DNA from: Rhizobium sp. Q54
Lineage (GTDB): Bacteria > Pseudomonadota > Alphaproteobacteria > Rhizobiales > Xanthobacteraceae
Direction of reading: 5' to 3'
Length of the DNA: 35,355 nt
Assembly (NCBI GenBank): GCA_945870035.1
Contig: CAMBQQ010000037.1
Location: forward strand, 1 to 35,355
Shown: positions 1 to 35,355 of the stretch, piece after piece
Position numbering within the stretch: the stretch's first letter is position 1
Layout of the letters: the number at the start of each line of letters is the position of its first letter
Notes under the pieces: generated by a model
Database searches by the model: none
Seen by the model: the letters and a program-made list of their open reading frames with translations, nothing else
Told to the model about the DNA's origin: nothing
Position numbers and translations under genes: made by a program

Positions 1-61
1 CTTCTTTCAAGAGCGGCCGCGATCGCCTATCGTTGCGGCCAAGAAAAGACAGGGAGCGGAC

Positions 62-949
62 ATGCAGATTGGCGTAGCAGGCCTGGGCGCGATGGGCGGC
101 AATATCGCAGCGCGGCTTCTCGAAGTCGGCCACCAGGTGACGGTGTGGAATCGCAATCCGGAAAGGACCAAGCCGCTGGTGGCGGCGGGCGCCACCGCCG
201 CCGCGAGCCCGGCCGCTTTGGCGGAATCGGTTGACGTCATCATCACCATCCTGACCGACGCCGCGGCGATCGACGCTGTCTACAACGGGCCGAACGGCCT
301 GTTGTTTGGCAATGTGAAAGGCAAGCTGTTCATCGAAATGAGCACGGTGGCGCCGAAGGTCGAGATCGAGCTCGCGCCCAAGGTGCGTGCCAAGGGCGCG
401 GCATTCGTCGAAAGCCCGGTCGGCGGCTCCACCGGTCCGGCGCGGCAGGGCAAGCTGCTCGGCCTGATGGGCGGCGAGGCGGCGGACGCCGAGCGCGCGC
501 GGCCGGTCCTTGAGCAGCTTTGCCGCAAGGTCGAACATTGCGGCCCGGTCGGCGCCGGATCGGCGATGAAACTGGCGATCAATCTGCCGTTGATGGTGGC
601 GTGGCAGGCCTACGGCGAAGCTTTCGCGCTGGCGCGCGCGGTCGGCTGGGAGCCGAAGCGGCTGCTGGATCTGTTTGTCGAAAGCAGCGGCGCCAATACC
701 GGCCTGAAAAATCGCGCCGACATGATCGTCGCCATGCTCGATGGCCGCGATCCGGGGCCGACGACCTTCAGCATCGACAATGCGCGCAAGGATCTCAAAA
801 CCATGATCGAGGCCGGCACCGCGCTCGGCGCCGACATGATCGCGACCAAGGCGGCGCTCGCCGGTTTCGACGATGCTTCCGCGCACGGGCAGGGCGGCGG
901 CGACGGCGCCAGCCTGTCGGTCTACTGGTCTGGCCGCAAAAAATCGTAA
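62..949 (+). CDS. NAD(P)-dependent beta-hydroxyacid dehydrogenase (3-hydroxyisobutyrate dehydrogenase family)
   Basis: This 295-residue protein is a cytosolic oxidoreductase of the beta-hydroxyacid dehydrogenase family, which oxidises 3-hydroxyacids or reduces semialdehydes with NAD(P). The N-terminal Rossmann motif GLGAMG lies at residues 8-13. The substrate-binding segment ESPVGGSTGPARQG (family form DAPVSGG) and the catalytic-lysine segment GSAMKLAIN follow, and the C-terminal half is the all-helical domain with a KDL motif. Length is normal for the family. The ATG at 62 is preceded by an AGGGAG-type ribosome site. It is the first gene of a forward run of five. The exact substrate (3-hydroxyisobutyrate, tartronate semialdehyde, succinic semialdehyde) cannot be told from sequence; the nearby GlcG-like and D-2-hydroxyacid dehydrogenase genes would fit hydroxyacid metabolism. 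Confidence 0.9.
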   Translation: MQIGVAGLGAMGGNIAARLLEVGHQVTVWNRNPERTKPLVAAGATAAASPAALAESVDVIITILTDAAAIDAVYNGPNGLLFGNVKGKLFIEMSTVAPKVEIELAPKVRAKGAAFVESPVGGSTGPARQGKLLGLMGGEAADAERARPVLEQLCRKVEHCGPVGAGSAMKLAINLPLMVAWQAYGEAFALARAVGWEPKRLLDLFVESSGANTGLKNRADMIVAMLDGRDPGPTTFSIDNARKDLKTMIEAGTALGADMIATKAALAGFDDASAHGQGGGDGASLSVYWSGRKKS

Positions 950-987
950 GTTTTCACCGTCAATACCTTCAATCGATCGGAGCCCTC

Positions 988-1428
988 ATGTCTGTCACGC
1001 TTGCGCAAGCTTCCACATTGGTCGATGCGGCGCTGAAGAAAGCGCGCGATCAAAATCAAATGCCGCAGACCATCATCGTGCTCGACGCCGGCGGCCATGT
1101 CGTCTGCGCCAAGCGCGAAGACGGCTCCGGCATCATCCGCTACGACATCGCTTTCGGCAAAGCCTATGGCGCGCTCGGCATGGGCTGGGGCTCGCGCACC
1201 AGCATGGAGCGCGCGGCGCAGAATCCGAATTTCTTTGCCGCCGTGGAGGCAGCGTGCGGCGGGCGCATGGTGCCCAATCCGGGCGGCGTGCTGGTCCGCG
1301 ATGCCGGCAATGCGATCATCGGCGCTGTCGGCATTTCCGGCGACACCGGCGACAATGACGAAATCATTGCCGTCGCCGGCATCGAAGCGGCCGGCCTGAA
1401 GGCCGATCCGGGCGGCAGCAAGAAGTAA
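988..1428 (+). CDS. GlcG/HbpS-like heme-binding family protein (DUF336)
   Basis: This 146-residue protein belongs to the GlcG/HbpS (DUF336) family. The central DGSGIIRYDIAFGKAYGALGMG stretch and the C-terminal GGVLVRDAGNAIIGAVG-SG-T-DNDE segment are characteristic. Members occur beside hydroxyacid, diol and aromatic degradation genes. Some bind heme or cobalamin-type ligands, but most have no proven reaction. The ATG at 988 fits the family N-terminus (a helix rich in Leu/Ala); a longer reading frame from 520 overlaps the dehydrogenase and is not credible. It sits 38 bases after that dehydrogenase and 28 before the GST gene, so the three are probably co-transcribed. No signal peptide is visible, so it is probably cytosolic. 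The family call is firm; the role is unknown. Confidence 0.85.
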   Translation: MSVTLAQASTLVDAALKKARDQNQMPQTIIVLDAGGHVVCAKREDGSGIIRYDIAFGKAYGALGMGWGSRTSMERAAQNPNFFAAVEAACGGRMVPNPGGVLVRDAGNAIIGAVGISGDTGDNDEIIAVAGIEAAGLKADPGGSKK

Positions 1429-1456
1429 ATAAAATCGGACAACGGGGAGGGCGGCG

Positions 1457-2107
1457 ATGAAACTGTTTTCGTTCTGGCGGTCGCTGGCGACCTATCGCGT
1501 GCGCATCGCGCTCAATCTCAAAGGCCTTGCGCCGGAAGTCATCGACGTCGACCTGATGAAGGGTCATCAGCGCGACCCGAAGTTCCGCGCGGTCAACCCG
1601 ATGATGGCGCTGCCGGCTCTGGTCGACGGCGAGGGACCGGCTTTGTTCGAGTCGCTGGCGATCATCGAATATATCGACGAGGTCTATCCGTTGCCGCCGT
1701 TACTACCGAAGGAACCGAAAGCCCGCGCCCGCGTCCGCGGTCTGGCGCAGATCGTCGCCGCCGATTCGCATCCCCTGATCGTGCCGCGCGTGCGCGAATA
1801 TCTTGCGCGCGAATTCAAGGCCGATGAGGCCGGCATCGCCAAATGGGCGCAGCACTGGCACCAGGCGGCGCTGTCGGGGCTGGAAGAACATCTCGCCACC
1901 GAGAAGGACACCGGCACTTATTGTCAGGGCGAGCAGGTCACGATTGCCGATATTTGTCTGGCCAGTCAGGTCGCCGGTGCCAATTTTTTCAAGGTCGATC
2001 TGGCGCCTTATCCGACGGTTAGCCGCATCGCCGCGTCGTGTGCGAAGATCGATGCCTTCGCGCGCGCACACCCGCTGAAGCAGCCGGGCGCGCCTGCGAC
2101 GGCGTGA
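1457..2107 (+). CDS. maiA: Zeta-class glutathione S-transferase / maleylacetoacetate isomerase-like
   Basis: This 216-residue protein matches the zeta-class GST family. Such enzymes isomerise maleylacetoacetate or maleylpyruvate to the fumaryl form using glutathione, late in homogentisate or gentisate breakdown. The N-terminal thioredoxin-like domain has the zeta signature region RSLATYRVRIALNLKG (residues 8-23) and NPMMALPALVDG with the conserved cis-Pro. The C-terminal helical domain has the family N-cap segment GEQVTIADICLASQ. In the classical SSC-x-x-R motif only the first Ser remains (S9-L10-A11). Loss of the Cys is common in bacteria, but Leu in the second position is less usual, so the substrate may differ. 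The start has a strong GGGGAGGG site. A fumarylacetoacetate hydrolase-family gene lies 12 kb downstream, consistent with ring-cleavage product processing. Confidence 0.82.
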   Translation: MKLFSFWRSLATYRVRIALNLKGLAPEVIDVDLMKGHQRDPKFRAVNPMMALPALVDGEGPALFESLAIIEYIDEVYPLPPLLPKEPKARARVRGLAQIVAADSHPLIVPRVREYLAREFKADEAGIAKWAQHWHQAALSGLEEHLATEKDTGTYCQGEQVTIADICLASQVAGANFFKVDLAPYPTVSRIAASCAKIDAFARAHPLKQPGAPATA

Positions 2108-2232
2108 AATAAAACGCCCCGTTTAGTTTCATTGACGCGACGTCTTTACGGGCGAGACGTTATTGCCTTAGGCTGAATTTCGATTGGGCCGACATTTGGC
2201 CCTGTGAAAACACGTCCAGGGACGCACAAGCG

Positions 2233-3321
2233 ATGAAGCTCGGCTTTTTTACGATGCCTATCCATCCACTCGCCAAGGATTGGCGGCAGTCGCTGCGCGA
2301 AGATCGTGAGGCGTTCATTCTCGCCGACGAGCTTGGCTTCAGCGAAGCCTATTGCGGTGAGCACGTCACCGACCGCGCCGAGAACATCACGTCCTGCGCG
2401 ATCTTCATCGCCAGCCTTGTCTACGCCACCAAGCAGATCAAGCTCGGCACCGGCACCATCAACATGCCAAACACGCATCCGGCCACGGTCGCGTCGCAAA
2501 TGGCGATGCTCGACCACATGCTCGACGGCCGTTTCATTTTCGGCATCAGCCCCGGCGGCCTTTTGTCGGACGCGGAAGTTTTCGGCAATCTCGACGCCAA
2601 CCGCAACGAGATGTTCCTCGAAGCGATCAATCAGGTGCTGGCGATCTGGGAGAGCGAGCCGCCGTATAACCTCAAGGGCAAGTACTGGAACATCAGTGTC
2701 GAGCGGCAGTTTTTGCCCGAGCTCGGCCAGGGCTACATCGCCAAGCCGTTGCAGCGGCCGCATCCGCCGATCGTCGTCACCGCGGTGGCGCCGTTCTCCA
2801 AGGGCGTCACCGAGGCCGCGGCGCGCGGCTGGGATCCGATCTCGGCGAACTTCCTGATGCCGCAATGGGTCAAGAGCCACTGGCCGAAGTATGTCGAGGG
2901 TTGCGAACGCGCCGGCCGTCCGGCGCTGGCCGACAATTGGCGCGTCGCGCGCTCGATTTTCGTCGCCGATGACGAGAAGACGGCGAAGGCCTATGCCACC
3001 GATCCGAACGGGCCGTACCGCTATTACTACAGCCAGCTTTACACCAAGTTGAAAATGAACGGCCGCATTGAGCTGTTCAAGACGCGGCGCGACCAGCCCG
3101 ACGACGAAGTGACGCTGGACAGCATTTGCGATCAGCTCATCACCTACGGCACGCCGGACAAGGTGGCCGACGAGTTGCTGAAGTACCGCGACACGGTCGG
3201 CGACTTCGGCACGTTGCTTTACGCCGGCAAGGACTGGAAGGACCGCGACCTCGGCCGCCGCTCCATGGTCCTGCTCGCCGAAAAAGTCCTCCCGCAAGTC
3301 AACGCAGCGACCAAATCATGA
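2233..3321 (+). CDS. LLM-class flavin-dependent monooxygenase (luciferase-like)
   Basis: This 362-residue protein is a bacterial luciferase-like oxidoreductase. Family members use reduced FMN or F420 to oxygenate or oxidise small organic substrates. The start MKLGFFTMPIHP is the first beta strand of the TIM barrel. LADELGFSEAYCGEHVTD carries the conserved barrel helix and EH pair, LGTGTINMPNTHPA is the characteristic strand-loop, and LDHMLDGRFIFGISPGG follows; length is typical of limonene-monooxygenase-like members. The stop overlaps the next start (ATGA at 3318-3321), so the two are translationally coupled. As a monooxygenase beside isomerase, hydrolase and dehydrogenase genes it is a candidate for the oxygen-inserting step of the local pathway. 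A flavin reductase partner is not present in the window. Substrate unknown. Confidence 0.87.
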   Translation: MKLGFFTMPIHPLAKDWRQSLREDREAFILADELGFSEAYCGEHVTDRAENITSCAIFIASLVYATKQIKLGTGTINMPNTHPATVASQMAMLDHMLDGRFIFGISPGGLLSDAEVFGNLDANRNEMFLEAINQVLAIWESEPPYNLKGKYWNISVERQFLPELGQGYIAKPLQRPHPPIVVTAVAPFSKGVTEAAARGWDPISANFLMPQWVKSHWPKYVEGCERAGRPALADNWRVARSIFVADDEKTAKAYATDPNGPYRYYYSQLYTKLKMNGRIELFKTRRDQPDDEVTLDSICDQLITYGTPDKVADELLKYRDTVGDFGTLLYAGKDWKDRDLGRRSMVLLAEKVLPQVNAATKS

Positions 3322-4307
3322 CCCTTCCCAGAGTTTTCGTCACTCAGCCCATCGCCGAGAGCGCCTTGGCGCGCCTGTGCAAGGTCGCCGACGTCGAGGT
3401 CAATCCGGATTCGAGCAAGGTTCTGCCCAAGGCCAAATTGATCGAAGGCGTCAAGCGCGCCGACATTCTGATGTCGCTCTTGCACGACACCGTCGACCGC
3501 GAGGTGCTGACCGCCAATCCGAACCTCAAGGCGGTGTCGTCGATGAACATCACCAAGGACAAGATCGATCTCGACGCTGCGACCGAGCTTGGCATTCCGG
3601 TGACCAACATCACCGCGATGGTCACCAATTCGACCGCCGACATCGCCTTCAGTCTTATCCTGACGACGGCGCGCAACATCGTGCTCGGCGACACCCAGTT
3701 TCGGAAGGGCATCTATCCGGGCTCGCAGTCGAACCATTTCGCCGGTTACGCGGTGAGCGGCAAGACGCTCGGCCTTATCGGGCTCGGCCGTATCGGCCAG
3801 GCGGTGGCGCGCCGCGGCCGCGGCTTCGACATGAAGATCATCTATTGGGATATCGAGCGGAAGTCGCCCGAGGTCGAAGGCAAGCTCGAGGCCGAATATA
3901 AGACGATGGACGAGGTGCTGCGCGAGGCCGATTTCGTCTCGCTGCATCCGCAGTTCACGCCGGCGACCCGGCATCTGATGAGCGATGCGCAATTCGCGCT
4001 GATGAAGAAGACGGCCTTCATCATCAACACATCGCGCGGCCCGGTGATCGATGAGGCGGCTCTGGTGCGCGCGCTCAAGGACAAGAAGATCGCCGGCGCC
4101 GGCCTCGACGTCTACGAGTTCGAGCCGAACCCGTCGCCCGATCTCATCGCGATGCCGAATGTCGTGCTGACGCCGCATCTCGGCAGCGCCGTGCTGGAAT
4201 TGCGCGAGGGCATGGCCAATGTCGTGGTCGACAACACCATCGCGCTGATCGAGGGCAAGCCGCCGGTCAGTTGCCTCAATCCGCAGGTGTTGAAGAAGTT
4301 GTTTTAG
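3318..4307 (+). CDS. D-2-hydroxyacid dehydrogenase (glyoxylate/hydroxypyruvate reductase-like)
   Basis: This 329-residue protein is an NAD(P)-dependent D-2-hydroxyacid dehydrogenase. Features in order: a split substrate-binding domain at the ends, the cofactor motif GLIGLGRIGQAVARR, the catalytic Arg in INTSRGPVIDEAAL, the catalytic Glu in LDVYEFEP, and the catalytic His in TPHLGSAV. The complete Arg-Glu-His triad implies an active enzyme, probably a glyoxylate/hydroxypyruvate or D-glycerate type reductase. The start at 3318 overlaps the preceding stop by four bases; the frame is open back to 3126 but that part is a shadow of the flavin gene. It ends exactly one base before the stop of a convergent SDR gene. 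A second member of the family lies at 12895-13800. Confidence 0.88.
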   Translation: MTLPRVFVTQPIAESALARLCKVADVEVNPDSSKVLPKAKLIEGVKRADILMSLLHDTVDREVLTANPNLKAVSSMNITKDKIDLDAATELGIPVTNITAMVTNSTADIAFSLILTTARNIVLGDTQFRKGIYPGSQSNHFAGYAVSGKTLGLIGLGRIGQAVARRGRGFDMKIIYWDIERKSPEVEGKLEAEYKTMDEVLREADFVSLHPQFTPATRHLMSDAQFALMKKTAFIINTSRGPVIDEAALVRALKDKKIAGAGLDVYEFEPNPSPDLIAMPNVVLTPHLGSAVLELREGMANVVVDNTIALIEGKPPVSCLNPQVLKKLF

Positions 4308-5078
4308 CTACTCCGCGGTCCAGCCGCCGTCGAGCACCAGCGCCGAGCCGGTCATCAGCGACGACGCATTGCCGGCGAGAAACACGATGGCGCCGGTCAA
4401 CTCCTCGAGCTGACCGAGGCGGCCAAGCTTGATCTTTGACAGCACCTCGTCGCGGAACGCCTTGTTCTCGAAGAACGGCCTGGTCATCGGTGTTTCGAGA
4501 AATGTCGGCCCAAGCGAATTGACGCGGATATTGTGCGGCGCCAGTTCAATGGCCATCGCCTTGGTGAAGCCTTCCATCGCGTGCTTGGAGGCGCAATAGA
4601 CCGTGCGCCGCGCCGCGCCGACATGGCCCATTTGCGACGAGATGTTGATGATCGAGCCGGCGAGCTTCTCATCGAGCAGTCGCTTCGCCACGGTCTGCGC
4701 CACGAAAAACGCGGCGCGCACGTTCAACCCCATGATGGCATCGAAGTCCTCGACCTTGACGTCGATCAGCGGCGCCGGCCGGTTCATGCCGGCATTGTTG
4801 ACCAGCACCTGAAACGGTGCGCGTTCGGCCAAAGCCGCCCGCACGGCGGCGATGTCGGTGACGTCGAGCGTCAGCGCCTCGGCCTGTTGCCCTCGGGCCC
4901 GAATGGCTTCCGTCGCTTCCTCGATTTCCGACGCGGTGCGCGCCGCAAGCGTCACATGCGCGCCGGCATCGGCCAGCGCTGAGGCTGCCGCGAGCCCAAT
5001 GCCGCGCCCGGCGCCGGTGACCAAAGCGCGCTTGCCGTCGAGGCGGAAGGAGGGCGTGGCGGTGAGCGTCACGGCCAT
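4308..5078 (-). CDS. SDR family NAD(P)-dependent oxidoreductase, intact triad
   Basis: This 256-residue classical short-chain dehydrogenase has the cofactor motif TGAGRGIG, the NNAG motif, the catalytic Ser in SIINISSQMG, and the catalytic pair in YCASK. The end PLVLDGGWTAE is the usual C-terminus. The closest general type is gluconate 5-dehydrogenase or 3-oxoacyl reductase-like; the substrate is not determinable. It is the last gene of the reverse run. The MAPEG gene stops one base before its start codon, and no clear ribosome site is seen, so it likely relies on coupled translation. It converges tail to tail with the D-2-hydroxyacid dehydrogenase with no room for a terminator. Confidence 0.88.
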   Translation of the reverse strand: MAVTLTATPSFRLDGKRALVTGAGRGIGLAAASALADAGAHVTLAARTASEIEEATEAIRARGQQAEALTLDVTDIAAVRAALAERAPFQVLVNNAGMNRPAPLIDVKVEDFDAIMGLNVRAAFFVAQTVAKRLLDEKLAGSIINISSQMGHVGAARRTVYCASKHAMEGFTKAMAIELAPHNIRVNSLGPTFLETPMTRPFFENKAFRDEVLSKIKLGRLGQLEELTGAIVFLAGNASSLMTGSALVLDGGWTAE

Positions 5079-5079
5079 G

Positions 5080-5478
5080 TCAGGCGCCGCCGCGCATGAT
5101 ACCGCCGGTCAGCAGCAGCACGGCGGTCACGATGAAGACCGACAGCGTCGTAATCATGCCGGCAATGCGCAGCCGGAAGTCTTCCTTTTCCTGCGATACG
5201 CCGAGCGCATGGACGATCCGCGCCGCCAGAAAGACGGCGCACAGGACATGCACCAGCCAGGCCGGCCAGTCCTGCATCTCCAGGAAGAACAGCAGCAGCA
5301 GCGCAAACGGCACGTATTCGGCGAAGTTGCCTTGCACGCGAATATAGCGCTCCAGCTTCGTGTGGCCGCCGATGCCGAGCGGTGTGCGCAGCAGGCGTCG
5401 TGTATTGGCGACGCGGAACGACAGCGCGGCGAAGATCAGCGCCAGGATGGCGGCATAAGCGGGGACGATGATCGGCAT
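5080..5478 (-). CDS. MAPEG family membrane protein
   Basis: This protein of about 132 residues is a MAPEG (membrane-associated proteins in eicosanoid and glutathione metabolism) family member. It is built almost wholly of hydrophobic helices: an N-terminal segment (PAYAAILALIFAALSFRVAN), a central FALLLLFFLEMQ, one around VHVLCAVFLAARIVHALG, and a last one at TTLSVFIVTAVLLLTGG. The family segment RVQGNFAEYVPFALLLL is diagnostic. Some members are glutathione transferases; most bacterial ones are uncharacterised. I chose the ATG at 5478 because AAAGGTG lies seven bases upstream; the alternative at 5493 has a weaker site. It may simply be carried in the operon, or handle glutathione conjugates with the GST at 1457. 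Confidence 0.85.
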   Translation of the reverse strand: MPIIVPAYAAILALIFAALSFRVANTRRLLRTPLGIGGHTKLERYIRVQGNFAEYVPFALLLLFFLEMQDWPAWLVHVLCAVFLAARIVHALGVSQEKEDFRLRIAGMITTLSVFIVTAVLLLTGGIMRGGA

Positions 5479-5526
5479 CGCAGCACCTTTCATTTTTCCC
5501 GTTGACGGGCGGGAGCGCGGGTCAGA

Positions 5527-6834
5527 TCACTCCGCCGCCTCGCCGTAAGGCACGTTGCGGCCGCCATAGCGGCGGACGCGGATATTGGCCTGTTCGGCGT
5601 GGCCGGTGAAGCCCTCCAACGTGCACAGCCGCGAACAATACTCGCCGATCATGGCGGAAGCCTCGTCGGTCAGCACCTTCTGGTAGGTGCAGGTCTTGAG
5701 GAATTTGCCGACCCACAGGCCGCCGGTGAAGCGCGCATTCTTTTTGGTTGGCAAAGTGTGGTTGGTGCCGATTACCTTGTCGCCATAGGCGACATTGGTG
5801 CGGGGACCTAAAAACAGCGCGCCGTAGTTCTTCATATTGGCGAGGAAGAAATCGGGATCGCGCGTCATCACCTGCACATGCTCGGAAGCGATGCGGTCGG
5901 CCTCGCTGACCATTTCCTCGTAGCTGTCGCAGACGATGACCTCGCCGTAGTCCTTCCATGCTTGCCCCGCGGCGTCGGCGGTCGGCAGGATGGTCAGCAG
6001 GCGCTCGACCTCGGCCATGGTCGCGCGCGCCAGTTTTTCCGAATTGGTGATCAGCACGGCCGGCGAGGTCGGGCCGTGTTCGGCCTGGCCCAGCAAATCG
6101 GTGGCGCAGATTTCGCCATCGACGCTGTCATCGGCGATGATGAGCGTCTCGGTCGGCCCGGCCAGCAGATCGATGCCGACGCGGCCGAACAATTGCCGCT
6201 TGGCTTCCGCGACATAGGCGTTGCCGGGGCCGACGATCATATCGACGGACTGAATCGTTTCCGTGCCGAGCGCCATCGCCGCGACCGCCTGCACGCCGCC
6301 GAGCACATAAATATCGTCGGCGCCGCCGAAATGCATGGCGGCGACAATGGCCGGGTGCGGCCCGCCCTTGAACGGCGGCGCGCAGGCGATGATGCGCTTC
6401 ACGCCGGCAACCTTGGCGGTGACGATGGACATATGCGCCGACGCCACCATGGGATAGCGGCCGCCCGGTACGTAGCAGCCGATCGCGTTGACCGGAATAT
6501 GTTTATGGCCGAGCACGACGCCGGGCAGGGTCTCGACCTCGATGTCGTGCATGCTGTCGCGCTGCTTCTGTGCGAAATTGCGCACCTGCGCCTGCGCGAA
6601 CTTGATGTCCTCGAGATCGCGCTTCGGCACCTGCGCAATGGCGCGCTCGATGTCTTGCGGCGACAAATGGAAACTGTCCGGCGTCCAGTTGTCGAACTGC
6701 TTCGACAGGTCGCGGATCGCCTGGTCGCCCTTGGTTTTGACCTGGGCGAGAATGCCGTCGACGGTCTGGCGCACCTTGGCGTCGGCTTCTTCGATCGCGC
6801 CGGCGTCCATTCCGCGCTTGAGGTGACGGGGCAT
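5527..6834 (-). CDS. Histidinol dehydrogenase-family enzyme (HisD paralogue, HpsN-like)
   Basis: This 435-residue protein has the HisD fold. The zinc-site segments are recognisable: Gln and His in [12 protein letters not shown], Asp in [14 protein letters not shown] and His in FTGHAEQ, plus the catalytic Glu-His in ASEHVQVMT. The nucleotide-binding core [15 protein letters not shown] is also present. It is therefore likely an active zinc-dependent NAD alcohol dehydrogenase taking an alcohol to a carboxylate in two steps. The N-terminus MPRHLKRG and the neighbours (no other his gene) argue for a catabolic paralogue such as the sulfopropanediol 3-dehydrogenase (HpsN) group, not histidine biosynthesis. 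AGGAG lies six bases before the ATG. The 240 bases upstream hold a cluster of hairpins. Confidence 0.85.
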
Positions 6835-6867
6835 GTTTGTCTCCTAATCCAATGCTATCGTCCCCGA

Positions 6868-6893
6868 CCGACATCGGGTTTACCCGATGTCGG
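6868..6893. repeat. Perfect hairpin, 11-bp stem with 4-base loop
   Basis: The arms CCGACATCGGG and CCCGATGTCGG are exact complements around TTTA. It lies 34 bases upstream of the HisD-like start and is the first of several adjacent palindromes. It could be a transcript-processing or termination structure for the cyclase mRNA, or a member of an interspersed repeat. Confidence 0.7.
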
Positions 6894-6904
6894 CATATCA
6901 AGTG

Positions 6905-6930
6905 CTCAAGTCGGCTATAGCCGACTTGAG
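6905..6930. repeat. 26-base perfect palindrome
   Basis: CTCAAGTCGGCTA is followed immediately by its exact reverse complement TAGCCGACTTGAG with no loop. A loopless palindrome of this length could be a dimeric regulator operator or, in RNA, a long hairpin. It lies 71 bases upstream of the HisD-like gene, so an operator role is possible. Seen directly; function inferred. Confidence 0.7.
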
Positions 6931-6989
6931 ATGGCGGGGACCCAGTACTCACTGACTTTTCGAATCTATCGCAATTCTGCGTTTACTGG

Positions 6990-7009
6990 ATGCCCGCCTG
7001 CGCGGGCAT
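6990..7009. repeat. Interspersed palindrome (TGGATGCCCGC...GCGGGCATGAC type)
   Basis: The arms ATGCCCGC and GCGGGCAT pair perfectly around CTGC. The flanks TGG and GAC match the common core of an alphaproteobacterial intergenic repeat, related in wording to the larger element at 12794-12875. Confidence 0.6.
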
Positions 7010-7032
7010 GACACCAAAATTTGCGGCACGCG

Positions 7033-7077
7033 ATCCCGGATCGGCTTACGCCGTCCGGGATGATCGCTACGCGATCA
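7033..7077. terminator. Double hairpin overlapping the cyclase stop codon
   Basis: The first hairpin (7033-7061) has arms ATCCCGGA and TCCGGGAT plus an inner CGGC/GCCG stem around TTAC with one bulged base. The second (7061-7077) pairs TGATCGC with GCGATCA around TAC and includes the cyclase stop codon. No T-tract follows on the reverse strand, so it is more likely a 3'-end stabilising or rho-dependent structure than a classical terminator. Confidence 0.5.
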
Positions 7078-8037
7078 CTTAATCGCCTGCGGATTGAGCG
7101 GCGAGCCGGTGCCGCCGGTGATGACCAGCGGCGGGCCGCAGAAGAAGAATTCGTAGATGCCGTCTTCCGCGCAGTCCTTGGCCAGGGCCGCGACGTCGAA
7201 CATCTCGCCCATGCACAGGCCCATCGCCGGGATGACGACCCAGTGCCACGGCTGGTTCGGCTGGTCGGGGCCGCTGCATTCGTTCGGCCGCACCTCGACG
7301 CCCCAGGTGTCGGTGCAGATCGCGGCGATCTTCTTGTCCTGGCACCAGTAGCAATTCTCGAACTTGACGCCCGGCGCATCGCCGCCGGCATAGCCGCCCC
7401 ATTCGCCCTCGGCCTGGCAGCGCTCCATCTGGCCGGTGCGCACGATGACGAAATCGCCCTGGCGGATTTCGACGTTCTGCTTCTTGGCGCATTGGTCGAG
7501 TTCGTCGTTGGAAATGCCTTCGCCGTCCTTCAGCCAGTTGACGCCGCGAAAGCGCGCAATGTCCAGTAGCACGCCGCGGCCGACCATCTTGTCGCGCGAA
7601 TGTTCGATGCCGAGAACGCCGAGCCCCTTGGAGTCGATCAGGTTGGCGTTGTGGCCGTTATAGGCCTTGTCCTCGTAGAAGATGTGGCCGAGCGCGTCCC
7701 AATGCGTCGCGCCCTGCACGCACAGCATGATGGTGTCGTCGGCATAACGCAGGTTGTTCCAGTCCTGCCGGCCGGCGGCGGCATCGGTGCCAGTGGCCAG
7801 CATCTGGTGGATCGGGTTGAAGCGGCCGCCGAAAAGGCCGTTCTGCGGGCCCTTGGCGTCGAGCGCCATCCCGAGCGCGAACACCTTGCCGGTGCGGATC
7901 AACTTGGCGGCGTCGACGATATTTTGCGGCGTGACGTGATTGAGCGTGCCGATGTGGTCGCCCTCTCCCCAGCGGCCCCAGTTCGACAGTTTCTTGGAGG
8001 CTTCGGCGACGGCTTCGCGCCCGACTTTAATGTTCAT
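7075..8037 (-). CDS. Cyclase family protein (kynurenine formamidase-like metal hydrolase)
   Basis: This 320-residue protein belongs to the cyclase/kynurenine formamidase-like family, metal-dependent hydrolases that open or close amide, lactone or lactam bonds. The diagnostic metal motif is HWDALGH within CVQGATHWDALGH (family HxGTHxDxPxH); further conserved parts are DFVIVRTGQ and the C-terminal FFFCGPPLVITGGTGSP. Length suits the larger bacterial subgroup. I start at the ATG at 8037 because GGAAGG lies about seven bases upstream; a longer open frame to 8103 has no ribosome site. It follows the molybdenum hydroxylase large subunit by 90 bases on the same strand. Hydroxylation of an N-heterocycle followed by hydrolytic ring opening would make chemical sense, but that is inference. 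Confidence 0.86.
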   Translation of the reverse strand: MNIKVGREAVAEASKKLSNWGRWGEGDHIGTLNHVTPQNIVDAAKLIRTGKVFALGMALDAKGPQNGLFGGRFNPIHQMLATGTDAAAGRQDWNNLRYADDTIMLCVQGATHWDALGHIFYEDKAYNGHNANLIDSKGLGVLGIEHSRDKMVGRGVLLDIARFRGVNWLKDGEGISNDELDQCAKKQNVEIRQGDFVIVRTGQMERCQAEGEWGGYAGGDAPGVKFENCYWCQDKKIAAICTDTWGVEVRPNECSGPDQPNQPWHWVVIPAMGLCMGEMFDVAALAKDCAEDGIYEFFFCGPPLVITGGTGSPLNPQAIK

Positions 8038-8127
8038 GACGTTTCCTTCCCAATTCCGCTCATTCGTTTGTTCGTTGAATACTGCGCCATGCGGCGGTGC
8101 CACTTCAAGCCGAAGCGGCGTGCGGCG

Positions 8128-10524
8128 TCAGATTTTGCCCAGCGCCGCGAGAATCTTTCCGGGCGTGAAAGGCATGTCGGTCAGCGGCTGCGCATTGAGG
8201 GGCCGCAATGCGTCGTTGATGGCGTTCATGATGCAGGCCGGCGCGCCGGCGGTGCCGGCTTCGCCGGCGCCCTTGGCGCCAAGTTCCGAGTCGGCGGTGG
8301 GCGAGACGACATGGCCACAGTCGATGTCCGGCATTTCCACCGCCATCGGCACCAGATAATCGGCCATGTTGCCGTTGAGCATCTGCCCGCGTTCGTCATA
8401 GAGGCATTGCTCGAACAAAGCCGCGCCGATGCCCTGCACGACGCCGCCGCGGATTTGTTCGTTGACCAGTTGCGGGTTGATGATGGTGCCGCAATCCTCG
8501 ACGCACCAGTGCCGCAGCAGCTTGACGAAGCCGGTGTCGGTATCGACCTCGAGATAGCTTGCCTGAATGCCGTTGGTAAAAGCGAACGGCCAGGCGCGCG
8601 GCACGTAATGGCGCGTCACCATCAGTTCGGCTTGGAAGCCGGGCGGCAGCGTGTCGGGGCGGAAATAGGCGACACGCGCCAGCTCATCGAGGCCGAGCCG
8701 TTCCGCGCCGGTGACTTTGTCGACGACGATGCCGTTGCGGATGTCGAGGTCTTCCGGCTTGGCCTGCAGCATCGCGCCCGCCACCGCCAGAACATTGCCG
8801 CGCAGCGCTTTACCGGCCTGCCACGCCGCTTCGCCGCCAATGCCGGCGGCGCGCGAGGCCCAGGTGCCGCCGCCATAGGGCGTGTTGTCGGTGTCGCCGG
8901 TGACGACGCGGACACGGTCCATCGACACGCCGAACGAGGAAGCGACGCATTGCGCCAGTACGGCTTCGGCGCCCTGGCCCTGTTCGGTGACGCCGGAGTG
9001 AATGGTGATCGCGCCTTGCGCGTCGAGCTTCACCGTGGCGCCGTCCTGCGACGTGATCTTGGCGCCGCCGACGCCATAGAACGCCGCCGACGGATTGGTG
9101 ACCTCGATGAAACTGGCAAAGCCGATGCCGCGATAGATGCCTTTGTCGCGCAGCGCCTTCTGCTCGGCGCGCAGGCCGGCATAGTTGATCATCGTGTCGA
9201 GATGGGCCAGCGCCTCGTGATGCGAGAGCTGCTCGAGCTTGAGGCCGGACGCGGTCTGCGCCGGATAGCCGTCATCGGGAAACAGGTTGCGGCGGCGGAT
9301 TTCCAGCGGGTCCATGCCGATTTTCGCCGCGGCAAGTTCAACCAGGCCCTCGGTGACGGCGACGGCGACCGGATGGCCGACGGCGCGGTACTGGCACATC
9401 ACGTTTTTGTTCTGGAAGACGACGCGCGTCTGCGCCCGATAGTTCGGGCAGTTGTACGGGCCGCCGGTCAGATTGACGACCTGGTTGGCTTCGATGCCGG
9501 AGGTGCGCGGATAGACCGAGTAGGGGCCGATGCCGGTCAAGTCGTCGATCTCGAAGGCGGTGATGACGCCGTCCTTGGTGACGCCGATCTTGCCCTTGAT
9601 GCGGTGGTCGCGCGCATGAATGTCGGTGACGAAACTCTCGATGCGGTCGGCGACGAACTTCACCGGCCGCTTCAGCATCTTGGAGAGTGCGACCGTCGCC
9701 ATCTCGTCGGCATAAGTGTGCACCTTGATGCCGAACGAGCCGCCGACGTCCTTGGTCATCACGCGCACCTGCGATTCGGACAAATCGAGATGCTTGGCGA
9801 ACAGGTTCTGCATCATGTGCGGCGCCTGCGTCGCGTGATAGACGGTCATGCGCTGTTCGCTGGCGTTCCAGTCGGCGACGATGGCGCGGCCTTCGGTGCA
9901 GACGCCGGTGTGGCGGCCGGTGACGAAGGTGGCTTCCACTACGGCATCGGCGTCGGCGAAGGCCTTGCCGACGTCGCCGACATCGAGCTTGCGCTCGAAG
10001 CACAGATTGTCGCCGAGGCTGTCGTGGATCACCGGCGTGCCCGCATCGAGCGCGGTTTCCGGATCGGTGACGGCGGGCAGCTCCTCGTAGGCAATGTCGA
10101 TCAGTTCGCAGGCGTCTTCGGCCTGCGCACGGGTGCGCGCGACCACGGCGCAGACCGCTTCGCCCTGCCAGCAGGCGCGTTCGATCGCGATTGGCGCTTG
10201 CGGCGCCGACTTGATACCCTTGAGATGGGTCAGGACGCCGATCCACGGCGTCATCGTCTTGGCGAGTTCGGCGCCGGTGACGACGGCGACCACGCCGGGC
10301 GCTTTTTTCGCTGCGTCGGTCGCAATCGACACGATGCGCGCATGCGCATGCGGCGAACGCAAATAAGCGACATGTGTCATGCGCGGCAGCGTGACGTCGC
10401 TGATGTACTGGCCGCGGCCTTGCGTCAGCCGTTGCAGGTTCGGCCGCGGCACGGCGCGGCCGATATAGGAGTTCGGCCGGTCGAGCACGGAGAGGACGGG
10501 CGGCGTGTCGGCGGTGATTTTCAT
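8128..10524 (-). CDS. Molybdenum hydroxylase large subunit (xanthine/aldehyde oxidase family, CoxL-like)
   Basis: This 798-residue protein is the molybdopterin-binding subunit of a three-subunit molybdenum hydroxylase, which puts an oxygen from water onto a carbon of an aldehyde or N-heterocycle. Visible parts are the N-terminal RPNSYIGRAVPRPN---LTQGRGQYISD, the segment TKDVGGSFGIKVHTY, the MCQYRAVGHPVA loop, the SGVTEQGQGAEAVLAQ segment, and the C-terminal GAKGAGEAGTAG that carries the catalytic Glu. It lacks the AYRCSFR active-site loop of true (form I) carbon monoxide dehydrogenase. The start at 10524 overlaps the small-subunit stop by four bases (ATGA). Substrate unknown. Confidence 0.92.
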   Translation of the reverse strand: MKITADTPPVLSVLDRPNSYIGRAVPRPNLQRLTQGRGQYISDVTLPRMTHVAYLRSPHAHARIVSIATDAAKKAPGVVAVVTGAELAKTMTPWIGVLTHLKGIKSAPQAPIAIERACWQGEAVCAVVARTRAQAEDACELIDIAYEELPAVTDPETALDAGTPVIHDSLGDNLCFERKLDVGDVGKAFADADAVVEATFVTGRHTGVCTEGRAIVADWNASEQRMTVYHATQAPHMMQNLFAKHLDLSESQVRVMTKDVGGSFGIKVHTYADEMATVALSKMLKRPVKFVADRIESFVTDIHARDHRIKGKIGVTKDGVITAFEIDDLTGIGPYSVYPRTSGIEANQVVNLTGGPYNCPNYRAQTRVVFQNKNVMCQYRAVGHPVAVAVTEGLVELAAAKIGMDPLEIRRRNLFPDDGYPAQTASGLKLEQLSHHEALAHLDTMINYAGLRAEQKALRDKGIYRGIGFASFIEVTNPSAAFYGVGGAKITSQDGATVKLDAQGAITIHSGVTEQGQGAEAVLAQCVASSFGVSMDRVRVVTGDTDNTPYGGGTWASRAAGIGGEAAWQAGKALRGNVLAVAGAMLQAKPEDLDIRNGIVVDKVTGAERLGLDELARVAYFRPDTLPPGFQAELMVTRHYVPRAWPFAFTNGIQASYLEVDTDTGFVKLLRHWCVEDCGTIINPQLVNEQIRGGVVQGIGAALFEQCLYDERGQMLNGNMADYLVPMAVEMPDIDCGHVVSPTADSELGAKGAGEAGTAGAPACIMNAINDALRPLNAQPLTDMPFTPGKILAALGKI

Positions 10525-11015
10525 GGCTTCGCCCCGTGCCGTGCTTTCGCCACCGACTCCACCGCGTCGACGATGGCGTGAAAGCCGGTGCAGCGGCAGA
10601 AATTGCCGGAAATGTGCTCGCGGATTTCCTCGCGGCTTGGCACGCCGTCGCGGTTGAGCAGGTCCTGCGCCGCCGTCAGCATGCCCGGCGTGCAGAAGCC
10701 GCACTGCAAGGCATTGCGCTGTTCGAATGCCGCCTGCAAATCGGCAAGCTCGCCTGAATCCGACAGGCCTTCGATGGTTTCAACCACCGCGCCGTCGCAT
10801 TGTGCCGCCAGCATCAGGCAGCCGCGCACGATGACGCCATCGACGCGCATGGTGCAGGCGCCGCAGACGCCGTGCTCGCAGCCGACATGGCTGCCGGTCA
10901 GCCCGAGATCGTCGCGCACGAAATCGACCAGCGACTTGCGCGCCTCGACGCGCTCGACAATGCGCTCGCCATTGACGGTGAGGGCGATGTCGATATCCAT
11001 GCTCATGTCGCTCAT
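10521..11015 (-). CDS. Molybdenum hydroxylase small subunit, (2Fe-2S) protein (CoxS-like)
   Basis: This 164-residue iron-sulfur subunit passes electrons from the molybdenum site to FAD. The plant-ferredoxin-like cluster ligands are in GCEHGVCGACTMRVDG with a following CLML. The second [2Fe-2S] helical domain has CGFCTPGM and CRCTGF. Both sets of four Cys are complete and the length is normal. It starts at 11015 and its ATG overlaps the stop of the medium subunit by four bases; its own stop overlaps the large subunit start. The gene order medium-small-large is the coxMSL order. Confidence 0.94.
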   Translation of the reverse strand: MSDMSMDIDIALTVNGERIVERVEARKSLVDFVRDDLGLTGSHVGCEHGVCGACTMRVDGVIVRGCLMLAAQCDGAVVETIEGLSDSGELADLQAAFEQRNALQCGFCTPGMLTAAQDLLNRDGVPSREEIREHISGNFCRCTGFHAIVDAVESVAKARHGAKP

Positions 11016-11851
11016 AGCCGCTGCTCCATCAATTGCGCGGCGACGCGCCGCAGCAGCACGCCGGCGAGATGTTTCTTCACAGCTCCGGTCGCCTGAATGT
11101 CGTCATGCGGATCGAGGTCGAGCGCCGCCACCGCGCCATCGACATCGCCGCGCGCCAATGCCGCTTCGGATTTCCCGGCGCGCAGCGGCGTGTTGGCGAC
11201 GCCGAAATAAGCCAGCCGCACATCCTTCAAGCCTTTGCCGTCGGCGCGCGCCGACGCGGCAAGACCGACAATGGCGTAGTCGCCGTGCCGCCGCGCCAGT
11301 TCGGAAAAGCCGATGCGCGTGTTGGCGTCCGCCGCCGGCAGACGGATGGCGGTTAATATTTCCTGCGGGCCAAGCGCGGTTTCGTACAGGCCCTTGAAAT
11401 AATCGCCGGCCTTGATGGTGCGCTTGCCCTTGGGGCCGTGCGCGTCCACTTCGCCGTCGAGCGCCAGCAGGCAGGCCGGCAGTTCCGCCGCCGGATCGGC
11501 AAAGGCGATCGAGCCGCCCAAGGTGCCGCGGTTGCGTATGGCGGGATGGCCGATGAACGGCATGGCGCGCGCGATCAGCGGCGCGTGTTTGGCGATTGTC
11601 GCGGAGCGTTCAGCCTGGACGTGGCGCGCCAGCGCGCCGATTTCAATGGAGCCGTTTTGATGGGCAATGCCGTCGAGCCCGCTGAGGCCATTGATGTCGA
11701 TGAGCAGGCCCGGCGCCGACAATCGCATGTTCAAGGTCGCCATCAGGCTCTGCCCACCGGCGAGCAGCCGGGCGTCGGGGTTCTCGCCCAACAGCGCAAT
11801 GGCCTCGTCGAGCGAGCGCACCTTCTTGTACGCAAACGGTGCCGGCTTCAC
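11012..11851 (-). CDS. Molybdenum hydroxylase medium subunit, FAD-binding (CoxM-like)
   Basis: This 279-residue flavoprotein subunit hands electrons from the iron-sulfur clusters to an acceptor. FAD-binding segments AGGQSLMATLNMRL (about residues 31-44) and RNRGTLGGSIAFADPAAELPA (about 107-127) are clear, followed by the C-terminal CO-dehydrogenase flavoprotein domain. The start codon is GTG at 11851 with AGGGGGAAAC just upstream. It is the first gene of the reverse transcript running through the small and large subunits and probably on to the cyclase. No chaperone (CoxD/XdhC-like) or cofactor genes are adjacent, so maturation must depend on genes elsewhere. Confidence 0.92.
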   Translation of the reverse strand: MKPAPFAYKKVRSLDEAIALLGENPDARLLAGGQSLMATLNMRLSAPGLLIDINGLSGLDGIAHQNGSIEIGALARHVQAERSATIAKHAPLIARAMPFIGHPAIRNRGTLGGSIAFADPAAELPACLLALDGEVDAHGPKGKRTIKAGDYFKGLYETALGPQEILTAIRLPAADANTRIGFSELARRHGDYAIVGLAASARADGKGLKDVRLAYFGVANTPLRAGKSEAALARGDVDGAVAALDLDPHDDIQATGAVKKHLAGVLLRRVAAQLMEQRL

Positions 11852-11983
11852 GTTTCCCCCTTTTTAGTTTTTCTTATTGTGACCGAGAAGAAGCCCGCGT
11901 CAATGCGGGGGTGGCTGCGAACCGTCTCGCGGTGCGCTTTATTGCCGCGTATAAGACAAGCGCGTTTTCGACAGGGGGAAATC

Positions 11984-12772
11984 ATGAGCCAGGAATTCAC
12001 CGGCAAGGTCATCGTCGTCACCGGTGGCAGCCGCGGCATCGGCCGGGCGATCGCGGCGGCCTTCGCGCGCGACGGCGCGCAGACGGTGCTGGCGGCGGCG
12101 AGCGCCGCCAATCTGGCCGAAGCCGCCAAGGCCATTACAGCGGCGGGCGGCCTCGCGCCGATGACCATCGCCGGCGATTTGCGCACTTTGGAGGGCTGCC
12201 AGCAGCTGTTCGATCAGGTCAATGCGCGCTTCAAGCGCTGCGACGTGCTGGTCAACAATGCCGGCGCCACCAAGGGCGGCAAGTTTTCCGACCAGCCCGA
12301 CAGCGACTGGACCGACGGCTTCGCCCTGAAATTTTTCGGCGCCATGCGGCTGACGCGGCTGTTCTGGTCGCTGTTGAAAGAGGCGCACGGCAACATCATC
12401 AATGTCATCGGCGGCGCGTCGCGCACGCCTGGACCGGAGTTTCTGGTCGGCGGCGCGGTCAATGCCGCCTTCGCCAACTTTTCCAAGGGGCTCGCCAAAA
12501 TGGGCAACGACGATGACATCAACATCAATGTCATTCATCCCGGCTCGACGCAGACCGACCGCATCGAGATGCTGTTTGCGCAATATGCCAAGGCGCAGGA
12601 CAAGACGGTCGAGCAGGTGCGCGCCGAGGCTTTGAGCAAGAGCGGCCTGCGCCGTCTGGGCCAGCCGGAAGATTCCGCCGAGCTGGCGGTATTCCTGGCC
12701 AGCGACAAAGCGCGTCACATTCACGGCACCGCGATTGCCGTCGATGGCGGCGCCACGCCGGGGTATTATTAG
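11984..12772 (+). CDS. SDR-fold protein lacking the Ser-Tyr-Lys triad
   Basis: This 262-residue protein has a normal SDR cofactor site, TGGSRGIG at residues 13-20, the NNAGATKGG motif, and a C-terminal IAVDGGATPGYY. Where active SDRs have Ser and then YxxxK, this one reads NVIGGASRT and FLVGGAVNAAFANFSKG, so Tyr and Lys are replaced by Gly and Asn in the natural alignment with YSASKAALANFTKG. It may be a non-classical SDR using other residues, or a binding protein. I chose the ATG at 11984 (AGGGGGAAATC upstream); the frame is open back to 11438 but this overlaps the divergent CoxM-like gene. It stands alone on the forward strand. Confidence 0.85.
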   Translation: MSQEFTGKVIVVTGGSRGIGRAIAAAFARDGAQTVLAAASAANLAEAAKAITAAGGLAPMTIAGDLRTLEGCQQLFDQVNARFKRCDVLVNNAGATKGGKFSDQPDSDWTDGFALKFFGAMRLTRLFWSLLKEAHGNIINVIGGASRTPGPEFLVGGAVNAAFANFSKGLAKMGNDDDININVIHPGSTQTDRIEMLFAQYAKAQDKTVEQVRAEALSKSGLRRLGQPEDSAELAVFLASDKARHIHGTAIAVDGGATPGYY

Positions 12773-12793
12773 CTCGCCGCACAACTATTTGCC

Positions 12794-12875
12794 GTCATGC
12801 CCGGCCTTGTGCCGGGCATCCACGTCTTTTTTAAGCAAGCAAGTCGTGGATGGCCGGGACAAGCCCGGCCATGAC
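12794..12875. repeat. Large imperfect inverted repeat between convergent genes
   Basis: Two 31-base arms (12794-12824 and 12845-12875) beginning GTCATG and ending ATCCACG pair with only a few mismatches. Each arm has its own small hairpin (GCCCGGC/GCCGGGC type). The 20-base loop carries a CTTTTTT run. It fills the gap between two convergent genes and can act as a two-way terminator. The wording is that of a repeat widespread in Hyphomicrobiales genomes. Confidence 0.8.
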
Positions 12876-12894
12876 GCATTAATAAACGGCGCCG

Positions 12895-13800
12895 CTACCC
12901 CACAATCTTCTTCACTATATCGATCGCGCGCCGCAGCAACGTCTCCGACGCTTCCTGCGTGCGGAAGGCGGCGTGCGAGGTCAGCGTCACGTTCGGCAAT
13001 TGCGCCAGCGTATTGTCGGCCTTCAGCGGCTCGGCGTGGAACACGTCGAGGCCGGCGTGGCGGATATGGCCGCTCTTGAGCGCCGCGATCAACGCCGCCT
13101 CGTCGACCAGCGCGCCGCGCGCGGTGTTGACGAGAATGACGCCGGACTTCATCTGGGCGATGCGTTCCGGCGAGAGAAATCCGCGGGTCTCGTCGCCGAG
13201 CGTCAGGTGCAGCGATATCACGTCGGACTGCTTGAGCAGCGTGTCGAGATCGACCAGAGGAACCGGCGCGTCCGTACGCGCGGTGCGGTTATAGGCGATC
13301 ACTTTCATGCCGAGGCCTTGCGCCATGCGCGCGACTTCGCCGCCGATGCCGCCAAGCCCGATGAGGCCGAGCGTCTTGCCGTAAAACTGAAAACCCTCCG
13401 CCGGCGACCAAACACCGCTACGCACTTCGCGGTCCATGCGCGCGACATCGCGCCCGGCGGCCAGCATCAAGGCCATTGTGTGCTCGGCGACCGCGATGTC
13501 GCCATAGCCCTTGATGGTGTGCACGGTGATGCCGCGGTCTTTCAGCTCTGCGATGTTCATGTAGCTCGCGGCACCGGTGCCGAGGAACACGATGTGCTTG
13601 AGCGATTTGCAGCGCTCGACCAGTTCGGTCGGCATATAGGAGTGATCGTCGAGCGCGATCTCGTAGCCGGCCAGCACCAGCGGCAGTTCCTCGCGCTTGA
13701 ACGGCGCGGTGTTGACGTCGATCGCTGGATCGTCGGGACGAATGACCCGGGCCCAGACCTGGTCGAGCTGGTCGTTGCAGTCGATAAAAATGGATTTCAT
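12895..13800 (-). CDS. D-2-hydroxyacid dehydrogenase, NAD-dependent
   Basis: This 301-residue protein is a second member of the D-2-hydroxyacid dehydrogenase family in the window. The cofactor motif is GLIGLGGIGGEVARMAQ. The catalytic Arg is in VNTARGALVDEAAL, Glu in LDVFHAEP, and the position of the catalytic His reads LTSHAAF. The N-terminal domain starts MKSIFIDCND, which sets the start at 13800; the frame is open to 13950 but no homology-like sequence is there. It is divergent from the fumarylacetoacetate hydrolase-family gene across 139 bases, which must hold both promoters. The closest general description is phosphoglycerate dehydrogenase-like or hydroxypyruvate reductase-like; the substrate is unknown. 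Confidence 0.87.
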   Translation of the reverse strand: MKSIFIDCNDQLDQVWARVIRPDDPAIDVNTAPFKREELPLVLAGYEIALDDHSYMPTELVERCKSLKHIVFLGTGAASYMNIAELKDRGITVHTIKGYGDIAVAEHTMALMLAAGRDVARMDREVRSGVWSPAEGFQFYGKTLGLIGLGGIGGEVARMAQGLGMKVIAYNRTARTDAPVPLVDLDTLLKQSDVISLHLTLGDETRGFLSPERIAQMKSGVILVNTARGALVDEAALIAALKSGHIRHAGLDVFHAEPLKADNTLAQLPNVTLTSHAAFRTQEASETLLRRAIDIVKKIVG

Positions 13801-13939
13801 GGTGGCCTGGCCCAAATCGGTAGCGTAAGCCAATAGCGGCTTGCGCGAGGGTCCGTCAACAACGGCAATGCGTCCCCGGCGTTGACGGCCCGCCGGGCCC
13901 GGAATACATGCTGCGGGCGCATGATGCAGCAAGGTCTGG

Positions 13940-14818
13940 ATGCCTTCCATGAAGCTGGCGAGCTACAAGGTGCGGGGACGCGACAGCTTCGGCGCCGTCA
14001 TCGGCGAGGGCGCCGCGCTCGGCGTCGTCGATCTGAAGACGCGATTGGCGCCCCGCTTCAACAGTGTGCTCGATCTGTTGCGCGACGACGGTCTTGAGGT
14101 CGCGCGCGCCGCCTTGCAGGGCGTGCGCGCCGATTTCCCTGCCGCCGACGTCGAATGGCTGGCGCCGGTTCTGGCGCCGGAAAAGATTTTATGCATCGGC
14201 ATCAACTACGCCAACCGCAACGCCGATTACAGCGACCAGGATGTGCCGAAATATCCCAGCATGTTCTACCGCGCGCCGGGCTCGCTCAGCCCGCATCAGG
14301 GACCGATCGTGTTGCCGCACGAATCCGAACAGCTCGACTACGAAGGCGAGATCGCATTGGTGATCGGCAAAGAGGGCCGCCGCATCGCGCAGGCCGATGC
14401 GCTCTCGCACGTAGCCGGTGTCACTCTGTGCAACGAGGGCACCATTCGCGATTGGATTCGCCACGGCAAGTTCAACGTCACGCAGGGCAAGAACTGGGAT
14501 AACAGCGGCAGCATCGGCCCCTGGCTGGTGACTTCCGATGAAATCGATCTGGCCAAGCCGCTGCACATTACGGTCAGCATCAATGGCGAGATCACCCAGG
14601 ACGACACCACCGCCAGCATGATAAAGTCATTCGCGGAACTGATCGCCTATGTCAGCACGTTCATGACGCTGAAGCCCGGCGACATCATCGTCACCGGCAC
14701 GCCGATCAAGCGCGTGCCGCGGGCCGATCCGCCGGTGTGGTTGAAGGCAGGCGATACAATCGAAATCTCGGTTCCCGAAATCGGCACATTGCGTAACACG
14801 GTGGTGGCGGAGTCATGA
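13940..14818 (+). CDS. Fumarylacetoacetate hydrolase family protein
   Basis: This 292-residue protein is of the FAH superfamily, metal-dependent hydrolases, decarboxylases or isomerases acting on beta-diketo acids from ring cleavage. An N-terminal small domain is followed by CIGINYANRNAD, the metal-ligand segment DYEGEIALVIGKEGR, VTQGKNWDNSGSIGPWLV, and the closing GDIIVTGTP. The start at 13940 has AAGG five bases upstream; a second ATG at 13949 is possible. The stop overlaps the start of aroE by four bases (ATGA). With the zeta GST at 1457 it could form the isomerase/hydrolase pair of a gentisate- or homogentisate-like route; acylpyruvase or 2-hydroxyhepta-2,4-diene-dioate isomerase activities are alternatives. 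Confidence 0.88.
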   Translation: MPSMKLASYKVRGRDSFGAVIGEGAALGVVDLKTRLAPRFNSVLDLLRDDGLEVARAALQGVRADFPAADVEWLAPVLAPEKILCIGINYANRNADYSDQDVPKYPSMFYRAPGSLSPHQGPIVLPHESEQLDYEGEIALVIGKEGRRIAQADALSHVAGVTLCNEGTIRDWIRHGKFNVTQGKNWDNSGSIGPWLVTSDEIDLAKPLHITVSINGEITQDDTTASMIKSFAELIAYVSTFMTLKPGDIIVTGTPIKRVPRADPPVWLKAGDTIEISVPEIGTLRNTVVAES

Positions 14819-15738
14819 GCGAGCGCAAGCTAGTCTGCGTCATCGGTTGGCCGGCGGGGCATTCGCGCTCGCCTCTGATCCACAATTACTGGATCAAGAA
14901 GCACGGCATCGATGCCGAATATCGCATGGAGCCGGTGGCGCCGGAGCAGTTTCCCGACTTCATCGAGAATTTGCGTTTCAACGGCTATGTCGGCTGCAAC
15001 ATCACCGTGCCGCACAAGCAGGTGGCGCTTGAGTTGTCGCTGCCGGACGAGCGCGCCAAGGGCGTCGGCGCGGCGAATTGCCTGTGGTTCGACGGCGACA
15101 AATTGCGTTCGACCAATACGGACGTCGAAGGCTTCCTCGGCAATCTCGATGCCTCGACGCCGGGCTGGGACCGCGGGCTGGAAAGCGCGATGGTTCTCGG
15201 GGCAGGGGGCGGCGCACGCGCCGTGGTTTATGGCCTGCTGCAACGCGACGTGCAGCGCGTCTACGTCGTCAATCGCACGATCGAGCGCGCCGAGGCTTTG
15301 CGCAAGGCGTTCGGGCCGCGCGTCCATCCTGTTGGCTGGAACGAGGTCACCGGGCTGCTCGGCGACGTTGGTCTTCTGGTCAACACGACATCGCTCGGCA
15401 TGGTCGGTCAGCCGCCTTTGGAGATCAATCTGCGCTGCCCGGCCTCGCTGGTGGTGGCGGATCTGGTGTATGTGCCGCTGGAAACCGGCCTGCTGGCGGC
15501 GGCGCGCGAGCGCGGCCTGCGTACGGCCGATGGCCTCGGCATGTTGCTGCATCAGGCGGTGCGCGGTTTCAGTCTCTGGTTCGGCGTCACGCCGGAAGTG
15601 ACGCCGGAGTTGCGTGCGCTGGTCGAAGCCGACCTGGCGGCGACCGCGCCGGCTAAGCCTGCTGCCGACGCCGCGGCATCGAAGACGCCGAAAGTTCGCG
15701 GTCCGAAAGGCTCGCGCAAGACGCCGCGCAATAATTAG
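14815..15738 (+). CDS. aroE: Shikimate dehydrogenase (AroE family)
   Basis: This 307-residue protein is an NADP-dependent shikimate/quinate dehydrogenase. Shikimate-binding SRSPLIHN lies near residue 17, NITVPHK supplies the catalytic Lys and NTDVEGF the catalytic Asp. GAGGGARAVV is the cofactor loop, followed by VNRT, which fits NADP preference. GMLLHQAVRGFSLWFG is the C-terminal substrate helix. Compared with the usual 270-280 residues it has a basic, Ala/Pro/Lys-rich tail of about 30 residues. It is translationally coupled to a fumarylacetoacetate hydrolase-family gene, which suggests a catabolic paralogue (quinate/shikimate or related hydroxyaromatics), though it could be the only aroE of the genome. 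Its stop overlaps the convergent dnaE2 stop by four bases. Confidence 0.88.
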   Translation: MSERKLVCVIGWPAGHSRSPLIHNYWIKKHGIDAEYRMEPVAPEQFPDFIENLRFNGYVGCNITVPHKQVALELSLPDERAKGVGAANCLWFDGDKLRSTNTDVEGFLGNLDASTPGWDRGLESAMVLGAGGGARAVVYGLLQRDVQRVYVVNRTIERAEALRKAFGPRVHPVGWNEVTGLLGDVGLLVNTTSLGMVGQPPLEINLRCPASLVVADLVYVPLETGLLAAARERGLRTADGLGMLLHQAVRGFSLWFGVTPEVTPELRALVEADLAATAPAKPAADAAASKTPKVRGPKGSRKTPRNN

Positions 15739-18700
15739 GCGGAAGGCGCGGCCTTGCGCGTCGGCGCATGCGCCGAGCCGCGCGCGGTGACGTCGAGATC
15801 GCCGGCCAGTTCCGGCATTTCGCGCATCAACTGGATCAACCGCTTTTGGCGGCCGCCCATGGCGCGGGCCTCTCGGTGATCCTCGATCGGGCGGCGCACT
15901 TCGTCGGCGCGCGCCAGCCCTTCGATGTCGGTGCCGTGATCGGCCAGTTGCGCTAGCCAGTGCGTAAGGTCCTCAAGCTGGTCGGCGACCACATGGATGA
16001 CGCCGGATTCCGACTGAACGCGGCCGCTGACCGCGACGAAGCGTGCGCCGAGCACCACCGGGCGCGCGCGCTCGAAGAGTTTCGGCCAGACGATGACATT
16101 GGCGACCGCGCTTTCGTCCTCGATGGTCATGAACACGACGCCCTTGGCCGAGCCGGGCCTTTGCCGGCAGGTGACAAGTCCGGAAATTTTCACGCGCCTG
16201 CCGGTGGCGATATTGCGCAGCGCTTCGTTGCGGACGATGCCGCGCTGGTTGAGATCGGTGCGCAGGAATTGCGCCGGGTGCGCGCGCAGCGACAGCCGCA
16301 GGAAGCGGTAGTCGTTGACGACTTCCTCGCCGAGCGGCATTGGCGGTAGAGAGACGTCGGGCTCGCTATTGATATTGGGCGGGTGCGCGGTTGCAGGTTG
16401 CGCAAACAACGGCAGGTTATCCTTGCTGTCGCCGACGCGGCCGAGCGCCTTGACGGCCCACAAGGCATCGCGCCGCGTGAGGCCGAGAGAGTTGAAGGCA
16501 TCGGCGTCGGCCAGCCGCTCCAGCACGCGCGGCGACAGACCCGTGCGCAGCCAGACATCGCGGGCGGAGTCGTAATCTTTCTTCTCCCTCCCCCTGAAAG
16601 GGGGAGGGTCGGGGTGGGGGTCATTTTGATTGGCGGTGTCGCTAGCGACCCCCACCCGCCCGCCTTCGCTTTCAGCTTCGGCGGGCGACCTCCCCCTTTT
16701 AGGGGGAGGTAAAGAAGAAGAGAGCGGGGGGAGGGGAGAACTGCGCCTCGCCACAATCAACCGCCCATCTTCCTCGCTCAATCCCTTGATCTCGCGCAGG
16801 CCGAGCCGCAGCGCATGCGTCGACCGGATGTCGCCGCTCATCGCGCGGTGCAGGTTGTGCGGCGGCGCCACTTCGCACGGCTCGATCGTCGAATCCCATT
16901 GCGAGTGATTGACGTCCGGCGGCCGCACCTCGATGCCGTGGTCGCGCGCATCGCGCACGATCTGCGCCGGCGCATAAAAGCCCATCGGCTGCGCGTTCAG
17001 CAAGGCGGCTGCGAACACATCCGGGTAATGGCATTTCAGCCAGGCCGAAGCGTAAACCAGCAACGCGAAGCTCGCGGCATGGCTTTCCGGAAAACCATAT
17101 TCGCCGAAGCCCTCGATCTGCTGGAAGCAGCGCTCGGCGAAGCCGCGCTCATAGCCATTGGCCAGCATGCCGTCGATCATCTTGCGCTGGAACGTGCCGA
17201 TGGTGCCGACGCGCTTGAAGGTCGCCATCGCGCGGCGCAACTTGTCGGCCTCCGACGGCGTGAAGTCGGCGGCGACGATGGCGATCTTCATCGCCTGTTC
17301 CTGGAACAGCGGCACGCCGAGCGTCTTCGACAGCACCGCTTCCAGTTCCTTCGACGGATAGGTGACGGTTTCCAGTCCCTGCCGCCGGCGCAGATAAGGA
17401 TGCACCATGTCGCCCTGGATCGGGCCGGGGCGCACGATGGCGACTTCGATGACGAGGTCGTAGAAGTTGGCCGGCTTCAGGCGGGGCAGCATCGTCATCT
17501 GCGCGCGGCTCTCGACCTGGAATACGCCGAGCGAATCCGCGCGTTGCAGCATGCGATAGACGGCGGGGTCTTCGGCGGGGATGGTGGCGAGGGTGAGTCT
17601 GCGTGAGGGAGCGCACACCTCGCTGCTTGCCGCAGTTTGCTCCCTCCCCCCTTGTGGGGGAGGGTTGGGGAGGGGGGTGTATGGCGCTGTCGTCTGAGAT
17701 TGACCCCCCTCCCTGTCCCTCCCCCACAAGGGGGGAGGGAACGATGACGGACAGGCTTCTGAATAATGCCTCTCCATCAAATCGAACGCCTTCCGGATGC
17801 ACGACAGCATGCCGAGGCCGAGCACGTCGATCTTGAGAATGCCGAGCGCGTCGAGATCGTCCTTGTCCCATTCGACGAAGGTGCGGTCCGGCATGGCGCC
17901 ATTGCCGATCGGCATCACCTCGTCGAGCCGGCTGCGGGTGATGACGAAGCCGCCGACATGCTGTGACAGATGGCGCGGGAAGCCGACGATCTCGCGCGCC
18001 AGCGCCGAGATCTGTTTGACGCGGCGGCTGTCCGGATCGAGCCCGGCGCGGGCGAGATCGGCGCGGCCGTCGCCGCCGGCGCCCCAGATCGACGACGCCA
18101 GCGCGCCGATAACGTCTTCGGACAGGCCGAAAGCCTTGCCGACTTCGCGAATGGCGGAGCGGCCGCGATACGAAATCACGGTGGCGGCGATGCCGGCGCG
18201 CTCGCGGCCATATTTTTTATAAATGTATTGAATGACCTCCTCGCGCCGCTCGTGCTCGAAGTCGACGTCGATGTCAGGCGGTTCGCGCCGCTCCGGCGAG
18301 ATGAAGCGCTCGAACAAAAGATCGGCGCGGTCGGGATCGACCTCGGTGACGCCGAGGCAGAAGCACACTGCCGAATTCGCCGCCGAGCCGCGGCCTTGGC
18401 ACAGGATCTTCTGCGAGCGCGCGAAGCGGACGATGTCGTGCACGGTGAGGAAGTAGGGCGCGTAGGCGAGCTGCGCGATCAGCGCTAGTTCGTGCTCGAT
18501 GCTGGCGCGCACTTTATCCGGCAGGCCGTGCGGATAGCGTTGTGCCGCGCCTTCATAGGTCAGGTGGCGCAGCGCATCCTGTGCCGTGTCGAAGCCGGCC
18601 AAGGTCTCGTCGGGATATTCGTATTTCAATTCGTCGAGCGAGAAGGTCAGCGCTTCGCTTAAAGCGAGCGTTTCCTCGATCGCTTCCGGCGCGTCGCGGA

Positions 18701-19397
18701 ACAGCCGCGCCATTTCTTGCGGCGGCTTCAGGTGACGTTCGGCATTGACGGCGAGCTTGCGGCCGGCGCGGTCGATGGTCACCTTCTCGCGGATGCAGGT
18801 CAGCACATCGGTTAGCGGCCGGCGGTCGGGATGGTGATACTGCACGTCGTTGATGGCGATGAGTGGCACCTGACACTCGCGCGCCAGTTCTTGCAGCCGC
18901 GCCAGCCGCGTGCGGTCATGGCCGCGATGGAGCATGGAAGCGGCCAGCCGCACGCGGCCGGGCGCGGCACTTCGCAGGCGCGTCAGCAGTGTCTTGTTGC
19001 CGTCCAGTACGATCAATTCCAATCCGAACGCATGCGCGATCAGGTCATCGAGCGCGAGAACGCACTCGCCTTTTTTGCCGCGCAGATTGCCGAGCGTCAG
19101 CAGGCGCGTCAGCCGGCCCCAACCGGCGCGGTCGCGCGGATAGGCAAGGATGTCCGGCGAGCCATCGGCGAAGACGAGCCGCGCACCGGGGTGATAGATC
19201 AGCGGCAGGTTCTGTTCGCGCTTCGCCAGATGCGCGCGCACCACGCCGGCGACCGAATTGCGATCGCATAGTCCAAGGCCGGCAAGCCCGATCGCGGCCG
19301 CCTGCACCATCAGTTCTTCCGGATGCGACGCGCCGCGCAGGAACGAGAAATTCGAAGCGGTGGCGAATTCGATGTAAGGGGCTTGAAAGGGGGGCAT
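15735..19397 (-). CDS. dnaE2: Error-prone DNA polymerase ImuC/DnaE2 with two in-frame repeat inserts
   Basis: This 1220-residue protein is the catalytic subunit of the SOS mutasome, doing translesion synthesis with ImuA and ImuB. The N-terminal PHP domain begins FATASNFSFLRGASHPEEL. The polymerase palm has the metal-binding Asp pair in PDIDVDFEHER (about residue 376) and the third Asp in KIDVLGLGML (about 523). Then come GVFQVESRAQMTMLPRLKP, the EGFGEYGFPESHAASFALLVYASAWLKCHYP block, and a C-terminal OB fold. Two Pro/Gly-rich inserts at about 546-595 and 888-941 are encoded by palindromic repeats; without them the length would be about 1115, normal for DnaE2. No ribosome site precedes the ATG. 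The gene is separated from imuB by hicAB. It is probably still active, since all catalytic motifs are intact. Confidence 0.95.
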   Translation of the reverse strand: MPPFQAPYIEFATASNFSFLRGASHPEELMVQAAAIGLAGLGLCDRNSVAGVVRAHLAKREQNLPLIYHPGARLVFADGSPDILAYPRDRAGWGRLTRLLTLGNLRGKKGECVLALDDLIAHAFGLELIVLDGNKTLLTRLRSAAPGRVRLAASMLHRGHDRTRLARLQELARECQVPLIAINDVQYHHPDRRPLTDVLTCIREKVTIDRAGRKLAVNAERHLKPPQEMARLFRDAPEAIEETLALSEALTFSLDELKYEYPDETLAGFDTAQDALRHLTYEGAAQRYPHGLPDKVRASIEHELALIAQLAYAPYFLTVHDIVRFARSQKILCQGRGSAANSAVCFCLGVTEVDPDRADLLFERFISPERREPPDIDVDFEHERREEVIQYIYKKYGRERAGIAATVISYRGRSAIREVGKAFGLSEDVIGALASSIWGAGGDGRADLARAGLDPDSRRVKQISALAREIVGFPRHLSQHVGGFVITRSRLDEVMPIGNGAMPDRTFVEWDKDDLDALGILKIDVLGLGMLSCIRKAFDLMERHYSEACPSSFPPPLWGRDREGGQSQTTAPYTPLPNPPPQGGREQTAASSEVCAPSRRLTLATIPAEDPAVYRMLQRADSLGVFQVESRAQMTMLPRLKPANFYDLVIEVAIVRPGPIQGDMVHPYLRRRQGLETVTYPSKELEAVLSKTLGVPLFQEQAMKIAIVAADFTPSEADKLRRAMATFKRVGTIGTFQRKMIDGMLANGYERGFAERCFQQIEGFGEYGFPESHAASFALLVYASAWLKCHYPDVFAAALLNAQPMGFYAPAQIVRDARDHGIEVRPPDVNHSQWDSTIEPCEVAPPHNLHRAMSGDIRSTHALRLGLREIKGLSEEDGRLIVARRSSPLPPLSSSLPPPKRGRSPAEAESEGGRVGVASDTANQNDPHPDPPPFRGREKKDYDSARDVWLRTGLSPRVLERLADADAFNSLGLTRRDALWAVKALGRVGDSKDNLPLFAQPATAHPPNINSEPDVSLPPMPLGEEVVNDYRFLRLSLRAHPAQFLRTDLNQRGIVRNEALRNIATGRRVKISGLVTCRQRPGSAKGVVFMTIEDESAVANVIVWPKLFERARPVVLGARFVAVSGRVQSESGVIHVVADQLEDLTHWLAQLADHGTDIEGLARADEVRRPIEDHREARAMGGRQKRLIQLMREMPELAGDLDVTARGSAHAPTRKAAPSA
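16584..16710. repeat. Palindromic repeat element inside dnaE2 (copy 1)
   Basis: The outer arms are CCTCCCCCTGAAAGGGGGAGG and, at the far side, a close counterpart around TTTT. An inner GGTGGGGGTC pairs with GACCCCCACC, and a further small CGCCCGCC/GGCGGGCG hairpin is present. It is read through in frame by dnaE2 as roughly residues 896-938 with the pattern PPPxxGR...DPPPFRGRE. The same architecture recurs at 17641, 21841, 24227 and 25481. Confidence 0.85.
17641..17740. repeat. Palindromic repeat element inside dnaE2 (copy 2)
   Basis: Two arms of about 38 bases (17641-17678 and 17703-17740) pair with about three mismatches around a 24-base centre. Each arm contains its own C-tract/G-tract hairpin around TTGTG or CACAA. 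dnaE2 reads through it in frame as about residues 553-586, with the pattern PPPLWGR...NPPPQGGRE, the same frame and orientation as copy 1. Confidence 0.85.
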
Positions 19398-19401
19398 TTA
19401 A

Positions 19402-19419
19402 TGTGTATTTATATACACA
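19402..19419. promoter_or_regulatory. AT-rich inverted repeat next to the dnaE2 start
   Basis: TGTGTAT and ATACACA are exact complements around TTAT. On the reverse strand it contains TATAAAT (19413-19407), a good -10 element placed so that transcription would begin only a few bases before the dnaE2 ATG at 19397. No convincing -35 is seen. It also lies about 100 bases upstream of hicA and could be the operator of HicB or another dimeric repressor. Confidence 0.45.
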
Positions 19420-19520
19420 CTGTGCAATGTCTGGAATCGTCCGGACAGGTGGGATTGCCCGCTGCATCGACTTTCAATGAACGAGGCCCACTGCCTCGCA
19501 AATGACGTCGGAGTAGGGCA

Positions 19521-19712
19521 ATGGAACGTAACAGCCGCAAGCTGATCCGAATGTTGGAAAAGGATGGCTGGGTGCTTGATCGCGTGAGTGGCGATCATCA
19601 CACTTTCAAACATCCTGGACGAGACGTGATCATCACCATCACGCACCCGCGCAAGGACTTGCCGACAGGGCTTGTTCGCCGGATTTACAAACTGGCCGGG
19701 TGGCGGTCTTAA
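19521..19712 (+). CDS. hicA: HicA type II toxin (mRNA interferase)
   Basis: This 63-residue protein is a HicA toxin, a small double-stranded-RNA-binding-fold protein that cleaves mRNA independently of ribosomes. The family pattern is clear: RKLIRMLEKDGWVLDRVSGDHHTFKHP contains the active-site His in GDHHTF, followed by the basic PRKDLPTGLVRRIYKLAG tail that packs against HicB. GGAG lies eight bases before the ATG. It is followed 12 bases later by hicB in the usual toxin-first order. The pair stands in opposite orientation between imuB and dnaE2, an unusual place. Base composition (A/T richer than neighbours) fits acquisition by transfer. Confidence 0.93.
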   Translation: MERNSRKLIRMLEKDGWVLDRVSGDHHTFKHPGRDVIITITHPRKDLPTGLVRRIYKLAGWRS

Positions 19713-19724
19713 AGGTTTAAATCG

Positions 19725-20135
19725 ATGTCGATGCATTATGTGGCTGTTGTAGAAAAAGAAGCCGATAGCGCTTTCGGCGTCTGGTTCCCGGACGTAGAGG
19801 GTTGTTTCTCCGCCGGCGATACGCTGGATGAAGCTGTTACCAATGCCGCGGCGGCGTTGCGCCAGCATGTCGAAGCGCTCGAAAGCGCCGCACGGCAGGT
19901 GTGGCCGGCGCGGGACGTGGATGCGGTTCTGCGCGATAAAGATGTCAAAGCATCGCTGAAATCGGGAGCGCTGCTTTTTGCCGTTCCGTTGCTGGCTGAT
20001 GCGGGCCGAACAGTCCGCATCAATGTTTCGCTTGATAAGGCACTTGTCGATCAAATCGATGAAGCGGCGTCGGTGCGGGGGCTGACTCGTTCTGCCTTTA
20101 TTGCGCAGGCCGCACGTGAAAAAATTACCAGCTAG
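19725..20135 (+). CDS. hicB: HicB antitoxin
   Basis: This 136-residue protein neutralises HicA and represses its own operon. The N-terminal partial RNase-H-like domain has the family wording YVAVVEKEADSAFGVWFPDVEGCFSAGDTLDEAVTNAAAAL. The C-terminal ribbon-helix-helix DNA-binding part is VRINVSLDKALVDQIDEAASVRGLTRSAFIAQAARE. AAAGG lies about nine bases before the ATG at 19725; the second ATG at 19731 is possible. Both domains are intact, so the module looks functional. Only 33 bases, without a hairpin, separate its stop from the convergent imuB stop, so readthrough in both directions is likely. Confidence 0.93.
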   Translation: MSMHYVAVVEKEADSAFGVWFPDVEGCFSAGDTLDEAVTNAAAALRQHVEALESAARQVWPARDVDAVLRDKDVKASLKSGALLFAVPLLADAGRTVRINVSLDKALVDQIDEAASVRGLTRSAFIAQAAREKITS

Positions 20136-20168
20136 TTCCGTCATTTTCTGTACTCACCCTTATCAGTC

Positions 20169-21749
20169 TCACGCAAACGTGCCGTGCAGGTACCAGCTCG
20201 GCGGCGCGGCGTTCGGCAGTTCGCCGCGCACCAGATCGCGGTAGAGCCCGGCGCGGTACAGCCAGAAGCGCAGTCCCGTTCTGTCCTCGACGCGGAAGTA
20301 ATCGCGCGCGGCACCTCCCTGTTCGCTCCACCACGCGCCTTCGATGCGCTCGGGGCCTTCCGCCGAAATCACGTCGTGCAGCGCGCGCCGCCATCGGAAC
20401 CGCAAAGGCGGGCCGTCCGGCACTTCGGCCAAAGCCTCGATCGGCTCCGGCCGCGTCAACAGCCGCAGCGGCCGCGGCGCCAGATCGGTCTCGGCGCGAT
20501 GGCGGCGAAAAGCGTCCCAGCCCAAATCTTGACCTGAAAAGTCGGGGCCTACCATTTGCGCCGGCAAGGTCGCGGCGGCGAGTTCGGGAATGTGGCTGTC
20601 GAGCGCGACCGGACGGCGCACGCGCTGCGCGCCGAGCCGCGCGCTCAGGCGGTCGACCAGCCGCGCCAGTTCGCCGGCGTCTTCGGCGTTACCGATGCCG
20701 ATCTGCTCCGGCGGCGACGCTTCGGCGATCACCACCGACAGCCGCGCCATGTCGAAGCCGAAGCCGGGATCGAAGGCGTCGGCCAGAGCCGCCAGCCGTT
20801 CGGAAAACAGCGCGCGGATGTCCGGCGCATCGCGCAGCGGCCGCGAACAGCCGACCGCAATGCGGCGCACCGCGCCGTCGGTGCGGAACAAGGTCAGCTC
20901 GATGCGCCGCGCGCCGTCGCCGCGCCGCTCCAGCGCAACGCCGAGCCGCGCCGCCAGTTTCTCGACGGTGCCGAGCACGTCTTCCTCGCGCGCGATCGGC
21001 TCGTGAAAGCGCTGCTCGGCGACATAGGGCGCGACCGGCAGGCGCGGATTGAGCGGTTCGTGTTCGTGGCCGAGCGCGCGGTCGAGCTGGCGCAGCAACG
21101 ATTGGCCAAAGCGCGCGGTCAGCGGCGAACGCGGCAGATCTATAATGTCGCCGATGCGCTTGAGGCCGACGCGCGCCAATGAGGCCACCGTCGTGGCTTC
21201 AAGCCGCAACGCGGCGAGCGGCAGCGGGCTGACGATATCGCGTTCCTCGCCGGCGGCATAAGCGGCCGGATTGCCGAAGCGCGCCGCCGCAAAGGCCGCG
21301 CCGATGGTGCCGGCAATCGCCACGCGATAGGCAAAGCCGGCGCGCGCCATGCGCTGGCCGAGATCGGCGACCAGCCTCTGCTCGCCGCCGTAAAGATGCG
21401 CGCAGCCGCCGATATCGAGCAGCAAGCCGTCCGGCGCATCGCACGCGACCAGCGGCGTATAGCGCAGGCACCAGTCGGCGATGTTGTCGAGCAAGGCCGC
21501 GTCGGCCTCGGCTTCCTCCATCACGGCCTCGATCGCCGGATGCATGGCGCGCGCCTGCGCCAAAGCGAGGCCCGCATGCAGGCCAAGCTTTTCCGCCGCC
21601 TCGTCGACCGCGGTCAGCACATCGGCATTGCCGCGCCGGCCATAGACGACCAGGGGCGCACTAAACTCACGCAACCTTCTGACGCGGTCGGTTGAGAAGC
21701 GGGGCAGCCACAGGCTGAGCATGCGTTGCGGCGAGGATGAAGCGCTCAT
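20169..21749 (-). CDS. imuB: ImuB, Y-family polymerase-like mutasome protein
   Basis: This 526-residue protein is ImuB, a Y-family DNA polymerase relative that has lost polymerase activity and acts as the hub joining ImuA, DnaE2 and the beta clamp. The start region MLSLWLPRFSTDRVRRL is diagnostic, as are DGLLLDIGGCAHLYGGE, the helix-hairpin-helix region around LARVGLKRIGDIIDLPRSPLTARFG, and the C-terminal GPERIEGAWW...RDYFRVEDRTGLRFWLYR. GGAGAG lies six bases before the ATG at 21749, supporting this start; another ATG at 21722 is possible. The start lies 83 bases inside the imuA 3' end, so the two are coupled. The family role is established; clamp-binding motif position not clear to me. Confidence 0.94.
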   Translation of the reverse strand: MSASSSPQRMLSLWLPRFSTDRVRRLREFSAPLVVYGRRGNADVLTAVDEAAEKLGLHAGLALAQARAMHPAIEAVMEEAEADAALLDNIADWCLRYTPLVACDAPDGLLLDIGGCAHLYGGEQRLVADLGQRMARAGFAYRVAIAGTIGAAFAAARFGNPAAYAAGEERDIVSPLPLAALRLEATTVASLARVGLKRIGDIIDLPRSPLTARFGQSLLRQLDRALGHEHEPLNPRLPVAPYVAEQRFHEPIAREEDVLGTVEKLAARLGVALERRGDGARRIELTLFRTDGAVRRIAVGCSRPLRDAPDIRALFSERLAALADAFDPGFGFDMARLSVVIAEASPPEQIGIGNAEDAGELARLVDRLSARLGAQRVRRPVALDSHIPELAAATLPAQMVGPDFSGQDLGWDAFRRHRAETDLAPRPLRLLTRPEPIEALAEVPDGPPLRFRWRRALHDVISAEGPERIEGAWWSEQGGAARDYFRVEDRTGLRFWLYRAGLYRDLVRGELPNAAPPSWYLHGTFA

Positions 21750-22527
21750 CGGTGTCTCTCCATTCCAGAATCCAGGACCCGAGCGGGCCGCGGCGATTGC
21801 GAACAAGTTGCGCGGCAAAGCGCGGCGCGGCCCCATTTTCACCTCCCCCTGGAGGGGGGAGGTCGCCAGCCAGAGCGGAGCGAAGGCTGGCGGGTGGGGG
21901 TGATCTTTTTTCGTAAGTCACCCCACCCCACCTCGCTTCGCTCGGTGACCCTCCCCCTGCAGGGGAGGGTGAAGAAAGAGAAGGCGCGGCGCCGGCGATC
22001 CAGCGCGTCATCGCGGTTGAGGCGTCGCTCGAAGGCTGCGCGCGCAGCAGCAAAGCCAGTGCACCGCTTTCCGCCGCCGCCAGCGACAGCCGCCGCACCG
22101 CGATCGGATCGATAGCGCCGTGGCGCACTTCGCCGATCACGGCGCCGATGGCGCGGCAGCGCAACGCTTCCTCCATCGCCCACAGCAGGTCACGCTTATT
22201 GGCGACGGCGACAGTGACCAGCCGCTCCGGCGCGCGCTTGAAACAATCGAGCCCGGGGCCGTAGGGCGCGCCGCTTTCAGTGAGCGCCATGTCCTCGGCG
22301 ATCCACAGCAGGTTGCGCGCCGAGGCCGCCAGCCCCAGCGTGAAGCCGGTGGCGGCGGAAAGATGCGCTTCGTTCACCGCCGAAATTTCATGCAGCGCGC
22401 CGCGCGCCAGGCCGCCGCCGAGCGCCGCATCGACGCCGGCCAGGCCGAGCGGCACAGGGCCCGGACCGGCCTCGATCCCGGTCACTTTCTCCATGGCGCG
22501 CAGGCGCTGGCGCAGCTCGTCGAGCAT
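21667..22527 (-). CDS. imuA: ImuA, RecA-like mutasome accessory protein, with in-frame repeat insert
   Basis: This 286-residue protein is ImuA, a RecA/SulA-like partner of ImuB and DnaE2 in SOS mutagenesis. The Walker-A-equivalent region reads LGLAGVDAALGGGLARGALHEI, followed by ATGFTLGLAASARNLLWIAEDMAL and PERLVTVAVANKRDLLWAMEEALRC, all typical. A Pro/Gly/Ser-rich stretch at about residues 187-229 is encoded by a palindromic repeat; the protein then resumes with the conserved FAAQLVRNRRGPLGSWILEW. I chose the ATG at 22527 because AAAGG lies nine bases upstream; an ATG at 22551 has no site. An SOS box lies 62-76 bases upstream. It is the first gene of the imuAB transcript. Confidence 0.93.
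   Translation of the reverse strand: MLDELRQRLRAMEKVTGIEAGPGPVPLGLAGVDAALGGGLARGALHEISAVNEAHLSAATGFTLGLAASARNLLWIAEDMALTESGAPYGPGLDCFKRAPERLVTVAVANKRDLLWAMEEALRCRAIGAVIGEVRHGAIDPIAVRRLSLAAAESGALALLLRAQPSSDASTAMTRWIAGAAPSLSSPSPAGGGSPSEARWGGVTYEKRSPPPASLRSALAGDLPPPGGGENGAAPRFAAQLVRNRRGPLGSWILEWRDTDERFILAATHAQPVAAPLLNRPRQKVA
21841..21970. repeat. Palindromic repeat element inside imuA (copy 3)
   Basis: The outer pieces ACCTCCCCCTGGAGGGGGGA and CCTCCCCCTGCAGGGGAGG and the inner GGTGGGGGTGA versus TCACCCCACC show the same architecture as the copies in dnaE2. imuA reads through it in a different frame (SPSPAGGG...LPPPGGGE). It lies about 90 bases upstream of the imuB start. Confidence 0.83.
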
Positions 22528-22583
22528 TGAATCAAGCCTTTGAATACACATCACTATTCGGCAACATCAACGGCCAGAGCCGT

Positions 22584-22589
22584 ATTATG
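22584..22589 (-). promoter_or_regulatory. Putative -10 element of imuA
   Basis: CATAAT on the reverse strand overlaps the downstream end of the SOS box by one base and would give a leader of about 50 bases before the ATG at 22527. No good -35 hexamer is seen, which is usual for LexA-controlled promoters of this group. Confidence 0.45.
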
Positions 22590-22603
22590 TTCCCTATTTG
22601 TTC
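22589..22603 (-). promoter_or_regulatory. LexA/SOS box (GTTC-N7-GTTC)
   Basis: The + strand reads GTTCCCTATTTGTTC, i.e. GAAC-N7-GAAC on the imuA strand, an exact match to the alphaproteobacterial LexA site. Its position upstream of imuA and over the likely -10 region predicts damage-induced expression of imuAB. No second such site is seen upstream of dnaE2. Confidence 0.88.
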
Positions 22604-22714
22604 TAGTGTGCCCAAGGCCAGCGAGACCGTCAAGACGCAAGGGATGGGGGGTCATGAGGCGGCAGGCGGCACCCGTGCTCAGACCCATCAGGGCTGTCGG
22701 AGCGGGATAGGGTC

Positions 22715-22782
22715 CGTTTCCCGGGCGCAGTGCAGCGTGAGCGATAGCGAACGGTGTGCACTGCAGAACCGGGATCGTTCCA
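22715..22782 (+). repeat. Interspersed repeat, arm A of an inverted pair
   Basis: This 68-base unit starts CGTTTCCCGGGCGCAGTGCA, has an internal GTGCACTGCAG palindromic core, and ends GGGATCGTTCCA. It recurs in opposite orientation 11 bases later. The 342-base space between imuA and the DUF3422 gene (22528-22869) holds the imuA promoter, about 110 bases without visible features, and this pair. Confidence 0.75.
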
Positions 22783-22793
22783 AGCGCGGCGCG

Positions 22794-22867
22794 TGGAACG
22801 GCCCCGGCTCTGCGGTGCATCACTTCACTTCGTTTCGTGCTGCACCGCGTCCGGGGCACGGGAAACG
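22794..22867 (-). repeat. Interspersed repeat, arm B of an inverted pair
   Basis: Read on the reverse strand it begins CGTTTCCCGTGCCCCGGACG and ends GGGGCCGTTCCA, matching arm A over most of its length with an extra few bases near the start. The two arms would fold into one long stem around AGCGCGGCGCG. It ends two bases from the DUF3422 stop codon and could terminate that transcript. Confidence 0.75.
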
Positions 22868-22869
22868 CA

Positions 22870-24171
22870 TCACTCCCCGCCGATATGCCTTTTGCGGATG
22901 ACGCGTACCAGAATCCAGATCGCAAACAATGCCACCGGCACGAACAAAGCCGTCGCAACCGTCACGTCGACCGGCAAGCCCTTCTGGTGCAAGCCTTCCA
23001 TCAGATAATGAAACAGTCCGACGACATAATAGCTCACCGCCGCCACCGACAGCCCTTCGACCGTGGTCTGCAGGCGCAGTTGTAGCCGCGTACGGTCGTT
23101 CATCGACTTCAGCAGATCGCGGTTCTGCTTTTCCAGTTCGACATCGACGCGCGTGCGCAACAGGTTGGCGGCGCGCGACAGTTTTTCCGACAGGGTCGCC
23201 TGCCGTTCGGCGGTGGTGACGCAGGTGCGCATCGCCGGCGACAGCCGCCGCGCCAGAAACGACGTCCAGGTCGGAAACACATCGACCTTGCGTTCGCCGA
23301 TGGCCGCCAGGCGCAGTTGAATGATTTCGTTATAGGCGCGGCTGGCGCCGAAGCGGAAATGGCTGGCGGCGGCGCCGGCTTCCAGTTCGGCGGCGAGTTC
23401 GGTCAATTCGTCGAGCAGCCGCTGATTGTCGATCAACTGATGCGCGCTGCGCATTTCCTCGGTGACCTCGGCAAGGCGCTTCTCGATGCGCCCGATCGAC
23501 GGCGCCAGCCGCTGCGCTTCGGGCAGGCCGAGCAAAGCCAGGGTCCGATAGGTCTCGGTCTCGATCACGCGCTGCACCACGGCGCCGGCGCGCTCCGGTC
23601 CTAGCCCGCGGTCAAGCAGCAGGACGCGCACGAAGCCGGATGGATCGGCCTGGAAGTCGGTGGCGAACAAAGCCGAGCCGTCCGAGTTCTCCGCCACCGC
23701 GAGAGAGGCGCGGTCGAACAGGCTTTCGAACTTGATCGTCTTGTCCTTGCCGTCGGGCAACAGATGCAGATCGAGCGCCACCAGCAGCGGCCCCGGCTGC
23801 GGCACGTTGCCCATGGGCGAGGCCAGCGATGCGGCGGCCGGGTAAAACGGCGTCGCGGCGTCCGACGGCAGCTCCCAGGTATAGGTGGTGAATTCGGAAT
23901 GCTGCTCCCAGCGCAAGGTGGCGCCGCCCAGCGTCACGCGGTGGTGCTTGGCGGTGGTCTTCAGCGGTTCGAGATTGCGCTGCGCGCAGAACTCGGCCAG
24001 CGCGGTGCGGTCGGCTTTGGCCGCTTCGCCGGCGGTATCGAAGGCGAAATGCAGAATGCGCCGCGGCGTCTCGATCGCCGTGAACGGCCGGGCATGGACC
24101 TCGCCGAGAATGACCGCCCGCAGCGGATGCGGGGTCAGCCTGCCGGTGCCGATGGAGACTTCCGCGCTCAT
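22870..24171 (-). CDS. DUF3422 family membrane-anchored protein
   Basis: This 433-residue protein belongs to DUF3422, a proteobacterial family of unknown function. The start LTPHPLRAVILGEVHARPFTAIETPRRILHFAF is the family signature. The middle is helical and charged, with a likely coiled coil around LTELAAELEAGAA and VDVELEKQNRDLLKSMNDRTRLQLRLQTTVEGLS. Two C-terminal membrane helices (about VAAVSYYVVGLFHYL and VATALFVPVALFAIWILVRVI) end in a short basic tail, so the bulk probably faces the cytosol. I start at the ATG at 24171; the frame opens further to a TTG at 24207. It is not obviously linked to its neighbours. Confidence 0.88.
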   Translation of the reverse strand: MSAEVSIGTGRLTPHPLRAVILGEVHARPFTAIETPRRILHFAFDTAGEAAKADRTALAEFCAQRNLEPLKTTAKHHRVTLGGATLRWEQHSEFTTYTWELPSDAATPFYPAAASLASPMGNVPQPGPLLVALDLHLLPDGKDKTIKFESLFDRASLAVAENSDGSALFATDFQADPSGFVRVLLLDRGLGPERAGAVVQRVIETETYRTLALLGLPEAQRLAPSIGRIEKRLAEVTEEMRSAHQLIDNQRLLDELTELAAELEAGAAASHFRFGASRAYNEIIQLRLAAIGERKVDVFPTWTSFLARRLSPAMRTCVTTAERQATLSEKLSRAANLLRTRVDVELEKQNRDLLKSMNDRTRLQLRLQTTVEGLSVAAVSYYVVGLFHYLMEGLHQKGLPVDVTVATALFVPVALFAIWILVRVIRKRHIGGE

Positions 24172-24226
24172 GAGCGATTTGTTCGCATGGGAGGCGGATT
24201 CTGACAAGGCGAGGGGGCTTGCTTCT

Positions 24227-24369
24227 TATCCCTCCCCCGCAGGGGGAGGGTGGCCCGCCTGAGCGAATAGCGAAGGCGGGTCGGGTGGGGTTTAGTCGGC
24301 GATAAACAACGAGCCTCGCCCCACCCCCGGCGCTGCGCGCCGGACCCTCCCCGTGACCGGGGAGGGATA
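24227..24369. repeat. Palindromic repeat element, intergenic (copy 4)
   Basis: Outer arms TATCCCTCCCCCGCAGGGGG and its far-side counterpart ending CGGGGAGGGATA enclose inner GGTGGGG and CCCCACC pieces and small GGCGGG-type hairpins, as in the copies inside dnaE2 and imuA. It lies between the divergent DUF3422 and flavin-dependent oxidoreductase genes, so any promoters must lie beside it. Confidence 0.82.
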
Positions 24370-24454
24370 GGAAGCGCCAATCGATAAACGACCCCGCACG
24401 GTGTCAAACCTGTGCCTATTCGACAAAAGCGCATCGCGCTCCTAAATAAGCCTC

Positions 24455-25474
24455 ATGAAAAAACTCGGTTTCCTCTCCTTCGGCCACTGGACCCCGTCAT
24501 CGCAATCGCAGGTGCGCAGCGCCTCGGATGCGCTGCTGCAATCGATCGAGCTGGCGGTCGCCGCCGAACAACTCGGCCTCGACGGCGCATACTTCCGCGT
24601 GCATCACTTCGCGCGCCAACTCGGCTCGCCGTTTCCGCTGCTCGCCGCTTCCGCCGCGCGCACCTCTAAGATCGAACTCGGCACCGCCGTCATCGATATG
24701 CGCTATGAAAACCCGCTCTACATGGCGGAAGACGCAAGCGCCGCCGATTTGATTTCGCGCGGTCGTTTGCAACTCGGCATTTCGCGCGGCTCGCCCGAGC
24801 AGGTGATCGATGGCTTCCGCCATTTCGGTTACGTGCCGGCCGAAGGCATGACCGACGCCGACATGGCGCGCGGCCACACCGAAGTGTTTCTGCAAGTGCT
24901 GAGCGGGCAGGGCTTCGCCAAGCCGAACCCGTCGCCGATGTTTCCCAATCCGCCCGGCCTGCTGCGGCTCGAGCCTTATTCGGAAGGCCTGCGCGAGCGC
25001 ATCTGGTGGGGCGCCGGCACCAATGCGACGGCGCAATGGGCGGCCAAGCTCGGCATGAACCTGCAGTCGTCGACGCTGAAGATCGACGAAAGCGGCAAGC
25101 CGTTTCATGTGCAGCAGGCCGAACAGATCCGGCTCTATAAAGAGGCGTGGAAAGAGGCGGGACACACGCGCACGCCGCGCGTCTCGGTGTCGCGCAGCAT
25201 TTTCGCTTTGGTCGATGACCGCGACCGCATGTATTTCGGCGGCGGCGACGACAAGGACCAGGTCGGTTATCTCGGCGGTACCGAGCGCGCCATTTTCGGC
25301 CGCGGTTATGCGGCCGAACCGGATGTGCTGATCGAGCAGTTGAAGAAGGACGAGGGCATTGCCGAGGCGGATACGTTGCTGCTGACGGTGCCGAACCAGT
25401 TGGGCGTCGATTACAACGCGCATGTCATCGAGGCCATCCTGAAACACGTCGCGCCGGGGGTTGGATGGCGGTGA
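24455..25474 (+). CDS. LLM-class flavin-dependent oxidoreductase (luciferase-like)
   Basis: This 339-residue protein is a second luciferase-like flavin oxidoreductase, of a different subgroup from the one at 2233. The start MKKLGFLSFGHWTP is the first barrel strand. Further features are LAVAAEQLGLDGAYFRVHHFARQ with the paired His, TSKIELGTAVIDMRYENPLYMAEDASAADLIS, and GRLQLGISRGSPE. The C-terminal part TADTLLLTVPNQLGVDYN-like wording matches the family described as alkanal monooxygenase-like. The reaction and substrate are unknown. It is a single-gene unit, flanked on both sides by copies of the palindromic repeat. Confidence 0.87.
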   Translation: MKKLGFLSFGHWTPSSQSQVRSASDALLQSIELAVAAEQLGLDGAYFRVHHFARQLGSPFPLLAASAARTSKIELGTAVIDMRYENPLYMAEDASAADLISRGRLQLGISRGSPEQVIDGFRHFGYVPAEGMTDADMARGHTEVFLQVLSGQGFAKPNPSPMFPNPPGLLRLEPYSEGLRERIWWGAGTNATAQWAAKLGMNLQSSTLKIDESGKPFHVQQAEQIRLYKEAWKEAGHTRTPRVSVSRSIFALVDDRDRMYFGGGDDKDQVGYLGGTERAIFGRGYAAEPDVLIEQLKKDEGIAEADTLLLTVPNQLGVDYNAHVIEAILKHVAPGVGWR

Positions 25475-25480
25475 GCTTTC

Positions 25481-25627
25481 TTCCCTCTCCCCGTTTACGG
25501 GGAGAGGGTGCCGAGTGAACGCTTGTGAGCGAGGCGGGTGAGGGGCACTGGCGGCATAGACTGCCCCTCACCCGCCTCGCAGCTTCGCTGCTCGCCACCC
25601 TCTCCCCGCAAGAGCGGGGCGAGGGAA
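25481..25627. repeat. Palindromic repeat element, intergenic (copy 5)
   Basis: The element begins TTCCCTCTCCCCGTTTACGG, each end forming its own hairpin, and finishes GGGGCGAGGGAA; the inner GAGGCGGGTGAGGGGC pairs with GCCCCTCACCCGCCTC. It fills the space between two convergent genes (stops at 25474 and 25630) and can terminate both. Confidence 0.85.
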
Positions 25628-25629
25628 GG

Positions 25630-26067
25630 TCACCGCACCAACTTCTGTAACGCGGTCTTGAGTTTCTCCGGCAACGCCACCGGCCTGTTGCTGGTGCGAT
25701 CGACGAACACATGCACGGCATGCCCTTGCGCCGACGCGGTGGTTTCGCCGTTGCGGAAGATGCCGATTTCGTATTTGACGCTCGACGTGCCGAGACGCGA
25801 CACACGCAATCCGGCGCGGATTTTATCAGGATAGGCGACGGGGCTGAAATAATTGCAGTGCGTTTCTACCATCAGGCCGATCACGGCGCTGTTGGCGATG
25901 TCGAGCCCGCCTTGCGCGATCAGATATTCGTTCACCACGGTGTCGAAGAACGAGTAGTAGACCACGTTGTTGATGTGGCCGTAGGCGTCGTTGTCCATCC
26001 AGCGCGTGGTGATGGCGGTGAAATGCGCGAAGTCGGAAACGGTGAGCGGCGCGGGCCGATCCGACAT
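25630..26067 (-). CDS. Acyl-CoA thioesterase (4HBT hotdog family)
   Basis: This 145-residue protein has the 4-hydroxybenzoyl-CoA thioesterase-type hotdog signature ITTRWMDNDAYGHINNVVYYSFFDTVVNEYL, with the catalytic Asp in the DxDxxGHxNN-like motif (here MDNDAYGHINN). VETHCNYFSPVAYPDKIRAGLRVSRLGTSSVKYEIGIF follows and is also typical. Such cytosolic enzymes hydrolyse acyl-CoA thioesters of medium-chain or aromatic acids. Its start is three bases after the stop of the alpha-hydroxyacid oxidase on the same strand, so the two form an operon. Exact substrate unknown. Confidence 0.88.
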   Translation of the reverse strand: MSDRPAPLTVSDFAHFTAITTRWMDNDAYGHINNVVYYSFFDTVVNEYLIAQGGLDIANSAVIGLMVETHCNYFSPVAYPDKIRAGLRVSRLGTSSVKYEIGIFRNGETTASAQGHAVHVFVDRTSNRPVALPEKLKTALQKLVR

Positions 26068-26070
26068 TTC

Positions 26071-27273
26071 TTAAGCGCCGGCTTTCGGCTTCGCGGCCTT
26101 CGGCTTCGCCACTTTGGCCGCCTTCTTCGCCGGCGCGCCGCCTTCGAGCACGCGGCCGTCGATCGAGGCGATGTTGCCGACGCCGGTCAGCGCCATCGTC
26201 ACGCTGAGTTCGTTCTTGAGAATGTCGATGGCTTTGGCGACGCCTTTTTGTCCACCGGCGCCCAGACCCCAGACATAAGAGCGCCCGATCAAGCAGGCGC
26301 GCGCGCCGAGCGCCAGTGCGCGGACAATGTCGGCGCCGGTGCGGATGCCGCCGTCGAACAGGATTTCGCAGTCGTCGCCGATGGCGCCGGCAATGCGCGG
26401 CAGCATCGAGATCGACGACGAGGTACCATCGAGCTGGCGACCGCCATGGTTCGACACGACGATGGCGTCGGCGCCGATCTTCACCGCGGTCTTCGCGTCA
26501 TCGATGTCGAGAATGCCCTTGATGACGAGCTTGCCCGGCCAGTATTTCTTGATCCACTCGACGTCTTTCCAGTTCAGCGCCGGGTCGAACTGGTCCTGAG
26601 TCCACTTGGACAGTGAGTTGACGTTCTCCATGCCGGGAACGTGGCCGGAGATGTTGCCGAAGGTCCAGCTCTTGGCGTTGAGCACGCTCCATGCCCAGGC
26701 CGGCTTGGTGGCGATGTCGATGACATTCTTGATGCGGAATTCCGGCGGCACGGTGAGGCCGTTCTTGACGTCCTTGTGGCGCTGCCCGAGCACCTGGAGA
26801 TCGACGGTCAGCACCAGAGTATCGACCTTGGCGGCGAGGGCGCGATCCATTAGCTGCTTGGAGAAGCCGCGGTCGCGGATGACGTAGAGCTGAAACCAGA
26901 ACGGCTTGCCGGTGGCTTCGGCGACCTGCTCGATCGAGCCGACCGACATGGTCGACAGCGTCCACGGAATGCCGGCGGCATTGGCGGCGCGGGCGGACAG
27001 GATTTCGCCGTCGCCGTGCTGCATGCCGAGAAGGCCGACCGGCGCCAGGATCATCGGCGCGGCGAGTTTCTTGCCGAGCACGGTGGTCGACAGGTTGCGT
27101 TCCGAGACATCGACCAGCACGCGCTGGCGCAGCTTGATCGCCTCGAGGTCGGAACGGTTGGCGCGCAAGGTCTGCTCGCTGTACGAGCCTGAATCGGCGT
27201 AGTCGAAAAAGGCGCGCGGCACCTTGGCCTTGGCAAGCGTCCGCAGGTCATCGATGCAGGCGACGTTCTTCAT
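26071..27273 (-). CDS. FMN-dependent alpha-hydroxy-acid oxidase/dehydrogenase (LldD-like)
   Basis: This 400-residue TIM-barrel flavoprotein oxidises an L-2-hydroxyacid, such as lactate, glycolate or mandelate, to a keto acid. Conserved parts are PRAFFDYADSGSYSEQTLRANR at the N-terminus, the catalytic-site SNHGGRQLDG with the active His, and the FMN phosphate segment ILFDGGIRTGADIVRALALGA. The start at 27273 (MKNVACIDDLR) matches the family; upstream frame to 27393 is not conserved-looking. The C-terminus carries about 18 Lys/Ala/Pro residues (KKAAKVAKPKAAKPK) after the fold, an oddity shared in style with the aroE product. It leads a two-gene operon with the thioesterase. Confidence 0.88.
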   Translation of the reverse strand: MKNVACIDDLRTLAKAKVPRAFFDYADSGSYSEQTLRANRSDLEAIKLRQRVLVDVSERNLSTTVLGKKLAAPMILAPVGLLGMQHGDGEILSARAANAAGIPWTLSTMSVGSIEQVAEATGKPFWFQLYVIRDRGFSKQLMDRALAAKVDTLVLTVDLQVLGQRHKDVKNGLTVPPEFRIKNVIDIATKPAWAWSVLNAKSWTFGNISGHVPGMENVNSLSKWTQDQFDPALNWKDVEWIKKYWPGKLVIKGILDIDDAKTAVKIGADAIVVSNHGGRQLDGTSSSISMLPRIAGAIGDDCEILFDGGIRTGADIVRALALGARACLIGRSYVWGLGAGGQKGVAKAIDILKNELSVTMALTGVGNIASIDGRVLEGGAPAKKAAKVAKPKAAKPKAGA

Positions 27274-27453
27274 GGGTACCGGCCCTTGGGCATTCTTCTT
27301 CGTGAAAACCTCAGCGCTATCCGGGTAGCACAGGGCGAAGACCTGCGAAATGCCCGGTTGCGGGGCAAAAGCTGCGCGAAGCCCCGTAGCCATTTACCGG
27401 TGGCTAACCACGGTCCGTAACGATTACTCATAATATTTGACGTAAAATAACAC

Positions 27454-27487
27454 CGCCCGCCGCCTATAAAACCGTGGCGGGCGTTTT
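27454..27487 (+). terminator. Hairpin followed by T-tract in the glmM leader
   Basis: CGCCCGCC (27454-27461) pairs exactly with GGCGGGCG (27476-27483), followed by TTTT. It looks like an intrinsic terminator in the forward direction, yet no forward gene lies just upstream; it may lie in the glmM leader as an attenuator, or end antisense transcripts over the oxidase gene. Confidence 0.45.
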
Positions 27488-27552
27488 CCTGCCGCCGGCG
27501 CCGCTTCAGGGCTATAAGACCGCCGGCAGGGTGTGGGCTTTAAGGGGATTTC

Positions 27553-28896
27553 ATGGTTCGTCGCTATTTCGGCACCGACGGTATTCGCGGGCTTGCCAAC
27601 AAGGTCATTACGCCGGAGCTGGCGCTCAAGGTGGGCCAGGCCGCCGGCATTATTTTCCGCAACGGCGAACACCGTCATCGCGTGCTGATCGGCAAGGACA
27701 CAAGGCTGTCCGGCTACATGATCGAGAACGCTTTGGTCGCCGGCTTCACCTCGGTCGGCATGGATGTGCTCTTGACCGGCCCGATCCCGACACCGGGCGT
27801 CGGCATGCTGGTGCGCTCGATGCGCGCCGATCTCGGCGTCATGATTTCCGCCTCGCACAATCCGTATGACGACAACGGCATCAAGCTGTTCGGACCGGAC
27901 GGGTTCAAGCTGTCGGACGATGTCGAACGCCAGATCGAAGCGCTGCTCGATTCGGAACTGAGCAAGCAACTGGCCAAGGGCGACGATCTCGGCCGTGCCA
28001 AGCGCATCGACGGCGTGCAGGATCGCTACATCGAATTCGCCAAGCGCACTTTGCCGCGCGACATCGACCTTGCCGGTTTGCGTGTCGTGGTCGATTGCGC
28101 CAACGGCGCCGCCTACAAGGTCGCGCCCGGCGCGCTGTGGGAACTGGGCGCCGACGTCATCGCCATCGGCGACGAGCCGAACGGCATGAACATCAACAAG
28201 GATTGCGGCTCGACCGATCTCGGCGCCATCACCCGGAAAGTGCGCGAGATGCGCGCCGATATCGGCATCGCGCTCGATGGCGACGCCGACCGCGTCATGA
28301 TAATCGATGAACTCGGTCATGTGGTCGATGGCGACCAGTTGCTCGCCGTCATTGCCGAAAGTTGGAAGGCCGACGGCCGGCTCTCGAAGCCCGGCGTCGT
28401 CGCCACCGTGATGTCCAATCTTGGGCTCGAGCGTTATCTCGGCTCGATTGGCATCGAACTGGTGAGGACGCCGGTCGGCGATCGCTACGTGCTCGAACAC
28501 ATGCGCGCCGGCGGCTATAATGTCGGCGGCGAACAGTCCGGCCACATCATCCTGTCGGATTATTCGACCACCGGCGACGGCCTGGTTGCTGCCTTGCAGA
28601 TGCTCGCCGTGGTCAAGCATCACAACAAACCGGTGTCGGAACTGTGCCACCGCTTCGAGCCGCTGCCGCAGATCTTGAAGAACGTGCGCTACAAGACCGG
28701 CAAGCCGATGGAAAGCGCGTCGGTCATCACGGCGATTGCCAGCGCCGAGAAGAAACTCGGCCAAAGCGGGCGTCTGTTGGTGCGGCCGTCAGGCACCGAA
28801 CCGGTCATCCGCGTCATGGGTGAGGGTGACGACAAGGCGGTGGTCGAACAGGCGGTCGATGACGTGATCGATGCGCTGACCAAGGCGGCGGCGTAG
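27553..28896 (+). CDS. glmM: Phosphoglucosamine mutase
   Basis: This 447-residue enzyme interconverts glucosamine-6-phosphate and glucosamine-1-phosphate for peptidoglycan and lipopolysaccharide precursors in the cytosol. The N-terminus [14 protein letters not shown] is diagnostic. The phosphorylated serine is Ser101 in ISASHNP, Mg ligands are Asp242, 244 and 246 in DGDADR, and the phosphate-binding loop is RPSGTEP at 411-417. All are intact and the length is standard. AAGGGGA lies six bases before the ATG. The usual ftsH/folP neighbours are not seen, so it appears to be its own unit. A terminator-like hairpin lies in the leader. Confidence 0.97.
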
Positions 28897-28960
28897 CGCG
28901 CGTACTTCATAAATCCGTTTGATGGCTGTCGCTTGACATCGCACAAATTTCCAATCGTTT

Positions 28961-29695
28961 CTACGCTTGCGCCGCCGCCGCGCCGGCCTGCGGTTCGCCA
29001 TCGAGCTTTCCGTCACGTAGTTGGAAGAGATAGTCGAACCGATCGAAAATCTTCTCATCGTGCGTGACGGCAATAATGGCGGCGTCCTGTTCAATGGCGA
29101 GCTTGCGGAGAAGATCCATCACGATCTGCGCCCGCTTCGAATCGAGGGCGGCCGTCGGCTCGTCCGCAAGAATGATACTCGGCCGGTTGGCGAGCGCGCG
29201 TGCAATCGCAACGCGTTGACCCTCGCCCCCGGAAAGATGAGCCGGCATAGCGTCCTTGCGATGCCCCACCTCCAAATAGTTGAGAAGATCAAGCGCGCGC
29301 TTACGCGCGCTGACGGAATCAACACCCGCCAATTGCAATGCGATGGCGACATTATCGGTCGCGTTCAGGAATGGCAGCAAATTATGAGATTGGAAAATGA
29401 ACCCTATCTTTTCCAGACGCAGTCGACGCAGGTCGCTGCGCAGCCAGTGGCCATCCCGGGCGACCAGCTCGCCGTCGATTTCCATCGACCCCGACGAAGG
29501 ACTAAGAATGCAGCCAATGATGTTGAGTAACGTCGTCTTGCCGGAACCGGAAGGGCCAAGGAGCGCAATGAGCTGCCGGGGATAGACAGCGAGCGATACG
29601 TCCCTCAGGGCGTCGACCCGGGTTTCTCCTTCGCCGAAATGTTTGGAGACATGTTCGACCCGTACCAGCGGCCTATCCCCGATTGCCGTTGTCAC
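28961..29695 (-). CDS. ABC transporter ATP-binding protein (DevA/MacB-type)
   Basis: This 244-residue ATPase energises the exporter encoded by the two preceding genes. Walker A GPSGSGKT is at residues 47-54, the signature is LSGGEGQRVAIARAL, and Walker B/D-loop is IILADEPTAALDSKRA; HDE near the end supplies the switch His. The start codon is GTG at 29695, one base after the permease stop; the frame runs back to 29890 but this overlaps the permease. No transmembrane part. The family (LolD/MacB/DevA) moves lipoproteins, peptides, glycolipids or drugs out of the inner membrane. Confidence 0.92.
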   Translation of the reverse strand: MTTAIGDRPLVRVEHVSKHFGEGETRVDALRDVSLAVYPRQLIALLGPSGSGKTTLLNIIGCILSPSSGSMEIDGELVARDGHWLRSDLRRLRLEKIGFIFQSHNLLPFLNATDNVAIALQLAGVDSVSARKRALDLLNYLEVGHRKDAMPAHLSGGEGQRVAIARALANRPSIILADEPTAALDSKRAQIVMDLLRKLAIEQDAAIIAVTHDEKIFDRFDYLFQLRDGKLDGEPQAGAAAAQA

Positions 29696-29696
29696 A

Positions 29697-30830
29697 CTAG
29701 CCTCCAATCGCCGTAGCCGGGTCGACTTTGAGGGCGGCGCGCACGCCGAGTCCGCTGGACAGCAGACACACGGCAAAAACAATAAGTCCAAGGATCGCCA
29801 CGTTGTCCGGTTCGAGCACGACGCGGCGCGGGAAGTAATCCTTGATGCCGAGAATGAGTGCGACGCCAATGGCAAAGCCGATGAGGCCAAGCGCCAAGGC
29901 CTGTTGTACGATCATGCCGATGATAGTCCGATCGGACGATCCAATCAGCTTCAAGGTCGCTATCTGTTTTATCTTTTCCATCGTCATCGTGTAGATGATG
30001 AGCGCGATGATCACCGCGGAAACGATAAGCAGAAGAGACGTGAAGAGACCGATCTGGCGCCGCGCCCGGTCAACCAATGATCGGGACAGAATGGCCTCCT
30101 GGCCTTCCTGCGTGATCGCAGATAGGTGTTTCCAACGCCAAATCGTATCGGCGACGGCCTCGGCCGAAGCATTAGGCTGCAATCGAGCCACAACTGCGTT
30201 GACAGAATCCCGACTGGCTGCACCGGCGCCTCGCGCTTGTTGGATGCGCAGGGCGGCAGGAGCAAGATCGAATTGCAATTTCTGCGCGTCAGGCAATGTA
30301 ATATAGACAGCCGGGTCTCCGCCGGAATTGACCTGATGCTGCGTCAGTCCGACGACGGTAAACGTGCTCCGGCCAAGCTCGATCCGATCGCCGATTTCCA
30401 GGCCGGCGGTACGGTCGGCGACCGCCTCATAGTGGCTGCGGGCGATACCACGGCCCTGCGCGATTTCGGGCGGTCCGCCAGGGCGCGTCGGCTCATAGCC
30501 GATGACATAGAGCCGCAGCTTCGCGCTCCGATGTTGGGCTTCAACCGTCTGATAAGTGATGCTCCCGGCCGCGGCCACGCCCGAGATTCGGGCGACCGCC
30601 TCGCGAATGTCCCCGGGAATGCGCGAGGCTTCTGCGAAGGGACCGCGCGTGTTGGCTTCGACCACCCAAAGGTCGACGGCCGGTGCGCGCGCTATCGTGA
30701 GGGCGTCAACAACGAGCCCGCGATATATGCCGATCATCGCCATCACGACGCCGAGCAGAAGGCCAAGTCCTACGCATGTCAGCAAGAACCGGCCGCGATT
30801 GTGCCGAATGTCGCGATAGGCGAGGTTCAC
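29697..30830 (-). CDS. ABC transporter permease (FtsX/DevC family)
   Basis: This 377-residue membrane protein has the FtsX-like layout: one helix near the N-terminus (RFLLTCVGLGLLLGVVMAMIGIY), a large periplasmic domain of about 220 residues, then three helices near the C-terminus (IGLFTSLLLIVSAVIIALIIY, ALALGLIGFAIGVALILG, VAILGLIVFAVCLLSSGLG). The coupling segment EKIKQIATLKLIGSSDRTI lies between helices two and three. It has a GTG start that overlaps the adaptor stop (GTGA at 30830-30827). This is the DevC-like type working with a membrane-fusion adaptor. Confidence 0.9.
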   Translation of the reverse strand: MNLAYRDIRHNRGRFLLTCVGLGLLLGVVMAMIGIYRGLVVDALTIARAPAVDLWVVEANTRGPFAEASRIPGDIREAVARISGVAAAGSITYQTVEAQHRSAKLRLYVIGYEPTRPGGPPEIAQGRGIARSHYEAVADRTAGLEIGDRIELGRSTFTVVGLTQHQVNSGGDPAVYITLPDAQKLQFDLAPAALRIQQARGAGAASRDSVNAVVARLQPNASAEAVADTIWRWKHLSAITQEGQEAILSRSLVDRARRQIGLFTSLLLIVSAVIIALIIYTMTMEKIKQIATLKLIGSSDRTIIGMIVQQALALGLIGFAIGVALILGIKDYFPRRVVLEPDNVAILGLIVFAVCLLSSGLGVRAALKVDPATAIGG

Positions 30831-32011
30831 TGCGTTCTGGCCTCAATCACCCTTGCTGAGCGGCCTTCGCGAAGGCCGCTTTCGATGTGCGAAACAACGC
30901 GCGCGCCTTCGGGCAGGCCTTCGACAATCTCAAGCCGTGCGTCCTCGGTGCGATGGCGGAACTTGACGAGACGGCGCTGGAAACGCCCGGATTCGACCGT
31001 CCAGACCCGCCCTTCCAGACCATCGTAGCCTTGCACCGCGGCTTCCGGAACGAGCAATGCCTTATCGAGGAGGGCAACTGTTATCCAGAATTCTGTCTGT
31101 TCGCCCAGATAAACCCGCGGCGGCGGGTTGTCTCCCTTGATGTAAACCCGCCGTTCTTCGCTGACACGGTCGCTCTCAAGGCCGATGCGGGCTACTCTTC
31201 CCGTGAAAGCATCCTGCGGTCGCGACCGAAGACGCGCGTCGACCCGCTGGCCTTCCTTGATGAAGCCCGCGCGGGCTTCATCAATATAGGCAAGGCCCCA
31301 ATAGCTATCGGCCGCGATCAGCGTGAAAATCGGATCGCCAGCCTTGACGACGGTGCCTAGCTCTTTGTGGCGCTCGATGACCAAGGCATCATAAGGCGCC
31401 ACGAGCGTCCGGTGCCGCAGCATCGTTTCCTCAAACTGGACCTGCGCCCGCGCATCGATCACTTGCGCCTTGGTGGTTTCCACTTCGCTTTGCGCGACCG
31501 CGGCATCGGCTTTGGCCACGGCTTCGTCTCTGACAGCCTCCTCCGCGGCCTGCTGAGTGACAACGTCACGACCGGCAAGGGCTTGCTTGCGCTGGTTGGC
31601 CGCTTGCTTTTGCGCCAGCACCGCCTGCGCCTTTTCGAGGTTGGCTTCACCCTTCCTGATATTGGCCTCGGCCACAGTCAGCGCGGCGCGCGCCTTGGCG
31701 ACCTTGGCCTCTTGCTCGCCTATATTGAGGCGCGCCAGCACCTGGCCGCTGGTAACACGGTCGCCATGGTCAACGTTGAGCTCGGTAAGTGTGGCCCCGA
31801 CCTCGAACCCGATCTTCGAGAGAACACGGGCTTCCACCGTGCCGAGTCCGAAGACGCGGACCGACACGTTCTCCTCGATGGTCGCGACTTGTACAGTGAT
31901 CGGGCGGCTTGAATAGATGAAGGCTCCGGCGGCGAGCGCGCCAATGATGACAACGATCGCAATCGCCGCTTTGAACCACGGCCTTCGTAAGGCAACAGCA
32001 AGCCAAGACAT
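30827..32011 (-). CDS. HlyD-family periplasmic adaptor (DevB-like membrane fusion protein)
   Basis: This protein of about 394 residues links the ABC exporter to an outer membrane channel. It has an N-terminal anchor helix (WFKAAIAIVVIIGALAAGAFIY), a barrel-sandwich half VGATLTELNVDHGDRVTSGQVLARLN, and a long alanine-rich coiled coil (AKVAKARAALTVAEANIRKGEANLEKAQ...). A second sandwich half (TLVAPYDALVIERHKELGTVVKAGDPIFTL) and a C-terminal beta domain follow. The start is uncertain: in-frame ATGs at 32077, 32041, 32029 and 32011; I prefer 32011, with GGAAAG 11 bases upstream. It is the first gene of the three-gene operon. No TolC-like gene follows. Confidence 0.9.
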   Translation of the reverse strand: MSWLAVALRRPWFKAAIAIVVIIGALAAGAFIYSSRPITVQVATIEENVSVRVFGLGTVEARVLSKIGFEVGATLTELNVDHGDRVTSGQVLARLNIGEQEAKVAKARAALTVAEANIRKGEANLEKAQAVLAQKQAANQRKQALAGRDVVTQQAAEEAVRDEAVAKADAAVAQSEVETTKAQVIDARAQVQFEETMLRHRTLVAPYDALVIERHKELGTVVKAGDPIFTLIAADSYWGLAYIDEARAGFIKEGQRVDARLRSRPQDAFTGRVARIGLESDRVSEERRVYIKGDNPPPRVYLGEQTEFWITVALLDKALLVPEAAVQGYDGLEGRVWTVESGRFQRRLVKFRHRTEDARLEIVEGLPEGARVVSHIESGLREGRSARVIEARTQ

Positions 32012-32226
32012 TCGTGCTTCACTTTCCATTGCCGACTTCATTGCCGCTGCCGGACAAGACATCCCAGCACCCGACATGCGGGGATTGCTATCGCGCTGTC
32101 AGCATGCCAGAAAATCGCGAAAACGGCAGTAACTTGGGCCTGCTTTTTTCGGGAATTGCGCACCGGGATGGGCCCCGCCGGTATATGACTAGAGATTGAA
32201 ATTGTTGCGTTTCGCTCTGCGGTGTC

Positions 32227-32240
32227 TTGATCTGGATCAA
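32227..32240. promoter_or_regulatory. FNR/FixK-type anaerobox
   Basis: TTGATCTGGATCAA is a perfect TTGAT-N4-ATCAA palindrome, the consensus site of FNR/FixK/AadR regulators in alphaproteobacteria. It lies in the 371-base space between the divergent exporter operon and the SRPBCC gene, about 143 bases before the latter and 216 before the exporter ATG at 32011. The same space holds a GCGGCC-GGT-GGCCGC hairpin at 32267-32281 and a CATATA -10-like sequence at 32187-32182 on the reverse strand. Confidence 0.65.
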
Positions 32241-32382
32241 TCGTGCTTGCGATCAAACGCCCTTGAGCGGCCGGTGGCCGCAACCGCGCCCACCGAAGAC
32301 CATCCAACGTTAGAGCGTCGGAACAAAGTGGGGCAACGTTTCGTTCCATTGTACTGTCGGATTGCACTCACGAGGTTCGACA

Positions 32383-32826
32383 ATGCCCGGCACCGTGAAA
32401 TTGCACCGCGTTCTGGCGACCAAGCCCGACAAGGTCTATCGCGCCTTCATCGAGGCTGACGCCGTGGCACAGTGGCTGCCGCCGAACGGCTTCACCTGTA
32501 CGGTGCATCAGCTCGAAGCGAAGGTCGGCGGCGTTCACAAGATGTCGTTCCGCAACTTCACCACTGGCGGCAGTCATTCTTTCGGCGGCAAATATCTGGA
32601 ACTCCTGCCGGGCGAACGCCTGCGCTATACCGACGTCTTCGACGATGCCAACCTGCCGGGCGAAATGCAGGTGACGGTGACGCTGAGGGCCGTCTCTGTC
32701 GGCACCGATGTCACGATCGTGCAGGAGGGCATTCCGGACCTCATTCCGGCGGAGGCTTGTTACCTCGGCTGGCAGGAGTCGCTGCAGAAACTCGCCCGGC
32801 TCGTCGAGCCCGAGGTCAACCAATAG
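32383..32826 (+). CDS. SRPBCC family protein (AHSA1/ActC-like ligand-binding fold)
   Basis: This 147-residue protein has the START/Bet v1-like fold of the AHSA1 group. LHRVLATKPDKVYRAFIEADAVAQWLPPNGF is the family N-terminus; GGKYLELLPGERLRYTDVFDD and the C-terminal YLGWQESLQKLARLVEP are also typical. These proteins bind small hydrophobic ligands or act as stress-related cofactors; no reaction can be assigned. GAGG lies eight bases before the ATG at 32383; an in-frame upstream ATG at 32362 lacks a site. It is a single-gene unit with an FNR/FixK-type box about 143 bases upstream. Confidence 0.88.
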   Translation: MPGTVKLHRVLATKPDKVYRAFIEADAVAQWLPPNGFTCTVHQLEAKVGGVHKMSFRNFTTGGSHSFGGKYLELLPGERLRYTDVFDDANLPGEMQVTVTLRAVSVGTDVTIVQEGIPDLIPAEACYLGWQESLQKLARLVEPEVNQ

Positions 32827-32892
32827 CCGACACCCGGCGATAAGGCTGTGGATGTCTTGTAAGCCCTTCACCTGGCGTGGAATTGTTAGTTG

Positions 32893-32909
32893 CATAGACC
32901 GATTCTAAA
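32893..32909. promoter_or_regulatory. Possible Irr/ICE-like iron-control site
   Basis: CATAGACCGATTCTAAA matches a TTTAGAA-N3-TTCTAAA inverted repeat at 11 of 14 arm positions, with the right half exact. It lies 141 bases upstream of the bacterioferritin-associated ferredoxin gene in an AT-rich stretch. In this order Irr controls bfd/bfr-type genes through such ICE motifs. The left half is degenerate, so this is tentative. Confidence 0.35.
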
Positions 32910-33049
32910 CTGGGAAACCACAAAAAACCTATATCTTTCAATACTTTATACGAGTTTTAAACTGCATTTTCCTTTGACTTGGCGCAAAGGAGACGTTACC
33001 GAAATCGGCATAGTGCGATCTGCAACTGTCCAAGACCGCCGGGTTTTCG

Positions 33050-33274
33050 ATGATCGTCTGCTCCTGCAACGTCATTACCGACCATGAAGTCCGCAGCGCT
33101 TGCGCCAAATCGGCGCCGCGCACGACTGGCCAGGTCTATGGCTGCCTCGGTTGCAGTGCCCAGTGCGGCCGCTGCGCCCGCTCGATCCGCAAGATCATGG
33201 ACGAGGCTCTGGCCGGCGCCGGCTGCCCGGTCGGCTGCGCCTGCGCCGCCCATCCGGCCGCCCTCAAGTCCTAG
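33050..33274 (+). CDS. bfd: Bacterioferritin-associated ferredoxin (Bfd-like [2Fe-2S])
   Basis: This 74-residue protein is a Bfd-type ferredoxin, which reduces the ferric core of bacterioferritin to release iron. Cluster ligands follow the family spacing: VCSC near the N-terminus (Cys4, Cys6) and the later pair in YGCLGCSAQCGRCARSI. The helix-turn-helix BFD fold is plausible from GQVYGCLGC... and IRKIMDEAL. A C-terminal Cys-rich tail (GCPVGCACAAHP) is extra to the core. It is 151 bases upstream of bfr on the same strand, the expected partner. Confidence 0.9.
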   Translation: MIVCSCNVITDHEVRSACAKSAPRTTGQVYGCLGCSAQCGRCARSIRKIMDEALAGAGCPVGCACAAHPAALKS

Positions 33275-33425
33275 GTTCCCCCGGCATATCCGTTGACGTT
33301 GCGCTGCGTTGTCAGGTTGACCGCGCCCACGTTACATTGGCATGGTTCAAATCTGGCGATGCCGCGCCTTGCGCCGGTTCGCTTGCAGCCAAAAATTCGC
33401 GACCAGCCATTGAAGGAAGACCGCT

Positions 33426-33911
33426 ATGAAGGGCGACGCCAAGGTTATCGAGTATCTCAACAAGGGGCTGCGCAGCGAACTCACCGCCGTCAGCCAGTAC
33501 TGGCTGCATTTCCGCATGCTGCATAACTGGGGCTATCTCGATCTCGCCAAGCAGTGGCGCAAGGAATCGATCGAGGAAATGCAGCACGCCGACAAGTTCA
33601 TCGACCGCATCATCTTCCTCGATGGGTTCCCGAACCTGCAAGTGCTTGACCCGCTGCACATCGGACAGAACGTCAAGGAAATCCTCGACTGCGATCTCGC
33701 CGCCGAACTCGGCGCTCGCGCGCTGTATCAGGAAGCCGCGACGCACTGCCAGACGGTCAAGGACTATGTGTCGCGCGATCTGTTCGAGGAACTGATGAAG
33801 GATGAGGAGGGTCACATCGACTTCCTCGAAACCCAGCTCGACCTCGTCGACAAGCTCGGCGTGCAGCTCTACTCGCAGAAGCATATGGGCGAGATGGGCG
33901 AAGGCCACTGA
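33426..33911 (+). CDS. bfr: Bacterioferritin
   Basis: This 161-residue protein is a heme-containing ferritin that forms a 24-subunit iron-storage shell. It starts [28 protein letters not shown] like E. coli Bfr. Ferroxidase ligands are visible: Glu18, the Glu and His of SIEEMQHAD (which also supplies the heme-ligating Met), and Glu and His of [10 protein letters not shown]. Length is standard. GGAAG lies seven bases before the ATG. A strong intrinsic terminator follows at 33971-33996. It likely works with the Bfd-like protein upstream. Confidence 0.97.
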
Positions 33912-33970
33912 TGGAAAGGCGCGAAGCGCCGCATCAGTAAACACTTTCTTAAAATCAAATCGCGACACAG

Positions 33971-33996
33971 CGCGGCGCCTAAGGCGCCGCGTTTTT
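33971..33996 (+). terminator. Rho-independent terminator of bfr
   Basis: CGCGGCGCC pairs perfectly with GGCGCCGCG around TAA and is followed directly by TTTTT. It lies 60 bases after the bfr stop. Confidence 0.88.
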
Positions 33997-34039
33997 CGTG
34001 CGAGTTCCATTGGTTAAAAGGCGTGGTTAAAAAACACGG

Positions 34040-34054
34040 TTAAGGGGCACTTAA
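34040..34054. promoter_or_regulatory. CtrA-type site upstream of the outer membrane protein gene
   Basis: TTAAGGGGCACTTAA is an exact TTAA-N7-TTAA, the half-site spacing bound by the cell-cycle regulator CtrA in alphaproteobacteria. Two further TTAA tetramers at 34014 and 34027 repeat at nine-base spacing. It lies 75 bases before the start codon. Confidence 0.6.
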
Positions 34055-34129
34055 GGTTTTGCTGCCATCGTCATCGCAATTCACCCCGTCGCTGCGGCGA
34101 ACGACGGAGTCATTGCGAGGGATGCCGGT

Positions 34130-35083
34130 ATGATTTGTAAGCGTCTGAAGTTCTCGATTCTGGTCGCGGCCACAACGCTCGCCACTGGCGCTGCGCATGC
34201 CGCCGACTACGCGCCGCCGCCGCAGTGCTACGACGCGGCGCTGATCGCGTCCGGCCGCGCGCCCTATGGCGCCATTCCGTGCTACACGCCGCCGCCGGTC
34301 GTGGTCGAGGAATTCGCGAGCTGGTATTTGCGCGGCGACATCGGTTTCACCAATCAGTCGCTGCGCGACCTCACCAACGTCCAGGACGTCAATAATTCGG
34401 TGACCAATGTCGGTCTTGGCTTCGATGCCTCGCCGCTGTTCGGCCTCGGTATCGGCTATTATTATAACGACTGGCTGCGCTTCGATGTGACCGGCGAATA
34501 TCGCTCGAAGGCGAATTTCCACGGCACGCAGATCATCACCAGCGGCGGCGGCACGCAAACCAACGAATATAGCGGCAGTAAGTCGGAATGGCTGTTCCTT
34601 GCGAACGCTTATGTCGACCTCGGCACCTGGAGCGGTTTCACGCCTTTCGTCGGCGCCGGTATCGGTATGTCGCGCAACACCATTCACAGCTTCCGCGACG
34701 TCAATACGGTCACTGCGGGCGTTGCCTTCGGCGACGATCAGTCGAAATGGAATCTGGCGTGGGCGCTGCACGCCGGCGTTTCCTACAAGGTGACGAAGAA
34801 CTTCGCCGTCGAATTTGCCTATCGCTATGTCGATCTCGGTAATGCCGAGTCCGGCGATCTCTACACCTATCTCGGCGGCAACGCGATCTACAACCCAATG
34901 GAATTCAAGCGCCTGACCTCGCACGATTTCAAGATCGGCCTGCGCATGAACTTCGATGCCTTCGAGCAGCGCTCGTCCTATTACGCGCCGCCGCCGCCAA
35001 TTTATCAGCCGCCCGTCTATGCGCCGCCGCCGTATCAGCCGCCGCCGGTTTACGTGCAGCCGCCACTGCGCAGCAAGGGCTGA
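34130..35083 (+). CDS. Outer membrane beta-barrel protein (Omp25/porin-like)
   Basis: This 317-residue protein has a clear signal peptide (MICKRLKFSILVAATTLATGAAHA, cut after residue 24 at AHA-AD). A short proline-rich segment with two Cys (APPPQCY...IPCYTPPP) comes next and may form a disulfide. The barrel part has alternating aromatic strands: WYLRGDIGFTNQS, NVGLGFDASPLFGLGIGYYYNDWLRFDVTGEYR, FTPFVGAGIGMS, LAWALHAGVSYKVTKNFAVEFAYRYVDLG, and SHDFKIGLRMNF. A Tyr/Pro-rich tail (YYAPPPPIYQPPVYAPPPYQ...) ends it. This is the Omp25/31-like type common in Hyphomicrobiales. GAGGGAT lies seven bases before the ATG. Regulation by CtrA is suggested by the site at 34040. Confidence 0.9.
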   Translation: MICKRLKFSILVAATTLATGAAHAADYAPPPQCYDAALIASGRAPYGAIPCYTPPPVVVEEFASWYLRGDIGFTNQSLRDLTNVQDVNNSVTNVGLGFDASPLFGLGIGYYYNDWLRFDVTGEYRSKANFHGTQIITSGGGTQTNEYSGSKSEWLFLANAYVDLGTWSGFTPFVGAGIGMSRNTIHSFRDVNTVTAGVAFGDDQSKWNLAWALHAGVSYKVTKNFAVEFAYRYVDLGNAESGDLYTYLGGNAIYNPMEFKRLTSHDFKIGLRMNFDAFEQRSSYYAPPPPIYQPPVYAPPPYQPPPVYVQPPLRSKG

Positions 35084-35355
35084 GAGTGGGAAAGGAGGCT
35101 GCGCGGTTTGGTTAACCGCGGAGCCGTTTGGTGAAAAAACGTGGTTAAACGCCGCTTAACGTCTCTACGGCATTGTTGAAGTTCTGTGTTGATCTGGGCT
35201 GTGTAAGTGTCACATCCCGGTAGGTGATATGGCTGTTTTCTGAACAACTCCGGTTTCAGGCTATGCCAGTCCTTCATGGCCTGCAAGGGTGTCTTGCTGC
35301 CCAAGGCTGATTGCGGAAGCTGCTGGTTGTAAAGCAGCACGTAACGATGCAGCGT
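35050..35355 (-). CDS. IS481-family transposase, C-terminal fragment (cut by window edge)
   Basis: The reverse frame entering at 35355 reads TLHRYVLLYNQQLPQSALG, then KTPLQAMKDW and KPELFRKQPYHLPGCDT. This is the C-terminal end of the integrase-core transposase of IS481-type elements. The 5' part is outside the window. The frame does not stop after GCDT, where such proteins normally end, but runs on to 35050 through DNA that looks native, overlapping the end of the outer membrane protein gene. The last 50 or so residues are therefore probably a readthrough tail. Confidence 0.75.
   Translation of the reverse strand, partial: TLHRYVLLYNQQLPQSALGSKTPLQAMKDWHSLKPELFRKQPYHLPGCDTYTAQINTELQQCRRDVKRRLTTFFHQTAPRLTKPRSLLSHSQPLLRSGGCT
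35102..35120. terminator. Weak hairpin after the outer membrane protein gene
   Basis: CGCGGTT pairs with AACCGCG around TGGTT, 19 bases after the stop codon. There is no T-tract, so it may only stabilise the 3' end. Confidence 0.35.
35145..35160. promoter_or_regulatory. CtrA-type site downstream of the outer membrane protein gene
   Basis: TTAAACGCCGCTTAAC is an exact TTAA-N7-TTAAC. The surrounding stretch resembles the leader of the outer membrane protein gene (TTGGTT, GGTGAAAAAACGTGGTTAA). It probably belonged to the promoter of a next gene, now interrupted by the insertion element about 40 bases further on. Confidence 0.6.
35200..35355 (-). mobile_element. IS481-family insertion sequence, partial
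   Basis: The transposase C-terminus shows that an insertion sequence enters from the right edge. Its likely end is at TGTGTAAGTGTCACA (35200-35214), judged from where the conserved protein ends and from the TGT that begins many IS481-family ends. The other end, the inverted repeat partner and the target duplication are outside the window. Confidence 0.6.

Follow-up and report, generated by a model that had tools for sequence, protein, structure and literature searches.

The imuA-imuB-dnaE2 locus described here raises the question of how palindromic repeats come to lie in frame within the genes of a mutasome, and whether they matter to the proteins that they lengthen. The window (the whole stretch of DNA analyzed, 35,355 nucleotides) corresponds to contig C37 in a draft genome of 4.12 Mb (189 contigs, 91% complete); since the contigs of its nearest labeled relatives are assigned to groups such as Bradyrhizobiaceae, Rhizobiales and Pseudolabrys, we take the host to be Pseudolabrys-like. 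The three genes lying together with a LexA-type box make up a mutasome locus of the SOS type. The genes, all on the minus strand, were assigned with Pfam and NCBIfam; ImuA scores below the cut-off of its NCBIfam model (53.1 versus 150 bits), and its identity is backed by position, relatives and fold. The imuA frame, first listed with 295 aa, has 286 aa from the start at 22527, which fits the relatives better. Of the 32 loci listed, 27 have a LexA-type box no more than 120 nt upstream of imuA, and among the other five, L080 and L085 are cut inside imuA. The solved relatives of DnaE2, by sequence, are Pol III alpha chains (e.g., 5fku, 2hpi). The features of the window considered below are as follows:

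15735..19397, minus strand: dnaE2 (1220 aa), error-prone DNA polymerase III alpha-type, containing two elements in frame (Pfam, NCBIfam, open frame)
16580..16713, minus strand: Element 1, in dnaE2 at core site 844; two C/T-tract hairpins and an inner GGTGGGG/CCCCACC pair
17639..17742, minus strand: Element 2, in dnaE2 at core site 554; two C/T-tract hairpins, inner arm GGGGAGGGGGG, no GGTGGGG
20169..21749, minus strand: imuB, Y-family-like polymerase homologue, 526 aa, without an element in this genome (Pfam)
21667..22527, minus strand: imuA, 286 aa, RecA-like fold, with one in-frame element (position, relatives, fold)
21838..21972, minus strand: Element 3, in imuA at core site 199; 41-aa insert, residues 189-229 of 286
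22589..22603, no strand given: LexA-type SOS box GTTCCCTATTTGTTC upstream of imuA, the sole exact GTTC-N7-GTTC in the window
24222..24319, no strand given: intergenic copy with one terminal C/T hairpin (strict scan) and GGTGGGG/CCCCACC
25471..25640, no strand given: variant copy with a CCCTCTCCCC hairpin and GGTGAGGGG/CCCCTCACC, lying between two genes, the 3' end of one of which it touches

Each of the three in-gene elements (about 100-135 bp) belongs to the dispersed palindromic repeats, and is entirely contained in an ORF that it leaves open. Element 1 codes for most of a 53-aa insert (DnaE2 residues 888-940) and Element 2 for most of a 52-aa insert (residues 548-599). An earlier note on this DNA had described C-tract/G-tract hairpins at both ends of the three copies and reading frames passing through them intact, and both observations hold: terminal C/T-tract hairpins were located in all three (16586-16608/16689-16709, 17642-17664/17716-17740 and 21842-21862/21949-21969), whose coding-strand RNA folds far more stably than 200 dinucleotide shuffles of each (z = -9.40, -9.35 and -7.56), and dnaE2 and imuA are open throughout. 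The further claim of one architecture, shared also by the intergenic copies at 24227 and 25481, stands in part. These copies do belong to the dispersed repeats, but the inner GGTGGGG/CCCCACC pair is missing from those at 17641 and 25481, and the two intergenic copies are better seen as variants, since the strict scan finds a single terminal hairpin in each. Likewise, the two dnaE2 copies do share a frame that differs from that of the imuA copy, but their common orientation carries little meaning because the element is near-palindromic. Rfam provided no identity for the repeat: all 34 matches (E up to 1) are to microRNA models, none of those on the hairpins reaches its gathering score, and we took them as chance because of the long stems.

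Were these segments inserted into genes that once lacked them? We searched 60 genomes for homologues of ImuA and DnaE2. The ImuA homologues (e.g., those of G012, G013 and G030), whose frames are shorter, align as far as residue ~193-203 (of 295), with similarity resuming at 242, and the DnaE2 alignments break at several points. Less its 41 aa, ImuA would measure 245 aa, versus 243-256 aa in insert-free relatives; less 52 and 53 aa, DnaE2 would measure 1115 aa, versus 1087, 1113 and 1124 aa in L083, L077 and L156, which are without any insert of at least 12 aa. At the DNA level, the imuA site of the close relative L160 (right flank 99% identical) is empty and variable. That similarity stops and then resumes at the inserts, and that their removal restores normal family lengths, had been noticed from the window itself; both are borne out by the relatives, several of which are close, have empty sites and encode shorter proteins, as expected of in-frame insertion into ImuA and DnaE2. 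We find it scarcely credible that no insertion took place and that ancestral variable loops drifted into palindromic sequence, given that matching repeats are dispersed through the rest of the genome and that close relatives have short loops at these sites. What speaks for such drift is that all of L085-L087 are 41-54 aa longer at DnaE2 core 131, the added sequence being nonpalindromic, and that two of them have extra sequence at core 554 as well, so that these sites vary in length anyway. The earlier note had held that equally long unrelated sequence in relatives would count against insertion; it occurs in these distant taxa, at one or two DnaE2 sites, but not in close relatives.

It is very unlikely, too, that we are dealing with assembly errors in G/C tracts or with genes already inactive. 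The genome is indeed a draft in 189 contigs, and in L149 and L161 (from genomes G004 and G013) the reading frame of dnaE2 shifts at the core-844 insert, something that errors in G/C tracts could mimic. However, the window has three open genes and an undamaged LexA-type box, other assemblies also have these sites filled, and the dnaE2 genes of the window and of L071 differ mostly at synonymous codons (252 synonymous versus 153 nonsynonymous of 1204).

We surveyed the repeats in a sample of 835,355 bases, made up of the window and forty 20-kb stretches of the genome (86% coding, with 750 genes by our own gene calls). The sample contains 68 C/T-rich 8-bp hairpins, versus none in one copy shuffled in two-base blocks, and these make up 42 elements, 36 of them intergenic. 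The earlier note had proposed a genome count of copies inside ORFs; in the sample, 6 of the 42 elements lie inside genes, and since so many are intergenic in DNA that is mostly coding, the elements are strongly depleted from genes. In 28 further stretches around known matches we found 45 elements, 43 of them intergenic, one at a gene end and one in a 198-aa ORF. This last, a putative ORF with a hairpin in L262, was counted in none of the gene tallies; should it be real, it would add one host gene. The motifs CGTCATTCC/GGAATGACG occur 25 times in the sample, 15 times in called genes; one of these 15 is a dimer, and the other 14, all lone 9-mers, are taken as chance.

The element itself does not look built to code. 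In 45 intergenic full elements, 40% of the frames were open, versus 46% in dinucleotide shuffles and 30% in random intergenic DNA, and lengths modulo 3 were distributed 11/25/9. Neither the open-frame nor the length data thus support an element selected to code: intergenic copies are no more open than shuffles, and out-of-frame inserts exist as well (L149, L161).

We think it likely that each of the three segments is a copy of a mobile, non-autonomous palindromic repeat, of a kind that is mostly lost from genes but tolerated in disordered loops. The element, with two terminal C/T-tract hairpins around an inner stem, would have inserted into imuA and dnaE2 without regard to frame. Most insertions into genes would have been lost, and the survivors would have a frame free of stops and a length that is a multiple of three, and would be placed in a surface loop or linker, where each may add a disordered Pro/Gly/Arg-rich segment of little consequence. 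Two results count against a mobile repeat: for none of the elements was a target-site duplication or a clean border demonstrated, and no mobilizing enzyme was found, the Y1 (RAYT) transposase family PF01797 having no match in the draft genome (91% complete) in a search whose control matched 5 of 14 known genomes.

The inserts recur at a small number of positions. We aligned 32 ImuA, 37 ImuB and 40 DnaE2 sequences and counted inserts of at least 12 aa, most of which fall at eight sites (ImuA core 79 and 199; ImuB core 29; DnaE2 core 131, 554, ~800, 844 and 910). Their DNA belongs to at least three palindrome families, namely the C/T-tract, CGTCATTCC...GGAATGACG and CCGGGCGCAG types, and the 20-aa insert at DnaE2 core 802 in L069, L071 and L082, palindromic in L082, may represent a fourth. 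For example, L160, L071 and L076 have C/T-tract elements at DnaE2 core 131, where L072 has a CGTC-like one. A comparison of presence and absence, also proposed at the outset, shows the inserts to be patchy between sister taxa, with at least 32 gain/loss steps over the eight sites on a 37-taxon DnaE2 tree (presence was decided by a fold-energy rule, and some rows are partial genes); gene exchange among the taxa would lower the number of insertions that these steps imply.

Are the inserts then of any consequence? The two alternatives offered by the earlier note were neutrality in loops and tuning of mutasome assembly. In the predicted model of ImuA (mean pLDDT 77.8; RecA-like by Foldseek), residues 189-229 form a low-confidence loop between two strands. 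The model of the DnaE2 fragment aa 430-1010 has a mean pLDDT of only 66.9; residues 552-596 and 899-938 are both below 50, the latter flanked by stretches above 90, whereas the disorder of the former is less telling because other parts of the model are also poor. The models thus place the inserts in predicted disordered stretches. The inserts show no sign of amino-acid constraint, albeit in tiny samples: the core-554 insert shared by the window and L071 has 2 nonsynonymous and 0 synonymous changed codons among its first 39, and the core-844 insert shared by L069 and L071 has 3 and 3 of 40 (over the whole of dnaE2, the latter pair differs at 225 synonymous and 119 nonsynonymous of 1219 codons). 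Predicted disorder, absence of constraint and the presence of other families or unrelated sequence at the same sites make neutrality the better-supported half of that suggestion, tuning being without direct support. We consider it unlikely that the inserts are kept since they alter repair and mutagenesis enzymes, be it as mutators or through mutasome assembly. That some relatives (e.g., L080, L081 and L078, the last from the isolate Pseudolabrys sp. Root1462) have inserts in all three mutasome proteins, and that repair genes recur as hosts both here and, as far as its main text lists them, in the survey of Di Nocera, De Gregorio and Rocco (2013; PMC3733652), would fit such a role. Yet sister taxa differ freely in insert presence, different families and unrelated sequences serve one site, the changed codons of the shared inserts are as often or more often nonsynonymous, and LeuRS and metabolic enzymes are hosts as well.

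The nature of the host genes is less easily explained. In the 835-kb sample, the C/T-tract family lies inside five genes, encoding DnaE2, ImuA, PolA, UvrB and LeuRS, and the sole in-gene CGTCATTCC-type dimer sits in an HrpB-type helicase. All six identified hosts thus act on nucleic acids (6/6), although the unbiased count is 4/4, because the window was chosen beforehand; a background scan of 748 other genes yielded no host besides PolA, UvrB and LeuRS. In the relatives, we considered 34 distinct repeat-peptide matches among those listed, chosen for open-frame length irrespective of function and omitting matches already known in dnaE2 or imuA. Ten lie inside a called gene: UvrA (2), UvrB (2), LeuRS (1) and five metabolic enzymes (two indolepyruvate-oxidoreductase-like proteins, a FAD/Fe-S oxidase, a FAD monooxygenase-like protein and a hydantoinase). 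With half of these hosts metabolic, the excess of nucleic-acid enzymes is not exclusive.

We also tallied C/T hairpins gene by gene, DnaE2, PolA, UvrB and UvrA having been chosen because they bear elements. Carriers amount to 10/36 for DnaE2, 10/27 for UvrB, 6/28 for PolA, 4/28 for ImuA, 3/24 for UvrA and 1/33 for ImuB, versus 0/21 for the replicative paralogue DnaE1 (Fisher test against DnaE1: DnaE2 p = 0.009, UvrB 0.003, PolA 0.03; these values are optimistic, since the sequences are related and some are fragments). The 36 DnaE2 genes include partial genes, with more than one fragment for some genomes, and leave out the duplicates L155, L158, L167 and L168 and the outgroups L088-L091; the contig and genome sets overlap, so that not all taxa are independent. 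The PolA and LeuRS elements lie between Pfam domains, the former between the 5'-3' and 3'-5' exonuclease domains and the latter just after the editing domain, and the UvrB inserts are mostly toward the two ends.

Under the preferred reading of purged and tolerated mobile repeats, the large nucleic-acid enzymes (DnaE2, ImuA, UvrA, UvrB, PolA, LeuRS and HrpB) may hold more than their share through their long variable linkers, and the SOS genes among them may tolerate inserts better as they would seldom be expressed. Against tolerance alone, the six out of six nucleic-acid hosts of the sample are not obviously explained by it, and the absence of hairpins from DnaE1, which has the same overall fold as DnaE2, fits only on the assumption that permissive loops are fewer in the essential replicase. 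Could the elements instead be directed at insertion to certain genes, for instance SOS-induced or nucleic-acid-binding ones, with selection playing a minor part? The set of hosts found among 750 called genes invites this idea, which we nonetheless regard as quite improbable: most copies are intergenic, and the sites identified fall in linkers or loops, an indication that selection acts once an element is in place. SOS control can be set aside as the common factor, since in this genome no exact GTTC-N7-GTTC box lies within ~400 nt upstream of uvrB, polA or leuS. A particular form of insertion bias, for which we see only a very slim chance, is that nascent proteins that bind stem-loops or single-stranded DNA bind the element hairpin and guide copies into their own gene. 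The nascent protein would be tethered to that gene via coupled transcription and translation, and candidates would be repair polymerases, UvrA/UvrB, helicases and tRNA synthetases. If true, this would explain why the same odd gene set appears in this genus and in the bacteria of the 2013 survey.

Why palindromes occur in repair genes is a question raised by PMC3733652 and unsettled in the literature searched, which comprised few subscription journals and no supplements. What deserves to be followed, in our view, is the excess of nucleic-acid enzymes, which is found both here and among the hosts named in its main text. The related genomes, in which inserts were gained and lost many times at fixed positions in three proteins that interact, constitute a test set, where the uninserted paralogue can serve as a control and the several repeat families as replicates, making tolerance, tuning and targeting comparable. 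The insert sites also mark mutasome loops that are able to carry extra sequence.

The Rickettsia palindromic elements (RPE) likewise insert into genes without shifting the frame, and lengthen the encoded proteins by tens of residues. The resemblance to RPE first proposed for this locus is fair as a likeness of mode; our case differs in that the relatives are free-living, the elements are GC-rich, and intergenic copies show no excess of open frames. In Bradyrhizobium, Br-REP1 and Br-REP2 have been described (PMC5082802), of which Br-REP1, alone or with flanking palindromes forming three stem-loops, is dispersed in intergenic regions of related bacteria; its core as given there, CCGGAATCTCGAGATTCCGG, is a different sequence from the window elements. 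A nearer precedent than RPE are the intragenic REPs of the GTAG/CGTC superfamily (PMC3733652), in-frame palindromes wholly inside ORFs and over-represented in DNA synthesis and repair genes, the named hosts being UvrABC, PolA, RecBCD, DnaE2, tRNA synthetases and RNA helicases. Its authors speculate on mutators arising from REP-tagged repair genes, and allow that linker inserts may be neutral.

The elements of the window are longer C/T-tract double hairpins, and their sequences, as read, contain neither a GTAG nor a CGTC tag; a CCTC start does occur, but a C-tract follows instead of AT, which places them outside the superfamily, and CGTCATT occurs in the window only outside the three elements. 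A further difference is that, in the survey's account, the REPs within one functional category occupy differing positions, except in recB of two Xanthomonas, whereas here sites recur across related genomes. The main text of the survey makes no mention of ImuA, ImuB or Pseudolabrys. In-frame palindromes in repair genes, DnaE2 included, were thus already known from it, and the present case is of the same kind: the hosts named there are close to those found here, relatives carry CGTC-like inserts at the same mutasome sites, and both cases share the existence of shorter repeat-free homologues in related species. New here are a C/T-tract element free of those tags, ImuA and ImuB as additional hosts, the lack of hairpins in the 21 DnaE1 genes, the nucleic-acid role of all six identified hosts in the 835-kb sample, and the repeated filling of the same few mutasome loops by different repeats in related species.

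Among relatives, the insert at core 844 marks the point at which dnaE2 changes frame in two loci, L149 (genome G004) and L161 (G013), which represents either breakage or a sequencing error in G/C tracts. PolA of four other loci, L354 (G002), L355 (G012), L360 (G006) and L361 (G016), is encoded by a polA gene divided over separate contigs, and the split lies close to the linker that holds elements elsewhere, as if the assemblies had been broken by repeats at this point.

Locus comparison revealed that the imuB-dnaE2 gap measures 771 nt in the window; of the 31 other loci, 26 have a gap no longer than 163 nt. Two features lie outside the mutasome genes:

19521-19712 and 19725-20135, + strand: HicA/HicB-type toxin-antitoxin pair, between imuB and dnaE2
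about 22701-22790: additional palindrome, upstream of imuA

The pair is on the strand opposite to the flanking imuB and dnaE2. The palindrome is similar to the CCGGGCGCAG-type inserts of L079 ImuB and L151 DnaE2.

DnaE2 of L091, a Bauldia-labelled relative, carries a 55-aa CGTC-like palindromic insert at core 799, one more site distinct from the others. The DnaE2 core-910 inserts of relatives L069, L074 and L076 start no more than a few residues past a D(N/D)LPLF peptide, which appears similar to a sliding-clamp-binding motif.
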